Origin: Bacteroides fragilis NCTC 9343 | Lineage (GTDB): Bacteria > Bacteroidota > Bacteroidia > Bacteroidales > Bacteroidaceae | Direction: 5' to 3' | Assembly (NCBI RefSeq): GCF_000025985.1 | Contig: NC_003228.3 | Coordinates: 2,852,001-2,916,000, forward strand | DNA length: 64,000 nt | Shown here: positions 1-64,000 of the stretch, in pieces | Layout: each line of letters opens with the position of its first letter | Position numbering within the stretch: position 1 is the stretch's first letter | Program-made: the position numbers and the translations under genes | The notes under the pieces: model-generated | Told to the model about the DNA's origin: nothing | What the model saw: only the letters and a program-made list of their open reading frames with translations | Databases searched by the model: none

Positions 1-198
1 GCCTCGTTCCTTGCTTTCCCGGTCAGCTACGTGATCATGAAAGCGTGGCTGGAGAATTATGTCGAACAAATCAGCATAGGCGTTTCGATGTATGTCACTA
101 TCTTTATGGGAATCGGTATCATCATAACCGCCTGTATCGGCTGGAGAGTATGGAAAGCCGCCCGTGAAAACCCGGCGGAAGTAGTAAAAACAGAATAA
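1..198 (+). CDS. ABC transporter permease, FtsX/MacB type (3' end only)
   Basis: Reading frame 1 is open from the first base and ends at TAA 196-198, giving the last 65 residues of a protein whose start lies outside the window. The visible part is one hydrophobic segment followed by the ending NPAEVVKTE, almost the same as the ends of the next three permeases (NPAESVKSE, NPAEVIKNE, NPAEIIKNE). That places it as the C-terminal transmembrane helix of a MacB/FtsX-family permease. It lies 14 bases before the next permease, so the two are probably in one transcript. The substrate is unknown. Confidence 0.85.
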   Translation, partial: ASFLAFPVSYVIMKAWLENYVEQISIGVSMYVTIFMGIGIIITACIGWRVWKAARENPAEVVKTE

Positions 199-212
199 AA
201 AAATCTAATAAT

Positions 213-2615
213 ATGATACAACATTATTTTAAAATTGCATGTAGAAACCTTTTAAAACATAAGGTACAGAATATCTTAAGCATTGTAGGCTTATCTATCG
301 GTTTTACAGCTTTCTTGTTAGGTGGGTATTGGCATTACTGGGAATATCATTTTGATAGTTTCCACCCTCAAAGTTCAAGGACTTATGCCTTGACTACCAC
401 CGGTATATTTAAAACAGCCGACGGATCTGTCGGAGAATTAAACCAGATACATCAGATGGTGGAAAAAGATCTGGTTACTTTCCCTGAAATAGCTAAAGTT
501 TGCCATGTCAGCGAAGTAAAATACGAATTTGAGAAGGATACAAAAAGTTGGATCGGAATGAAAATAGACTCCACTTTCTTTGATATCTTTCAATGTAAAC
601 TGATCGAAGGGAGCTATTATAAAGTTCCATTTAACGTAAATCATGTGATTCTGACTCAAAAAATGGCCAACTTCTACTTTGGTGACAGTAGTTGCGTAGG
701 GAAAGAGTTGAAAATCAACGACAAATTATCATATACCATTGCGGGAGTAATGGAAAATTATCCCCAAAACAGTGATTTCAAATTTGAATACCTGATTCTG
801 GCCACTCCATCCCCCAATCAAGTAAAAAGAAATACGACTTATGTATGGTTACACCCTTCGGCCGATGCTGCACATCTAAGTAAAAAGATAGCAGCCTACA
901 GAGTCAAAGAACCCGATACCAAATGGAGTAAATATTCTGAATGGCACTTTCATTTGCGTCCGTTACCCGAAATTCATACCCGCTGCTCTCCTGAGCTGAA
1001 AGGCAGGCTTCAACATATCCGGATTTTGGCTACGGCGGGAATATTGGCATTTGCCAGTGCATTAATGAATCTGCTTGTTCTATTCATTGGCCAGCAACAA
1101 CGAAAAGCGCGCTATAATGCCACTTTTTCCACTCTTGGTGCTTCCATCTACAGTTTGATAGGGAAAAACTTACTTGAATTGACCCTCCCCCTGTTCATAG
1201 CATTTTTGCTTTCAATGGCATTTATCGAATTCCTGTTTCCGTTTTATAAGGATTACACCAGTTTGGTAGCAGAGAGCAGTAGCTATTATAATGGAGTCAT
1301 CCAGAGTATCACCCGGCAAGAAGTACTGAAAGCATCCTATTGGATTTATCCGTTATGCTGCCTGATATTTCTGGTTTTAAGTACGGTTCCCATCGTCGGT
1401 CTGCTGAAACGAAACAGTCGGGGAACTTCGCTGGCACTTAGAAACGGATTGATAATCGGACAAATCTTCATCGGCTCTTTATTCCTCCTGACTTCTTGCA
1501 TGTTCTACAGTCAGTACCGATTCATGAGCCGTACAGACAAAGGACTGGTCACCGATCACATCTGGCAGATCGACCTCGGATTCGATGCAACCTACAATAC
1601 TGATTGTACCCCTTTTATAGAAGCACTAAAACAAAACTCAGCCATCGATGACGTAACGGCCCTGACACAGCCTCTCCTTGTTTTAAGAGGAGAGTGGTAT
1701 TGCAGTTTTATCACTCAATTTCCCATAGAGGGACGTAATAATGTAGATGAAGCAACAGAAGATAATTGCATCGTTGTGCAAAAGAATTTCCTTTCCTTTT
1801 TCGGAATGAAGATGAAAGAAGGAGAATGGATACAGGATCAGGGGACAAGAGATATAGTTATCAACGAAACCGGTGCCCGCGAACTCAACATTCCTTCACT
1901 GACAGGACGTCTTATACTCAGTGATGACGAAGATTCGGAGAATCATGCAGTACCCACCAGAATCAGCGGTATTTTACGTGATTTCTACTACTGTCCGATG
2001 CAGTACCCGCTGTCGAAGGTCTTCTTTATGTATCAAAACAATGCTGATGCAGCAAGGGGGTACAATGGATTCAGGTATTTCTATATAAAGGTACATCCGG
2101 ATAATGAAAAACAAGCACTGCAATACGCCAGGAGAATCTATTCTCAATACAGCAAAAAAGAAATCTCCGAGGATATGCAGATCATTCAACTTTCCACCTT
2201 AATGGAACTGTTCAATCGTCCGGAAAAGACGATGTTCCGTATCTTCCTGTTATTGGCAGTACTCTGTATCCTGATTTCTTCTTTCGGCGTTTTCTTCCTG
2301 GTATCGCTCTCTACCGAACAGCGTAAAAAAGAAATAGCCATCCGAAAGGTAAACGGAGCACAATTTTCAGATATCCTATACTTATTTCTGAAAGAATATT
2401 TATGGCTGACACTGGTCAGTAACGCAATTGCTCTGCCTTTAGGATATTTATTTATCAAAAGGTGGTTGGAAACCTATGCGTACCATACTGATATTCACGG
2501 ATGGCTGTTTGTATGTGTATTCCTCTTCACCTGCATCATCGTTATTCTCTCGGTCATGCGACAAGTGGTAGTAGCTGCCAAAATCAATCCGGCGGAGTCG
2601 GTGAAAAGTGAATAA
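213..2615 (+). CDS. ABC transporter permease, MacB/FtsX family
   Basis: An 800-residue inner-membrane permease. It has an N-terminal transmembrane helix within about residues 15-45, a large extracytoplasmic domain (MacB periplasmic-core type), a transmembrane group near residues 270-400, a second soluble region, and a C-terminal FtsX group after about residue 670. The cytoplasmic motif KKEIAIRKVNGA before the last helices is typical of the family. Members pair with a LolD/MacB-like ATPase and act mechanically on substrates outside the inner membrane, such as lipoproteins, peptides or antibiotics. The partner ATPase is probably the gene at 7413. Duplicated FtsX domains and tandem paralogues are common in Bacteroides. 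The substrate cannot be told from sequence. Confidence 0.9.
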   Translation: MIQHYFKIACRNLLKHKVQNILSIVGLSIGFTAFLLGGYWHYWEYHFDSFHPQSSRTYALTTTGIFKTADGSVGELNQIHQMVEKDLVTFPEIAKVCHVSEVKYEFEKDTKSWIGMKIDSTFFDIFQCKLIEGSYYKVPFNVNHVILTQKMANFYFGDSSCVGKELKINDKLSYTIAGVMENYPQNSDFKFEYLILATPSPNQVKRNTTYVWLHPSADAAHLSKKIAAYRVKEPDTKWSKYSEWHFHLRPLPEIHTRCSPELKGRLQHIRILATAGILAFASALMNLLVLFIGQQQRKARYNATFSTLGASIYSLIGKNLLELTLPLFIAFLLSMAFIEFLFPFYKDYTSLVAESSSYYNGVIQSITRQEVLKASYWIYPLCCLIFLVLSTVPIVGLLKRNSRGTSLALRNGLIIGQIFIGSLFLLTSCMFYSQYRFMSRTDKGLVTDHIWQIDLGFDATYNTDCTPFIEALKQNSAIDDVTALTQPLLVLRGEWYCSFITQFPIEGRNNVDEATEDNCIVVQKNFLSFFGMKMKEGEWIQDQGTRDIVINETGARELNIPSLTGRLILSDDEDSENHAVPTRISGILRDFYYCPMQYPLSKVFFMYQNNADAARGYNGFRYFYIKVHPDNEKQALQYARRIYSQYSKKEISEDMQIIQLSTLMELFNRPEKTMFRIFLLLAVLCILISSFGVFFLVSLSTEQRKKEIAIRKVNGAQFSDILYLFLKEYLWLTLVSNAIALPLGYLFIKRWLETYAYHTDIHGWLFVCVFLFTCIIVILSVMRQVVVAAKINPAESVKSE

Positions 2616-2617
2616 AT

Positions 2618-2645
2618 GATTGCAGTGCGTATTCGCACTGCAATC
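2618..2645 (+). repeat. Perfect 12-bp hairpin after the second permease
   Basis: GATTGCAGTGCG and its exact reverse complement are separated by TATT, starting 3 bases after the stop codon of the upstream permease. No T-run follows, so it does not look like a standard intrinsic terminator. It could be an mRNA-stabilising or processing stem, or a weak terminator splitting the permease cluster. The following gap to the next gene is 193 bases, the only long gap inside the cluster. Confidence 0.6.
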
Positions 2646-2808
2646 GTGCAATATCACACAGAAACAGAGATAACAGAGAGATCCTAACAATCAAAGATAC
2701 AATCATTTAGCAGTTTGGCATATTTATTGAAACTATAAAAGAGAAGTTTAACGGTAAAACACACGGTATTTACACAACAATAATTAAAACGAAGAAATCA
2801 ATATATCT

Positions 2809-5037
2809 ATGATACTACATTATTTAAAGATTGTTTTCAGGCAGATGGCTAAACGCAAAGCACAAACTGCTATATCTATATTGGGAATCACTGCCGGTTT
2901 GCTCTGTTTCAGTGTATGCAACTATTATAATCGTATTTTCAGTACAGGTAACAAGGATTTGGCAACTTACGAAAATCAAGCAGAAATATGCATAAAAGAA
3001 AGATCTTACCAAGTAAATATTCCGATAGAGGATTTTGAAAAGAAAATAGGTAAAGACAAATTTGAAGCAGTTGCTTTTTATGTAAATTCTTCATCTACAA
3101 TCACATTAGATGAAACGGTATATTGTAAAGTGGACAAAACAGAATGTAATGCTGATTATTTCAAAGTATTTCCTACAGAATGTATAGACGGCTCCTTAAA
3201 ACAGTTTGGTATTTCGGGTAACGAAGCTGTAGTAACGACTGAGTTTGTCAAACAATTCTGTGGAGGCATCCCGCCGCTGGGAAAAACGATCCTTAACCAG
3301 AGAGGCAAAATACATACCATTATTGCCGTTATCAAGCCCTATCCGGCAGGGATGAATAATTATCACAGCAGCTACGATGTTTTTCTTCCACTACCTGAAA
3401 ATGCTTCATTTGGGATACACAAACTACTGCTCAAACGCCCGGAAGATGCCGAACACATTTCACAATTACTGCCTAAATTGGGACTTTTTCCCAACCATCC
3501 GGAATGGATACCACAAATAGTGCTGGATAGCCAGACAGAACATAAGGCAGGCGCTGAATTATGGGTTGCTATTTTGGGGCTATTGGTCTTATTGGTAGGC
3601 ATGATCAACTATTTCTCATTCAGTATAGGAGCATTTGCCAACCGTTACAAAGAGATCAGTCTACGTAATACGCTGGGTTCTACTTACTGGGGACTTTTCA
3701 TATTGCTATTCCTTGAACAGGCTGTCATCATCCTGATCTGTGGAATAATTACCCTGGCCATTACTGAGAGCTTGCTACCTTGGTTTATAAGTACATTTTC
3801 TAATGAAATACAAAGAAACTTATACATAGATATACATCGATTGTGGGTTTATGAATGTCAATATATAGGAGGCTTGTTGCTTATCAGCTTACTGATCTCA
3901 TTCATCTCTTCCTGGCACATTGCCCATAAGACAATAGCGCAAGGATTGAGGGGGGGGACAACTACCGGACAACGTCACATAATCCGTAACACGTTACTGA
4001 GCGTCCAGCTACTCTTCTCTTTTCTATTCATTGTAGGTACAGTCGGCATCCGTATGCAAATGAAAGAATACGATCTCTCAGCCAATCCCAATCTGAGCAC
4101 AGAGGTAAAAAAAGAAATTATGGTAGTAAATATAGGCAGATACGATCGTATTCGAGAGCATCAACCGGAACTGATAAACTTCCTGCGCTCACGCCGTTGG
4201 AATGCCGAAACAGCCTACACTAACAGGGATTACAGCCAAGAGTATGGATTTACCGAACTCTGCTTCGTTTCGGATGATTTTTTTAATTTAATGAACATCA
4301 AATGCCATCACAAACCGGGAGAACCTTTTTGTTACGTAAACGAACAATTATACCAAACTTTGCAAGCTGATTCTACCTCCGAGTCTTTTCGCTTTCAAAA
4401 CCAAGTATATCCGGTTAAAGGTTTAGTCCATATAGGTCCCGATTCTCCAAGTGCAAAGCAATTGGCTCTTTTACCACTTTCTGCCATGAATGACGAAATC
4501 GGGAAAATATATATACGATTGGTCCCTGATGCTCCTCGCAAGGAAGTAAAAGCAGAAATGAGCAAGGAGATGAATCAATATCTGCCACAGAACGAACCTT
4601 TCGAGTTCATCAGTTTATATGAGGAACAAACCGGATTAGGAGCTATCTCGGTGATGTGGCTGTTCGTTGTCTGCTCTTCCATTTGCTTAGTGATTACGGT
4701 ACTTGGCGTTTATGGAGCTATCAGCATTGACACTATCCGTAAACAAAAAGAAGTTGCCATCCGTAAAATTAATGGTGCACGTTTACCGGACATCTATTGG
4801 TTGTTTGCTAAAAACTACCTGATTTTATTTTTAATAGCTTCGGTAATAGGAGGTTTAATTAGCCTCTTCGTCATGGTCATCGGCAGCCAGCATCGAGTCA
4901 TATTGTTTGATTATGCCGATCCATGGCTTTGGATGGGTCCCCTCATGCTATTAATAGGCATAATAACAGCTACAATCAGCTGGCAGATATATTATATTGC
5001 ACGGACTAATCCGGCAGAAGTAATTAAAAACGAATAA
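2809..5037 (+). CDS. ABC transporter permease, MacB/FtsX family
   Basis: A 742-residue paralogue of the neighbouring permeases with the same layout: N-terminal helix, extracytoplasmic domain, helices near residues 250-390, a second soluble domain, and a C-terminal FtsX group with the motif KEVAIRKINGA. It ends NPAEVIKNE. The start MILHYLKIVFRQ aligns with MIQHYFKIACRN and MIQHYLKTAIRN of its neighbours, which supports ATG 2809. It is separated from the upstream permease by 193 bases containing a hairpin, but is only 10 bases from the next permease. It may therefore head a sub-operon with the next permease and the ATPase. The substrate is unknown. Confidence 0.9.
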   Translation: MILHYLKIVFRQMAKRKAQTAISILGITAGLLCFSVCNYYNRIFSTGNKDLATYENQAEICIKERSYQVNIPIEDFEKKIGKDKFEAVAFYVNSSSTITLDETVYCKVDKTECNADYFKVFPTECIDGSLKQFGISGNEAVVTTEFVKQFCGGIPPLGKTILNQRGKIHTIIAVIKPYPAGMNNYHSSYDVFLPLPENASFGIHKLLLKRPEDAEHISQLLPKLGLFPNHPEWIPQIVLDSQTEHKAGAELWVAILGLLVLLVGMINYFSFSIGAFANRYKEISLRNTLGSTYWGLFILLFLEQAVIILICGIITLAITESLLPWFISTFSNEIQRNLYIDIHRLWVYECQYIGGLLLISLLISFISSWHIAHKTIAQGLRGGTTTGQRHIIRNTLLSVQLLFSFLFIVGTVGIRMQMKEYDLSANPNLSTEVKKEIMVVNIGRYDRIREHQPELINFLRSRRWNAETAYTNRDYSQEYGFTELCFVSDDFFNLMNIKCHHKPGEPFCYVNEQLYQTLQADSTSESFRFQNQVYPVKGLVHIGPDSPSAKQLALLPLSAMNDEIGKIYIRLVPDAPRKEVKAEMSKEMNQYLPQNEPFEFISLYEEQTGLGAISVMWLFVVCSSICLVITVLGVYGAISIDTIRKQKEVAIRKINGARLPDIYWLFAKNYLILFLIASVIGGLISLFVMVIGSQHRVILFDYADPWLWMGPLMLLIGIITATISWQIYYIARTNPAEVIKNE

Positions 5038-5047
5038 ATCAGAGAAA

Positions 5048-7384
5048 ATGAACTATATGATACAGCATTATCTCAAAACAGCAATACGCAACCTGCTGAA
5101 GTATAAGACACACAGCATTATTTCTGCCATTTGTCTTTCCGTTGGTATGACTTGTTTCAGCATCATCCACTTTTTTATCAATGAAATAGATGGAGCATCA
5201 CGTAACATGCCCAATTTCGAACAAAGGATTTCAATCCGGATGATCAATTCCAACCATGAAGTAGGAGGATGGGGGTGGAGTCTCAATTCTTCTGAGATCC
5301 GGACCCTGACAGAACATCCCATACCGGGTATTAAGCAAATCTGCTTCCACTCTTTCCAAAGAGAAGCCGAAGTTGTATTCATCAATAGGGAGCAGGAAGA
5401 AAAGCCTTACATTATTTCATATATGGATACTGATCCTAATTTCTTTTCACATTATAATGCATCCTTCTTATATGGCAATGCTCTTCCCACAACTCCGGAA
5501 GAAGTTGTGTTGTCCGAAAGTTGTGCCCGTAAAGTATACGGAAAGAGCAACCCGGTAGGCACATTACTGAAAATAGTCAAGTTGAAGGAAAGCGAAAAAG
5601 ATAAAAGCACATACTATAAAGTTGTCAATGTTATCAGAAATCTCCCCAAAACACTAGATGTTGAAACAGATATCTATTTCTCTCATTTGAGAGAGGGGAA
5701 CAGACAACAAGGATATATCACAGAAGGTACACTGGAAACAGCAGACGGATTGAATAAAGCCAATGAAAGCCTAAAGGGGATAACAACTCTTCATAATAAT
5801 GAAATGGCATATTTCATTGCGAACAAAGAAGCTGACTCGTATCACGATCCGCAGCGAATGATAGGCATAGCATTCATTACCTTCTTATCCTCTCTGATTC
5901 TGTTATCGGGTATGATAAACTTTCTAAAGTTCATCATACAGTCATTCTACAACCGTAATCGTGAACTGGCCCTGCGGAAAAGTCTGGGTGCCAGCCCCAA
6001 AAGTTTATTTGCCCTTCTATTCACCGAAGCTTTCTGGATGCTGACATTTTCTTTATTGTTCTCGCTGGTCTTATCCGAATGTACCTGTTTACTACTGACA
6101 ACCTATATTCCGCCTAAAGAAATGATTCCAATAGATATCCAAACTCTATATGGCATTCAAGTTAAACTTTATATAGGGCTGTTACTGATCTGCACCCTTG
6201 TAATGCTATATCCCATCCGGCGTTTGCAACGGTCCGGTCTTGCCGGGCACATGAAAACTAACAGCCACCGGCACCTCTTTCGCAACATCATGATGTGCGT
6301 ACAGCTATGTGTATGTATCTTTTTTCTGGGTATGAGTATCGCTATACATTTATTCAATAGTGTAGGAAGCGTTTTGTACCTTCCTCTATCAGACAAAGAA
6401 ACAAATTCCACGCTTTGCTTTGAAATGAATAGTGTTACTCTCGGCAAAAATAAGGATGCGATTTTATCACAAATAAAGATGTTGCCAGGAGTGGAAAATA
6501 TCAGTTCAGCTTTGATGAGCGGCAACTATAATTCGTTTCTGACCAGTGACTATGAGTCTGCCGATCACCGTACTCTCACTGTCAGAGTCAGACAAGGAGA
6601 TCCCAGCTACTTCCAGTTCTTTCGGATTCCTTTCCGGGGAGAGATCGTCGAACCTCATACAAGTAACGTGGTTTACATCAGCGAAGCCTTTCAAAAGCAG
6701 TTGGAAAATGATTCTGTAAGCGGAAATGTAAAATTAGGTAAAGAGAACTATCGGATAGCAGGTACATACAAGGCTTGTTACGGGGAGAACATCTCAGAAC
6801 ACAATCAATACAATATTTCTGTTTTCTTCCCGACTGAAGAAGCATCCGTAATTTATATCCGTTTTCGTGACGATATCAGTTTTGGTAAAGCCAAATCAGA
6901 AATAGAAAGGGTATGCCGTAATTACGTCCCAGAGTCATTGCCACTCGATATACAACGACTGGATATAAGAAGAAGTACAACACAAGGTATCAGAGACCTG
7001 ATGGGCGATGCCTCACTGCTATTAGGCATCATAAGTGCTCTTCTGGTTATACTGAGCATATACTCAGCTATCTCTATGGACACAGTCAGCCGGCAGAAAG
7101 AAGTTGCTATTCGCAAAATAAACGGCGCAACTCCGAAAATAATTGCTTTGATGTTCGGAAAAGCATATATAATCCAATTCATACTGGCCTATACCATCAC
7201 TTATCCATTATTAAGGTTACTTGTGATAGACATAACCAAGGATAGCCCGATCAGCAGTATTACCGGATTTACATGGGGGATTTACCTCTTCATTCTGATA
7301 GGTTTACTTATCTTTGTAACAACAGCCTATAAAATCTACAGAATCATGCATCTCAATCCGGCAGAAATAATAAAAAACGAATAA
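5048..7384 (+). CDS. ABC transporter permease, MacB/FtsX family
   Basis: A 778-residue permease, the fourth in the cluster. It has an N-terminal helix, an extracytoplasmic domain, helices near residues 275-385, a second soluble domain and a final FtsX block carrying KEVAIRKINGA. It ends NPAEIIKNE. The ATG at 5057 (MIQHYLK) aligns better with the paralogues than ATG 5048, so the protein may be three residues shorter. It lies 10 bases after the previous permease and 28 bases before the ATPase, consistent with one operon. Each of the four permeases presumably forms dimers or heterodimers with the single ATPase; which pairs form is not visible from sequence. Confidence 0.9.
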   Translation: MNYMIQHYLKTAIRNLLKYKTHSIISAICLSVGMTCFSIIHFFINEIDGASRNMPNFEQRISIRMINSNHEVGGWGWSLNSSEIRTLTEHPIPGIKQICFHSFQREAEVVFINREQEEKPYIISYMDTDPNFFSHYNASFLYGNALPTTPEEVVLSESCARKVYGKSNPVGTLLKIVKLKESEKDKSTYYKVVNVIRNLPKTLDVETDIYFSHLREGNRQQGYITEGTLETADGLNKANESLKGITTLHNNEMAYFIANKEADSYHDPQRMIGIAFITFLSSLILLSGMINFLKFIIQSFYNRNRELALRKSLGASPKSLFALLFTEAFWMLTFSLLFSLVLSECTCLLLTTYIPPKEMIPIDIQTLYGIQVKLYIGLLLICTLVMLYPIRRLQRSGLAGHMKTNSHRHLFRNIMMCVQLCVCIFFLGMSIAIHLFNSVGSVLYLPLSDKETNSTLCFEMNSVTLGKNKDAILSQIKMLPGVENISSALMSGNYNSFLTSDYESADHRTLTVRVRQGDPSYFQFFRIPFRGEIVEPHTSNVVYISEAFQKQLENDSVSGNVKLGKENYRIAGTYKACYGENISEHNQYNISVFFPTEEASVIYIRFRDDISFGKAKSEIERVCRNYVPESLPLDIQRLDIRRSTTQGIRDLMGDASLLLGIISALLVILSIYSAISMDTVSRQKEVAIRKINGATPKIIALMFGKAYIIQFILAYTITYPLLRLLVIDITKDSPISSITGFTWGIYLFILIGLLIFVTTAYKIYRIMHLNPAEIIKNE

Positions 7385-7412
7385 TAATATAAACTCTTAA
7401 AAAATTACGATT

Positions 7413-8087
7413 ATGATTAAGACAATCAATTTGCAAAAAATCTTCAAGACCGAAGAAGTTGAAACATGGGCATTAAATAACGTCAGCGTAGAGGTAAAAG
7501 AGGGCGAATTTGTCGCCATCATGGGACCTTCCGGTTGTGGAAAATCTACTCTTCTCAATATTCTCGGTTTACTGGATAATCCTACAGGAGGAGAGTATTA
7601 TCTGAACGGAAAAGAAGTATCCAAATATACAGAATCGCAGCGCACCAATCTCCGCAAAGGAGTTATTGGCTTTGTATTCCAAAGTTTCAATCTGATTGAT
7701 GAACTGAATGTATATGAAAATATTGAATTGCCCTTACTCTACATGGGTATTCCGGCCTCTGAACGTAAACAACGAGTGGAAAAAGCAATGGAGCGCATGG
7801 CCATTACCCATAGAAGCAAGCATTTTCCACAACAGCTTTCCGGAGGTCAGCAACAACGTGTTGCCATTGCACGCGCCGTAGTAGCCAACCCTAAACTGAT
7901 TCTTGCCGATGAACCTACCGGTAATCTTGACTCTAAAAATGGTAAAGAGGTTATGGGACTATTGAGCGAATTGAATAAGGAAGGCACTACCATCGTTATG
8001 GTAACTCACTCTCAGCATGATGCAGGTTTCGCAGACCGGGTAATTAATTTATTCGATGGTCAAGTTGTAACAGAAGTTACTATTTAA
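7413..8087 (+). CDS. ABC transporter ATP-binding protein, LolD/MacB type
   Basis: A 224-residue ATPase of the length usual for LolD/FtsE/MacB-type subunits. Walker [10 protein letters not shown] lies at residues 38-46, the Q-loop in FVFQSFNL near 88-94, the signature LSGGQ at 142-146, Walker B LILADE at 162-167, followed by a D-loop (NLDS) and the switch histidine in VTHSQ. It is cytoplasmic and would energise the upstream FtsX-type permeases. It is the only ATPase in this cluster, so it probably serves several of them. The gene ends the operon and is followed by an inverted repeat at 8100-8165. Confidence 0.93.
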
Positions 8088-8099
8088 CACTCCTCAGAC

Positions 8100-8165
8100 A
8101 GAATTACTCAGATTAACACGGATACGCAATTAAAAGAGATGTACCCGATAAATCTGAGTAATTCT
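8100..8165 (+). repeat. 15-bp perfect inverted repeat downstream of the ABC operon
   Basis: AGAATTACTCAGATT (8100-8114) is repeated exactly in reverse complement at 8151-8165, with a 36-base loop. It begins 13 bases after the ATPase stop. It lacks a T-run, so it is better described as a 3' stem that may terminate or protect the transcript. Confidence 0.5.
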
Positions 8166-8223
8166 TGATTCATTTTACTTCTTGACACATTTGCATAATT
8201 GAGTGCTATATTCATGCAAATGA

Positions 8224-8562
8224 CTTCCATATCACCTTTTACTCGATATTTGGAGCAGAGTTTGTGAACACTGCATTGAATCACTTCCTGAGATGGAAAT
8301 CTTATCCGATATGTGGAAAGAAAAAATTACTTTTATCGGTATAAATATTGATGATGAGAAATCATGGAAAAAGTTTTCTCAAAAAAATATCAAATGGATC
8401 ACTCTAAATGATCCCAAAGAAGCATTCGGATTGTATATCCGTTACAAAGCAAATGGCATTCCCTTTTATGTACTTGTAACGCCTGATGGAAGAATTTCTG
8501 ATATTTGGTACGGATATAATAAAGATAGCCTCTCTGAGAGACTGAAACAAGGGGTAAAATAA
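8224..8562 (+). pseudogene. Thioredoxin-like (TlpA/ResA family) fragment, 5' truncated
   Basis: The frame is open from just after a stop at 8221-8223 to TAA 8560-8562, but its first ATG (8293) lies after the expected active site. Translating upstream of that ATG gives LLLDIWSRVCEHCIESLPEM, matching the strand-then-CxxC signature of TlpA/ResA-type thioredoxins (W..xCxxC..ELP.M), with CEHC at 8263-8274. The rest continues the fold: IGINIDD, then GIPFYVLVTPDG containing the family's cis-Pro loop, then an ending typical of the family. The signal peptide and N-terminal domain usual for the family are missing and no in-frame start precedes the CxxC. I therefore read it as a remnant; an 89-residue product from 8293 would lack the redox motif. 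Confidence 0.65.
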
Positions 8563-8677
8563 GACACTGATTTTTAGGGTAAAAATATAATCTTCCATTT
8601 CCAACACTTTTCTGGTTTCACCTGCAATAAACAAATGCAGACTTCAGAAGTAGTAGAAATACAAGAGAGTAATTTCT

Positions 8678-8747
8678 TTTAAAAAAGAAAGAGGTAATAA
8701 AGCCTTTCACCTTACCACCTCTTCTTTAAGCATTCCAACGCTTAAAA
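8678..8747 (-). terminator. Stem-loops downstream of the serine palmitoyltransferase gene
   Basis: Two possible stems lie between the thioredoxin-like remnant and the leftward spt gene: an imperfect AAAGAA/GAGGT pairing with its complement at about 8715-8735, and TTTAAGC/GCTTAAA at 8726-8747. They overlap, so only one can form at a time. Either could end leftward transcription of spt. The T-run is weak. Confidence 0.35.
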
Positions 8748-8809
8748 GAATAAGGTCAAAACTAATACCTATAGATATAAATTCTGACTTTATTTATCTC
8801 TATAATGGA

Positions 8810-9994
8810 TTATAAAAGATCAAGTGCCTTGAAACATTTCACTAACTTACCGATAGCAAAATCAATCTGTTCTTTAGAGTGTGTAGCCATCAACGAGAAA
8901 CGAATCAACGTATCGTTCGGAGAACATGCGGGAGGCACAACTGGATTTACAAACACACCTTCGTCAAATAACATCTTAGTTACCATAAATGTCTTCTCCA
9001 TATCACGTACATATAGAGGAATGATAGGAGTGGAGGTATGTCCGATCTCAAAACCAAGTTCACGGAAACACTTTAAAGAGTAATTGGTTATATCCCACAA
9101 ATGCTCAATACGTTCCGGTTCGTTTTTCATAATCTGAAGTGCAGCACGAGCGGCAGCTGTAGCAGCAGGCGTATTACTTGCACTAAAGATATATGAACGT
9201 GAATTGTGACGCAAATAATTAATGATGGACTCGTCTGCTGCAATAAAGCCACCGATAGCGGCCAATGACTTACTGAATGTACCCATAATAAGATCCACCT
9301 CTTTAGTCAATCCGAAATGATCACAAGTACCGCGTCCGTGATTACCCAAAACTCCCAGTCCATGCGCTTCATCTACCATGATATTAGCATCATATTTTTT
9401 AGACAAACGGACGATCTCAGGCAAATTGGCAATATCACCCTCCATACTGAATACTCCATCTACTACAATCAGTTTCACTGCATCAGGACGACATTTCTGC
9501 AACTCTTTCTCAAGAGATTCCATATCGTTATGCTTGAACTTAAGAATGGTAGAAAAAGAAAGGCGGCGTCCTTCAACAATAGAAGCGTGGTCAAGTTCAT
9601 CACAGATCACATAATCTTCACGACCTGTCACACACGAAACCACACCCAGATTTACCTGAAATCCGGTAGAATAAATGATAGCATCTTCTTTACCAACAAA
9701 TTCGGCCAATTCTTTCTCCAATTGAAGATGGAGGTCGAGTGTACCGTTCAGAAAACGCGATCCGGCGCAACCTGTACCATATTTGCGGGTAGCTTCAACA
9801 GCAGCTTCAATTACTTTCGGATGATTAGTCAGGCCTAAGTATGAGTTTGAGCCAAACATTAACACCTTTCTGCCACTCATTATCACCTCTGTGTTCTGTT
9901 CACTTTCGATACAACGAAAGTATGGATATACGCCTTTAGCCTTTATCTGCTGAGGGAGGTCGTATTTAGCTAACTTCTCTTGTAATAATCCCAT
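8810..9994 (-). CDS. spt: Serine palmitoyltransferase (alpha-oxoamine synthase family)
   Basis: A 394-residue PLP enzyme of the alpha-oxoamine synthase family, which condenses an amino acid with an acyl-CoA and releases CO2. PLP-binding residues are visible: Lys242 in GTFSKS (Schiff base), the DEAHG motif at 208-212, and His136 in DELDHAS, which stacks on the cofactor. It resembles the Bacteroides serine palmitoyltransferase that makes 3-ketosphinganine, the first step of sphingolipid synthesis. The close relatives Kbl (glycine/acetyl-CoA) and BioF share these motifs, so the substrate call rests on recognising the overall sequence. It is divergent from a lipid kinase, with a -7 box at 10083-10090 and a leader of about 80 bases. 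Confidence 0.85.
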
Positions 9995-10082
9995 GAATAG
10001 TTATTTATATAATTCGCTTATTGACTATCTTTTATATAATAGTCTAAATCCTTTTTCCTTAACAAGTGTTTAAAACAGGGGG

Positions 10083-10090
10083 CAAAGATA
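10083..10090 (-). promoter_or_regulatory. -7 promoter element of spt
   Basis: TATCTTTG on the minus strand fits the Bacteroidetes -7 consensus TAnnTTTG. Transcription would start near 10076, leaving a leader of about 80 bases to ATG 9994. The leader holds an inverted repeat GACTAT-N10-ATAGTC at 10023-10044. No clear -33 TTTG was found. Confidence 0.5.
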
Positions 10091-10185
10091 ACAAAATATG
10101 TTTTTAGCTGTTCTTTTTCTATGAAAAAATATACTCTTTATAGTTTTAGAAAGCTGTGAAAGGGCAAAAATTAAGATATTTATAT

Positions 10186-10193
10186 TACTTTTG
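10186..10193 (+). promoter_or_regulatory. -7 promoter element of the lipid kinase gene
   Basis: TACTTTTG matches TAnnTTTG on the plus strand. The expected transcription start is near 10200. The leader would be about 10 bases if translation began at ATG 10211 and about 28 if it began at 10229, which favours the second start. Confidence 0.5.
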
Positions 10194-10228
10194 CCGACCA
10201 CAACATATAAATGATGGAACCAACTTGC

Positions 10229-11272
10229 ATGAGCGAAAACAAGAAAAAAATAATATTCATCGTTAATCCAATTTCGGGTACACAAAGTAAGGAACTTGTT
10301 CTGAGTCTACTGGATGAAAAGATAGATAAGGAAATGTATACTTGGGAAGTTGTGTATACCGAAAGAGCCGGACATGCAATCGAAATAGCAGCAGATGCGG
10401 CAGATAAAAATACAGATATAGTAGTTGCTGTAGGAGGAGACGGAACAATTAATGAAATTGCCCGTTCATTGGTACACACCAATACAGCATTGGGAATTAT
10501 CCCTTGCGGCTCTGGAAACGGATTAGCACGGCATCTTCAAATTTCAATGGATCCGCGTAAAGCACTTGAAATTTTGAATGATGGGATAATCGATATCATA
10601 GATTACGGAAAAATAAATGGCACAGACTTTTTTTGTACTTGCGGAGTAGGGTTTGACGCTTTTGTAAGTCTGAAATTTGCTAATGCCGGCAAACGTGGAC
10701 TGCTGACTTATCTAGAGAAAACCCTGCAGGAAAGTCTAAAGTATCAACCTGAAACTTATGAATTGGAAACAGAAGATGGTACTTCCAAATATAAAGCCTT
10801 TCTCATTGCTTGCGGCAACGCTTCTCAATACGGGAACAATGCTTATATAGCCCCACAGGCCACTCTGACAGATGGTTTGTTAGATGTAACCATTCTCGAA
10901 CCGTTTACGGTATTAGATGTTCCGGCACTAGCCTTTCAGCTCTTCAATAAAACTATTGACCAAAACAGTCGCATTAAAACTTTCCGTTGCAAAAAGTTAT
11001 GTATTCATCGCAGTTCGCCGGGTGTTGTCCATTTTGACGGTGATCCGATGCAGGCTGACGAAGATATCAAAATAGAACTGATTCAGAAAGGACTGCGGGT
11101 CGTTGTACCTGGTGATAAAAAAAAAGATAATCCCAACGTATTACAAAAAGCACAAGAATACGTAAACGGTATTAAATTGATAAACGAAGCTATAGTAGAA
11201 GATATAGCACATAAAAATAAAGTTATTCTGAAGAAGAATAAGCAGCTGATACAAAAACTTACTAAAAAATAG
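10229..11272 (+). CDS. Diacylglycerol kinase-family lipid kinase
   Basis: A 347-residue protein from ATG 10229 (353 from ATG 10211). The sequence opens with IIFIVNPISG and carries the nucleotide-binding motif VGGDGTINE and then PCGSGNGLAR, the hallmarks of the DAGK catalytic domain (YegS/DgkB/sphingosine kinase superfamily). These cytosolic or peripheral enzymes phosphorylate a lipid hydroxyl group with ATP. The basic C-terminal tail of about 50 residues, rich in Lys, may bind membrane. It is divergent from serine palmitoyltransferase, so a sphingoid base or ceramide is a reasonable alternative substrate to diacylglycerol; that is inference only. Confidence 0.85.
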   Translation: MSENKKKIIFIVNPISGTQSKELVLSLLDEKIDKEMYTWEVVYTERAGHAIEIAADAADKNTDIVVAVGGDGTINEIARSLVHTNTALGIIPCGSGNGLARHLQISMDPRKALEILNDGIIDIIDYGKINGTDFFCTCGVGFDAFVSLKFANAGKRGLLTYLEKTLQESLKYQPETYELETEDGTSKYKAFLIACGNASQYGNNAYIAPQATLTDGLLDVTILEPFTVLDVPALAFQLFNKTIDQNSRIKTFRCKKLCIHRSSPGVVHFDGDPMQADEDIKIELIQKGLRVVVPGDKKKDNPNVLQKAQEYVNGIKLINEAIVEDIAHKNKVILKKNKQLIQKLTKK

Positions 11273-11307
11273 ACCTTTGGAAATAACACGGAATCCGAAT
11301 TAATATG

Positions 11308-11315
11308 TACTTTTG
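11308..11315 (+). promoter_or_regulatory. -7 promoter element of aspS
   Basis: TACTTTTG matches TAnnTTTG and lies 38 bases before the aspS ATG, so aspS probably has its own promoter as well as any read-through from the lipid kinase gene. Confidence 0.5.
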
Positions 11316-11353
11316 CAGACTACTTTAACAAAAATATAAATAATATATTAAAT

Positions 11354-13111
11354 ATGTTCAGAACGCACACGTGCGGAGAGTTAAGAATCTCCGATGTTAA
11401 TAAACAAGTCAAGCTGTCGGGATGGGTACAGCGCAGCCGTAAAATGGGAGGTATGACTTTTGTTGACCTTCGTGATCGCTACGGTATCACTCAATTAGTA
11501 TTTAATGAAGAAATAGACGCTGAGCTTTGCGAACGTGCCAATAAATTGGGTCGTGAATTCGTCATACAGATTGTCGGAACCGTAAACGAACGTTTCAGCA
11601 AAAACAGTCATATCCCGACCGGTGACATCGAAATCATCGTTTCGGAACTGAATATCCTGAACTCAGCCATTACTCCTCCTTTTACTATCGAGGACAACAC
11701 CGACGGTGGTGATGATATCCGCATGAAATACCGTTATCTGGACTTACGCCGTAGTGCTGTTCGTTCAAATTTGGAATTACGTCACAAAATGACGATCGAG
11801 GTTCGCAGTTATCTCGATAAACTGGGTTTCTTGGAAGTGGAAACTCCGGTATTGATCGGTTCAACTCCTGAAGGAGCACGTGACTTTGTAGTACCTTCCC
11901 GCATGAATCCGGGACAATTCTACGCATTACCGCAATCTCCGCAGACACTGAAACAGCTATTGATGGTTTCCGGTTTCGATCGTTATTTCCAGATAGCCAA
12001 ATGTTTCCGTGACGAAGACCTGCGTGCCGACCGCCAGCCTGAGTTCACTCAGATTGACTGCGAAATGAGTTTCGTAGAGCAGGAAGATGTGATTACTACA
12101 TTTGAAGGAATGGCCAAACACCTGTTTAAGGTGATCCGTAATATCGAACTGACCGAGCCATTCCCACGTATGCCTTGGAGCGAAGCAATGAGATTGTACG
12201 GTAGCGATAAACCGGACATTCGCTTCGGTATGCAATTCGTCGAATTAATGGATATCTTAAAAGGGCACGGTTTCTCTGTATTCGATAATGCCACATATAT
12301 TGGCGGTATTTGTGCCGAGGGTGCAGCCGGCTATACCCGTAAGCAACTGGATGCCTTGACCGAATTTGTGAAAAAGCCACAAATCGGTGCAAAAGGTATG
12401 GTCTATGCCCGTATCGAAGCTGACGGTACTGTGAAATCAAGCGTTGACAAGTTCTATACACAAGAAGTTTTGCAACAATTGAAGGAAGCATTCGGTGCCA
12501 AACCCGGTGACCTAATCTTGATTTTATCGGGAGATGATGCCATGAAAACTCGTAAGCAGCTTTGTGAATTACGTCTAGAAATGGGTAATCAATTGGGATT
12601 ACGGGATAAAAACACATTTGCATGTTTGTGGGTTGTGGACTTCCCTCTATTTGAATGGAGCGAAGAAGAAGGCAGATTAATGGCTATGCACCATCCGTTT
12701 ACCTCACCCAAACCGGAAGATATCCATCTGCTGGATACAAATCCTGCTGCTGTGCGCGCTAATGCTTACGATATGGTAATCAATGGTGTAGAAGTAGGAG
12801 GGGGATCAATCCGTATCCACGATAGCCAGTTGCAGAACAAAATGTTCGAATTACTCGGATTTACCCCGGAGCGTGCGCAAGAGCAGTTCGGCTTCTTGAT
12901 GAATGCCTTCAAGTTTGGTGCGCCTCCTCATGGCGGACTGGCTTACGGATTAGATCGTTGGGTATCTCTTTTTGCCGGACTGGACTCAATCCGTGACTGC
13001 ATTGCATTCCCGAAAAATAACTCCGGTCGTGACGTTATGTTGGATGCTCCTGCAGCACTCGATCCGTCACAACTGGAAGAACTGAACCTGATTGTAGATA
13101 TTAAGGAGTAA
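11354..13111 (+). CDS. aspS: Aspartate--tRNA ligase
   Basis: A 585-residue class II aminoacyl-tRNA synthetase that charges tRNA-Asp, of the usual length for the bacterial form. It has an N-terminal OB-fold anticodon-binding domain (about 1-105), a catalytic core with motif 2 [14 protein letters not shown] at 218-231, a bacterial GAD insertion in the middle, and motif 3 GLAYGLDR at 528-535. Bacteria without AsnRS/GlnRS may use a non-discriminating form; this cannot be told here. The stop TAA abuts the GTG start of the next gene, so the two are translationally coupled. Confidence 0.97.
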
Positions 13112-13495
13112 GTGAAAGAGTCGGTACGCATTTTTAGATTTGCCGTAATTGGTACGCTCAATGCATTAATCACAGCTTTTGTTATTTGGTTGATGATGGA
13201 TGAATTGTCATACGATTACATTCCGGCCAATATTACAGCGTACATAGTAGCCCAAATTCATAACTTTATTTGGAGTAAATATTGGATCTTTCCGATTGAA
13301 AATAAAAAGAACAACATTTGGAAGCAGATGTTGTTCTTCTGTTCTGCTTTCGGATTGGCATATAGTGCCCAGTTCTTGTTTTTAGTCACACTTGTAGAGT
13401 GTGGAGATGTAAACGAGTATCTGGCACAATTCCTGGGGCTGTTTATCTACGGAACAGTAAACTTCATCGTTAATAAGAAGCTTACATTCAGATAA
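13112..13495 (+). CDS. GtrA family membrane protein
   Basis: A 127-residue protein starting at GTG 13112, directly after the aspS stop (TAAGTG). It has four predicted hydrophobic segments: about residues 7-28, 35-55, 72-95 and 100-122. The FAVIGTLNALI opening and the ending VNFIVNKKLTFR are typical of GtrA-like proteins, small membrane proteins that flip or help transfer polyprenyl-linked sugars in cell-surface glycan synthesis. No in-frame ATG precedes the first helix, which supports the GTG start. No glycosyltransferase sits beside it, so its partner is unknown. It is followed by a terminator. Confidence 0.8.
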   Translation: MKESVRIFRFAVIGTLNALITAFVIWLMMDELSYDYIPANITAYIVAQIHNFIWSKYWIFPIENKKNNIWKQMLFFCSAFGLAYSAQFLFLVTLVECGDVNEYLAQFLGLFIYGTVNFIVNKKLTFR

Positions 13496-13514
13496 AATAG
13501 TGCTTAAGATAATG

Positions 13515-13556
13515 AAAAATCCCGCAGAGTGTAAAAAACTCTACGGGATTTTTTTA
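13515..13556. terminator. Bidirectional intrinsic terminator
   Basis: AATCCCG-C-AGAGT (from 13518) pairs with ACTCT-A-CGGGATT (to 13550), with one mismatch and a 7-base loop. A-runs on the left and T-runs on the right suit termination from both sides. It lies between the convergent gtrA-like gene and aguB. Confidence 0.8.
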
Positions 13557-13574
13557 TCAGAGAGAGAAATCATT

Positions 13575-14459
13575 TCAATCAATAAAACGTTTTGTTAAAT
13601 TCCCATATTCATCTATCCTCCGATCACGAAGAAATGGCCACCAACGACGCACATTCTCCGAACGTTCAAGATCCACCTCAACAATCATATTTTCAGAGCG
13701 GTCATTTCCCGCCTGAGCCAGGTATTCACCCTGCGGTCCGGCAACAAAACTATTTCCCCAAAATAATATCCCGTTGGTCTGTCCTGACGGATCAGGTTCG
13801 TGACCGACACGATTGACTGAAATCACCGGAAGCCCATTGGCTACCGCATGCGCACGCTGAGAAATAATCCAAGCATTGAGCTGACGTTTCTTTTCGTCAT
13901 CTGTATCTGTACTCTCCCAACCGATAGCAGTAGGATAAATCAAAATCTCAGCTCCTTTCAACGCCATCAGGCGAGCAGCTTCCGGATACCATTGATCCCA
14001 GCAAACCAACACACCCAACTTGCCTAAAGAGGTCTGAATCGGTTCAAAGCCAATATCTCCCGGAGTAAAATAGAATTTCTCGTAATAAGCCGGATCATCA
14101 GGAATATGCATCTTACGATATTTTCCGGCAATACTTCCATCCCGGTCAAAGACAACAGCTGTATTATGATATAGTCCCGGAGCACGTTTCTCAAACAAAG
14201 AAGTAACAAGCACTATCCGATTGGCTGCCGCCAGTTCGGAATAGAATCCGGTAGAAGGGCCAGGAATGGGTTCTGCCAGTTCAAATAAATCCGTATTCTC
14301 TGTCTGACAGAAATACAAAGAATTATGAAGTTCTTGCAGAACAACAAGTTGAGCGCCATTAGCGGCACATGCTTCAATACTTTTAGCCAGGTTCATCAGG
14401 TTTATCCTAATATCTGATGTGTTAGCCTGTTGAATGATTCCTACTTTTATTTTTCTCAT
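13575..14459 (-). CDS. aguB: N-carbamoylputrescine amidase
   Basis: A 294-residue nitrilase-superfamily hydrolase with the full catalytic triad: Glu43 in LQELH, Lys116 in KYRKMHIP, and Cys153 in LVCWDQW. The YYEKFYFTPGD and CWDQWYPE segments are characteristic of AguB. It hydrolyses N-carbamoylputrescine to putrescine, CO2 and ammonia, the last step of the agmatine route to polyamines. The gene starts 11 bases after the end of the agmatine deiminase gene, which makes the preceding intermediate, so the two act in sequence from one operon. Confidence 0.93.
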   Translation of the reverse strand: MRKIKVGIIQQANTSDIRINLMNLAKSIEACAANGAQLVVLQELHNSLYFCQTENTDLFELAEPIPGPSTGFYSELAAANRIVLVTSLFEKRAPGLYHNTAVVFDRDGSIAGKYRKMHIPDDPAYYEKFYFTPGDIGFEPIQTSLGKLGVLVCWDQWYPEAARLMALKGAEILIYPTAIGWESTDTDDEKKRQLNAWIISQRAHAVANGLPVISVNRVGHEPDPSGQTNGILFWGNSFVAGPQGEYLAQAGNDRSENMIVEVDLERSENVRRWWPFLRDRRIDEYGNLTKRFID

Positions 14460-14470
14460 ACTTTAATTTA

Positions 14471-15496
14471 TTATTTAATCACTCCTGTCGGATATTGCAT
14501 CGTCACACAATGCAAAGATCCATGCTGCTTAATAAGTGCACGGCAATCAATGCCTACCACTTCGTATGTCGGAAAAGCCTCACACAGCACTTCTTTCGCC
14601 AATTTATCATTTTCCGGTTGATTATAAGTCGGATAAAGTACAACATCATTCATTATCAAAAAATTGGCATACGTTGCAGGCAATCTCTCTCCCTCTACTT
14701 CTATTTTGTCTGCCATAGGCAATGCCAATAAACGATAAGGAGCACCTGATGTAGTGCGGAACGTTTTCAATTGCTCTTCCATTTTGCATAGCGCCTCGTA
14801 ATGTTCATCTTCAGAGTCGGTACACTTTACATACGCAATAGTATCCGGAGAACAAAAGCGAGCCAATGTATCTATATGGCTATCCGTATCATCTCCCGAT
14901 AAGTATCCATGATCGAGCCATAAAACCCGTTGTAAATGGAATACTCTGCAAAGATATTCTTCTATATCAACACGATTCATCGGCGAATTACGATGTGGAG
15001 ACAATAAACATTCGGAAGTTGTGAGCAAAGTACCGGCTCCGTCACTTTCGATGGAACCACCTTCGAGTACAAAATTCAGACAATCTTTATATTGCCCTTT
15101 CAGTGCACCGACTTCTACTGCCCGGCGAGTTATCTGATTATCTAAACGAGCCTCAAACTTTTCTCCCCAACCATTAAAAGTAAAATCCAGCAAACTTGCT
15201 CCACCTGTATCCATCAAAGTAATTGCTCCATGATCGCGCGCCCAAGTATCATTCGTGTCGCACTTCAGGAAACGTACATTATCCATATTCACCGTACCAA
15301 TGATCTGCTTACGCACCTCCTCAGGATAGGGGGTGACAATAAGCAAAAGTTCACGTTTCGCAATCTCACGGGCTATATTTATAAAACATTCCTGAACTTC
15401 AGCCAACATATATGCCCAGTCTGTCCCGGCATGCGGCCAAGTTAGTTGTATACCACTTTGCAGAAACCACTCTGCAGGCAAGAAGGGGGCTAACAT
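14471..15496 (-). CDS. aguA: Agmatine deiminase
   Basis: This enzyme converts agmatine to N-carbamoylputrescine and ammonia, using a catalytic cysteine of the peptidyl-arginine-deiminase fold. Visible motifs are PAEWFLQSG and LTWPHAGTDW near the N-terminus, WARDHG, EGGSIE, GDDTDSHID (catalytic His and Asp) and GSLHCVT with the nucleophile Cys 11 residues before the end. The start is uncertain. ATG 15496 gives 341 residues beginning just before the conserved PAEW; ATG 15613 gives 380 residues with a plausible but unrecognised extra N-terminus. The upstream DUF2148 gene is 53 bases from the longer form. Operon with aguB. Confidence 0.9.
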   Translation of the reverse strand: MLAPFLPAEWFLQSGIQLTWPHAGTDWAYMLAEVQECFINIAREIAKRELLLIVTPYPEEVRKQIIGTVNMDNVRFLKCDTNDTWARDHGAITLMDTGGASLLDFTFNGWGEKFEARLDNQITRRAVEVGALKGQYKDCLNFVLEGGSIESDGAGTLLTTSECLLSPHRNSPMNRVDIEEYLCRVFHLQRVLWLDHGYLSGDDTDSHIDTLARFCSPDTIAYVKCTDSEDEHYEALCKMEEQLKTFRTTSGAPYRLLALPMADKIEVEGERLPATYANFLIMNDVVLYPTYNQPENDKLAKEVLCEAFPTYEVVGIDCRALIKQHGSLHCVTMQYPTGVIK

Positions 15497-15666
15497 CTCT
15501 ACTTGATCATTAACAGTTAAACCAAAGTTCAATTGCAAATCTTTCTCTGTGCCTCCTGAAGTAGGAAGACCAACCATTATTCCCATTTTTTTAGTTTTTA
15601 AAGAATAAATCATAAATAGCGAACGGACACTACACCAATAGTAATAAATGCCACTCGCTACCTATA

Positions 15667-16194
15667 TTACTTAGGTTTACGATCGAAAAAAGGATTCTTG
15701 GAAGAAGCACTAACCGGGATAGCCATTACCTGACGACATCCTTTCAACCACTCAAGACGTTGGGCAGCCAATCCGGCTGAGAACATGACACGGGTATCTA
15801 CGCGCAAATCAGCCGCTGTAGCGCATGCCGAACCAATTGCAATGCCTACATCAATGCTATTCAACGCACAGGGGACACCTTCAGAACGTCCGGAACATGT
15901 AGCATATCCACAATGACCGCAATTCAATCCTTGAGCTTGCTCACGCGTACCTATTAATAAGATACACTCAGCCTGAAGAATATTATCTGCATCCCGCAAA
16001 AAGAATTTCATACCAAACTCTTCGAACATGGCTTTCAACGTATCCGAGAGTTGCTGTATTTCTTCACCGGTAACAATTGCAGTTTCTATGATGTCAATTC
16101 CTTTTCCCTTAGGGGCCGTACGGGCAGCAGTCATCATCTGCCGTGCCACATTTAATACATGTTCGTGGCGACTGTCTCGTTCGTTCAGTATCAT
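15667..16194 (-). CDS. DUF2148 ferredoxin-like domain protein
   Basis: A 175-residue protein from ATG 16194 (191 if ATG 16242 were used). The -7 box at 16218-16225 lies between the two candidate starts and puts the transcript start near 16211, so only 16194 is on the message. It has cysteine clusters LNCGHCGYATC and VPCALN that could bind a metal or Fe-S centre, and matches the DUF2148 family, whose function is not known. It heads the agmatine operon (53-170 bases before aguA, depending on its start) but I see no enzymatic link to polyamine synthesis. Confidence 0.75.
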   Translation of the reverse strand: MILNERDSRHEHVLNVARQMMTAARTAPKGKGIDIIETAIVTGEEIQQLSDTLKAMFEEFGMKFFLRDADNILQAECILLIGTREQAQGLNCGHCGYATCSGRSEGVPCALNSIDVGIAIGSACATAADLRVDTRVMFSAGLAAQRLEWLKGCRQVMAIPVSASSKNPFFDRKPK

Positions 16195-16217
16195 ATCTCG
16201 TTCATTAATTAGTGACA

Positions 16218-16225
16218 CAAAGATA
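16218..16225 (-). promoter_or_regulatory. -7 promoter element of the DUF2148-aguA-aguB operon
   Basis: TATCTTTG on the minus strand matches TAnnTTTG. It lies downstream of ATG 16242 and upstream of ATG 16194, so it decides the start of the DUF2148 gene. It is back-to-back with the fetA promoter 32 bases away. Confidence 0.55.
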
Positions 16226-16257
16226 AAAGAAATCCCGCACATATTATGAATTTTGAC

Positions 16258-16265
16258 TAACTTTG
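16258..16265 (+). promoter_or_regulatory. -7 promoter element of the fetAB operon
   Basis: TAACTTTG matches TAnnTTTG, 23 bases before the ATG at 16289. Confidence 0.5.
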
Positions 16266-16288
16266 CAAGATAGATTTAAAGATACACG

Positions 16289-16909
16289 ATGTTACAAATA
16301 GACAATGCATGCATTGCTTTCGGCGAGGATATACTCTTCTCGGAATTTTGTATGCGACTAAATAAAGGCGAGACAGCTTGCATAGCAGGTCAATCAGGAC
16401 GTGGAAAAACCTCTCTACTCAATGCAATCATGGGATTTGTCCCATTAAGAAAAGGCAAAATCAAAGTAGGAGGTATCTTGCTTGAACCTACTACTATCGA
16501 TGCCATACGCAGACATATAGCTTGGATTCCACAGGAGTTAGCCCTGCCCTCCGAATGGGTAAAAGAAATGATATCGCTTCCTTTTGCATTGAAAGCCAAT
16601 CGACACATCTCTTTTTCAAAAGAAAAGCTTTTCACTTGTTTTGATGAATTAGGACTGGACAAAGAGCTCTATCAGAAACGGGTAGGCGAAATATCGGGTG
16701 GTCAGCGCCAGCGCATTATGATAGCCGTTGCAGCCATGCTGGAAAAACCTTTGATTATTGTGGATGAACCGACATCTGCACTCGATGCCGGTTCCACAGA
16801 CAAAGTTTTAGCTTTCTTCCGTAATCAGGCAGAAAAGGGAACGGCTATACTCGCCGTTTCTCATGACCGGACATTCGCTTACGGATGTAACCAGCTAATC
16901 ACACTGTAG
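16289..16909 (+). CDS. fetA: ABC transporter ATPase, FetA (YbbL)-like
   Basis: A 206-residue ATPase with Walker A GQSGRGKTS near residues 34-42, signature ISGGQRQR, and Walker B LIIVDEPTSALD. The partner three bases downstream is a UPF0014/FetB permease, and this pairing identifies the FetAB system, described in E. coli as an iron exporter that helps in oxidative stress. The substrate in Bacteroides is inferred, not shown. The promoter is divergent from the agmatine operon. Confidence 0.8.
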   Translation: MLQIDNACIAFGEDILFSEFCMRLNKGETACIAGQSGRGKTSLLNAIMGFVPLRKGKIKVGGILLEPTTIDAIRRHIAWIPQELALPSEWVKEMISLPFALKANRHISFSKEKLFTCFDELGLDKELYQKRVGEISGGQRQRIMIAVAAMLEKPLIIVDEPTSALDAGSTDKVLAFFRNQAEKGTAILAVSHDRTFAYGCNQLITL

Positions 16910-16912
16910 TAT

Positions 16913-17707
16913 ATGGGAACTATTGATATATCTTACTTTAATCTGCTTATAGGGCTACTGTTATTGGTAATCCCACTTTTTTATCTTTGGAAGTTCAAAA
17001 CCGGATTACTGAAAGCCACCCTGATAGGGACAGCACGCATGATCGTGCAACTCTTCCTGATAGGTATGTACCTGAAATACCTTTTCCTGTGGAATAACCC
17101 ATGGATTAACTTCCTGTGGGTTATCATCATGATTTTTGTAGCCGGACAAACAGCTTTGGTACGTACAGGACTTAAACGTGAAATACTCCTGATCCCTATA
17201 TCAGTAGGTTTCCTCTGTAGCGTTGTGCTGGTGGGCATGTACTTTATTGGCATTGTATTACAACTGGATAATGTATTCAGCGCCCAGTATTTTATTCCCA
17301 TTTTCGGAATCTTAATGGGAAATATGTTATCAAGCAACGTGATTGCCTTGAACACTTATTATAGTGGATTGAAACGTGAACAGCAATTGTACTGTTACCT
17401 GTTGGGCAATGGTGCCACTCGTCAGGAAGCACAGGCACCATTCATACGGGAAGCGATTATCAAATCTTTCAGCCCACTGATTGCCAATATCGCGGTTATG
17501 GGATTAGTAGCACTTCCAGGCACGATGATCGGGCAAATTTTGGGAGGCAGCAGTCCGAACGTTGCCATAAAATATCAAATGATGATTATGGTCATTACTT
17601 TCACAGCCTCTATGTTATCATTAATGATCACCATCTCGCTGGCATCCCGTAAATCGTTCGATGAATACGGACGTATTTTGCAAGTAACCAAAGAATCTCA
17701 AAAGTAG
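16913..17707 (+). CDS. fetB: UPF0014 family permease, FetB (YbbM)-like
   Basis: A 264-residue integral membrane protein with about seven hydrophobic segments. The conserved family blocks are GTARMIVQLFLIG near residues 38-50, GMLMGN-like ILMGNMLSSN in the middle, and the loop GATRQEAQAPFIREA followed by LPGTMIGQILGGSSP. It forms the membrane part of the FetAB exporter. It starts 3 bases after fetA. In E. coli the complex is tied to iron export; that role here is by family. Confidence 0.85.
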   Translation: MGTIDISYFNLLIGLLLLVIPLFYLWKFKTGLLKATLIGTARMIVQLFLIGMYLKYLFLWNNPWINFLWVIIMIFVAGQTALVRTGLKREILLIPISVGFLCSVVLVGMYFIGIVLQLDNVFSAQYFIPIFGILMGNMLSSNVIALNTYYSGLKREQQLYCYLLGNGATRQEAQAPFIREAIIKSFSPLIANIAVMGLVALPGTMIGQILGGSSPNVAIKYQMMIMVITFTASMLSLMITISLASRKSFDEYGRILQVTKESQK

Positions 17708-17714
17708 CCGTACT

Positions 17715-17987
17715 ATGACATCAACCGACTCCATTTTACAATTAATAAGTGAAATACATATCCCAGGATTTTTTATTACCGTAGACTTCCTGCAAATCGG
17801 AAAGGCTATTCCTCAAGGAATAAGCGGCTTTTTAAAAGAAAAGTACGATAAAATATCTCATGGTGCCAGCGGAAGAAAATTTATTTTCCAAGAATCAGGT
17901 TGGCGCATGGCATTTACATTCTATCCTACCGACCGGGTAGTCGATGAGAAATATGCAATGAAGAACAAAATGATAAAGAAGCGATAA
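17715..17987 (+). CDS. Hypothetical protein, 90 aa
   Basis: A small ORF starting 7 bases after fetB and probably co-transcribed. I do not recognise the family. It is soluble, with no signal peptide or helix-rich membrane segment; the C-terminal half is basic (KYDKISHGASGRKF and a KNKMIKKR tail). The tight spacing and normal codon use suggest it is translated. Apart from its position behind a metal exporter, nothing points to a function. Confidence 0.55.
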   Translation: MTSTDSILQLISEIHIPGFFITVDFLQIGKAIPQGISGFLKEKYDKISHGASGRKFIFQESGWRMAFTFYPTDRVVDEKYAMKNKMIKKR

Positions 17988-18033
17988 TTGCATGATTATT
18001 GATATAAATCAAAGCATAACTATCAATATTTAC

Positions 18034-18041
18034 TATATTTG
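18034..18041 (+). promoter_or_regulatory. -7 promoter element of the VOC-family gene
   Basis: TATATTTG matches TAnnTTTG and lies 36 bases before the ATG at 18078, giving a leader of about 30 bases. Confidence 0.45.
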
Positions 18042-18077
18042 TGCAAATATTAATAATTAATCGATACTATCAGGAAT

Positions 18078-18461
18078 ATGCACATCAGTCACATCGCCAT
18101 CTGGACTACCCGTTTAGAAGAACTTAGAAATTTCTATATCACTTATTTCAACGGAACAAGTAATGAAAAGTATATCAATCCTAAAAAAGGATTTGAATCT
18201 TATTTCATCAGTTTTGATCAGGGATTTGCTTCTCTGGAAATTATGCAAAGAGAAGATATCACAACACCTGCATTAAAAGACTGCCTCGGGTTAGCTCATT
18301 TTTCCTTTTCTGTCGGTAGCAAAGAAGCTGTATTGGAACTCACAGAACAACTCCGTAAGGATGGTTTTGTTATCGAGAGTGAGCCACGAACCACCGGAGA
18401 CGGCTATTTTGAAAGTGCTATTCTTGATCCCGAAGGAAACATAGTAGAAATCACTATTTAA
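18078..18461 (+). CDS. VOC (glyoxalase/bleomycin-resistance) family protein
   Basis: A 127-residue single-module VOC protein: beta-strand start HISHIAIWT with the first metal-ligand histidine, a middle block FASLEIMQR, a second half beginning LAHFSFSVG with a second histidine, and the ending DPEGNIVEITI with the terminal Glu ligand. The metal ligands (His, Glu, His, Glu) therefore look intact, consistent with an enzyme such as a lyase or glyoxalase I-like protein, but the substrate is unknown. It overlaps the 3' end of the opposite-strand lipoprotein gene by 8 bases. Confidence 0.8.
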   Translation: MHISHIAIWTTRLEELRNFYITYFNGTSNEKYINPKKGFESYFISFDQGFASLEIMQREDITTPALKDCLGLAHFSFSVGSKEAVLELTEQLRKDGFVIESEPRTTGDGYFESAILDPEGNIVEITI

Positions 18462-18867
18462 CGCGCCTTGCAAGTGCAGGTATATAACGGAGTTGGACGT
18501 ATTGTTCACCCGGATTGATATAGCCGTTATCCATCAAGATTTTCTTAACCTTGAAATCTTTCAGTCGGTAACGGATATATCGTTGTGCATTCCCAGGCTG
18601 TTGTTCCACAAACGACAGAAGATCGATTGTCCCATCATTCCGAATGACGACTTTAGCCTTAGCCGTACGGAAAGTAAGCACATCGTCCTTTTTCAGCTCT
18701 TTCATATGATATTTATCAAGCCAAAAAATGGCTGTCGCACGGGGAAGGCTATCGGCCTCCTCTTGCAATTCATCTTCTTCATCGATAGGAGATATAGTAG
18801 CTTCTTTGTGTTGCTGGCATGAAATAATAAAGAAAAAAGAGAAAAGTAACGGTAAAAATGCCTTCAT
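18454..18867 (-). CDS. Putative lipoprotein, 137 aa (possible DUF4891 type)
   Basis: The N-terminus MKAFLPLLFSFFFIISC is a lipoprotein signal with the lipidated Cys at residue 17, followed by an acidic linker (EEDELQEE) and a basic globular domain. It resembles the DUF4891 proteins of Bacteroides, of unknown function, but I am not certain of that match. Convergent with the VOC gene, sharing 8 bases at their 3' ends. Its promoter was not clear. Confidence 0.75.
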   Translation of the reverse strand: MKAFLPLLFSFFFIISCQQHKEATISPIDEEDELQEEADSLPRATAIFWLDKYHMKELKKDDVLTFRTAKAKVVIRNDGTIDLLSFVEQQPGNAQRYIRYRLKDFKVKKILMDNGYINPGEQYVQLRYIPALARRVK

Positions 18868-18944
18868 TGGTTTGAGTCTTTATAAATTAGGAGGTAAATA
18901 TATTAAAAAATCAATAAAAGCAAGGCAAGATGCTATCTTTTTCT

Positions 18945-18952
18945 TATATTTG
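18945..18952 (+). promoter_or_regulatory. -7 promoter element of the Nif3-like gene
   Basis: TATATTTG matches TAnnTTTG, 21 bases before ATG 18974. It makes the much longer upstream-open frame (from 18728) untranslated, supporting the start at 18974. Confidence 0.55.
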
Positions 18953-18973
18953 CAGGCAAATTTTCTACTAAAA

Positions 18974-20068
18974 ATGAAAATTAAAGAAATAGTAAGCGCC
19001 CTTGAACGGTTCGCGCCTCTGCCATTGCAAGACGGATTTGATAATGCCGGCCTGCAAATCGGATTGACAGATGCGGAAACAACAGGGGCTTTGTTGTGTC
19101 TTGACGTTACCGAAGCTGTGTTGGATGAAGCCATCGCGTCCGGATGTAATCTCATTATATCCCATCATCCTCTTATTTTTAAAGGTTATAAATCAATCAC
19201 CGGTAAAGATTACGTTGAGCGATGTATTCTGAAAGCAATCAAAAACGACATCGTTATTTATTCGGCCCATACCAATCTGGATAATGCTCCGGGCGGAGTC
19301 AATTTCAAAATAGCCGAGAAGATAGGATTAAAAAATGTACGTATACTCGACCCTAAAGAAAGCAGTCTGATAAAATTAGTCACATTTGTTCCGTCTGCCC
19401 AGGCTGAAGAGGTCCGTAATGCTTTGTTCACAGCAGGATGTGGATGTATAGGCAATTATGATTCGTGTAGTTATAATACAGAAGGGGAGGGAACTTTCCG
19501 CGCACAGGAAGGGAGCCATCCTTTCTGCGGAACAGTGGGAGAACTTCATCACGAAACAGAAGTGCGGATTGAAACGATCCTGCCTGAATATAAGAAAGGA
19601 GAAGTTATCCGTGCATTGCTTTCCAAACATCCATATGAAGAACCGGCTTATGACTTATATCCTCTCCACAATAGTTGGGCCCAAGTCGGATCAGGAATTG
19701 TCGGTGAATTGGAAGAACCGGAATCCGAACTCGAATTCCTGAAGCGAATAAAGAAAATATTCGAAGTCGGATGTTTGAAGCACAACAAACTTACAGGCCG
19801 CCTGATTCAGAAAGTATCCCTTTGCGGAGGGGCAGGAGCTTTCCTTATTCCGCAGGCAGTCCGTAGCGGAGCTGATGTCTTTATCACGGGTGAAATTAAA
19901 TATCACGACTATTTCGGTCGTGAAACTGACATTTTGCTTGCTGAAATAGGACATTACGAAAGCGAACAATATACAAAAGAAATTTTTTATTCTATAATAC
20001 GGGATTTATTTCCTAATTTTGCACTCCAATTTAGTAAGGTAAACACGAATCCCATTAAATATTTATAA
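18974..20068 (+). CDS. Nif3-like dinuclear metal-centre protein
   Basis: A 364-residue protein of the Nif3/YbgI family (sometimes annotated as GTP cyclohydrolase 1 type 2 homologue). The metal-binding blocks are IISHHPLIFKG, SAHTNLDNAPGGVN, and near the C-terminus GHYESEQYTKE. The longer-than-YbgI length reflects a central PII-like insert, roughly residues 125-230, as in the Bacteroidetes and Gram-positive forms. The start is ATG 18974: family homology begins with MKIKEIVSALE and the -7 box at 18945 precedes it. The biochemical role of the family is unsettled. It lies 5 bases before the zinc-ribbon gene, so it is probably co-transcribed with it. Confidence 0.88.
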   Translation: MKIKEIVSALERFAPLPLQDGFDNAGLQIGLTDAETTGALLCLDVTEAVLDEAIASGCNLIISHHPLIFKGYKSITGKDYVERCILKAIKNDIVIYSAHTNLDNAPGGVNFKIAEKIGLKNVRILDPKESSLIKLVTFVPSAQAEEVRNALFTAGCGCIGNYDSCSYNTEGEGTFRAQEGSHPFCGTVGELHHETEVRIETILPEYKKGEVIRALLSKHPYEEPAYDLYPLHNSWAQVGSGIVGELEEPESELEFLKRIKKIFEVGCLKHNKLTGRLIQKVSLCGGAGAFLIPQAVRSGADVFITGEIKYHDYFGRETDILLAEIGHYESEQYTKEIFYSIIRDLFPNFALQFSKVNTNPIKYL

Positions 20069-20073
20069 GTAAA

Positions 20074-20898
20074 ATGGCAAGAGAAGCTAAAAATGAACCG
20101 AAAGAGTTGACAGTGGAACAGAAGTTGAAAGCTTTGTACCAGCTGCAAACAACATTATCTAAGATTGACGAGATTAAAACGTTGAGAGGTGAACTTCCAT
20201 TGGAAGTACAAGACCTTGAAGACGAAATTGCCGGTCTGAGTACACGTATCGACAAAATCAAGTCGGAAGTAGACGAACTCAAATCAGCTATCGCCGGTAA
20301 GAGAGTGGAAATTGAAGCAGCCAAAGCTTCGGTTGAGAAATATAAATCACAGCAGGACAATGTTCGTAATAACCGCGAATATGACTTCCTGACAAAAGAG
20401 ATCGAATTCCAGTCTTTGGAAATGGAACTTTGCGAAAAGAGAATTAAAGAATTTACTGCAGAAGAGCAGGAGAAATCTGAAGAAATAGAGAAAAATACCA
20501 AAGCACTGGAAGAACGCCAGAAAGACCTCGACCAGAAGAAGAATGAACTGGATGAAATCATCGAAGAGACCAAACAGGAAGAAGAGAAGTTGAGAGACAA
20601 AGCAAAAGATCTCGAGACAAAGATAGAACCCCGCCTGCTTCAATCTTTCAAGCGCATCCGTAAAAATTCACGTAACGGTTTAGGTATTGTATACGTACAG
20701 CGTGATGCATGTGGTGGTTGTTTCAATAAAATTCCGCCTCAGAGACAACTGGATATCCGTTCACGTAAAAAAATTATCGTTTGCGAATACTGTGGACGTA
20801 TCATGATTGACCCGGAACTGGCAGGTGTAGAAATAGAACACAAAGTAGAAGAAGCACCGGTTACCACCAAAAGAGCTATCAGAAGAAAAGCTGAATAA
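20074..20898 (+). CDS. Coiled-coil C4 zinc-ribbon protein (DUF164 type)
   Basis: A 274-residue protein with a long helical, charged coiled coil from about residue 25 to 190, then a zinc ribbon with cysteines at 213, 216, 237 and 240 (CGGC and CEYC). This layout is typical of the DUF164/zf-RING_7 family, which often lies beside Nif3-like genes, as here (5-base gap). Its role is unknown; the coiled coil suggests a nucleic-acid or protein scaffold. A strong terminator follows. Confidence 0.85.
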   Translation: MAREAKNEPKELTVEQKLKALYQLQTTLSKIDEIKTLRGELPLEVQDLEDEIAGLSTRIDKIKSEVDELKSAIAGKRVEIEAAKASVEKYKSQQDNVRNNREYDFLTKEIEFQSLEMELCEKRIKEFTAEEQEKSEEIEKNTKALEERQKDLDQKKNELDEIIEETKQEEEKLRDKAKDLETKIEPRLLQSFKRIRKNSRNGLGIVYVQRDACGGCFNKIPPQRQLDIRSRKKIIVCEYCGRIMIDPELAGVEIEHKVEEAPVTTKRAIRRKAE

Positions 20899-20950
20899 AG
20901 CTCGATAGTCCGATTCCGGAGGACTAGTGAAACATATTATAATACTATTT

Positions 20951-21009
20951 AAACCCATAATTTTACTATAATTCCTAATTGAATTTTAGTAAAGTTATGG
21001 GTTTTTGTT
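20951..21009 (+). terminator. Intrinsic terminator, 18-bp stem
   Basis: AAACCCATAATTTTACTA (20951-20968) pairs with the arm at 20987-21004 with one G-U wobble, then a T-rich run. The loop is 18 bases. It ends the Nif3/zinc-ribbon transcript before the efflux operon. Confidence 0.8.
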
Positions 21010-21135
21010 TATGAAATACCCATTTACTTTTTAAAGAAAACAGATTCCCTTTTGAGCGTAGCCATTCTCTTGCAGAGCGGATAAACAAATACTTCTTTTC
21101 GTTGTTATGTTTTCATTTCTAAATAACCTAAGCTT

Positions 21136-22542
21136 ATGAAACTACGAATAGGAAGTATCACGTTCTTGCTGTTTCTTTCATCCGTTGCCTTTCCACAGGC
21201 CACGAGCCGCTATCTGGACAAACCATTACCACAAGGATGGGAAGAAGATACACAAATATTTCAGCAAGTATTGCCAGTGGACGACCAATGGTGGAAAGCA
21301 TTTCAGGACCCCGTTCTCGACTCACTCATCTCCGTTGCAGTCAAGCAGAATTATTCGGTACTGACTGCGATTGATCGTATCAATATGGCAAAAGCCAACC
21401 TAAGAATGGAACGTGGAAATTTTTTCCCAACAATCGGGTTGAATGCCGGATGGACCCGCCAGCAAAGCAGTGGCAACACCAGTGACTTGCCACAATCGAC
21501 TCAACATTATTATGATGCCTCGCTCAATATGAGCTGGGAGTTAGACCTCTTTGGAAGCATACGCAATCGCGTAAAAGCCCAGAAAGAAAACTTTGCGGCC
21601 AGTAAAGAAGAATATACCGGCACAATGATATCACTTTGTGCCCAGGTAGCCTCAGCATACATCAACCTGCGGGAGTTGCAACAAGAATTGGCTGTAGTGC
21701 AAAAGAACTGTGCATCCCAAGAGGCGGTATTAAAAATTACAGAAGTAAGATACAACACCGGACTCGTATCTAAACTGGATGTGGCACAGGCTAAGTCGGT
21801 GTTCTTCAGTACCAAAGCATCGATTCCTCAAATCGAATCGGGCATTAATCAATACATTACGACCCTTGCCATACTATTGGGTACTTATCCCCAGGAAGTG
21901 CGGCCAGCTCTAACCGCTCCCGGAACATTACCGGATTATATGGAACCTATCGGAGTGGGGCTTCCGGCCGATTTGTTACTTCGCCGCCCGGACATACGCA
22001 GTGCCGAACGAAGCGTCAATGCACAAGCCGCTTTAGTAGGAGCGTCTAAGTCGGACTGGTTGCCTCAGGTCTTTCTAAAAGGATCGGTTGGTTATGCAGC
22101 AAAGGACCTGAAAGACCTGACCCATCATAAAAGTATGACCTATGAAATTGCTCCGGCACTGAGTTGGACGCTTTTTAAAGGAACTCAACTAGTGAATGCT
22201 ACCAAATTGGCCAAAGCACAATTGGACGAAGCTATCAACCAGTTCAATCAGACAGTATTGATCGCCATACAAGAGACAGACAACGCTATGAACGCTTACC
22301 GGAATTCTATCAAGCAAATAGTAGCTTTGCGCGAAGTGCGCAATCAGGGACAAGAGACCCTGACTCTCTCGCTGGAACTTTACAAACAAGGATTGACCCC
22401 ATTCCAGAACGTACTGGATGCCCAACGCTCACTGCTCAGTTATGAAAACCAGCTGGTTCAAGCCAGAGGATATTCTCTACTCCAACTGATAGCTATGTAC
22501 CAGGCATTGGGAGGCGGATGGTCCGGAAACCTGAATAATTAA
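21136..22542 (+). CDS. Outer-membrane efflux channel, TolC/NodT family
   Basis: A 468-residue outer-membrane factor of an RND efflux pump. A signal peptide ends near residue 20 (VAFPQA); there is no lipobox cysteine. Two repeated TolC-type halves are visible: the first begins DPVLDSLI.VAVKQNYSVLTA, the second contains RRPDIRSAERSVNAQAALVGASKSDWLPQ, with tail LSLELYKQGLTPFQNVLDAQRSLL. It forms a trimeric channel through the outer membrane. It is the first gene of the operon, followed by the adaptor (18-base gap) and the pump (4-base gap). Confidence 0.92.
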   Translation: MKLRIGSITFLLFLSSVAFPQATSRYLDKPLPQGWEEDTQIFQQVLPVDDQWWKAFQDPVLDSLISVAVKQNYSVLTAIDRINMAKANLRMERGNFFPTIGLNAGWTRQQSSGNTSDLPQSTQHYYDASLNMSWELDLFGSIRNRVKAQKENFAASKEEYTGTMISLCAQVASAYINLRELQQELAVVQKNCASQEAVLKITEVRYNTGLVSKLDVAQAKSVFFSTKASIPQIESGINQYITTLAILLGTYPQEVRPALTAPGTLPDYMEPIGVGLPADLLLRRPDIRSAERSVNAQAALVGASKSDWLPQVFLKGSVGYAAKDLKDLTHHKSMTYEIAPALSWTLFKGTQLVNATKLAKAQLDEAINQFNQTVLIAIQETDNAMNAYRNSIKQIVALREVRNQGQETLTLSLELYKQGLTPFQNVLDAQRSLLSYENQLVQARGYSLLQLIAMYQALGGGWSGNLNN

Positions 22543-22560
22543 CTATAAAGACTTGTCATA

Positions 22561-23700
22561 ATGAAAAAACTAATGTATATTTTCCTCATCCTCCCTTTGA
22601 TAATGAGCGGATGTAAAGGGAAAAAAGAAACCGAAAGAGGAGGGATGCCCACTCCGGAAATCAGTGTGGCATATCCACTCGTACAAAACATTACCCTAAC
22701 AAAAGATTATCCGGGATATCTGACTACCGAACAAACAGTAAATCTGGTAGCCAGAGTCAACGGTGCCTTGCAGTCCGCCTCTTTCACACCGGGAACTCGT
22801 GTGAAGCAAGGGCAACTCTTATTCGTAATCGAACCAACGATCTACAAAGATAATGTAACTCAAGCCGAAGCGCAACTGAAAACCGCACTTGCACAGTTGG
22901 AATATGCCCGTAACAACTATAGCCGCATGAAAGAGGCTCTAAAAAGTGATGCGGTCAGCCGTATACAAGTATTACAAGCTGAATCGAATGTAGCCGAAGC
23001 CACTGCAGCAGTCAGCAATGCCGAAGCCACTCTGAATACTGCACACACCAATCTGGGCTATTGCTATATCCGTGCCCCTTTCAACGGAACTGTCAGCCGC
23101 TCGCTTTACGATGTGGGCAGCTATATCAGCGGAGCCGCACAACCTGTCACTTTGGCTACGATCTATAAAGACGACCGCATGTACACCTATTTTAATGTTG
23201 CCGACAACCAATGGCTTTCAATGCTACTCTCTCAAAACGGTAAAGAAGAGGAACTCCCCAAAAATGTCATCGTGCGCCTGGGTGAGAACGGCACACAAAA
23301 CTATCCGGCCACATTGGATTATTTATCGCCCAATGTCGACTTGAACACAGGAACACTCAACGTGCGCGCCAATCTGGATAATCCGAAAGGTATTCTGAAA
23401 AGCGGACTATACGTCAGTATCACATTGCCTTATGCCGAGGCAAAACAAGCAGTGCTTGTTCCGGAAGCTTCCATCGGTACAGATCAGTTGGGGAAATACC
23501 TATACATCGTAAACGATTCGAATATAGTACGCTACAGGCATATCGAACCGGGACAACTGGTCAATGACACATTGCGCCAGATAAAGAGCGGACTTTCGCC
23601 CAAAGAACAATATATCACCACAGCACTGATGAAAGTACGTGATGGCATGAAAGTCAAGCCCGTATCAGTCAATCACGAGTCATCAACCTCTAATCGTTAA
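22561..23700 (+). CDS. RND efflux adaptor (membrane fusion protein), lipoprotein
   Basis: A 379-residue periplasmic adaptor of the AcrA/MexA family. The signal ends in LIMSGC, a lipoprotein box with Cys at residue 19, so it is probably anchored in the inner membrane. The chain shows a lipoyl/hairpin/barrel organisation: barrel strands, the helical hairpin near residues 95-165 ([23 protein letters not shown]), then the barrel again ([15 protein letters not shown]). It links the inner-membrane pump to the outer-membrane channel. It lies between the two genes of the same complex. Confidence 0.93.
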
Positions 23701-23704
23701 CTGC

Positions 23705-26700
23705 ATGTTTTCAAAGTTCTTTATCAATCGACCTATATTCGCCACGGTACTGGCATTGATCATCGTGGTGGCCGGATTGGTAACATTAAATATATTGCCT
23801 GTCGCACAGTTTCCGGAGATAACTCCGCCTACAGTACAGGTATCTGCCTTCTATCCGGGGGCAAATGCTGAGACCGTAGCCCAGACTGTCGGCATTCCCA
23901 TAGAACAGCAAGTAAATGGCGTAGACGGTATGCTGTATATGAGCTCTACAGCGTCCAGCTCGGGTGCCTATTCGTTGACCATTACTTTTGCTGTCGGTAC
24001 AGACATAGATATGGCCACTGTACAAGTTCAAAACCGGGTAAACGTAGCACAATCTTCGTTACCGGAACCTGTCATCGTTCAGGGAGTAACGGTACAGAAG
24101 CAATCGTCCAATATTGTGATGTTTCTCACGATGCAGGCACAAGACTCTGTATACGACGGGCTTTACCTTACGAACTACGCTCAGTTGAATCTGGTAGACC
24201 AATTGACACGTGTACCCGGCGTAGGGGCTGTCAATGTAATGGGAGCGGGCAATTACAGCATGCGCGTCTGGCTCGATCCGGAAGCAATGCGCATCCGTAA
24301 CCTCTCGCCGGCACAAATCTATCAGGCTATCCAGTCACAAAACATAGAGGTCAGTGCCGGTTATATCGGACAGCCTATTGGCAAAAACAACAATAATGCC
24401 TATCAGTATACCTTGAATGTACAAGGTCGCCTGACGTCTCCCGAAGAGTTCGGCAACATTATTATCCGAACTGAAGAAGGAGGGAAAATGCTCCGGCTAA
24501 AAGATGTGGCGCGCATCGACCTCGGCAGTTCTTCGTACAACGTAGTGTCCAAACTAAAGGGACACCCTACTGCTGCCATCGCTATCTATCAACAACCGGG
24601 TTCGAACTCGCTCGATGTCTCTAAAGGAGTCAAGGCAAAAATGCAGGAGCTTGCACAAAACTTCCCGGCCGGAGTCAGCTATAACGTGACCTTAGATACG
24701 ACCGATGTCATCAATGCATCCATTGATGAAGTACTCGTTACTTTTCTGGAAACAACCTTATTGGTGGTACTCGTTATCTTCCTGTTTCTACAGAACTGGC
24801 GGGCTGTCATCATTCCATGTATCACCATTCCGGTATCACTGATCGGTACACTGGCAGTCATGGCGGCACTTGGATTTTCAATCAATACTTTAACTCTATT
24901 CGGATTGATACTTGCCGTAGCAATAGTGGTGGATGATGCGATTGTGGTAGTAGAAAATGCTTCACGTTTGCTGGAGACAGGACAGTATTCTCCCAAAGAA
25001 GCCGTCACCAAAGCAATGGGAGAAATCACAGGACCAATTGTCGGAGTGGTATTGGTATTATTGGCAGTTTTTATCCCTACCACATTAATCAGCGGCATCT
25101 CCGGACAACTTTATAAGCAATTTGCCCTGACCATTGCTGCATCTACCGTATTAAGCGGTATTAATTCGTTGACACTGACCCCGGCATTATGCGCACTGTT
25201 TCTGGAGCATAACAAGCCATCCAATTTCTTCATATACAAGGGATTCAATAAGGTATATGATAAGACACAGAATCTATATGACCGTATCGTGAAGGGATTA
25301 CTCATCCGTCCCGGCCTTGCGTTGATCTCTTATGGTATTATTACGGCAGTGGCTGTTATCCTGTTCATGAAATGGCCTTCAACCTTCGTCCCTGATGAAG
25401 ATGACGGCTACTTCATAGCTGTCATCCAGTTGCCACCGGCTTCAAGTCTGGAACGCACACAGGCCGTGGGTCGGAAAGTCAATCAGATTCTGGACAGTTA
25501 TCCTGAAGTAAAAGACTATATCGGTATCAGCGGATTTTCTATTATGGGAGGTGGCGAACAGTCCAACACAGGTACTTATTTCGTTGTCTTGAAAAACTGG
25601 GACCAACGGAAAGGAAAAGAGCATACTGCTGCGGCTGTGGTCGAACGTTTCAACGAGATGGCTTATGGCATCCAGGAAGCACAGATATTCGCAATGGTAC
25701 CTCCGGCCATTCCCGGATTAGGAGCTTCAGGAGGGTTACAGCTACAATTGGAAGATCGCAATAACCTGGGGCCGACTGAAATGCAACGGGCTGTCGAAAC
25801 CCTGATGGCTACTTATCACACTCAACCCGCTCTCGCATCCATATCCAGTATGTACCAGGCCAATGTACCACAGTATTTCCTGAATATCGACCGCGATAAA
25901 GTACAGTTTATGGGCATTCAGTTGGATAACGTATTCTCTACACTGAGTTATTATATGGGAGCGGCCTATGTCAATGACTTTGTTCAATTCGGACGTATCT
26001 ATCAGGTAAAGATAGAGGCCGGAGAACAAGCTCAAAAAGTAATTGACGACGTGCTGAAACTCAGCGTCCCCAACGCCAAAGGAGATATGGTCCCATTTTC
26101 ATCCTTTACCAAAGTCGAAGAGCGCTTGGGGATGGACCAGATCAGCCGTTACAACATGTACTCGACAGCATCTATCACCTGCAACGTGGCTTCGGGAAGC
26201 AGTTCGGGTGAGGGAATACAGCAAATGGAAGACCTGATTAAGGACCAACTGGGTAACGAGTTTGGCTACGAATGGACCTCGGTAGCCTATCAGGAGACGC
26301 AAGCAGGCAACACAACCACCATCGTATTCATCATGGCATTATTGGTGGCATTCCTGGTACTGGCAGCCCAATACGAAAGCTGGACAAGCCCCTTATCAGC
26401 AATTATGGGATTGCCAATGGCTTTATTGGGAGCAATGATAGGTTGTTCTGTCATGGGGACCCCTGTGAGCATTTATACTCAGATCGGCATCATTTTACTG
26501 ATCGCCCTTTCTGCGAAAAACGGAATCCTCATTGTTGAATTTGCACGCGACTTCCGTGCCGAAGGTAACTCTATTCGCGATGCCGCCTATGAAGCCGGGC
26601 ATGTCCGGCTGCGTCCGATCCTGATGACCTCTTTTGCATTCGTATTGGGAGTGATGCCTCTTCTGTTCGCCACAGGGGCCGGGGCGCAAAGCCGTATCGC

Positions 26701-26827
26701 ACTCGGCGCAGCTGTTGTTTTCGGTATGGCCCTGAACACGTTACTGGCAACGATATATATCCCGAATTTCTACGAGCTGATGCAAAAGTTCCAGGAAAAC
26801 GTATTGGATCGCAAGAAAAAGAAATAG
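23705..26827 (+). CDS. RND multidrug efflux pump, AcrB/MexB (HAE1) family
   Basis: A 1040-residue inner-membrane pump of the usual HAE1 length. It starts [24 protein letters not shown], the first transmembrane helix. The proton-relay aspartates are in [17 protein letters not shown] in TM4 near residue 405. A GxxG-rich porter domain follows, and a second membrane half ends with [15 protein letters not shown]. It drives drug or bile-salt export with the proton gradient, working with the two preceding genes. Substrate range is not predictable from sequence. The gene ends the operon before a terminator at 26876. Confidence 0.95.
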
Positions 26828-26875
26828 TCCTCTATTTCAAGTTCTCTATTGTAAAAAACGTCTTTTTCATTTCAC

Positions 26876-26923
26876 AGCCTATTGTCACCGGACAGAGTTT
26901 CGGGTGTCAATAGGCTTCTTTAT
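26876..26923 (+). terminator. Intrinsic terminator of the RND operon
   Basis: AGCCTATTGTCAC (26876-26888) pairs with GTGTCAATAGGCT (26904-26916) with one internal mismatch, then TCTTTAT. It lies 49 bases after the pump stop. Confidence 0.65.
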
Positions 26924-27035
26924 AGTTGTCAAAAAGTCAACCAAGCATTTTCATCTTAGCGCCATACCGATACAATGAAAATTAGCTTTTGAAACAAAAG
27001 TATTGATTACAAGCCGTTTATTATACGAACAATCC

Positions 27036-27086
27036 ATCATTACGAAGTTAACTTTAATAGTGTGTTAAAGTTAACTTCGTAATGAT
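27036..27086. repeat. Perfect 22-bp inverted repeat with 7-base spacer
   Basis: The left arm 27036-27057 (ATCATTACGAAGTTAACTTTAA) and the right arm 27065-27086 are exact reverse complements, separated by TAGTGTG. Each arm contains the self-complementary core AAGTTAACTT. There is no T-run after either arm, so it is not a typical intrinsic terminator. It lies between the convergent 3' ends of the RND operon and the leftward HsdR_N gene. Confidence 0.8.
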
Positions 27087-27171
27087 AAACAATTAACTTC
27101 TTGCATTTACGATATTAACTTCCTGGAAAGAGGATAATAGATGCCGGAAAGAGTCATTAACATTGTTAATT

Positions 27172-27621
27172 TTATAAAGCGTCATAATCCGGAATATCCG
27201 ACAGAAACGAATAACTTTGAGTATCATAATCCATCCGGCAACAATAGTGTTGCATCCCATTACTGACAACCAGATAATCAACTTTCAAAACCATATTATA
27301 GCGGGTGATCTGATCAAAAACAGCCTGCGTAATCTCAATGTGGGGAGCTTTATATTCAACAATCATTCTGGCACTAAGATCGCGTTTGTATAGCACTGTG
27401 TCACATCGTTTTTTAGTCCCGTTCAGGTTCAGCAGCACTTCATTTGCCATCAAAGACGACGGATACCCCTTATGAACAATAAGAAAGTGTACAAAGTGCT
27501 GACGGACCCATTCTTCAGGGGTCAATGCGACATAACGACGGCGAATCACATCGAAAATAACATTTTTTCCATTTCGAGTGGCGATTTTAGTGTCAAATAC
27601 TGGTAGGTTTAACGATAACAT
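27172..27621 (-). CDS. Orphan HsdR N-terminal (PD-(D/E)XK-like) domain protein
   Basis: A 149-residue protein that matches the N-terminal nuclease-type domain of type I restriction HsdR (HSDR_N_2). Candidate active-site residues are Asp74 in KKRCDTVLYK and Glu89/Lys91 in IVEYKAP, the D...ExK pattern, so the motif looks intact. The helicase and specificity parts are absent and no hsdS/hsdM is nearby, so it is not a working type I system. Such stand-alone proteins occur widely in Bacteroides, and their role is unknown. It is divergent from AMP nucleosidase with overlapping promoter regions. Confidence 0.78.
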   Translation of the reverse strand: MLSLNLPVFDTKIATRNGKNVIFDVIRRRYVALTPEEWVRQHFVHFLIVHKGYPSSLMANEVLLNLNGTKKRCDTVLYKRDLSARMIVEYKAPHIEITQAVFDQITRYNMVLKVDYLVVSNGMQHYCCRMDYDTQSYSFLSDIPDYDAL

Positions 27622-27625
27622 TTAC

Positions 27626-27675
27626 TATTTTTGTAAGTTAAATAATGGCTTCCTGCTATTGGAAGCACAAATTTA
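27626..27675. promoter_or_regulatory. Overlapping divergent promoters of the HsdR_N gene and amn
   Basis: TATTTTTG at 27626-27633 (plus) and TATTTTTG-type TAAATTTG at 27668-27675 (minus) both match TAnnTTTG, and their predicted starts (near 27640 rightward and 27661 leftward) make the two leaders complementary over about 20 bases. The inverted repeat GCTTCC-N7-GGAAGC at 27648-27666 lies in the overlap and could be an operator or RNA stem. Confidence 0.45.
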
Positions 27676-27685
27676 ATGGAATCTT

Positions 27686-28462
27686 ATGAAAACAAAGCAA
27701 GAAATCGTAGCTAATTGGCTACCCCGTTACACCAAACGTAACCTGGAAGACTTTGGAGAGTATATCCTGTTGACTAACTTCAACAAGTATGTAGAAATAT
27801 TTGCAGAGAAATTTAATGTTCCCATTTTGGGTAAAGACGCCAATATGATCTCTGCCAGTGCAGAAGGAATCACAATCATCAACTTTGGCATGGGAAGTCC
27901 CAATGCCGCCATAATTATGGATCTGCTGAGTGCCATCTCTCCAAAAGCCTGCCTGTTTCTGGGAAAATGTGGCGGAATCGATAAAAAAAATAAAATAGGT
28001 GACCTGATTCTGCCAATTGCCGCTATCCGCGGTGAAGGTACCTCAAACGACTATTTCCCGCCGGAGGTTCCGTCCCTGCCGGCATTTATGCTGCAGCGTG
28101 CCGTATCATCGGCTATCCGTGACTATGCTCGCGATTATTGGACAGGAACAGTCTATACAACCAACCGCCGTATTTGGGAGCATGATGACACCTTTAAAGA
28201 GTATCTGAAAAGAACTCGTGCAATGGCAGTTGATATGGAAACGGCAACTCTGTTCAGTTGCGGTTTTGCCAATCATATCCCGACCGGAGCTTTACTACTC
28301 GTATCCGACCAGCCTATGATTCCGGAAGGAGTGAAAACTGATAAAAGCGACAACATCGTTACCAAAAACTATGTAGAGGAGCATGTAGAGATAGGCATCG
28401 CCTCGCTACGAATGATCATTGATGAAAAGAAAACTGTAAAACACCTGAAATTCGACTGGTAA
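27686..28462 (+). CDS. amn: AMP nucleosidase
   Basis: A 258-residue enzyme of the nucleoside phosphorylase superfamily that splits AMP into adenine and ribose 5-phosphate. The family blocks are INFGMGSPNAA (phosphate site), FLGKCGGID, and the late AVDMETATLF containing the purine-site glutamate and aspartate. It is the short form, without the extra N-terminal domain of the E. coli enzyme (about 480 residues), which is usual in Bacteroidetes. It is followed 18 bases later by holA, probably in the same transcript. Confidence 0.88.
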   Translation: MKTKQEIVANWLPRYTKRNLEDFGEYILLTNFNKYVEIFAEKFNVPILGKDANMISASAEGITIINFGMGSPNAAIIMDLLSAISPKACLFLGKCGGIDKKNKIGDLILPIAAIRGEGTSNDYFPPEVPSLPAFMLQRAVSSAIRDYARDYWTGTVYTTNRRIWEHDDTFKEYLKRTRAMAVDMETATLFSCGFANHIPTGALLLVSDQPMIPEGVKTDKSDNIVTKNYVEEHVEIGIASLRMIIDEKKTVKHLKFDW

Positions 28463-28480
28463 CGCCACACTTATATTTAT

Positions 28481-29500
28481 ATGGCCAAACAAGAACTGAC
28501 TTGCGATGACATCCTCAAAGAACTGAGGGCCAAGCAATATCGTCCCATCTACTATTTGATGGGAGAAGAATCGTATTATATCGACTTAATAGCCGATTAC
28601 ATTACCGACAACGTACTGACGGATACTGAGAAAGAGTTTAACCTGACCGTAGTATATGGTGCAGATGTGGATGTGGCGACTGTGATTAATGCCGCTAAGC
28701 GCTACCCGATGATGTCAGAACATCAGGTAGTGATAGTAAAAGAGGCACAAGCCATCCGCAATATAGAAGAACTATCTTATTACCTGCAAAAACCGTTAAA
28801 CTCAACAATATTAGTGGTTTGTCATAAACATGGCGCTCTGGACCGCAGAAAGAAGTTAGCTGCAGAAATTGAAAAAACAGGTATTCTTTTCGAATCCAAA
28901 AAGATAAAAGAAGCACAGCTGCCTGCATTTATCAGTTCATATATGAAACGTAAAGGGATAGACATGGAGCCTAAAGCTACCGCAATGTTAGCTGATTTTG
29001 TGGGTACGGATCTTAGCCGTTTGACGGGTGAACTGGAAAAACTGATCATCACATTACCCGGCGGTCAGAAACGCGTAACTCCTGAACAAATAGAGAAAAA
29101 CATAGGGATAAGTAAAGACTATAATAATTTTGAATTGCGTAGTGCACTGGTCGAAAAGGATGTACTCAAGGCCAATAAAATAATAAAATACTTTGAAGAA
29201 AATCCTAAAACAAATCCGATACAAATGACGCTTTCTTTACTATTCAACTTTTACTCAAACCTAATGTTGGCCTACTATGCACCGGATAAATCAGAACAGG
29301 GAGTGGCTACCATGTTAGGGCTTAAAACCCCGTGGCAGGCCCGCGATTACCTGACGGCAATGCGGAAATACACTGGAGTGAAGACAATGCAAATTGTAGG
29401 AGAAATACGATATGCAGACGCAAAATCGAAAGGTGTAGGCAATACCTCGATAAGCGATGGAGATATTCTTCGTGAATTAGTATTCAAGATTCTTCATTAA
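28481..29500 (+). CDS. holA: DNA polymerase III subunit delta
   Basis: A 339-residue clamp-loader subunit that opens the sliding clamp. The N-terminal AAA+-like domain opens with YRPIYYLMGEESYYIDLIADYI, typical of HolA, and lacks a working Walker A as expected for delta. The C-terminal helical domain contains NFYSNLMLAYYAP and ends ELVFKILH. It follows amn by 18 bases and precedes a long gene-free region. Confidence 0.9.
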   Translation: MAKQELTCDDILKELRAKQYRPIYYLMGEESYYIDLIADYITDNVLTDTEKEFNLTVVYGADVDVATVINAAKRYPMMSEHQVVIVKEAQAIRNIEELSYYLQKPLNSTILVVCHKHGALDRRKKLAAEIEKTGILFESKKIKEAQLPAFISSYMKRKGIDMEPKATAMLADFVGTDLSRLTGELEKLIITLPGGQKRVTPEQIEKNIGISKDYNNFELRSALVEKDVLKANKIIKYFEENPKTNPIQMTLSLLFNFYSNLMLAYYAPDKSEQGVATMLGLKTPWQARDYLTAMRKYTGVKTMQIVGEIRYADAKSKGVGNTSISDGDILRELVFKILH

Positions 29501-29523
29501 AAAACAATTTATTTCAGTATCTG

Positions 29524-29569
29524 CTCCCTATATCATACTTTTACCAATATCGAAGTGTGGTATGGGGAG
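29524..29569 (+). repeat. Long imperfect stem-loop after holA
   Basis: CTCCCTATATCATACTT (29524-29540) pairs with AAGTGTGGTATGGGGAG (29553-29569) when G-U pairs are allowed, with a 12-base loop. It starts 24 bases after the holA stop and is not followed by a T-run, so termination is only a guess. Confidence 0.45.
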
Positions 29570-30703
29570 TAAATGTATCCTCCGTAATCAAATACCTTCT
29601 TCTCTGGTGGTAACTAACCTATTTTTTTACATTCTTACTTAGCCTTTTGTTATTCTGCCTCCTTAATGCCGAACCTAATCAAAATAAGGGTCTATTTCCC
29701 ATAAAATAGATTTCTCAGTAAAAGCAGTATGATACATTCCTTATCCCAAAGGCAGAAAAGGATAAAAAGAATACAACACATACTATATAATAGAAACACA
29801 ATGAAGCTAACCCTTATTGAAGATACCAATGAATATTCATAGCCTTATCATGATGCTAACAGAATATCATAACCTGTATCATAATGTCATTTTCATACAT
29901 AAAGTATCTATATTTTCTGGAATAGAAAAAAAATCAGCCTAACAAAACGCACATATAATACTGTAGATCAATTATTTATAATAAATTAAAGCCTCTCAGA
30001 ATTGAATAATTTCATTTAAACGGGCATTTATATGGAAATAATGCAATATTTTGGCATTATAGCCTATATGTAAAACTATGAGTGACAAATTTTACTTGAA
30101 GGGTTCTCCAGTGACAAGAAAAAATAGATAAATATCTACTATTTGTTGCATATTTAACGATAGGATATGACAGCTGTGAAGTATGTATGTAACACAATAT
30201 ACATTCACAAAAGTAATATCTTTGTTTTTATACAATAAAATCATGAATTACATTTGTGATTACAGCTTCATTACATATATACATTTACAATTGTGGATGT
30301 AATAGGAGAGTGGTTAACACTTATTTTAATACCAGCTAATGATTAAATACTCAATAAGAAAAAAACAATATATCAATCTAATATTCAGGTAATAGTCCAA
30401 GATACAGAAACATTTGTGATATAAAGAGTATCAAGGTATATGGTAACGCATAAAAGTGATTGTTTTTCAGACATATACAAGTTTGATATAAACTAAAAAT
30501 TTAATGGATATTACAATCATACACATCGATACCCAAAATATTAAGAGCAATATATCACACTCTCTTTACAAATCTAAAACATTAATATTATATTTGTAAT
30601 TTGCTTTTGTGATTTTTATTTTTTACTTTTGTGCGAAGCTAAATAAATGCTTTACTTTTGTGAATCAACTAATAAGTCATACATTTGTAAATCTTCAAAG
30701 GAT
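29570..30703. other. AT-rich gene-free region upstream of the HTH regulator (about 1.1 kb)
   Basis: No ORF here has coding character. The left two-thirds is AT-rich with only short inverted repeats. From about 30190 onward it holds many copies of a TTTGTGA/TTTGTAA word, several within TAnnTTTG boxes: 30217-30224, 30249-30256, 30589-30596, 30624-30631, 30653-30660 and 30680-30687, with a reverse-strand copy ATTCACAAAAGTAAT at 30203-30217. A short open frame (ATG 30243, 19 codons) follows one of these boxes; I cannot say whether it is used. The region could hold a small RNA or the operators of the HTH protein. Confidence 0.6.
30622..30687 (+). promoter_or_regulatory. Repeated TTTACTTTTGTG/TACATTTGTAA boxes before the HTH gene
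   Basis: TTTACTTTTGTG occurs at 30622-30633 and again at 30651-30662, 29 bases apart, and a third related box TACATTTG lies at 30680-30687. All three contain a TAnnTTTG -7-type core. The closest is 17 bases before ATG 30704. Direct repeats of this kind next to a Cro/CI-type gene suggest operators for self-regulation as well as promoters. Confidence 0.45.
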
Positions 30704-31159
30704 ATGGAAATAAAAGATAGGATTAAAATTATCATGGAAAAAGAGAATATGGCTTCCGGTGCTTTCGCCGAAAGCATAGGTATTCAGCAATCCACTCTCT
30801 CTCATATTTTGAATGGGCGGAACAACCCCAGTTTGGATGTTATTATGAAAGTACATCAGAAATATAACTATGTAAAATTGGAATGGCTGTTGTATGGGCA
30901 AGGCAATATATCCGAAGAAAGCATCCAATCAGCTTCTGATTTTCAACCTTCCTTATTTGCTGAGAATGCCATAATTCCGCCCAACGGGACAGTTACTCCG
31001 GAAAATCGCAGGGAAATGCCGTTAGAAAGTTCCCAAAACACCCCGAAAGAGATTGTAAAACAAGAAATTAGATACATAGAAAAGCCTTCCAGAAAAATAA
31101 CTGAAATAAGAATTTTCTTCGATGATAATACGTATGAGACATTCAGAGGAGAAAAATAA
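30704..31159 (+). CDS. Helix-turn-helix regulator, Cro/CI (XRE) type
   Basis: A 151-residue protein with an N-terminal HTH_3/XRE domain (about residues 1-65): IKIIMEKENMASGAFAESIGIQQSTLSHILNGRNNPSLDVI. The recognition helix follows the AESIGIQQSTLS segment. The C-terminal half has no recognised domain and includes an ordered region ITEIRIFFDDNTYETF. The start is ATG 30704: the longer frame from 30647 runs back through the promoter boxes. No neighbouring phage or toxin gene was seen, so it is probably a house regulator of unknown target. Confidence 0.8.
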   Translation: MEIKDRIKIIMEKENMASGAFAESIGIQQSTLSHILNGRNNPSLDVIMKVHQKYNYVKLEWLLYGQGNISEESIQSASDFQPSLFAENAIIPPNGTVTPENRREMPLESSQNTPKEIVKQEIRYIEKPSRKITEIRIFFDDNTYETFRGEK

Positions 31160-31191
31160 GACAGATAAATCACTGTTTGCACAATTTCCCG

Positions 31192-31199
31192 TATCTTTG
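31192..31199 (+). promoter_or_regulatory. -7 promoter element of pyrK-pyrD
   Basis: TATCTTTG matches TAnnTTTG and lies 33 bases before the pyrK ATG at 31232, after the stop of the HTH gene. Confidence 0.5.
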
Positions 31200-31231
31200 C
31201 AGGACGAATACGAATTTACTTTCAACAATAC

Positions 31232-32008
31232 ATGAAAAAATTTATTTTAGACCTGACAGTAACTGAGAATCTCAGATTGCATACCAACTATGTGCTGCTG
31301 AAATTGACCTCTCAGACCGTCCTCCCGGAAATGCTACCGGGACAGTTTGCGGAAATTCGGATAGATGGTTCACCCACCACTTTCCTGCGTCGCCCCATTT
31401 CTATTAATTATGTAGACAGACAACGCAACGAAGTATGGTTTCTGATCCAACTTGTAGGTGATGGAACAAAACGTCTTGCGCAAGTAAATCGAGGAGAGAT
31501 TATCAATGTAGTACTCCCACTCGGAAATAGCTTCACAATGCCCGAAAAGCCTTCTGATAAGCTATTATTAGTGGGCGGAGGTGTAGGGACTGCCCCTATG
31601 CTCTACTTGGGTGAACAACTTGCTAAAAACGGCAGTAAACCAACATTTCTTTTGGGGGCACGCAGCAACAAAGATCTGCTCCAATTAGAAGATTTTGCCG
31701 CTTACGGAGAGGTCTATACTACAACCGAAGACGGCAGCCATGGAGAAAAGGGATATGTGACCCAACATTCCATACTGAATAAAATAAAATTCGAGCAGAT
31801 TTATACATGTGGCCCGAAACCCATGATGATGGCAGTAGCCAAATATGCCAAAGGTAATGATATCAATTGCGAAGTATCATTGGAAAATACAATGGCATGT
31901 GGCATAGGAGCCTGCCTCTGTTGCGTTGAAAACACCACAGAGGGGCATTTGTGCGTTTGTAAAGAAGGTCCTGTTTTCAATATAAATAAACTATTATGGC
32001 AGATTTAA
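31232..32008 (+). CDS. pyrK: Dihydroorotate dehydrogenase electron-transfer subunit (class 1B)
   Basis: A 258-residue FAD and [2Fe-2S] protein that passes electrons from the catalytic subunit PyrD to NAD+. The first half is a ferredoxin-reductase-like FAD domain with RRPISINYV; a nucleotide-binding loop [13 protein letters not shown] follows; the C-terminus carries four cysteines in the CGIGACLCC...CVC pattern for the iron-sulphur cluster. It overlaps pyrD by 13 bases, so the two are translationally coupled. Confidence 0.93.
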
Positions 32009-32907
32009 GTGTAAACATTGGTAAACTACAAATGAAGAACCCGGTAATGACAGCTTCGGGTACATTTGGATATGGTGAGGAATTTGCGGATTTTATTGAT
32101 ATAACGCGAATAGGCGGTATCATTGTAAAGGGTACTACTCTTCACAAACGTGAAGGTAACCCGTATCCCCGCATGGCAGAGACCCCTTCCGGTATGTTAA
32201 ACGCTGTAGGACTGCAAAATAAGGGTGTAGAATATTTCTCAAATCACATTTATCCCCGTATCAAAGACATTCAGACCCACATGATTGTGAATGTTTCCGG
32301 ATCAGCCATTGAAGACTATGTAAAGACTGCAGAGATCATTAATGAACTTGACAAAATTCCTGCTATCGAATTAAACATCTCTTGTCCTAATGTAAAACAA
32401 GGAGGTATGGCATTTGGGGTGACAACTAAAGGAGTATCAGAAGTTGTACAAGCAGTGCGTTCTGCTTACAAAAAGACACTTATCGTCAAGCTATCTCCCA
32501 ACGTTACAGATATAGCAGAAATGGCACGGGCAGCCGAGGCCAACGGCGCCGATAGTGTATCATTAATCAATACATTGCTGGGAATGGCCATCGATGCTGA
32601 GCGCAAACGCCCCATCCTTTCAACAGTGACAGGTGGCATGTCCGGTGCAGCAGTAAAACCCATCGCACTAAGAATGGTGTGGCAAGTTGCTAAAGCAGTA
32701 AATATTCCGGTCATAGGACTAGGCGGTATCATGAATTGGAAAGATGCTGTCGAGTTCATGCTTGCAGGTGCTTCAGCCATACAGATTGGTACGGCAAATT
32801 TCATAGATCCGGCTATCACCATCAAAGTTATAGATGGTATAAACGATTACCTGGAAAGACACGGATGCAAGTCTGTTTCTGAAATTATAGGTGCACTTGA
32901 GGTATAG
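31996..32907 (+). CDS. pyrD: Dihydroorotate dehydrogenase, class 1B catalytic subunit
   Basis: A 303-residue TIM-barrel flavoenzyme oxidising dihydroorotate to orotate in pyrimidine synthesis. The active-site base is Cys130 ([11 protein letters not shown]), as in class 1B; class 2 enzymes use Ser. The FMN phosphate site is in the IIVKGTT and [11 protein letters not shown] regions. It forms a PyrD2-PyrK2 complex with the overlapping upstream gene. A terminator follows at 33069. Confidence 0.95.
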
Positions 32908-33068
32908 TCAAAAACACATCATACCCCTTCGCTGCAGTTTGACTTTAAAATGCTATCCAAATGCGGATACGCTTATCTCAGTCTGCTCACGGAACCAATC
33001 GAAGCACCCCGGACCGGAAAGTATGAGTTTGCTCAAAGACTATTCCTTTTATTAATAATATATTTCAT

Positions 33069-33110
33069 AAAAAAAGAATGCCTTTCTCCATTAGAAAGGC
33101 ATTCTTTTTT
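33069..33110. terminator. Bidirectional intrinsic terminator
   Basis: AAAAGAATGCCTTTCT pairs exactly with AGAAAGGCATTCTTTT around a 5-base loop (33072-33108), with A-runs on the left and T-runs on the right. It lies between pyrD and the convergent trmD. Confidence 0.85.
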
Positions 33111-33124
33111 ATATACAACATAAG

Positions 33125-33802
33125 TTAATCTTCCAACAGATCCGGACGCAGTCTCCTAGTACGTTCCAACGACTGTTGGAGTTCCCATTCCTTAATCTTC
33201 GCTTCGTGCCCTGAAAGCAGAATCTCGGGTACTTTCCACCCCTTATATTCTGCCGGACGAGTATAAACAGGTGCCGCCAACAAATTATCCTGGAAAGAAT
33301 CAGAAAGGGCGGACTGTTCATCAGAAATCACACCCGGAATAATTCGAACGATAGCATCCGCCATAACGGCGGCAGCCAATTCACCGCCGGTCAAAACATA
33401 ATCTCCAATACTGATTTCTTTTGTGATCAAATGCTCCCGGATGCGATAATCGATACCTTTAAAATGCCCGCATAAAATGATAAGATTACCGGATAAAGAC
33501 AAACTATTAGCCATCTTCTGATCAAACTGCTCTCCATCAGGTGTGGTAAATATCACTTCATCATAATCACGCTCTGCTTTCAGGGTATTAATACACCGTT
33601 CAATAGGTTCTATCTTCATCACCATACCGGCAAAACCTCCAAATGGATAGTCATCCACCCGGCGATACTTGTCTTCGGTATAATCACGTAAATTGTGAAT
33701 ATGAATTTCAGCGAGTCCTTTGTCCTGGGCCCGTTTCATAATAGAACAATTGAAAAAGCCCTCAATCATTTCGGGCAAAACCGTTATAATATCGATACGC
33801 AT
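33125..33802 (-). CDS. trmD: tRNA (guanine-N1-)-methyltransferase
   Basis: A 225-residue SPOUT enzyme that methylates G37 of tRNAs carrying G36, using S-adenosylmethionine. The knotted SAM site is visible as [11 protein letters not shown] and [15 protein letters not shown], and the C-terminal segment contains [16 protein letters not shown] residues ([13 protein letters not shown]). The open frame extends back to 33829, but the -7 box at 33819-33826 sits inside that extension, so ATG 33802 ([10 protein letters not shown]) is the start. It is divergent from ligA. Confidence 0.94.
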
Positions 33803-33818
33803 AATCTTTAATTTTTCG

Positions 33819-33826
33819 CAAAAGTA
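33819..33826 (-). promoter_or_regulatory. -7 promoter element of trmD
   Basis: TACTTTTG on the minus strand fits TAnnTTTG and decides the trmD start: transcription would begin near 33812, downstream of the longer candidate ATG at 33829. It is back-to-back with the ligA -7 box 22 bases away. Confidence 0.55.
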
Positions 33827-33848
33827 CAAATATTTGAAGAGAAACCCG

Positions 33849-33856
33849 TATTTTTG
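33849..33856 (+). promoter_or_regulatory. -7 promoter element of ligA
   Basis: TATTTTTG matches TAnnTTTG and lies 22 bases before the ligA ATG at 33879. Confidence 0.5.
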
Positions 33857-33872
33857 CCTAAAACAATCCTAA

Positions 33873-35876
<2,004 letters not shown>

Positions 35877-35937
35877 CATTTTTCTGCAATAATCTTATTT
35901 TATATATTATTATTGCTGTAAAAAAAGAAAATATTCG

Positions 35938-35945
35938 TACTTTTG
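35938..35945 (+). promoter_or_regulatory. -7 promoter element of dapA
   Basis: TACTTTTG matches TAnnTTTG, 34 bases before the dapA ATG at 35980. Confidence 0.5.
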
Positions 35946-35979
35946 CGAGCAAAATATTTAGAGATTATTATTAATACTC

Positions 35980-36873
35980 ATGATACAGACTAGATTGAAA
36001 GGAATGGGGGTAGCGCTGATTACTCCTTTCAAAGAGGATGAAAGCGTTGATTACGATGCGTTAATGCGACTGGTAGACTATCTGCTGCAAAATAATGCAG
36101 ATTTTCTGTGTGTGCTGGGAACTACAGCCGAAACTCCGACCTTGAGTGAAGAAGAAAAAAAGAAAATCAAAAAGATGGTAATCGACCGTGTCAACGGAAG
36201 AATCCCCATCCTGCTGGGAGTCGGAAGTAACAATACACGCGCAGTTGTAGAGACACTCAAAAACGACGATTTCACCGGAGTAGATGCTATCTTATCCGTT
36301 GTCCCTTACTACAATAAACCCTCACAAGAAGGAATTTATCAGCACTATAAAGCAATTGCAAGCGCTACAGAGCTTCCCATCGTATTATATAATGTTCCGG
36401 GACGTACAGGAGTTAATATGACCGCAGAGACCACTTTGCGCATTGCTAAGGACTTTCAGAATGTTATAGCCATTAAAGAGGCTTCTGGTAATATCACCCA
36501 GATGGATGATATCATTAAAAACAAACCGGCTAACTTTGACGTTATTTCCGGAGATGACGGTATTACTTTCCCGCTGATTACATTGGGAGCCGTAGGAGTC
36601 ATTTCGGTTATTGGAAACGCCTTTCCACGTGAATTCAGCAGAATGACCCGTTTGGCGCTGCAGGGCGACTTTGCCAATGCACTGACCATACACCATAAAT
36701 TTACGGAACTGTTTAACCTCTTATTTGTAGACGGAAACCCAGCCGGAGTAAAATCCATGTTGAACGCTATGGGAATGATCGAGAATAAACTCCGTTTACC
36801 ACTAGTACCGACACGCATCACCACATTTGAAGCGATTCGTAAAGTACTCAATGAACTGAATATAAAATGTTAA
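35980..36873 (+). CDS. dapA: 4-hydroxy-tetrahydrodipicolinate synthase
   Basis: A 297-residue (beta/alpha)8 class I aldolase that condenses pyruvate with aspartate semialdehyde, the committing step to lysine and meso-diaminopimelate. The Schiff-base lysine is Lys166 (VIAIKEASGN), the catalytic Tyr137 lies in YNVPGRTG, and the substrate loop is GTTAETPTL near residues 47-55. Length is typical. A hairpin terminator follows at 36922. Confidence 0.95.
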   Translation: MIQTRLKGMGVALITPFKEDESVDYDALMRLVDYLLQNNADFLCVLGTTAETPTLSEEEKKKIKKMVIDRVNGRIPILLGVGSNNTRAVVETLKNDDFTGVDAILSVVPYYNKPSQEGIYQHYKAIASATELPIVLYNVPGRTGVNMTAETTLRIAKDFQNVIAIKEASGNITQMDDIIKNKPANFDVISGDDGITFPLITLGAVGVISVIGNAFPREFSRMTRLALQGDFANALTIHHKFTELFNLLFVDGNPAGVKSMLNAMGMIENKLRLPLVPTRITTFEAIRKVLNELNIKC

Positions 36874-36921
36874 CGACCAAAGTAATCCCGAGGTATCAAT
36901 AATTTTTTCATCAACTTACGG

Positions 36922-36981
36922 AATAAAGGAGAGTGCGTCATAACTTACCACAGAATTTTGACATATTCTCCTTTATTTTTC
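36922..36981 (+). terminator. Intrinsic terminator of dapA
   Basis: AATAAAGGAGA (36922-36932) pairs exactly with TCTCCTTTATT (36967-36977), then TTTT. The loop is 34 bases, which is long, so it may fold internally. Confidence 0.55.
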
Positions 36982-37024
36982 CTAATTCAGCTGAAGCGTC
37001 CCATTTAGTATATTTATATGATAT

Positions 37025-37651
37025 TTATTTCTTTGTTGTTTCTAACTTCTCAATAAGTTCTGCCACATTACGCCCATCCATAAGAGCGTGATGACCGGAA
37101 ATTGAAATTGGAAGCAGGTATGCACCATTCTCTTTTATTAATTTTCCAGTGGAAATGCGCGGTACAGAATCACCTCTGCCAAAAGAAACAGCATGTTTCA
37201 TCTCTGAAAATGCGAACCAAGGCAAAGCCGAATAGCGGATAAGATCTAACCGGCCTATATTTTCGGAAAAAGACAGGCCAGTACTGTTTTTCACTCTTTC
37301 TATTTCTTTTTCAGCATTTTGTATAAATACTTCAAGGTCTGCATCGTATTCAAAAAAACCGAAACCGAATGTTCCATCTTCACGTCCTATGGTAGGTGAT
37401 AAATGGATAAAATCATATTTCACTACTTGTTCGCCTTCAATGCGTAATTTAAAAGCCTCTACTTCATTTACACATTGCAGCAGAAAATGTACAGAGTACA
37501 AAAAGAAAGACTTTTTCTCATCCTTACTTTGATGGTAGGTATTCGTAAAGTCGACCAAAGTAGTGATCCCCAAGAATGGGTCGTCAAAAGCAGAAAAGAA
37601 TTTAAAATGTTCTTTTCTATTCCAATTTTCTAAATCAATAAGCTGTTTCAT
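37025..37651 (-). CDS. Chloramphenicol O-acetyltransferase-like protein
   Basis: A 208-residue protein of the chloramphenicol acetyltransferase (CATase) fold. The active-site motif HxxxDG is present (H188-A-L-M-D-G193), along with the N-terminal WNRKEHFKFF block typical of CAT. CAT proteins form trimers. No mobile element, attenuator leader or resistance gene is nearby, so this may be a chromosomal relative with another acceptor. Whether it acetylates chloramphenicol cannot be told. The promoter is at 37711-37718. Confidence 0.8.
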   Translation of the reverse strand: MKQLIDLENWNRKEHFKFFSAFDDPFLGITTLVDFTNTYHQSKDEKKSFFLYSVHFLLQCVNEVEAFKLRIEGEQVVKYDFIHLSPTIGREDGTFGFGFFEYDADLEVFIQNAEKEIERVKNSTGLSFSENIGRLDLIRYSALPWFAFSEMKHAVSFGRGDSVPRISTGKLIKENGAYLLPISISGHHALMDGRNVAELIEKLETTKK

Positions 37652-37710
37652 GCAGTATATTTATTTTTTCGTTCAGTATATGAATGCCCGATGAAAAATA
37701 GACTTTGACA

Positions 37711-37718
37711 CAAAATTA
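37711..37718 (-). promoter_or_regulatory. -7 promoter element of the CAT-like gene
   Basis: TAATTTTG on the minus strand matches TAnnTTTG and gives a leader of about 50 bases. Confidence 0.45.
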
Positions 37719-37745
37719 CTCCATATCTATAAGTAATGGTGTCAT

Positions 37746-38120
37746 TTACATAGCTTGTAATATTTCCCTCTCTCGTCTCGCCAAGGAAGATACAACAATT
37801 TCATACGATTGCTTTACCAGGTCCTTAATCATTTTATCCGGAACGTCTTTATCAAAATAGACACTAATCCAATGTTTTTTATTCATGTGATAGCCCGGTT
37901 GTACTCCTTCATATTTGTCTAGCAAATCCTCTATCTGTCCGGCATTACATTTTATATTACAGAAATCGAATGCGTCTATATTCACAAAACAGAACCATTT
38001 ATCCATTACATAAAAGACGAGTAAATCTCTGTCATATTCAGACGTTGCTTTTTTAAAGGGCATCCGGTCATGCACACCTTTAAATGAAAGGCAATATTCT
38101 CTAAATTCTTCTATATTCAT
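37746..38120 (-). CDS. MmcQ/YjbR family protein
   Basis: A 124-residue protein of the MmcQ/YjbR family. Family features are the opening MNIEEFREYCLSFKG, the strand-rich core WFCFVNIDAFDF, and the late block HWISVYFDKDVPD. The fold resembles CyaY/frataxin and single-domain DNA-binding proteins; the function is not established. The -7 box TATATTTG is at 38170-38177 on the minus strand. Confidence 0.85.
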   Translation of the reverse strand: MNIEEFREYCLSFKGVHDRMPFKKATSEYDRDLLVFYVMDKWFCFVNIDAFDFCNIKCNAGQIEDLLDKYEGVQPGYHMNKKHWISVYFDKDVPDKMIKDLVKQSYEIVVSSLARREREILQAM

Positions 38121-38419
38121 AGCCTATTCTTAAATCTTCTCTGCCATATATCCTTGATATTCTGTATTGCAAATATAAGGAAAGTACCGTTTGCAACGAA
38201 TAGCCAACAATACTTTTTTATTGTTTTTCAATGAGATAAAGCTGTTACAGTTTCATTCTTCTACGCTTTTCCTTTGCTACTGTCGGTATAGAGTAGATAA
38301 CACCACCATTATAAAATCCCTAAACGTTAAACAAAGTTATATCATACACCTTATAAGGTCACTACATTAATTAAATTTCATACATTTAACAGGTTACTAA
38401 TAATTTAATATTCAAATAA
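38121..38419. other. Gene-free divergent spacer (299 bp)
   Basis: It contains the leftward -7 box TATATTTG at 38170-38177 for the YjbR-like gene. For the rightward FGE-fold gene I see no exact TAnnTTTG; the nearest is TACATTTA near 38380, one base off. Nothing else recognisable was seen. Confidence 0.5.
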
Positions 38420-39313
38420 ATGAAAACACTCCTAAATATTAAACTCCATTTATCTAAAAAGAATATATTTACCATCTTAGTTTTTATTCTTGTTTTAGGT
38501 GGTACTACCGGTTGCATTCAACACAAATCCGACCAGAAACGACTGCCTGCTCTTTCTTTTACTGTAAATGGAGAGAGCTTTGAAATGATTCCGGTAGAAG
38601 GCGGAACCTTTATTATGGGAGGCACAAGTGAGCAAGGTAATGATTGCGAAAACAATGAAAAACCAACGCATGAGGAAACTCTACCGTTCTTTTATATCGG
38701 GAAGTATGAAGTTACCCAGAAACTGTGGAAAGCAGTTATGGGGACTGATTTCGATCAATCATACAATTCAGGATGTGAAGATTGTCCGGCAGAGTATATC
38801 AGTTGGAATGACACGCAAAAGTTTATAAGCAAATTGAACACCCTTACAAACAAAACATTTCGCCTGCCTACCGATATTGAATGGGAATATGCCGCACGCG
38901 GTGGCAAGTATAGTGAAAAATACAAATACAGCGGAAGTAATGATATCGATGAAGTTGCCTGGTATATTGAAAATTATCAAAAAAGTAAATATGGAGACAA
39001 AGGGACTACACATCCGGTAGGTATGAAAAAGCCTAATGAATTAGGATTGTACGACATGAGTGGCAATGTATGGGAATGGTGTGACAATTGGTACACTCAA
39101 GAATACTCTCAAAACGGTAAATCTGTCCATCCCGGATGGCCATTTAATGGTACATCTGCCTTTTTCCGCCGGGTCTTGCGAGGTGGTAGTTGGGGTGGTA
39201 CTGCAAAAGGCTGCCGAGTGTCATATATTGACTATGACGTGCCAAACTATCGTGATGAATATGGAGGTTTTAGGCTTGTTTTAGTACCGGACTCAGTACA
39301 GACTGCCAATTAA
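38420..39313 (+). CDS. FGE/SUMF1-fold lipoprotein
   Basis: A 297-residue protein with an N-terminal membrane segment ending TTGC (Cys32), a weak lipobox, followed by a formylglycine-generating-enzyme-like domain from about residue 55. Family blocks: VEGGTFIMGGTS, KYEVTQKLWKAVMG, FRLPTDIEWEYAARGG, GLYDMSGNVWEWC and RVLRGGSWGG ... GFRLV. The paired active-site cysteines of true FGE are not evident: the region after GGSW has a single Cys (GCRVSY). It is therefore more likely a structural or non-catalytic relative than a sulfatase activator. No sulfatase lies nearby. Confidence 0.8.
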   Translation: MKTLLNIKLHLSKKNIFTILVFILVLGGTTGCIQHKSDQKRLPALSFTVNGESFEMIPVEGGTFIMGGTSEQGNDCENNEKPTHEETLPFFYIGKYEVTQKLWKAVMGTDFDQSYNSGCEDCPAEYISWNDTQKFISKLNTLTNKTFRLPTDIEWEYAARGGKYSEKYKYSGSNDIDEVAWYIENYQKSKYGDKGTTHPVGMKKPNELGLYDMSGNVWEWCDNWYTQEYSQNGKSVHPGWPFNGTSAFFRRVLRGGSWGGTAKGCRVSYIDYDVPNYRDEYGGFRLVLVPDSVQTAN

Positions 39314-39371
39314 AAAGAGGAATCCCTCAGAATTTAGGTATGATCCAATAAAAGAGATAATGCAAGGAAAG

Positions 39372-39403
39372 CAAAAAACCTCCATAATTTGATTATGGAG
39401 GTT
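39372..39403 (-). terminator. Intrinsic terminator of the tRNA-Arg cluster
   Basis: AACCTCCATAAT (39377-39388) pairs exactly with ATTATGGAGGTT (39392-39403) around a 3-base loop. Reading leftward it is followed by a run of T, so it ends tRNA transcription. It also lies 60 bases after the FGE-fold gene stop on the other strand. Confidence 0.8.
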
Positions 39404-39407
39404 CTTG

Positions 39408-39481
39408 TGATCGCGACAGGATTCAAACCTGTAACCGGCTGATCCGTAGTCAGCTACTCTATTCAGTTGAGCTACGCGACC
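39408..39481 (-). tRNA. tRNA-Arg (anticodon ACG), copy 1
   Basis: A 74-base cloverleaf: the acceptor stem GGTCGCG pairs with CGCGATC (one G-U), the D-arm is TAGCTCAA...GAGTAGC, the anticodon arm is GCTGA-CTACGGA-TCAGC with anticodon ACG, and the T-arm ends GGTTTGAATCC. CCA is not encoded, so it is added later. The ACG anticodon is normally deaminated to ICG by TadA and reads CGU, CGC and CGA. Confidence 0.95.
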
Positions 39482-39503
39482 GTTTATCGTTATTTTCTTA
39501 GAG

Positions 39504-39577
39504 TGACCGCGACAGGATTCAAACCTGTAACCGGCTGATCCGTAGTCAGCTACTCTATTCAGTTGAGCTACGCGGCC
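39504..39577 (-). tRNA. tRNA-Arg (anticodon ACG), copy 2
   Basis: Same 74-base tRNA as its neighbours but with GGCCGCG / CGCGGTC in the acceptor stem: the third pair is C-G instead of T-A, a two-sided (compensatory) change that keeps the pairing. All other bases of the tRNA body read the same. CCA is not encoded. Confidence 0.95.
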
Positions 39578-39595
39578 ATTTGTTAAACCTTAAAG

Positions 39596-39669
39596 TGATC
39601 GCGACAGGATTCAAACCTGTAACCGGCTGATCCGTAGTCAGCTACTCTATTCAGTTGAGCTACGCGACC
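39596..39669 (-). tRNA. tRNA-Arg (anticodon ACG), copy 3
   Basis: A 74-base tRNA identical in sequence to copy 1 (acceptor GGTCGCG/CGCGATC, anticodon ACG). It is the first of the three to be transcribed from the promoter at 39691-39698. Confidence 0.95.
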
Positions 39670-39690
39670 ATTGTTTTTGTTTAACGGGTG

Positions 39691-39721
39691 CAAAGATACG
39701 GCCTTTTCTTGAATTTGCAAG
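39691..39721 (-). promoter_or_regulatory. Promoter of the tRNA-Arg cluster
   Basis: The -7 box TATCTTTG is at 39691-39698 and a -33-like CTTG at 39718-39721, with a 19-base spacer, on the minus strand. The transcript would start near 39684, 15 bases before copy 3. Confidence 0.6.
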
Positions 39722-39749
39722 CTTTTGGGGAACTTTTTTTGCAAATAAA

Positions 39750-42050
39750 TTATTCGATGAACCGGTAATTAAACAGTTGCCAGCCGAGTGTCAGCCCTAC
39801 ATTCCACTCCCTTCTTGGTGAGCTATAATGATTTACATATGCAGAGATAGCTCCAAATGGTAATTGACAAACCACTGAAATTTCTCCTAAATATTCGAAT
39901 CGGGAAAATGCTTTTCCATAATAAGCCTTATTAATGGAGTTCCGTTCAATTGGGAAAATAGGCAAAAAACCATAAAATTCTCCACGGACATGAAACATCT
40001 GGTTTAAACGATAAATGGGACGTATTCCGGCAGCAACATATTGATTGGCACGGAAAGCTTCGTTATACGTCAATTTACTATGTGCAGTGGGGGCAAACTC
40101 ACTAGCCTGCATCATAGTGGCCGTATAGTTCTCTGAGAAGTTCTTAGAGGCATAAACTGCGTCCAGATACCATCCCAATATCCAATTAGCACCCATCTTA
40201 TGATATTTCTCCTTCATATATGACAACTGTAACCACGAATGCTTTTCTTTTACGGGCTTTTTATTCTCCGAATTAACCCCCGGACGAAAACTTTCATTTC
40301 CCGTAAATATCTGAGCAACCAAGGCCTCTCTTGCACCTTGAATCGGGAATTGCCTGGAGTTCAGTGTACTGCCATTAAAACTAACGGAACCACCAAACAG
40401 GCGATATCCGCTCTTATCATATTTGTCCTTATCAAAATCAATCACATTATTCTGAAAGTATCGATCCTCTATCTGCGCAATTCCAAAGCCCAATTCCAAT
40501 CTTTTGCTGGATAAGAAAGGAAGAGCGACCTTCAATTTCAAGAATCGTTCATCCTTCTGATTAAAAGCCGGCTTATCGTTTTTAGAGAAAAGCTTATCTT
40601 TTTTAAAATAATCGAAAGTACTGATGGAAGCGATAAAACGATAGGATGTCGGGATAGTAGTGGCAAAATCGACTTTGGCCATGAACTGAGCATTATTATA
40701 TATTTTGCCCAACTGTCCGTCAAGCGTAAACTCTTTCGAATAATAGTTCAGATTCTGGTATGCAAGTCCCAGATAAATCTGATTGGAGCTGGTCGTAGAC
40801 ACATTACCTCCCACACGAACCGAAAATTCATTCTCCATCTTTATTTTCAGATGCAAATCGTACGTATCATCTTCCGGATTGAAAACGGCATGGGGAATAA
40901 TCTCCGAAATCATGTTATCCGAAAGTAAACGGAAATATCCCCGTTTCAAATCCTCATACGTAAATTCTTTATCGTCCGAGGTATGAAACTCTTTCTTTAT
41001 GTACACCTGTTGGTGAGTATTAGCTCCGTCGATATAGATGTTTTTAAATCTGAGTTCAGGATAATTGCTTTTATACACCAACCGCCTTAAACGGATATTA
41101 TCCACATTAACCCTACGGTGAATACGGCTTTTGATGGAGTCCATCAGGCTCATTGTACGGTCATATCCTATTTTCTCGAGCTCATCGATGCGTTGGAAGT
41201 CCATCAGACTTACATCATTATATTTGAAAGTCATCAAAATACCGGCAGAATCAGGAAGAGAGTAGTCTGTCTTCTGCATAACCATATTTTCTATCTGGCT
41301 CATCAGATCATTCTCTTTCGGCTTTCCCGGATTAGTAGATACAACGCTACCGATAATGATGTCCGGATGAAAATCCTCACGCATCACGTCGGTTGGAAAA
41401 TTATTATAGATTCCACCGTCGTAAGCCAACATGCTGTCTATCTCGATAGGCTTGAACATAAAGGGAAAACTCATAGAAGCCCGTACGGCGTCACCCAGAT
41501 CACCACGCTTCAGAATCAGCTGCTTCTTGTTATACACATCCGATGCGATACAACGAAATGGTACAAAAAGTTTATCAAAGTCACCGTCACATGCAGCCGT
41601 AGCGCGCGCATACAGATCGATAAAGACAAGGTTCATCTGGATAGGATTAACAACACTGGTCGGCAGAAACTGCGGCTTCAGGCTCAACGAGTCCTTAAAG
41701 GAAAAACGTATATTGAAAAACTCCGGCGTGGGAAGATTCTTCTTAAAATAGTACATGTATTTTTCTTCCACCTCACCGGAATACCATCGCTTGAAATCTT
41801 CTGATTTCAGTAAGGTTTCCATGTCGTCAGGCGAATACCCCATGGCATAAAGAGAGCCCACAATGGCTCCCATAGAAGTACCGGTTATATAATCTATCGG
41901 GATATTATTCTCTTCTAGAGCACGAATAATTCCAATATGCGTCAGTCCTTTAGCACCGCCGCCACTCAATACCAATCCGACTTTCTGTGCCTGGACAAGC
42001 ATTGGCAAAAACAGTAAAAAAAGAAATAACAATAAAAGATTTTTCTTCAT
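39750..42050 (-). CDS. Patatin-like phospholipase with POTRA and outer-membrane barrel
   Basis: A 766-residue protein (770 from ATG 42062). A signal peptide ends near residue 25 (LVQAQ). The patatin domain follows: GGGAKG oxyanion loop, nucleophile Ser in GTSMG and the catalytic Asp in YDGG, about residues 25-310. A POTRA-like segment (about 340-400) and a barrel-like strand-rich C-terminus with many aromatic-ended strands complete the chain. This is the layout of type Vd (PlpD-like) autotransporters, here perhaps keeping its lipase at the outer membrane. The -7 box is TATATTTG at 42092-42099. Whether the lipase is released is unknown. Confidence 0.85.
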   Translation of the reverse strand: MKKNLLLLFLFLLFLPMLVQAQKVGLVLSGGGAKGLTHIGIIRALEENNIPIDYITGTSMGAIVGSLYAMGYSPDDMETLLKSEDFKRWYSGEVEEKYMYYFKKNLPTPEFFNIRFSFKDSLSLKPQFLPTSVVNPIQMNLVFIDLYARATAACDGDFDKLFVPFRCIASDVYNKKQLILKRGDLGDAVRASMSFPFMFKPIEIDSMLAYDGGIYNNFPTDVMREDFHPDIIIGSVVSTNPGKPKENDLMSQIENMVMQKTDYSLPDSAGILMTFKYNDVSLMDFQRIDELEKIGYDRTMSLMDSIKSRIHRRVNVDNIRLRRLVYKSNYPELRFKNIYIDGANTHQQVYIKKEFHTSDDKEFTYEDLKRGYFRLLSDNMISEIIPHAVFNPEDDTYDLHLKIKMENEFSVRVGGNVSTTSSNQIYLGLAYQNLNYYSKEFTLDGQLGKIYNNAQFMAKVDFATTIPTSYRFIASISTFDYFKKDKLFSKNDKPAFNQKDERFLKLKVALPFLSSKRLELGFGIAQIEDRYFQNNVIDFDKDKYDKSGYRLFGGSVSFNGSTLNSRQFPIQGAREALVAQIFTGNESFRPGVNSENKKPVKEKHSWLQLSYMKEKYHKMGANWILGWYLDAVYASKNFSENYTATMMQASEFAPTAHSKLTYNEAFRANQYVAAGIRPIYRLNQMFHVRGEFYGFLPIFPIERNSINKAYYGKAFSRFEYLGEISVVCQLPFGAISAYVNHYSSPRREWNVGLTLGWQLFNYRFIE

Positions 42051-42091
42051 AAGGTCCAGCAAAACACTATATAGAGGGTTAAATCATCGTT

Positions 42092-42099
42092 CAAATATA
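42092..42099 (-). promoter_or_regulatory. -7 promoter element of the patatin gene
   Basis: TATATTTG on the minus strand matches TAnnTTTG, 30-42 bases before the two candidate starts. Confidence 0.45.
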
Positions 42100-42219
42100 T
42101 ACAATAGTTTCCAATTTACCGACAGCTGACATACATTTCTAATGAAAAAAGAGCATTACGATACATTTTCATGCACGTAATGCTCTTTGAATGATATTAT
42201 GAAATTAAAAAGCGGCTGC

Positions 42220-44265
42220 TTAAATCAGCTCAATGCTTCTTTTTACAAAGTTATTTAATGCTTCACCTTTCAGCATATTGTTTTGCAACAACGCTAGATC
42301 GATCAACTGACGTACCACTTTGTTTTTGCCTGCATATCCGGCAAAAATAGAATCTTTCTGCTGCTTCAACTCATCCCATTTCTTATCCAGATCATTGAGT
42401 TCATCTTTCTCCGCAGTAGGGATATCTTCGTCTTTCTTGCCTTCTTGCTTTTTCTTGAGTGCATCACGACGTTTTGTCACATCTTCCAGTTCCGTCTGTA
42501 TAGGAGCAATGGCAGCACTGCACTCTTTTTCTTCATCAGCCAATACTTCTTTCACCAATTTATGGTCTGAATTCAATACCAGATTAAACATATCGGGCAT
42601 TTCACCATAGAAACTCATGCCAGCCTGAATATTGGCCATTTCCTTCATACGGCGCATATATTCGCTCTGGGTTATCATCACGGGAGAGCCGTTTTCGCCT
42701 AAAGCCTGAGTCATGACATTAAATTCAACCTTTTCCATTTTCGGCAACTGACTCTTGAAGGCTGCTGACAGAGCTTCTTGTTTTGAAGCCTCAAGCACAT
42801 CGCTCTTCTTATCTTCTTTCACAATCAGGTTGTCGACAACATCACTGTCTACACGGGTGAAGCGAGATTTCTCCAGTTTCTGTTCGAGCATACTTACCAT
42901 GGCCACATCCAGTTGCCCGTCCATCAACAGCACATTGTAACCTTTATTTTTGGCAGCTTCGATATAGGCAAACTGTTCGTCCTTATTATTGGCATACAGA
43001 TAGATCAGGTTTTTATCTTTATCTGTCTGATTATCTTTAATCAAAGTCTGGTACTCCTCAAAGGTGTAATGTTTGCCATCCGTATCGGTGAAAAGGGCGA
43101 ATTTTTGTGCTTTATCATAGAAATCCTCTTGAGTGAGCATTCCATAATTAATAAAGATTTTTAAATCATTCCACTTCTCTTCGAACTGAGCGCGATCATT
43201 CTTAAAGATAGATTGCAGACGGTCTGATACCTTTTTCGAAATATAGGTAGAGATCTTCTTCACGTTCGAATCACTTTGCAGGTAAGAACGGGATACATTC
43301 AAAGGAATATCCGGTGAATCGAGCACACCATGGAGCAGAGTAAGGAAATCCGGAACAATACCTTCTACAGAATCCGTAACATAAACCTGATTACAATACA
43401 ACTGAATCTTATTCTTATTCAAATCAATATTGCTCTTTACCTTCGGGAAGTAGAGGATACCGGTCAGATGGAACGGATAGTCTACATTCAAATGAATCCA
43501 GAACAAAGGTTCGTCTGACATCGGATAAAGCTCACGATAGAATTTTTTATAATCTTCGTCCGACAATTCACTCGGTTTCTTTGTCCACAAAGGAATGGTG
43601 TCATTGATGACATTATCTTCCGCCGTCTCTACTTGTTTGCCGTCTTTCCACTCTTTCTTTTTACCAAAAGCGATGGGAACGGGCAGGAAGCTGCAATATT
43701 TCTTCAGGAGGGCAGAGATGCGTGACTCCTCGAGAAACTCCTTGCAATCATCATCAATATACAATACGATATCTGTACCACGATCCGCTTTCTCCACCTC
43801 TTCAAGTGTAAACTCCGGACTACCGTCGCAAGTCCATTTTACGGCCTGTGCACCTTCTTTATATGATTTGGTGATAATTTCAACCTTCTTGGAAACCATG
43901 AATGCAGAGTAGAACCCAAGTCCGAAGTGTCCAATGATGGCATTCGCATCGTTTTTATATTTTTCAAGGAAATCGTTAGCCCCCGAAAAGGCAATCTGGT
44001 TGATATATTTATCAATCTCTTCAGCAGTCAAACCGATACCACGATCGGAGATGGTAATGGTGTCTTTACCTAATGAAACGTGAACGGTCAAATCACCCAG
44101 TTCGCCCTTAAATTCACTGATAGAAGCCAATGTATTCAACTTCTGAGTGGCATCAACGGCATTGGATACTAATTCCCGCAGGAAGATTTCATGGTCACTG
44201 TACAAAAACTTTTTGATGATAGGGAAAATGTTCTCTGTTGTAACCCCAATATTACCTTTTTGCAT
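42220..44265 (-). CDS. htpG: Chaperone HtpG (Hsp90)
   Basis: A 681-residue dimeric chaperone, a little longer than E. coli HtpG (624). The N-terminal GHKL ATPase has the ATP-site helix ELVSNAVDA (about 31-39), ISDRGIGLT and the lid GHFGLGFYSAF. The middle domain has YCNQVYVTDS, and the dimerisation end is the last 100 residues. An inserted charged stretch (KRRDALKKKQEGKKDED) near residues 605-625 is common in Bacteroidetes HtpG. It has the same orientation as clpC, another stress-protein gene; a terminator at 44334 separates them. Confidence 0.95.
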   Translation of the reverse strand: MQKGNIGVTTENIFPIIKKFLYSDHEIFLRELVSNAVDATQKLNTLASISEFKGELGDLTVHVSLGKDTITISDRGIGLTAEEIDKYINQIAFSGANDFLEKYKNDANAIIGHFGLGFYSAFMVSKKVEIITKSYKEGAQAVKWTCDGSPEFTLEEVEKADRGTDIVLYIDDDCKEFLEESRISALLKKYCSFLPVPIAFGKKKEWKDGKQVETAEDNVINDTIPLWTKKPSELSDEDYKKFYRELYPMSDEPLFWIHLNVDYPFHLTGILYFPKVKSNIDLNKNKIQLYCNQVYVTDSVEGIVPDFLTLLHGVLDSPDIPLNVSRSYLQSDSNVKKISTYISKKVSDRLQSIFKNDRAQFEEKWNDLKIFINYGMLTQEDFYDKAQKFALFTDTDGKHYTFEEYQTLIKDNQTDKDKNLIYLYANNKDEQFAYIEAAKNKGYNVLLMDGQLDVAMVSMLEQKLEKSRFTRVDSDVVDNLIVKEDKKSDVLEASKQEALSAAFKSQLPKMEKVEFNVMTQALGENGSPVMITQSEYMRRMKEMANIQAGMSFYGEMPDMFNLVLNSDHKLVKEVLADEEKECSAAIAPIQTELEDVTKRRDALKKKQEGKKDEDIPTAEKDELNDLDKKWDELKQQKDSIFAGYAGKNKVVRQLIDLALLQNNMLKGEALNNFVKRSIELI

Positions 44266-44333
44266 AATAACGTATATTTTTTAAATGATCTTGGTTATTA
44301 ATAATTGAATTTCTTTATTGCCTGAATAGAGAC

Positions 44334-44368
44334 AAAAAAAATGCCAGACCATGCTGGTCTGACATTTT
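44334..44368. terminator. Terminator of clpC
   Basis: AAAATGCCAGACCA pairs with TGGTCTGACATTTT around TGC with one mismatch (44338-44367), and a long T-run follows on the minus strand. It ends clpC transcription before htpG. Confidence 0.8.
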
Positions 44369-44395
44369 GACGTATGTTTGAAAGAAACAGTCGGA

Positions 44396-46930
44396 TTATT
44401 CAGCCGTTTTGGCTTCATTCTTCATTTCCAACTCACCCTTTTCTTCATTTAAAGAGACAGTGATCGTATCTCCTTCATTCAGATCAGCCGAAATGATAAG
44501 TTCCGATAAGCCGTCTTCCAGATAGGTCTGGATGGCACGCTTCAGCGGACGTGCACCGTACTGGACATCATAGCCTTTTGAAGCGACAAACTGTTTAGCC
44601 TTGTCTTCAATGACCAGTTTATAGCCGATAGATTCGATTCTGTTATACAGTCCTTTCAACTCAATATCGATAATCTTCGTTATAGCTTCTAATGACAACT
44701 GGTCAAAGGTGATGATTTCGTCAACACGATTTATAAATTCGGGTGCAAACGATTTATTCAGAGCCTTCTGAATCACGCTGCGAGAGAATTCTTTATCGTC
44801 AAGACGGCTTTGAGTGGCAAAACCGACTCCACGCCCAAACTCTTTCAACTGGCGGGTTCCGATATTCGATGTCATGATAATAACAGTATTCTTGAAGTCA
44901 ACCATTCTGCCATAACTGTCAGTCAGCCGACCTTCGTCCATCACCTGGAGAAGCAGATTGAACACATCGGGATGCGCCTTTTCTATTTCGTCAAGCAATA
45001 CGATAGAATAGGGTTTACGGCGTACTTTCTCTGTCAATTGTCCGCCTTCCTCGTATCCTACGTATCCCGGAGGCGCTCCAACCAAGCGTGAGACTGTGAA
45101 TTTCTCCATAAACTCACTCATATCGATACGGATCAATGCATCCGAAGAGCCAAACATATATTTAGCCAATTCCTTGGCCAGATGAGTTTTACCAACACCG
45201 GTAGGGCCTAGGAACATAAATGTACCAATCGGTTTATTCGGATCTTTCAGTCCGACACGGCTGCGCAGAATGGCCTTGACCAGCTTTTTGATAGCATCGT
45301 CCTGAGCTATCACCTTCGATTGCAGGTCTTCTTTCATGCCTGCCAACTTGATGCCTTCCGCCTGTGCCATACGCTGTACCGGAATGCCGGACATCATTGA
45401 TACGACATTTGCGATTTCTTCCTCATCCACCGTCTCACGATTATCCTTCAAACGTTCCTCCCAGTCTTTCTTCATCACATCCAACTGGACAGCAAGTTCT
45501 TTTTCCTTATCGCGAAAACTGGCAGCAAGTTCGAAATTCTGTGATTTGACAGCCTCGTTCTTGTTATTTTTAGCTTCTTCGATCAACTTCTCCTGATCTT
45601 CTATTTCCTTGGGTACACTCACATTGGTAAGATGTACACGCGAACCGGCTTCATCGAGTGCATCAATAGCTTTATCCGGGAAGTTACGGTCGGTTATATA
45701 ACGGTCTGTCAACTTGACACAAGCTTCCAATGCCGCATCCGTATAATTTACGTTGTGATGATCTTCATATTTATCCTTAATATTACGAAGAATCTGCAAC
45801 GTTTCGTCAGCTGTAGTAGGCTCTACCATTACCTTCTGGAAACGACGCTCCAACGCCCCGTCTTTTTCGATATTCTTCCGATATTCGTCAAGGGTAGTGG
45901 CACCGATACACTGAATCTCTCCACGTGCCAATGCCGGTTTCAACATGTTGGCAGCATCCATTGATCCGGCTGCCGATCCGGCACCTACAATGGTATGTAT
46001 CTCGTCAATGAACAGAATCACATTCGGATTCTTCTGCAATTCGTTCAAGATGGAACGAATGCGTTCCTCAAATTGTCCGCGGTACTTGGTACCGGCAACA
46101 ACCGCAGTCATATCGAGTGCAACCACACGCTTATCAAACAGAATACGGGACACCTTTTTCTGTATAATACGAAGTGCCAGACCTTCCACTATGGCCGATT
46201 TTCCGACTCCCGGTTCACCGATCAAAATGGGGTTATTCTTCTTACGGCGACTTAATATCTGTGCCAGGCGCTCGATTTCCCGCTCACGTCCCACCACAGG
46301 GTCAAGACGGCCTTCCTCGGCGGCCTTAGTCATATCAGTACCAAAATTATCAAGCACCGGAGTATCATTAGTCGGCTTCCTGGAGGCAGTCTGCGCCTGT
46401 TGCTGACGTTCACCGGATCCATGGGACGAACGGGATTGATTCATCTCTTCTTCGTCATCATCATCTTCTGTAAATCCCATGCCGGCACTGATATCCGGCT
46501 GTAAGGACAATTGTTCGAATACCTGCTGGTAATTCACATGATTCGCTTCAAGAACCGTTGCTGCCAGATTATCCTTATCTTTAAGGATGGCCAGCAGTAC
46601 ATGTTCCGTATCTGCAACTTGACTTTTCATCACTCGTGCTTCTAAAATACATAGTTTCAATATCTTTGCAGCTCCATTTGACAATGGAACATCGGCATCA
46701 GGCAACAGCATGTCGTCTGCATGCTCTTTCAGTATGGCCTCAATCTGCTTCTTTATGTCGGTCAGGTTTGTTTTGAGTTTAGACAATATCTCGATTGCTT
46801 TTCCCTCACCATCGCGAAGCATACCAAGCAATAAATGCTCAGGCCCTATATAGCTACTTTTCAGGCGATTTGCCTCTTCTTTGCTATATACGATAATATC
46901 GGAAACTTTTTGTGAGAATTGATTATTCAT
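44396..46930 (-). CDS. clpC: ATP-dependent Clp protease ATPase ClpC
   Basis: An 844-residue HSP100 unfoldase. It has a Clp-N domain (1-145), a disordered acidic/Q-rich linker to about 190, AAA-1 with Walker A GEPGVGKS at 238-245, a UVR motif near 430-460 (ELAASFRDKEKELA), and AAA-2 with GPTGVGKT near 575. The VGF tripeptide in GRGVGFATQ is a ClpP-binding loop, so it should partner with ClpP. The M-domain is short, as in ClpC rather than ClpB. The -7 box TATATTTG lies at 46966-46973, giving a leader of about 30 bases. Confidence 0.95.
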   Translation of the reverse strand: MNNQFSQKVSDIIVYSKEEANRLKSSYIGPEHLLLGMLRDGEGKAIEILSKLKTNLTDIKKQIEAILKEHADDMLLPDADVPLSNGAAKILKLCILEARVMKSQVADTEHVLLAILKDKDNLAATVLEANHVNYQQVFEQLSLQPDISAGMGFTEDDDDEEEMNQSRSSHGSGERQQQAQTASRKPTNDTPVLDNFGTDMTKAAEEGRLDPVVGREREIERLAQILSRRKKNNPILIGEPGVGKSAIVEGLALRIIQKKVSRILFDKRVVALDMTAVVAGTKYRGQFEERIRSILNELQKNPNVILFIDEIHTIVGAGSAAGSMDAANMLKPALARGEIQCIGATTLDEYRKNIEKDGALERRFQKVMVEPTTADETLQILRNIKDKYEDHHNVNYTDAALEACVKLTDRYITDRNFPDKAIDALDEAGSRVHLTNVSVPKEIEDQEKLIEEAKNNKNEAVKSQNFELAASFRDKEKELAVQLDVMKKDWEERLKDNRETVDEEEIANVVSMMSGIPVQRMAQAEGIKLAGMKEDLQSKVIAQDDAIKKLVKAILRSRVGLKDPNKPIGTFMFLGPTGVGKTHLAKELAKYMFGSSDALIRIDMSEFMEKFTVSRLVGAPPGYVGYEEGGQLTEKVRRKPYSIVLLDEIEKAHPDVFNLLLQVMDEGRLTDSYGRMVDFKNTVIIMTSNIGTRQLKEFGRGVGFATQSRLDDKEFSRSVIQKALNKSFAPEFINRVDEIITFDQLSLEAITKIIDIELKGLYNRIESIGYKLVIEDKAKQFVASKGYDVQYGARPLKRAIQTYLEDGLSELIISADLNEGDTITVSLNEEKGELEMKNEAKTAE

Positions 46931-46965
46931 ACTTATCTTCCTTCTTCTAAGAGGTTATTCACTGG

Positions 46966-46973
46966 CAAATATA
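46966..46973 (-). promoter_or_regulatory. -7 promoter element of clpC
   Basis: TATATTTG on the minus strand matches TAnnTTTG. No heat-shock-type operator (such as a CIRCE repeat) was seen beside it. Confidence 0.45.
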
Positions 46974-47121
46974 CGCATTTCATATTGTTTGCATGCGCTT
47001 CATTTGCTTTATTTATTATATAACAAATGTCGTGCCATTATTTCCTTTGTTCTTATACATTATAATATAATAAAACAATTAAGTATAGAAAAAAACATTA
47101 GATACTGATAAAAGCACCTCC

Positions 47122-47181
47122 GACACCCGGATGTCGTGATGTCTGACACCCGGGTGTCGGAGGGTACGAGACCCGGGTGTC
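47122..47181. repeat. Three GACACCCGGGTGTC palindromes with 23-nt period
   Basis: Copies at 47122-47135 (GACACCCGGATGTC), 47145-47158 (GACACCCGGGTGTC, fully self-complementary) and 47168-47181 (GAGACCCGGGTGTC). The starts are exactly 23 bases apart. The element is much more GC-rich than its surroundings. Related copies occur at 61853 and 61877. Confidence 0.85.
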
Positions 47182-47321
47182 ACAGACCTAAAGAATAAGG
47201 GTAGGGCACTCTTACAAAAAGCAAAAAACTTTCTTCGTTAAAGTTTTCGTATATCAAGGAAAAGTAGTACTTTAGCGTGGTTTTTGATAAACCGCAAATG
47301 TATAATTAATAATCTTTTTAA

Positions 47322-49859
47322 ATGCTTGAACAAGACAGAATTATAAAGATTAACATCGAGGAGGAAATGAAGTCATCGTACATTGACTACTCCATGTCGG
47401 TCATCGTTTCACGTGCCCTTCCCGATGTTAGAGATGGATTTAAGCCCGTTCACCGCAGAATTCTCTACGGAATGATGGAACTGGGAAATACGTCAGACAA
47501 ACCCTATAAGAAATCAGCCAGAATCGTAGGTGAAGTACTTGGTAAGTATCACCCGCACGGAGACTCTTCTGTATATTTTGCGATGGTACGTATGGCTCAG
47601 GAATGGGCAATGCGCTATCCGCTGGTAGACGGGCAAGGTAACTTCGGTTCTGTAGACGGCGACAGTCCTGCTGCCATGCGTTACACTGAAGCACGTCTGA
47701 ACAAATTAGGTGAAGAAATGATGCAGGACCTCTACAAAGAGACTGTAGATTTCGAACCTAACTTCGATAATACGCTGATGGAACCCAAAGTGATGCCGAC
47801 ACGTATTCCGAATTTGCTGGTTAACGGTGCTTCCGGTATTGCTGTAGGTATGGCAACCAACATGCCGCCCCATAATCTGTCTGAAGTCATCGATGCCTGC
47901 GAAGCATATCTTGACAATAAAGATGTGACCGTAGAGGAACTGATGGAATATGTAAAAGCGCCCGACTTCCCTACAGGAGGATATATATATGGCATAAGCG
48001 GCGTACGTGAAGCCTATCTTACGGGACGCGGACGCGTGGTTATGCGCGCGAAAGCAGAAATCGAATCCGGACAGACACATGATAAGATCGTCGTTACAGA
48101 GATTCCCTACAACGTGAATAAGGCAGAATTGATTAAAGCAATTGCTGATCTTGTCAATGAAAAAAGAATAGAAGGCATATCAAATGCCAACGACGAGTCC
48201 GACCGTGAAGGTATGCGCATCGTTATTGATATCAAACGGGATGCAAATGCAAGTGTAGTGCTGAACAAGCTCTATAAAATGACAGCCTTGCAGACGTCAT
48301 TCGGTGTAAATAACGTTGCACTGGTCAACGGACGCCCTAAAATGCTGAATTTACGCGACTTGATTGTTTACTTCGTAGAACATAGACACGATGTGGTAAT
48401 TCGTCGTACTCAATTTGACCTGCGTAAGGCCAAAGAACGTGCACACATCTTGGAAGGTCTGATTATCGCTTCGGATAATATTGACGAAGTAATTCGTATC
48501 ATCCGCGCCGCCAAAACACCAAACGATGCAATCTCCGGACTGATGGAACGCTTCAACCTGAGCGAAATTCAGGCACGCGCCATCGTTGAAATGCGCCTGC
48601 GCCAATTAACAGGTCTGATGCAAGATCAGCTCCATGCTGAATACGAGGAGGTTATGAAGCAGATAGCATATTTGGAAAGTATCCTGGCCGATGATGAAGT
48701 ATGCCGTAAAGTAATCAAAGACGAATTGCTGGAAGTAAGAGCTAAATATGGTGACGAACGCCGTTCTGAAATCGTTTATTCATCAGAAGAATTCAATCCG
48801 GAAGACTTTTATGCGGATGATCAGATGATTATCACCATCTCACACATGGGATATATCAAACGTACACCATTGACAGAATTCCGTGCTCAAAACCGCGGTG
48901 GAGTAGGCTCGAAGGGTACTGAAACCCGTGATGAAGACTTTGTTGAGCACATCTACCCGGCAACAATGCACAACACGATGATGTTCTTTACTCAAAAGGG
49001 TAAATGTTACTGGCTGAAGGTATATGAAATACCTGAAGGAACAAAGAACTCTAAGGGCCGTGCTATCCAGAACTTGCTGAACATTGACTCGGACGATGCT
49101 GTTAATGCATATTTGCGTGTGAAGAGTTTGAATGACCAGGAATATATTAACAGTCATTATGTACTGTTCTGTACCAAGAATGGCGTTATAAAGAAAACAT
49201 CTTTGGAACAATACTCACGCCCGCGCCAGAATGGTGTCAATGCAATTACTATACGTGAAGACGACCGAGTAATAGAAGTGCGTATGACCAACGGAAACAA
49301 CGAAATCATCATAGCCAACCGTAACGGACGCGCAATACGTTTCCATGAAGCAGCAGTTCGCGTAATGGGCCGTACAGCTACCGGAGTTCGTGGTATCACA
49401 CTGGATGACGACGGACAGGATGAAGTAATAGGCATGATTTGCATTAAGGATCTCGAGACAGAGTCCGTAATGGTTGTCTCCGAACAAGGCTATGGTAAAC
49501 GTTCTGATATTGAAGATTATCGTAAAACAAACCGTGGCGGCAAAGGTGTGAAGACCATGAATATTACCGAAAAAACAGGTAAACTGGTTACAATCAAGTC
49601 TGTAACAGACGAAAACGACCTGATGATCATTAATAAATCGGGTATTACAATTCGTCTGAAAGTAGCTGATGTCCGCATCATGGGCCGTGCAACTCAAGGA
49701 GTCCGTCTGATCAATCTTGAAAAACGTAACGACCAGATCGGTTCTGTATGTAAAGTTACATCCGAAAGCCTGGAAGATGAAGTTCCGGAAGAAGAAAGAG
49801 AAGGAAATATTCCAAGCGATCCGGAAACGAATACACCGGTAAATGAAACAGAAGAATAG
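47322..49859 (+). CDS. gyrA: DNA gyrase subunit A
   Basis: An 845-residue breaking-and-joining subunit of DNA gyrase, of normal length. The catalytic Tyr121 is in AMRYTEA. The quinolone-determining region reads [11 protein letters not shown], with Ser82 kept, so by that position it looks susceptible; Phe86 replaces the E. coli acidic Asp87. The C-terminal beta-propeller contains the GyrA box variant NRGGKG near residue 725, consistent with a supercoiling gyrase rather than topoisomerase IV. The acidic tail follows. It is divergent from clpC across a palindrome-containing spacer. Confidence 0.96.
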
Positions 49860-49891
49860 ACATAATATTAATAATTAATCAAACAACAATC

Positions 49892-51103
49892 ATGAAAAGA
49901 GTATTATTTTCAATGGTTTTACTGATGGCAGTAAGTTTTGCATTCGCTCAGGAGAAAAATGTAAAAGAAGCGAAAAGCATTGCCGGAGAAGTAAAACCTG
50001 ACTTCGCAAAAGCTGAACAACTGATTAACGAAGCATTAACTAACCCTGAAACAAAGGATAATGCGGCAACTTGGGACGTAGCAGGTTATATTCAGAAAAG
50101 AATCAACGAAAAGGAGATGGAAAATGCTTATCTGAGAAAACCTTATGATACATTGAAAGTATACAATAGCGTACTGAATATGTACAATTATTATGTTAAA
50201 TGTGACGAACTGGCACAGATTCCTAATGAAAAGGGTAAAATTAAAAACAAATACAGAAGCGCCAACTCAAAAACAATTCTGGCAGAACGTCCTAACTTGA
50301 TTAATGGTGGTATTCAATACTTCAATTTAAATAAGAACGAAGACGCATTAAAATATTTTGCAGCTTATGTAGATGCAGCTACACTGCCTATGATGGAAAA
50401 AGAAAACTTGCTGGAAAAAGACACCATTTTGCCACAGGTAGCATATTATGCCACTTTGGCTGCAGATAGAGTAGGTGACAAAGATGCTGTCATGAAATAT
50501 GCTCAATATGCTCTGAAAGACAAAGAAAATGGCCAATTTGCAATGCAATTGTTGACAGATGCTTACAAAGCTAAAGGTGATACTGCTAAATGGGTAGAAA
50601 AATTGCAGGAAGGTATTGTTAAGTTCCCTGAAAATCAATATTTCTTCGCAAATCTGGTTGACTACTATAGCAGCTCCAACCAAAATGATAAAGCAATGCA
50701 GTTTGCTGATGATATGTTGGCTAAAGATCCGAATAACAAATTATATCTGTATGTGAAGGCATATCTGTATCATAATATGAAAGATTATGAGAAAGCAATT
50801 GAGTTCTATAAAAAGACTCTCGACATAGATCCTGCATATGCAGAAGCATGCTCAAATTTAGGTTTGGTATACCTGTTACAAGCACAAGAATATGCTGACA
50901 AAGCACCGGCAGATATCAATGACCCGAATTATGCAACAGCACAAGCTGAGATCAAGAAATTCTACGAAGCTGCTAAACCGTATTACGAAAAAGCAAGAGA
51001 GCTGAAACCTGATCAGAAAGATTTGTGGTTACAAGGTCTTTACCGGGTATATTACAACTTGAATATGGGACCGGAATTCGAAGAAATCGAGAAAATGATG
51101 TAA
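49892..51103 (+). CDS. TPR-repeat protein, exported
   Basis: A 403-residue protein with a signal peptide (MKRVLFSMVLLMAVSFAFAQ, cut near residue 20). The mature part is helical with several TPR-type pairs; the clearest are around residues 265-310 (DKAMQFADDMLAKDPNNKLYLYVKA, DYEKAIEFYKKTLDIDPAYAEA). TPRs bind other proteins, so it is probably a periplasmic or surface scaffold. I do not recognise a more specific family. It is 32 bases after gyrA with no terminator between, and may be in the same transcript. Confidence 0.85.
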   Translation: MKRVLFSMVLLMAVSFAFAQEKNVKEAKSIAGEVKPDFAKAEQLINEALTNPETKDNAATWDVAGYIQKRINEKEMENAYLRKPYDTLKVYNSVLNMYNYYVKCDELAQIPNEKGKIKNKYRSANSKTILAERPNLINGGIQYFNLNKNEDALKYFAAYVDAATLPMMEKENLLEKDTILPQVAYYATLAADRVGDKDAVMKYAQYALKDKENGQFAMQLLTDAYKAKGDTAKWVEKLQEGIVKFPENQYFFANLVDYYSSSNQNDKAMQFADDMLAKDPNNKLYLYVKAYLYHNMKDYEKAIEFYKKTLDIDPAYAEACSNLGLVYLLQAQEYADKAPADINDPNYATAQAEIKKFYEAAKPYYEKARELKPDQKDLWLQGLYRVYYNLNMGPEFEEIEKMM

Positions 51104-51140
51104 TGATCAAATAGATCTTTTTTCGCAAAGATTTTTGTGA

Positions 51141-51184
51141 AAGGGGTTGCCTGATTCGAGAAATTGGGCAGCCTCTTTTTTTTG
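51141..51184 (+). terminator. Intrinsic terminator after the TPR gene
   Basis: GGGGTTGCC (51143-51151) pairs with GGGCAGCCTC (51166-51175), with several G-U pairs, followed by a long T-run. It lies 40 bases after the TPR-gene stop. Confidence 0.7.
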
Positions 51185-51352
51185 CTTGATCTGATCCTGA
51201 ACAATAGCGTAACACAAAAAGAGAAATAGGTGAAATCTATTTCTTATTCGTTTTATGGTGAATGAAATGACTAAAACCTGTCAGGATGCAGGTTCTTATT
51301 TTTTTAAGAGCTAAAGAAGGCAAAATTAGCAAGATGGAAATAGGGATTAAAT

Positions 51353-51393
51353 AAAAGAGGCAATTTACTATATATAAGTAAATTGCCTCTTTC
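51353..51393. terminator. Bidirectional intrinsic terminator
   Basis: AAAGAGGCAATTTACT pairs exactly with AGTAAATTGCCTCTTT around a 7-base loop; both sides have T/A runs. It separates the rightward gyrA/TPR unit from the leftward Usp gene. Confidence 0.85.
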
Positions 51394-51452
51394 TTATTAA
51401 ACATAATGTTGATTATTCCATTAATTTAAAGCTTATTTTTTTAGGTGTCTGA

Positions 51453-52574
51453 TCATCCGTTAATAACTAACAACGGTGTATCTGAATGGAAGATCATCTT
51501 ACGAGCAATACCGGGATTGAACAAACGGGAAAATATATTCCGTTTATAAGAAGTTAATGTGATAATGTCAATCTGATTTGTTTTAATGTAATTATCCAAA
51601 CTATTCAGAAAATCATTACTCATCACCACATCATAATGAATCTCAAGATCCGGATATTGCTTTTGGAAATAATCCTTAATACCAGCTAATTTTATTTCAT
51701 TCCATGTATCTTTTACATCCGATAAATGAATAAGAGAAACAGAAAAATGAAATGGGCTAAGTCCATTGATAAATGAATCGAAAGCAATCAAATCACGTTG
51801 GTCAAAGTTCGTCATAAAGGCAATCCGTTTCACTTCATTGAAACGATTGAAAGGAGTATTTTCGGGAATAGCCAGCACTGTAGTATGACTACGTTCAATT
51901 ATCTCGGCAGTTACACTACCAATAAGATCAATATCCTTCTGATTCTTACCTCGAGTACCCATTATAATGATTCTGGGACGATGTTCTTTATTATATCTGA
52001 GTATTTCTTCTTCCGGGATACCTTCGCGCAAGACACACGTATATTTGACATCAGGAAACTCTCCGGATGCTACTTTTTGCTTAATCTTCTCCGACAGAGT
52101 ATTCAGATCATCATGTACTTTATGCAATACATTCTTCACAGTCTCTTCATCACTAATCTGATAGTTAAATACATCTCCATATGGCAATGATGAAGCATAA
52201 ATTGGTGTAAAGTAGACATGTAGCAAGATAACCTCCGCATCAAAAGATTTGGCAAAATTGAAACCAAATTCACAAGCTTTCATTGAATAGTTAGAGAAAT
52301 CAACCGGAATAAGGACCTTCTTAGTGCGATGCTCCACTTTAGGGGTCTTCTCTCCTACTATACTTTCAGCAAGCCAGGCAGAACTCTCGGTAATCTTCAA
52401 TGCACGCGGCAAATCACTTTCTTTAATACGTAAACGCACACCGGATGAAACAACCGGCTGTATCTGGTTTACATTGTGAATGTACGTCTCTATACCCTCA
52501 TTCTCAAGAACATTCTTCAATATCTGAGCTTTTGTATAAGTCAGAATAGCTAAAGTTACTAATTTCTCTTCCAT
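51453..52574 (-). CDS. Universal stress protein (two Usp domains) with DUF2007-like N-terminus
   Basis: A 373-residue cytoplasmic protein from ATG 52574 (382 from ATG 52601). Residues 1-75 (TKAQILKNVLENEGIETYIHNVN) resemble the DUF2007/putative signal-transducing domain. Two UspA-type domains follow: the first begins KKVLIPVDFSNYSMKACEFGFNFAKS, with IIMGTRGKNQ as its ATP-binding loop and GSVTAEIIERS after it, the second lacks a clear GxxG(N) ATP site and may be non-binding. The role is unknown; Usps help under starvation and stress. It follows the small HTH-type gene, probably co-transcribed (about 80 bases). Confidence 0.85.
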   Translation of the reverse strand: MEEKLVTLAILTYTKAQILKNVLENEGIETYIHNVNQIQPVVSSGVRLRIKESDLPRALKITESSAWLAESIVGEKTPKVEHRTKKVLIPVDFSNYSMKACEFGFNFAKSFDAEVILLHVYFTPIYASSLPYGDVFNYQISDEETVKNVLHKVHDDLNTLSEKIKQKVASGEFPDVKYTCVLREGIPEEEILRYNKEHRPRIIIMGTRGKNQKDIDLIGSVTAEIIERSHTTVLAIPENTPFNRFNEVKRIAFMTNFDQRDLIAFDSFINGLSPFHFSVSLIHLSDVKDTWNEIKLAGIKDYFQKQYPDLEIHYDVVMSNDFLNSLDNYIKTNQIDIITLTSYKRNIFSRLFNPGIARKMIFHSDTPLLVING

Positions 52575-52652
52575 AATTCGTTTATTTATTGAATTCAACA
52601 AATAAGAAATCCCAATTGTTTTGCCAATTGGGATTCTGACTTTATCTCTTAT

Positions 52653-52937
52653 TTAAACCTGCACAGATTCGGTAGCTTCTTCTTTACTCATATTTAATTC
52701 ATCCAATATTCTTAATGCCCGATCGAGCACAGTGGTATCATCAATCATAACCAATCCACCATCCGGACCAGGCTCAAGATGTATTCCGACACTTTTCCCT
52801 TCCTTAAAATTATGACCACCAAAGAAGTTTCTCACTGTATCGACGTTTAAATTGAGTTCGTCTGCTATTCTATGCATGCTACCGCTAGGCAATGAATCTT
52901 TAATTTTACGGAGTTCATTAAATGTTATTGTTCTCAT
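52653..52937 (-). CDS. Small DNA-binding protein (HTH type)
   Basis: A 94-residue protein with a helix-turn-helix-like segment, HRIADELNLNVDTVRNFFGG, about residues 21-41. The C-terminal half is acidic and includes DDTTVLDRALRILDELNMSK. It is similar to conserved Bacteroides proteins annotated only as DNA-binding; I do not recognise a named family. It precedes the Usp gene in the same orientation and may regulate it, which is inference. Confidence 0.75.
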   Translation of the reverse strand: MRTITFNELRKIKDSLPSGSMHRIADELNLNVDTVRNFFGGHNFKEGKSVGIHLEPGPDGGLVMIDDTTVLDRALRILDELNMSKEEATESVQV

Positions 52938-53076
52938 GTCTCATAAATTTAATGGTTAATACTATGTGACTTTATTATCACGCTATAAACTTAAGGAAAA
53001 AAAAAGATAAAACAAAACAAAAGCTTCTCTTTTTTCGCTAAAACAATCTAAATCAACGATAACTTGTTATAATACA

Positions 53077-53125
53077 ATAAAGTCCGCCTCCAATAAATCT
53101 TAGATTATTGAGGGCGGACTTTGAT
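53077..53125. terminator. Terminator downstream of batE
   Basis: AAAGTCCGCC (53079-53088) pairs with GGCGGACTTT (53113-53122), with a longer imperfect pairing inward (AATAA/TTATT). Leftward it lies 23 bases after the batE stop and has an A/T-rich tail. Confidence 0.7.
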
Positions 53126-53147
53126 GAAATATTTATAGATTCTATTC

Positions 53148-53984
53148 TTAAATAATCTCAATTGAACCAACCGGCACCCATCCCACTTTTCCATCTTCAA
53201 GGCGGATTTCTTTCCAGTCTTTCATTGAATCATCTTTAATGTTAACCTTGTGCCCTTCATGAAGAATAAATAGGCTGGTACCATTTTCGCTAGGTGTACT
53301 TCTAACCGTTACGCTCGGACTCATTATTATCGCAGTATCCCTGTTCAACAACTCTTCTTTCTGCTTAGAAGCAAAAACATTTGCCATTACAACAACTATC
53401 AAAAAGATAATGCCTGCAATAAAACCAACTTTCTTCAACACCACTTGTTTCGAGAAAATAAAGAAATATAAAGAGACAATTAGCAGCAAGAAACTCACAA
53501 TCCCCCATATGGCCCATGAATCCACGCTCATACTATTAATTAATGCCTTTGTCCATGTAACAAAGAATATCTCAGGAACAACTTCTACTTTATCTACAGT
53601 CTTACCACGAGCTATCTCCAAATTGGCACGAATATCTCCATTACCGGGCTGAAGCAACAAGGCCTTTTCATAGTTTAAAATGGCTTTTGCTATCTCATTT
53701 ATTTTATAATAGCTATTACCAAGATTATAATATACATCGGCCGACTCACCTTTACGCAAAAGTGATTCATAAATCTGGATTGCAGACGCAAAGTCATTTC
53801 TGATATATGCACTATCTCCCTCAGCTTTTGTGGCATCTTCTAATTTGGAACCGGAAAACTCTGCATTATGGATACTGACAGTATCTCCCTGTATCATCTG
53901 AGTAGAATCTGTTATTAACGAATCCTGCCCGAAAGAAGTTACTGCCATTAACAAACCCAAAGCAATAAACAATATTTTTTTCAT
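53148..53984 (-). CDS. batE: Aerotolerance-operon protein BatE (TPR and SH3)
   Basis: A 278-residue membrane protein. A signal peptide ends near residue 20 (TSFGQ), followed by a TPR region about residues 55-130 (SADVYYNLGNSYYKINEIAKAILNYEKAL), two transmembrane helices near 155-178 and 185-205, and a bacterial SH3-like C-terminal domain from about 215 ending in KVGWVPVGSIEII. The TPR-TM-SH3 layout is the BatE signature. Bat proteins are needed for tolerance to oxygen in Bacteroides fragilis and are proposed to form a membrane complex. Last gene of the Bat operon. Confidence 0.9.
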   Translation of the reverse strand: MKKILFIALGLLMAVTSFGQDSLITDSTQMIQGDTVSIHNAEFSGSKLEDATKAEGDSAYIRNDFASAIQIYESLLRKGESADVYYNLGNSYYKINEIAKAILNYEKALLLQPGNGDIRANLEIARGKTVDKVEVVPEIFFVTWTKALINSMSVDSWAIWGIVSFLLLIVSLYFFIFSKQVVLKKVGFIAGIIFLIVVVMANVFASKQKEELLNRDTAIIMSPSVTVRSTPSENGTSLFILHEGHKVNIKDDSMKDWKEIRLEDGKVGWVPVGSIEII

Positions 53985-54002
53985 GACTTATTCTTCTCTA
54001 AA

Positions 54003-55826
54003 TTAGCGTTTTATTGAATTTTCCATCTTACTCATAACTTCCAATGACGATGAATAAACTTTATCCATAGCCTGACTCTCATCTCCTGGAGCAAAACGTG
54101 CAAACTCACATTCATTCAGAGCATTCAGGAAATCCTTTATTAATTCGTCACTGACTCCATAATTTCTAAGTTTCTCTTCTACATTATCTTTAGACAAACG
54201 AGAAACCGGAATATTAAGTTTATCACTGATATATCCCCATAGAGCTTTAAGTACTTCATCATAAAATGCCTCCTTGCTATTCTCCGCAAGCAATTTACCA
54301 GCTAACTTCATTCGTTTAGTAGCCACTTTATTGGCTTTCTTTGTACGCATCTTGGCTACATTGGCATTCTCGGCAGCCTGTTTGCGATAAACTATAAAGA
54401 AGACAATAAACACCACGGCGGGAACAATGTAGAATAGCCAATAAAGTAAAGAGCCAAACAAAAGATTATCTTTTGGCTGAAGCTTCACATCATTTAGTTT
54501 TATATAGCGAATATCTTCACCCAATACTTTCAGATCTTCTTTATTAGTAAAGTTGGCAATAACCTGATCTGCATTTCCTGCTCCTTTTTCCACCTTAACC
54601 TCATAATCTTCGGTATTCAGTGTTTTATAGGATTTCGACTTGATATCAAAATAACTGAAGGATACTCCTGGTATTTTATAAACTCCTGCATGTCTCGGAA
54701 TAGCAAGATATTCAATAACTTTATTACCGGAAAGTCCTTCTTGAGTCAAACGAACTTTGCTATCCACCTTTGGATCATATACATCAAAATCTTCCGGGAA
54801 TTTTATTTCCGGATTTGCAATTAATTTTAAATTACCGGTTCCCGAAATCACTAACTTTATTGTGATAGCATCATTCGTTTTCACTTCTTTAGAATTAATG
54901 GAAGAAGTGATACTAAACTCCCCTACTCCTCCGGAGAAATTGGCAGGTTTACCTGTCGGTAACGGATTCACATTAACCGTAATCTTAGGAGTTACAATCA
55001 CCTTACTTACATTCACATAATTGCTTCCACCATTAAAGAAAGCATCAAACGGATCATCAGATTGTACAGCTTTAGCAATGGTAGCATCAAAACGTGCAGG
55101 CTCAATAGTCAGTTTTCCAGACTGCTGTGGGAACAATACAAATTGACGATACACTGTCGTAAAATAGTTCTTTCCCTTATAATGTTCCTGTGACCATTTT
55201 GCATTAGCAGGCATCTCTATTTCTTGTGAATGAAATCCCTTAAAATCAGGAAGCTTCACATTCTCAAAGCGAAGTTGAGACTCTCTTGTGTAAATCTTAA
55301 AAGTTAATAGAAAGGCTTCCTGCTCATATACATTCGTTTTATTGGCCGTCGCAGTTATAAGTAAGTCTTGGTTAGAAACAGAGGAAGACGTTCCACTTTG
55401 ATTGCCAGACGATGCAGTTCCTTTGCCATCTGCCGTATTCCCGGTTTTATCCGGAGGAAGAACTTTAATTTTTACCGAATTAGAAACCATCTGATTCCCG
55501 TCAGCCGTAATCGTTGCACCTGGAATAGAATACTCTCCTTCAGCCGTAGCCATTAAGATATAAGTAAAGGTAATACTATTATTAGTAACCCCATTAATCG
55601 ATTGCATACGTTGTGAACGGTTAGGTCCCATTAACACCTCAAATCCTTTAATAGAAGGCACACGAAAATCTCGTACTTTTATCGTATTTACCGTATACGA
55701 TAACCTGAACTGGTCACCTACTACTACAGCATCGGGGGCAGATGCAGTAAACACTACCTTTCCGTCAGCCTGCGCTTGCGTAGTCATGGCTACCAGTGCA
55801 ATCAATAAGAAAATCAATTTTCTCAT
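54003..55826 (-). CDS. batD: Aerotolerance-operon protein BatD
   Basis: A 607-residue protein from ATG 55826 (615 from ATG 55850). It begins with a signal peptide (MRKLIFLLIALVAMTTQAQA). A large periplasmic beta-rich domain (BatD family, about 30-455) contains repeated immunoglobulin-like strands. One transmembrane helix lies near residue 460-480 (LFYIVPAVVFIVFFIVY), followed by a cytoplasmic helical tail. It is thought to sit in the inner membrane beside BatA and BatB. It lies 18 bases before batE and overlaps none of its neighbours. Confidence 0.9.
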   Translation of the reverse strand: MRKLIFLLIALVAMTTQAQADGKVVFTASAPDAVVVGDQFRLSYTVNTIKVRDFRVPSIKGFEVLMGPNRSQRMQSINGVTNNSITFTYILMATAEGEYSIPGATITADGNQMVSNSVKIKVLPPDKTGNTADGKGTASSGNQSGTSSSVSNQDLLITATANKTNVYEQEAFLLTFKIYTRESQLRFENVKLPDFKGFHSQEIEMPANAKWSQEHYKGKNYFTTVYRQFVLFPQQSGKLTIEPARFDATIAKAVQSDDPFDAFFNGGSNYVNVSKVIVTPKITVNVNPLPTGKPANFSGGVGEFSITSSINSKEVKTNDAITIKLVISGTGNLKLIANPEIKFPEDFDVYDPKVDSKVRLTQEGLSGNKVIEYLAIPRHAGVYKIPGVSFSYFDIKSKSYKTLNTEDYEVKVEKGAGNADQVIANFTNKEDLKVLGEDIRYIKLNDVKLQPKDNLLFGSLLYWLFYIVPAVVFIVFFIVYRKQAAENANVAKMRTKKANKVATKRMKLAGKLLAENSKEAFYDEVLKALWGYISDKLNIPVSRLSKDNVEEKLRNYGVSDELIKDFLNALNECEFARFAPGDESQAMDKVYSSSLEVMSKMENSIKR

Positions 55827-55861
55827 TTCATCTGAAGTTTTTATCATCAATTATTTTATTA

Positions 55862-56572
55862 TTACCAGTCTTTTTCCAGACGTCTTCCTTGAAGAGTCTG
55901 TTGCTTTTTCACTTTATCCTGAACCCCTTTTTCATCTTGCATCACAGAATTGAGCAGCTGTTCCGCATTCTCCTTAGACATTTCGTTATCATTTTTCTCT
56001 GATTTAGGAGGTTGTTGCTGTTGTTGATCTTTATTTTGATCATTCTGCTTATTCTGATCTTTTTTATCTTGTTGCTTTTGTTGATCATCTTTATTCTGAT
56101 CCTGATTCTGATCTTGATTCTGCTGATTTTGCTGTTGATCCTTCAGCAACTTTTGAGCTAATGCCAGATTATAGCGGGTTTCATCGTCTTTCGGATTATT
56201 TCTCAAAGACATCTTATAAGCTTCAACCGCTTTTTGATAATCTTTACCAGACTGGAATAACACTCCCATATTATGATAAATTTGTCCCAGTTTAGCTTTA
56301 TCTTTTTCTATACTGGTTGCCGCAACGTATTGTTCCATCGCATCTTTGAACTTTTGCTGCTGCGACAACGTATTACCCAAGTTGTACATGGAAATAGTAG
56401 ACTTAGGATTTGCCTCTAATGCTTTACGGTAATTAACTTCAGCATCCACAAAAACACTGTCTTTAAACAGACGATTACCTTTACGGATATAATCACGCTC
56501 GGCTTTTTGTGCAAACGCACCCGCAGAAAGCGATAGCAACAGAGCAAACAATATATACTTATTTCTTGACAT
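55862..56572 (-). CDS. batC: Aerotolerance-operon protein BatC (TPR)
   Basis: A 236-residue exported TPR protein from ATG 56572 (238 from 56578). After a signal peptide ending near AFAQ, residues 25-140 hold three or more TPR units (ALEANPKSTISMYNLGNTLSQQQKFKDAMEQY). Residues about 145-195 form a low-complexity Gln/Asn/Asp/Lys-rich tail, whose repetitive codons span roughly 55985-56145. This tail is seen in other Bat proteins but is not conserved in length. It may bind BatB; that is by family. Confidence 0.88.
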   Translation of the reverse strand: MSRNKYILFALLLSLSAGAFAQKAERDYIRKGNRLFKDSVFVDAEVNYRKALEANPKSTISMYNLGNTLSQQQKFKDAMEQYVAATSIEKDKAKLGQIYHNMGVLFQSGKDYQKAVEAYKMSLRNNPKDDETRYNLALAQKLLKDQQQNQQNQDQNQDQNKDDQQKQQDKKDQNKQNDQNKDQQQQQPPKSEKNDNEMSKENAEQLLNSVMQDEKGVQDKVKKQQTLQGRRLEKDW

Positions 56573-56580
56573 ATACATTA

Positions 56581-57606
56581 CTACTTATTAGAAAACAACC
56601 TGATGTTCTTAAACAATGGATTTTTGCGGTCCAGAATCAACATTTCCACCAATAACAAGAGCAATATCATCCATGCAATCACTTGGAACTGTTCATTGTA
56701 ATCTGTATAAACCTTAGATTCAACATCCGATTTAGCCATTTTATTAATCTCTTGATTAATAGCTTTCTGAGCAGAATTAGAATTATCTACACGAATATAA
56801 ATACCATTTCCTTCCTTTGCTATCTCTTGACACATTGCCTCATTCAGACGAGTCACAATTACATTCCCTTCACGGTCACGACGAAAGTCGTTACTGCCCT
56901 CAATCGGAATGGGAGCTCCATCGGGTAAGCCTACTCCCAATACATTCACCTGAATTCCCTTCTTAGCCGCCTCTTTGGCAGCTTCAACAGCTCCCCCTTC
57001 ATGATTTTCACCATCGGTAATCACCACAATAGCACGTCCCACTCCTTCTTGCGGAGTAAAACTACGGGCAGCAAGATTGATAGCAGCACCGATAGCTGTA
57101 CCCTGTTTAGATATCAACGAAGGACTGATTGATTCCAAAAACATTTTAGCAGAAATATAATCGCTTGTTATAGGTAACTGAGTAAAGGCATCTCCTGCAA
57201 AGACAATCATTCCTACCTTGTCATTCTCCATACCATCTACCAATTTAGATATAAGCCGTTTAGCTTTTTCTAAACGACTGGGCTGAACATCTTGGGCAAG
57301 CATAGAATTTGAAATATCCAATGCAATCATAACCTCCACCCCTTTGCGCTTTACTGTCTCCAATTTAGAGCCGAATTGCGGACGAGCCAATAGTACAGCA
57401 AATAGACCTATGGCAGTAAATAACAACCAGAATTTTACATCCGGACGATATTTAGATACATCAGGCATCAATTGTGCCATCAACACCGGATCTCCGAATT
57501 TACGAATAGCCTTCCTCTTTCTATAATTAGAATAAAGGTAGAAGGCTGCCAGCAATGGTAGCAGCAGCAACAAATATAAATATGCAGGTTCTTCAAATCG
57601 AAACAT
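56581..57606 (-). CDS. batB: Aerotolerance-operon protein BatB (VWA)
   Basis: A 341-residue inner-membrane protein. It has an N-terminal helix pair (YLYLLLLLPLLAAFYLYS, LLFTAIGLFAVLLA), a von Willebrand A domain from about residue 85 to 285, and a C-terminal helix (MILLLLLVEMLILD). The metal-ion-dependent adhesion motif is DISNS in ALDISNSM, and the TDGEN loop is also present, so it should bind a divalent metal. VWA domains bind protein partners; BatA is its close paralogue. It lies 3 bases after... the start of batC is separated by only 3 bases from its stop. Confidence 0.92.
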   Translation of the reverse strand: MFRFEEPAYLYLLLLLPLLAAFYLYSNYRKRKAIRKFGDPVLMAQLMPDVSKYRPDVKFWLLFTAIGLFAVLLARPQFGSKLETVKRKGVEVMIALDISNSMLAQDVQPSRLEKAKRLISKLVDGMENDKVGMIVFAGDAFTQLPITSDYISAKMFLESISPSLISKQGTAIGAAINLAARSFTPQEGVGRAIVVITDGENHEGGAVEAAKEAAKKGIQVNVLGVGLPDGAPIPIEGSNDFRRDREGNVIVTRLNEAMCQEIAKEGNGIYIRVDNSNSAQKAINQEINKMAKSDVESKVYTDYNEQFQVIAWMILLLLLVEMLILDRKNPLFKNIRLFSNK

Positions 57607-57619
57607 CTTTTTATCAATT

Positions 57620-58603
57620 TTATGGTATCTTCTTCAATATTGAGTTCCGTAACAGTACCTCAAGCAATATACATAAGAATGCAGCTAACGCAAACCAACG
57701 ATATTCTTCCTGACGTTTACTGTACTCTTTCACATTCAACTTTGTTTTTTCCAATTTATCAATCTCTTCATAAACCTCTTTCAGCTTCGAATTACTGGTA
57801 GCACGAAAATAGTTCCCATCCGTAGTACCTGCTATTTGAGTAAGAGTCTTCTCATCAATCTCTACCGGAGTATTAATATACTGTGTTGTACCACCAACCC
57901 GTACCGGATATGGAGCCATACCGTTTGTTCCCACACCAATAGTATAAACACGTATACCAAAACTCTTCGCAATTTCAGCAGCGGTCAATGGAGAAATATC
58001 TCCTTTATTATTGGTACCATCCGTCAACAAAATAATCACTTTTGATTTTGCTTTACTATCTTTCAACCTGGTTACTGCATTGGCAATTCCCATACCAACT
58101 GCTGTTCCATCTTCAATAATATCGCACTGTATCCCCTGAAATAAGTTAAGTAATACAGCATGATCTACTGTCAAAGGACACTGAGTAAAACTTTCACCGG
58201 CAAACAGTGTAATTCCTATGTTATCATTCGGGCGACCGTTGATGAATTCCGCAGCCACATCTTTGGCAGCTTCCAACCTGTTGGGTTTCAAATCTTCTGC
58301 CAACATACTGGTCGACACATCAATAGCCAACATAATATCAATACCTTCAATTTCGCTGTTCTGCCAGCTGTTTGTTGTTTGGGGACGTGCCAAAACCAAA
58401 ATAATCAATATTAGAGTGATGATACGCAGACCAAACGGTACATGAAGCAGATAATTCTTGTAACTTTTAGGGGCATGCGCATATACTCGTGCATCAGAAA
58501 TCTGAAGAGTCGGCTCAGTCTTTTTCCGCTTCATTATGTACCATACAATATATGGCACAAGCAACAGCAGCAAAAACAAATATTCAATATTGGCAAAAAC
58601 CAT
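57620..58603 (-). CDS. batA: Aerotolerance-operon protein BatA (VWA)
   Basis: A 327-residue inner-membrane protein of the same design as BatB. It has an N-terminal helix pair (LFLLLLLVPYIVWYIMK and IITLILIILVLA), a VWA domain about residues 88-285 with an intact DVSTS metal motif and the TDGTN loop, and a C-terminal helix. It is 13 bases upstream of batB. It is one of the core proteins of the Bat complex for aerotolerance. Confidence 0.93.
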   Translation of the reverse strand: MVFANIEYLFLLLLLVPYIVWYIMKRKKTEPTLQISDARVYAHAPKSYKNYLLHVPFGLRIITLILIILVLARPQTTNSWQNSEIEGIDIMLAIDVSTSMLAEDLKPNRLEAAKDVAAEFINGRPNDNIGITLFAGESFTQCPLTVDHAVLLNLFQGIQCDIIEDGTAVGMGIANAVTRLKDSKAKSKVIILLTDGTNNKGDISPLTAAEIAKSFGIRVYTIGVGTNGMAPYPVRVGGTTQYINTPVEIDEKTLTQIAGTTDGNYFRATSNSKLKEVYEEIDKLEKTKLNVKEYSKRQEEYRWFALAAFLCILLEVLLRNSILKKIP

Positions 58604-58654
58604 TCTATTTATAATTTACTATTTCTTATTTTAAACAATAAAAGTCAAAATCTA

Positions 58655-59728
58655 TTATCCAAATAGATTATAGAGTTGCAACCCAATATAGACGAAGGTC
58701 GCAATAAGAGCTGCCGACAGGAATACGATACCACAGATCAGCAATATCTTCGTACGTAAAGATCGTTTCTCTATTATCGTGATTTCAGTAGGTTGCGGCT
58801 TCTGATTCTCTTCTTCCAATTGTTTCGTTTCATTTATAAAGTCAATTGCATTGATCAAATTCGCATCATTCTCATTCATCTGCGGATCATGCTTGGCAAA
58901 CTTTACTAAATCAGCTGTCTGGAATAAATATTTCAAATCTGATATAGCTTCTTTATCATTAAATTCCAGCAGTTTATCTATTATTTCGGATGAAGTCATC
59001 TCCAATGCATTAAAGCCAAATCTATTTTTAATATATGTACGAAGAGCATCTGTCAATTCAGTATAATACTCCTTCGATTGTCCTTTTTGCCAAATTTTCT
59101 CAGTCTTTATTCGCTCAATCTCTTTCATTGCCAATTGATGCGGAGGCAACTTAGGTTCAACTTTCACTTTACGAATAATAGGCTTATTATCACGGATACG
59201 GATGATCAGATAAATAAGCAATCCGAGCAATGGTAATGCCAGAAAAGAGCAAGCAATCAAACCATACCAATCCTCCCAGGCAAAGGGAGCTTTCATGACA
59301 GTCTTCTGACCAAAAAATTGATCAGGATGTAACGTATCTACAGGCATTGAATATACCTTCAATGCCAACGCCTTTGATTTATACTCTTTATTATCAATCT
59401 TTACTCCCATAGGAGGAATATAATATAATGCCGAATCAAAAGAAGTTACCGTATATTCTTGAGTAATCAGCATTCTCTGGCGATCATTCAAATATTGTGT
59501 ATCGGGTTTAGCAATATCCACAATTTCCACACCACGTACCAATGTATCTGTAAATGACGGAAAAACAGCCCTCTGCTTCGCATCCATCGCTACTTGTAAT
59601 TGCACTTTCGCCTGTTCTCCTATCAGAATTTGCAAAGAGTCTATTTTGGCATCCACAGTCACTGACTGTGCAGCAATTCTGCCAGAAACCAGAAATAACA
59701 ATACTATCAGCAATATATATTTATTCAT
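58655..59728 (-). CDS. Bat-operon membrane protein, unnamed
   Basis: A 357-residue protein with a signal peptide (residues 1-20), a periplasmic beta-rich domain to about 150 (SVTVDAKIDSLQILIGEQAK), a transmembrane helix near 155-178, a cytoplasmic helical domain about 185-325, and a C-terminal transmembrane helix near 328-352. It resembles proteins always found between batA and the DUF58 gene in Bacteroidetes. I do not recognise a Pfam name with certainty. Its position and topology suggest it anchors the DUF58/MoxR partners to BatA/BatB at the membrane. It is 8 bases from the DUF58 gene. Confidence 0.75.
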   Translation of the reverse strand: MNKYILLIVLLFLVSGRIAAQSVTVDAKIDSLQILIGEQAKVQLQVAMDAKQRAVFPSFTDTLVRGVEIVDIAKPDTQYLNDRQRMLITQEYTVTSFDSALYYIPPMGVKIDNKEYKSKALALKVYSMPVDTLHPDQFFGQKTVMKAPFAWEDWYGLIACSFLALPLLGLLIYLIIRIRDNKPIIRKVKVEPKLPPHQLAMKEIERIKTEKIWQKGQSKEYYTELTDALRTYIKNRFGFNALEMTSSEIIDKLLEFNDKEAISDLKYLFQTADLVKFAKHDPQMNENDANLINAIDFINETKQLEEENQKPQPTEITIIEKRSLRTKILLICGIVFLSAALIATFVYIGLQLYNLFG

Positions 59729-59736
59729 CTTTCCCG

Positions 59737-60606
59737 TTAATTTCGTTTAGCAAACAAATTCAGTAATGCTTTGACATAATCCTGATCAGTACGTACCGAA
59801 ACAGAATCGACATTACTTTTGGTAAACGTTTCATCTAACTCAGTTTGTTTATTCACCCACCATTCATGATGTGCCCTACGTACTCCAGCCGAAGATGTGT
59901 CGATCCATTGTTCATGTCCGGTTTCCGCATCTTTAATCCGCATCAGACCTACTGCCGGCAACTCGGCAACTCGCCTGTCATATACTTGAATGGCAACTAC
60001 ATCATGTTTCCTATTCGCTATGGTCATTGCATTCTTAAAACTTTCCTGATCGATAAAGTCAGACAGAATAAAAGCGGTACAACGTCTTTTCATTACATTC
60101 GTCAAATATTCCAAAGCAAGACGTATGTTGGTCCGACGACTATCGGGCTTAAAATCAATCAATTCACGAATGATATATAGAATATGCTTACGTCCTTTTT
60201 TAGGAGGAATAAACTTTTCTATTCTGTCTGAGAAGAAAATAACTCCGATTTTATCATTGTTCTGGATAGCAGAAAATGCAAGAGTGGCCGCAATTTCTGT
60301 CACCATATCCTTCTTCAGCTGTTTTACAGTGCCAAATTCCAAACTGCCGGAAACATCTACCATCAACATTACCGTCAACTCGCGTTCTTCTTCAAACACC
60401 TTCACAAAAGGTTTATTGAAACGCGCTGTCACATTCCAGTCAATGTCACGGATATCATCGCCAAACTGATATTCGCGCACCTCGGAAAAAGCCATACCCC
60501 TACCTTTAAAAGCTGAATGATACTGGCCTGCAAAGATATTGTTAGACAGTCCACGCGTCTTTATTTCAATCCGACGAACTTTTTTTAGAATTTCACTTGT
60601 TTCCAT
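59737..60606 (-). CDS. DUF58/VWA-like domain protein
   Basis: A 289-residue cytoplasmic protein of the DUF58 family. The start METSEILKKVRRIEIKTRG and the block GMAFSEVREYQFGDDIRDIDWNVTARF are the DUF58 signature, and a VWA-like region with the metal-site pattern MVDVSGSL follows. DUF58 proteins are regular partners of MoxR-type AAA+ ATPases and VWA proteins; here it lies between moxR and the Bat genes. It ends 8 bases before the next Bat-operon gene. Confidence 0.9.
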   Translation of the reverse strand: METSEILKKVRRIEIKTRGLSNNIFAGQYHSAFKGRGMAFSEVREYQFGDDIRDIDWNVTARFNKPFVKVFEEERELTVMLMVDVSGSLEFGTVKQLKKDMVTEIAATLAFSAIQNNDKIGVIFFSDRIEKFIPPKKGRKHILYIIRELIDFKPDSRRTNIRLALEYLTNVMKRRCTAFILSDFIDQESFKNAMTIANRKHDVVAIQVYDRRVAELPAVGLMRIKDAETGHEQWIDTSSAGVRRAHHEWWVNKQTELDETFTKSNVDSVSVRTDQDYVKALLNLFAKRN

Positions 60607-60662
60607 CTATTTAATTGAGAATTGAAAATTGGTAATTGAGGATTGTTCATTCTCAACTAAAA

Positions 60663-61658
60663 TTAAGGCACTTCTACCTTATTCAATATTTTGCTGACAA
60701 TTTCATCAGAAGTCACATTGCTAGCCTCCGCTTCATATGTCAATCCGATACGATGACGAAGTACATCATGCGCAACAGCACGTACATCTTCTGGAATCAC
60801 ATAGCCACGACGTTTGATAAACGCATATGTACGTGCAGCCAAAGCTAAATTAATAGAGGCACGAGGTGACCCACCGAATCCAATCATATCTTTCAATTCT
60901 TTCAAATCATATTTTTCCGGATAACGTGTAGCAAACACGATATCTACAATATAACGTTCAATCTTCTCGTCTAAATAAACTTGACGAACCACTTTACGTG
61001 CCTCGATAATCTCTTCAGCCTTCAAGATAGGCTTCACATTAAATTTCTCTCCATTGATATTTTGGCGAATAATTAATTTCTCCTCTTCCTGTTTCGGATA
61101 ATCAATAATCACCTTTAACATAAAACGGTCTACCTGAGCTTCCGGAAGCGGATATGTACCTTCCTGTTCTATCGGGTTCTGAGTAGCCAAAACAAGGAAC
61201 GGTTCAGGTAACAAGAATGTTTCTTTACCAATAGTTACTTGACGTTCCTGCATTGCTTCAAGCAAAGCACTTTGAACTTTAGCGGGAGCACGGTTTATTT
61301 CATCAGCCAATACAAAATTAGCAAAAATCGGACCTTTCTTCACTTGGAAACTTTCATCCTTCTGACTGTAAACCATCGTACCGACAACGTCAGCTGGCAA
61401 TAAGTCAGGCGTAAACTGTATGCGGCTGTATTTTGCATCGATCAACGAGGCCAATGTCTTAATGGCCAAAGTTTTTGCCAAACCCGGTACACCTTCAAGC
61501 AGCACGTGTCCATCAGAAAGTAGTCCGATTAACAGTGACTCTACCAAATGTTTCTGACCCACAATGATTTGGTCCATGCCTGTTGTAAGATTGGTAACGA
61601 AAGCACTCTGTCTTTCAATCCGCTCGTTCAATTCGCGGATGTCAATTGATTCAGCCAT
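60663..61658 (-). CDS. moxR: MoxR-family AAA+ ATPase
   Basis: A 331-residue AAA+ ATPase that heads the Bat operon. The Walker A is GVPGLAKT near residue 55, Walker B is FVLADEINRAP, and sensor 1 is LATQNPIEQEG, all typical of MoxR. MoxR proteins are chaperone-like ATPases that act on VWA-domain proteins. The start of the operon is supported by -7 box TACTTTTG at 61741-61748 and a -33-like TTG at 61769-61771. Confidence 0.95.
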   Translation of the reverse strand: MAESIDIRELNERIERQSAFVTNLTTGMDQIIVGQKHLVESLLIGLLSDGHVLLEGVPGLAKTLAIKTLASLIDAKYSRIQFTPDLLPADVVGTMVYSQKDESFQVKKGPIFANFVLADEINRAPAKVQSALLEAMQERQVTIGKETFLLPEPFLVLATQNPIEQEGTYPLPEAQVDRFMLKVIIDYPKQEEEKLIIRQNINGEKFNVKPILKAEEIIEARKVVRQVYLDEKIERYIVDIVFATRYPEKYDLKELKDMIGFGGSPRASINLALAARTYAFIKRRGYVIPEDVRAVAHDVLRHRIGLTYEAEASNVTSDEIVSKILNKVEVP

Positions 61659-61740
61659 AAATACTAATTATTTTATTGTTTAATTTTCTTTTTAATAATA
61701 TGAGCAAAGCCTATGTTGTAAGGCTTTTTAATTTCGATTC

Positions 61741-61771
61741 CAAAAGTACACTATATCTTTAACCATTCCAA
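61741..61771 (-). promoter_or_regulatory. Promoter of the moxR-bat operon
   Basis: The -7 box TACTTTTG (61741-61748) and a TTG (61769-61771) are separated by 20 bases on the minus strand, giving a leader of about 75 bases before moxR. Confidence 0.5.
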
Positions 61772-61852
61772 CTAATTTTTATTAAAAAACAATGCGAAGT
61801 CTTTAGATTAAGGTACTTTCATACGCTTTTGTATTTGTATAACATAAACACA

Positions 61853-61888
61853 ACACCCGAATGTATAAACTTGTATACACCCGGGTGA
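61853..61888. repeat. Pair of ACACCCGGGTG-type palindromes, 24-nt spacing
   Basis: ACACCCGAATGT at 61853-61864 and ACACCCGGGTGA at 61877-61888 are related to the triple element at 47122-47181 and lie 24 bases apart, close to the 23-nt period seen there. They lie 13 bases after the end of the HU-LysM gene. Confidence 0.6.
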
Positions 61889-61901
61889 TCACATTAGACT
61901 G

Positions 61902-63353
61902 TCATTTTTTAACCAATTCCGGTATTTTAAGTACAGTACCATACGGTACATTATTCGGATTCTTAATCACTCCCCGATTATGTTTAACGATATAGGGCCA
62001 TAAATCTTTTGTACCATAAAACCGTAGAGATACCCTAGTCAGAGTTTCACCTTCTTTAATTGTATAAGTCGCCTTAGTACCGGTAATTGTATAATTCACT
62101 GAATCCGGCTTGACTGGGATTGACACTGTTTTAGTGCTCTTTTCCCGGGATACCGATTCACTTTCTGAAGTTTTATCTACTTTCTCCGACACATTGACAC
62201 GCTCAGACATCTGTTTTATCTCCTGTTGATTCGGAGTCTTTGCTACCACCTTGACAATAGTATCCGCTTTTGCAACAGTATCCAATGGAATTTCCCGTAT
62301 CGGTTCTTTTTTCTCTACAGTCTCTGTGGTTATTGACTGTTCCGATTCTTTTTTAGAAAACAAATCCGGATAATAAATAAAAACTAATGCTGCACCGCAA
62401 AGCGACATAACAACTACTATAATTACTATTAAGTAAGGAACAGGAGATTTTTGGTTTTCCGGTTTAACTTCCTTCTTTGGGCGCTTTTCCTTTTTTACAG
62501 GGATAGTCGATACTTCTGCTTTTTGAATCTCCCGTGCTATAATTTCTTCGGCAGTCAATCTAGGAGAACCTTCGTCTTCTATCACCTTTTTTAAATTATC
62601 TGTAGTTTCTTGCCCTGTATCTCCAGTGAACTGGATTGGCTCTTCAGAATTTTCCACTACTTTATCCAATCCACCCTCTTCTCGAACCTCAGCAATGGAT
62701 GAACCTTCTACTACAGCTTCACTACCTTTATGTATGCTAACATCTTCAACAGTTTCAAGTATGTCAATATCATCTACAACCTCTGTCCTTTCGGATTCCT
62801 TCATAACTTCCGAAACGTCTTCTGCAACTTCCACATCTGACGACACAACATCCTGCCCTTTTGAGGTTTCCGGTTCTACTTTCCCATTCGCCTCTGTTTC
62901 AACCACCTTCTCCTCTGCTTTTGCTTCCTCTCTCTCTATAGTCTCTGTTATTAACGGAGGCTCAGTTGTTTCGGATATATTCCCTGATTCTTCCTCCAAT
63001 TCCTCTATTGGCGTATCTTCCAAGACTGTATTCTCATTCAGCACTACTGTTTCGAAATGTGAAAAAGGTCTATTTATGATATCTCTTAAAGAAGGGTCAG
63101 GAGTAAAAGAAATCTTAGTATGTCCCTCTATTTTAATACGTTCACCCGTATTGACATTTACACTTTCACGACTATTGACCCCTATCAATTTGAATGTACC
63201 CAATCCTTTGATTTTCACATATTGATCAGCGTCCAAAGCTTGTTCTATCAATAAGAAAAACTCCCGGACGAAAACATCAGCATCTTCTTGAGAAACCTCA
63301 TGTCTGTTAACCAGTAGTTCAACAAGATATTGTATAGTCAACTTTTCATTCAT
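61902..63353 (-). CDS. HU-family DNA-binding domain fused to a membrane helix and LysM
   Basis: A 483-residue protein. Residues 1-95 form an HU/IHF-type DNA-binding domain (KIKGLGTFKLIGVNSRESVNVNTGERIKI, with the IHF-like DPSLRDIIN end). A long acidic, low-complexity linker (about 105-270) and a basic patch (VKKEKRPKKEVKPEN, 286-300) lead to one transmembrane helix at about 306-328. The C-terminus has a LysM peptidoglycan-binding domain (about 428-478: TYTIKEGETLTRVS...YGTVLKIPEL). The basic patch before the helix places the N-terminus in the cytoplasm and the LysM outside. It might link the nucleoid to the cell wall. It overlaps the next upstream HU gene by 8 bases. Confidence 0.82.
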   Translation of the reverse strand: MNEKLTIQYLVELLVNRHEVSQEDADVFVREFFLLIEQALDADQYVKIKGLGTFKLIGVNSRESVNVNTGERIKIEGHTKISFTPDPSLRDIINRPFSHFETVVLNENTVLEDTPIEELEEESGNISETTEPPLITETIEREEAKAEEKVVETEANGKVEPETSKGQDVVSSDVEVAEDVSEVMKESERTEVVDDIDILETVEDVSIHKGSEAVVEGSSIAEVREEGGLDKVVENSEEPIQFTGDTGQETTDNLKKVIEDEGSPRLTAEEIIAREIQKAEVSTIPVKKEKRPKKEVKPENQKSPVPYLIVIIVVVMSLCGAALVFIYYPDLFSKKESEQSITTETVEKKEPIREIPLDTVAKADTIVKVVAKTPNQQEIKQMSERVNVSEKVDKTSESESVSREKSTKTVSIPVKPDSVNYTITGTKATYTIKEGETLTRVSLRFYGTKDLWPYIVKHNRGVIKNPNNVPYGTVLKIPELVKK

Positions 63354-63636
63354 ACGGAAATGTTTCTTTAAACTTATCTTTTAATATAGGACTCGGCTTA
63401 AACGCCAGTACTAACTTGGGTGGAACCAACAGTCGCAACTTAGTGACGGGATTGATGACAATACGTTCTGCTTTCTTTTTTACCTCAAAAGTACCAAATC
63501 CCTGTATTCCTATAGCATTGCTTTCCTGCAATTCCTGAGTAATATCAGACAGCAGAGATGTTATCAGTTCAGAAGTATATTTTGTATTATACCCCAATCT
63601 GCGAGAAAGTTCAGAAGTAAATTCTTTATTATTCAA
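63346..63636 (-). CDS. HU-family DNA-binding protein, small
   Basis: A 96-residue HU/IHF-like protein: MNNKEFTSELSRRLGYNTKYTSELITSLLSDITQELQESNAIGIQGFGTFEVKKK. The GFGTFEV strand and a basic region (KKKAERIVINPVTK) of the DNA-binding arms are present. It overlaps the HU-LysM gene by 8 bases, so the two are coupled and may form mixed dimers. It is not one of the long HU-beta proteins. The gene lies 75 bases after rimO. Confidence 0.85.
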   Translation of the reverse strand: MNNKEFTSELSRRLGYNTKYTSELITSLLSDITQELQESNAIGIQGFGTFEVKKKAERIVINPVTKLRLLVPPKLVLAFKPSPILKDKFKETFPYE

Positions 63637-63710
63637 AATCCTACAATTTTAAAAATATGTTGCTATATTAATCAATCCAGATCAAAAAACAAATTCTTCA
63701 GGAAATATAT

Positions 63711-64000
63711 TTAAATTATTTCACCAAAAAGATCGAATTCATCGGAATCAATCACTTGTACTTGATAAAAGTTACCAATCATTAAATTATCCCCTTCACA
63801 CCTTATTAAAACTTCAGGATCTACTTCCGGAGAATCAAACTCTGTACGCCCAATGTAATATTCACCTTCTATACGATCAATAATGACTTTCATTTTTTGT
63901 CCAACTTTTGATGCACTTAATTCAGTAGAAATTCCTTGCTGAATAGCCATTAACTCATCCAATCGTGCCTGTTTTAGCTCCTGAGGAATAGAGTCTTCAT
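63711..64000 (-). CDS. rimO: Ribosomal protein S12 methylthiotransferase RimO (C-terminal part)
   Basis: The frame continues past base 64000, so the start is outside the window. The visible 96 residues contain the linker ending KQARLDELMAIQQGIS and the C-terminal TRAM domain (KMKVIIDRIEGEYYIGRTEFDSPEVDPEVLI, FYQVQVIDSDEFDLFGEI). The ending matches RimO, the radical-SAM enzyme that adds a methylthio group to Asp of ribosomal protein S12; MiaB is the alternative, but its TRAM tail differs. The radical-SAM Cys motif is not in view. Confidence 0.85.
   Translation of the reverse strand, partial: EDSIPQELKQARLDELMAIQQGISTELSASKVGQKMKVIIDRIEGEYYIGRTEFDSPEVDPEVLIRCEGDNLMIGNFYQVQVIDSDEFDLFGEII

Follow-up and report, generated by a model that had tools for sequence, protein, structure and literature searches.

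A conserved two-gene unit of gut Bacteroides and some distant relatives could, judging from its sequence, fasten the chromosome to the cell wall. The unit lies in a 64,000-nucleotide stretch of Bacteroides fragilis NCTC 9343 (NC_003228.3, positions 2,852,001 to 2,916,000; hereafter the window), where one minus-strand frame of 483 aa joins an HU domain to an acidic linker, a membrane helix and a LysM domain, and a gene for a 96-aa HU protein stands directly upstream, overlapping the fused gene by 8 nt (Table 1). To our knowledge, little is known of chromosome organisation and segregation in Bacteroidota. A protein that links a DNA-binding dimer directly to the cell wall would introduce a new physical principle in these bacteria, and the small size of the unit allows it to be deleted, tagged and reconstituted in a laboratory Bacteroides strain, so that the question is directly testable.

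Table 1. Features of the HU pair locus (window positions; aa numbers refer to the fused protein)
Feature	Position	Strand	Basis or remark
Terminator-like hairpin, 14 pairs, just 3' of the fused gene	61854..61887	-	
HU–acidic linker–membrane helix–LysM protein, 483 aa	61902..63353	-	ORF, profile scans, predicted structure
LysM-fold domain, aa 421-482	61908..62093	-	profile matches, predicted fold
Second linker, aa 328-420, mostly disordered, predicted periplasmic	62094..62372	-	AlphaFold2 model; membrane side by inference
Single membrane helix, aa 305-327	62373..62441	-	hydropathy and model helix
Basic patch N-terminal of the membrane helix, aa 286-302	62448..62498	-	sequence; homologue flank charges
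Acidic linker, aa 102-285, mostly disordered	62499..63050	-	predicted structure and homologue composition
Family signature, aa 94-101, approximately N-x-P-[FY]-[AS]-x-[LFM]-E, directly C-terminal of HU	63051..63074	-	
HU domain, aa 6-94	63072..63338	-	arm SVNVNTGE; most ordinary HUs here have RNPxTG
Soluble partner HU, 96 aa, TTG start	63346..63636	-	PF00216 at 7.7e-22; arm-tip N-P kept
rimO 3' end (TRAM domain), next gene upstream	63711..64000	-	name by reading the sequence

Parts of the fused protein

The original prediction had read an HU domain, an acidic linker, a basic patch, one helix and a C-terminal LysM domain in this frame, and profiles and predicted folds confirmed this anatomy. 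The HU domain matched Pfam PF00216 over its tabulated residues (1.5e-18, passing the curated cut-off). An AlphaFold2 model from a 43-sequence alignment gave an HU fold, a long linker of low confidence, and the helix and LysM fold at the residues listed, and Foldseek with VIA-align matched the first domain to HU/IHF chains and the last to LysM chains. Both the fused chain and the partner fell far under the NCBIfam IHF cut-offs. On reading the sequence, we found no signal peptide ahead of the HU domain. Within the acidic linker, a short helix was predicted at window positions 62517-62552 (aa 268-279), some residues of which recur in the Bacteroidaceae-type alignment.

The LysM domain (PF01476, aa 430-478) scored 18.6 bits against a cut-off of 20.9 in the Pfam scan and 22.4 bits, over the cut-off, in a genome-wide search; the NCBIfam LysM protein model matched aa 377-479 at 7.4e-8, far under its own cut-off. 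The predicted structure has the beta-alpha-alpha-beta LysM fold, and the closest LysM matches were the potassium-binding protein Kbp of E. coli and the baseplate LysMs of phages or injection systems. Because the domain stayed below the cut-off in one scan and has these closest matches, its ligand is not certain; we infer that it binds peptidoglycan. That it takes another ligand, as in Kbp, or makes a scaffold contact, the membrane-bound HU then having a different periplasmic job, appears distinctly unlikely to us. C-terminal of the LysM match, Balneolaceae proteins (L074-L100) carry 45-69 extra residues, other Bacteroidales proteins (L101-L127) 21-31 and Bacteroidaceae-type proteins 2-7.

Spread, surroundings and origin of the pair

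We examined 113 loci, with HMMs built from an alignment that contains many of them (L101-L127 lie outside it), and found HU and LysM in one frame in 111. The exceptions were a Parcubacteria HU without the fusion (L064) and Bacteroides xylanisolvens XB1A (L054), whose HU and LysM lie in separate frames near 6001-7673, through either a sequencing error or a genuine break. A scan of genome contigs from close relatives supplied 56 loci; to these we added loci from 30 of the 33 long-frame genomes of a phylum sample and from 27 further genomes of an order search, setting weaker matches aside. In the phylum sample, a Bacteroidaceae-type profile at 1e-12 matched 40 of 296 genomes and none in the class outside the window's family. 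Long frames occurred in 33 of these, three from the genus and 30 from a family far from Bacteroidales, which we take as Balneolaceae on the strength of the names (Rhodohalobacter, Balneolaceae bacterium) that some relatives of one of its proteins bear; the other seven, all of one further family (f17), had frames of 95-171 aa with an HU match only. At 1e-9, the order sample gave matches in 57 of 247 genomes, other Bacteroidales families included. A class search matched 223 of 295 genomes, mostly through ordinary small HUs, and the matches listed contained no frame above 200 aa outside the order. Beyond the phylum, coverage came from the contig scan of close relatives and from protein searches (best 120 rows each).

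The fused gene does not travel alone. Each of the 111 fused loci is immediately preceded by an HU gene in the same orientation, so that the overlapping small HU gene, a side remark in the original prediction, proves to be a constant feature. Three copies were removed before counting over 108 loci: L009, 94% identical to the window protein, and L072 and L073, which share their HU domain and last 60 residues with L033 and L043. Each of the 108 has exactly one partner. Measured from where the fused HU match begins, the partner ends at the earliest 34 nt before and at the latest 11 nt after; 58 overlap. These counts include L049, with a stretch of N inside its HU domain, and L057 and L058, with degenerate arms. 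Group names such as Bacteroidaceae-like are our own labels; a Prevotellaceae title and a Bacteroidales title each occur once among the loci. The B. fragilis genome has 16 HU-profile matches, and only at the window locus are two of them adjacent.

The original prediction had proposed looking for the fusion in other Bacteroidetes and held that its absence outside a few strains would suggest an accident. Its conservation through Bacteroidales and Balneolaceae removes this objection, and we reject a local accident. The broader suggestion, that this is an ordinary annotated HU with an incidental fusion and no special role, was already disfavoured and is barely credible: existing names, where a source gives one, are indeed plain ('HU family DNA-binding protein', 'LysM domain-containing protein', 'nucleoid DNA-binding protein' and similar), but the pair is kept from Bacteroidales to Balneolaceae, and HU, signature and LysM are conserved whereas the linker sequence past about aa 117 is not (0.74 versus 0.12).

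Upstream of rimO, beyond the window's edge, stands ftsY (named by reading the sequence), and downstream of the hairpin lie moxR-type ATPase, DUF58, BatD- and VWA-type genes. Three terminator-like sites occur in 61600-64000, against a mean of 1.1 (sd 1.4) in shuffles. Among fetched stretches of the contig-scan loci, mostly Bacteroidaceae and leaving out L054, L064 and the copy L009, RimO was found in 53 of 53 and FtsY in 52 of 53, the one miss being a stretch that ends early upstream (L047). Six wider loci from other families were read, with part of their neighbours scanned: ftsY-rimO lies upstream only in L160; L162 keeps the DUF58 gene and its neighbours downstream and has polyphosphate kinase upstream; in L158, L159, L161 and L163 neither group adjoins the pair. 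Kept in one of six, ftsY-rimO was rejected as a part of the mechanism. The conserved thing is the pair, more than its neighbourhood.

In these six loci no neighbour gene besides the partner is constant, which weighs against an envelope-sensing regulator in which LysM would sense the state of the wall and the HU pair would change transcription or DNA topology close to the membrane, in the manner of one-component membrane regulators. The predicted topology would be that of membrane-bound regulators and LysM is conserved, but HU/IHF-type proteins bind DNA with little or moderate specificity; we consider this reading very unlikely.

Two further observations were made. In a record of Bacteroides finegoldii entered as a plasmid (NZ_OY725888.1:12817-17234), BatD, AAA ATPase, VWA, DUF58 and an HU gene occur, with 78.6% identity across 55% of the query; the record may be a plasmid or a chromosomal fragment. 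Elsewhere in the window, at 30600-30687 on the plus strand, three exact head-to-tail matches to TTTG-N18-22-TANNTTTG, which we take to be the Bacteroides promoter pattern, just precede an apparent small helix-turn-helix gene that begins near 30706. Counted regardless of clustering, three matches are reached in 36 of 100 window shuffles.

How old is the pair? Balneolaceae proteins have the same order of parts as the window protein, and most of the Balneolaceae sequences read share with Bacteroidales the signature after HU, or a close variant of it. We computed a tree of 91 HU domains over 95 columns from 38 pairs of Bacteroidales and Balneolaceae and 15 ordinary HUs (five from the B. fragilis genome and ten of the 22 small-HU loci L136-L157 of the class search). 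Fused domains (38), partners (38) and ordinary HUs (15) were each set apart by a supported branch (100/97, 97/86 and 99/93); since columns are few and the root serves for drawing only, the finer forks and the direction are unsure. Because the three groups separate, the two-gene unit looks old and of one origin. The pair was either ancestral, with losses, or transferred as a pair.

Topology, arms and the proposed attachment

The first linker is 45-366 residues long, and its D/E content averages 27.7% in each of the two Bacteroidales groups and 31.5% in Balneolaceae (109 rows, L009 still included). Mean hydropathy of the membrane helix reaches 1.6 or more in 106 of 108 homologues. Its N-side flank is more positive than its C-side flank in 85 of 108, equal in nine and less positive in 14; by group (again 109 rows), the N side is more positive in 25 of 27 Balneolaceae, 15 of 27 other Bacteroidales and 46 of the remaining 55, and nine of the reversed cases fall among the 27 non-Bacteroidaceae Bacteroidales. 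The N-in/C-out orientation, originally read from the basic patch, therefore agrees with the charge pattern of most homologues, and it is the probable topology of the fused protein.

Several features of the arms bear on DNA binding. (Arm residues R55, R58, R61, P63, K67 and K70 follow what we take to be HU numbering, placed by the N-P motif of a B. fragilis HU.) In Bacteroidales, (i) the fused chain has the arm-tip proline in 0 of 81 cases and V or I in 78, the R55 position being V in 76 and the K67 position E in 71; (ii) the mean net charge of its HU domain is -1.0, against +8.9 in the ordinary HUs (n=15), of which 13 have the arm-tip proline; and (iii) of the 81 partners, 80 retain this proline, and their net charge averages +6.1. 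Mean arm charges were -1.58 in the Bacteroidales fused chain, +4.74 in the partner and +3.33 in ordinary HUs (n=15). The proline tip and basic arm of DNA-bending HU/IHF proteins are thus present in the Bacteroidales partner and lacking in the fused chain. The original prediction had called the fused HU a DNA-binding domain; in Bacteroidales it appears a poor candidate for binding DNA by itself.

Balneolaceae differ. Proline is present in 27 of 27 fused chains and 27 of 27 partners, and both chains are near neutral (mean -0.1), the fused arm averaging -0.70. Because here the partner, with a Y-N-P-H-Y arm, is the odd one and the fused arm is NPQTG-type, one fixed division of labour fails across the family. 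At least one proline occurs in 107 of 108 pairs, always in the partner.

Do the two chains meet? Over 52 contig-scan loci, distances among fused HU domains and among partners correlated beyond RimO with a partial r of 0.73 (0 of 500 permutations as high); partial r was lower for LysM against partner (0.52) and for HU against LysM in the same chain (0.35). As all three exceeded every permutation, the correlations are not free of shared ancestry. The value for fused HU and partner fits two chains that meet, with relatedness only roughly controlled. The constant pairing of the two genes is a second, likewise indirect, hint of a heterodimer.

Our best reading, held with moderate confidence, is a two-gene nucleoid-envelope tether: an IHF-like heterodimer with a membrane anchor and a LysM domain on peptidoglycan. 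In the cytoplasm, the 96-aa HU would join the fused chain's HU domain in an asymmetric heterodimer, to which the soluble partner, in Bacteroidales, would supply the proline-tipped basic DNA-bending arm and the fused chain the dimerisation body. The long acidic flexible arm would hold the pair to the inner membrane, and beyond it, in the periplasm, another flexible arm, about 90 residues long, would carry LysM to the glycan strands of peptidoglycan. DNA held by the heterodimer would thereby be attached to the wall, possibly for nucleoid positioning or segregation. The nucleoid-wall tether of the original prediction thus survives best with the partner as the DNA-contacting half of a heterodimer, and the fused HU as a standard DNA binder has to be given up.

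One main doubt about this tether is the ligand of the LysM domain, which is closest to that of Kbp. The other comes from the fused HU: in Bacteroidales it is acidic overall and has lost most arm contacts, and it may not touch DNA at all. The fused HU fold could instead be a protein-protein module that docks the soluble or another HU at the membrane, perhaps for storage or regulation, with no attachment of chromosome to wall. The lost contacts, the negative mean net charge and the strength with which fused HU and partner distances correlate speak for such docking, and the acidic linker might compete with DNA for the partner. However, the basic, proline-tipped partner of Bacteroidales and the proline in every Balneolaceae fused chain are as expected if DNA contact matters, and we regard a pure docking module as unlikely.

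Comparison with known systems

Among the matches listed, judged by title or abstract opening, we found no publication on an HU-LysM protein; the content of the 2017 survey of HU clades lies outside that scope. The pair shares features with three known systems.

IHF alpha/beta is a heterodimer of two different HU-fold chains, as proposed for the window pair, and it ranks among the best matches by profile and by fold. Unlike in IHF, one window chain is membrane-bound and, in Bacteroidales, has lost the arm-tip proline. Kbp/YgaU-type LysM domains (NCBIfam PRK11198, PDB 7pvc) are the closest to that of the window protein in sequence and fold; in contrast to Kbp/YgaU, the window protein has no listed BON domain, is membrane-anchored and is fused to HU.

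The HU-CCDC81–membrane helix–SPOR proteins of Bacteroidetes (PF18175) resemble the window protein in having an HU-type domain predicted to be cytoplasmic, one helix and a C-terminal domain of wall-binding type. Burroughs, Kaur, Zhang and Aravind are said to have predicted, in 2017, a role in chromosome partition for these proteins. They belong to another HU clade, however: the window protein reached only 17 bits against the PF18175 cut-off of 35, and we rejected its membership. They also carry SPOR where the window protein has LysM; no SPOR match to the window protein appeared in the Pfam scan, which extended to E 1, or at its locus in the genome search. The B. fragilis genome itself encodes such a protein of 353 aa (L065:826-1887, minus strand), with PF18175 and PF05036 in one frame and the helix identified by reading; by reading it is without the long acidic linker, and no PF00216 match is listed beside it. 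PF18175 matched at 1e-3 in 11 of 12 genomes (11 known HU-LysM carriers and G275) and passed the cut-off in five; the weak matches may be ordinary HUs, because sub-threshold matches also occur in E. coli and other controls.

A bolder formulation, possible in our view and somewhat doubtful, is that the unit is a dedicated chromosome-to-wall staple, an old HU pair of a soluble DNA-bending chain and a membrane-crossing peptidoglycan gripper that arose before Bacteroidales and Balneolaceae separated or passed once from one to the other, and that it works beside a second tether, the HU-SPOR protein. If so, the two might provide sidewall and septal attachment of the nucleoid. We file the window protein under the known kind of HU–membrane helix–wall-binding-type domain proteins, with the dedicated soluble partner as the new element.
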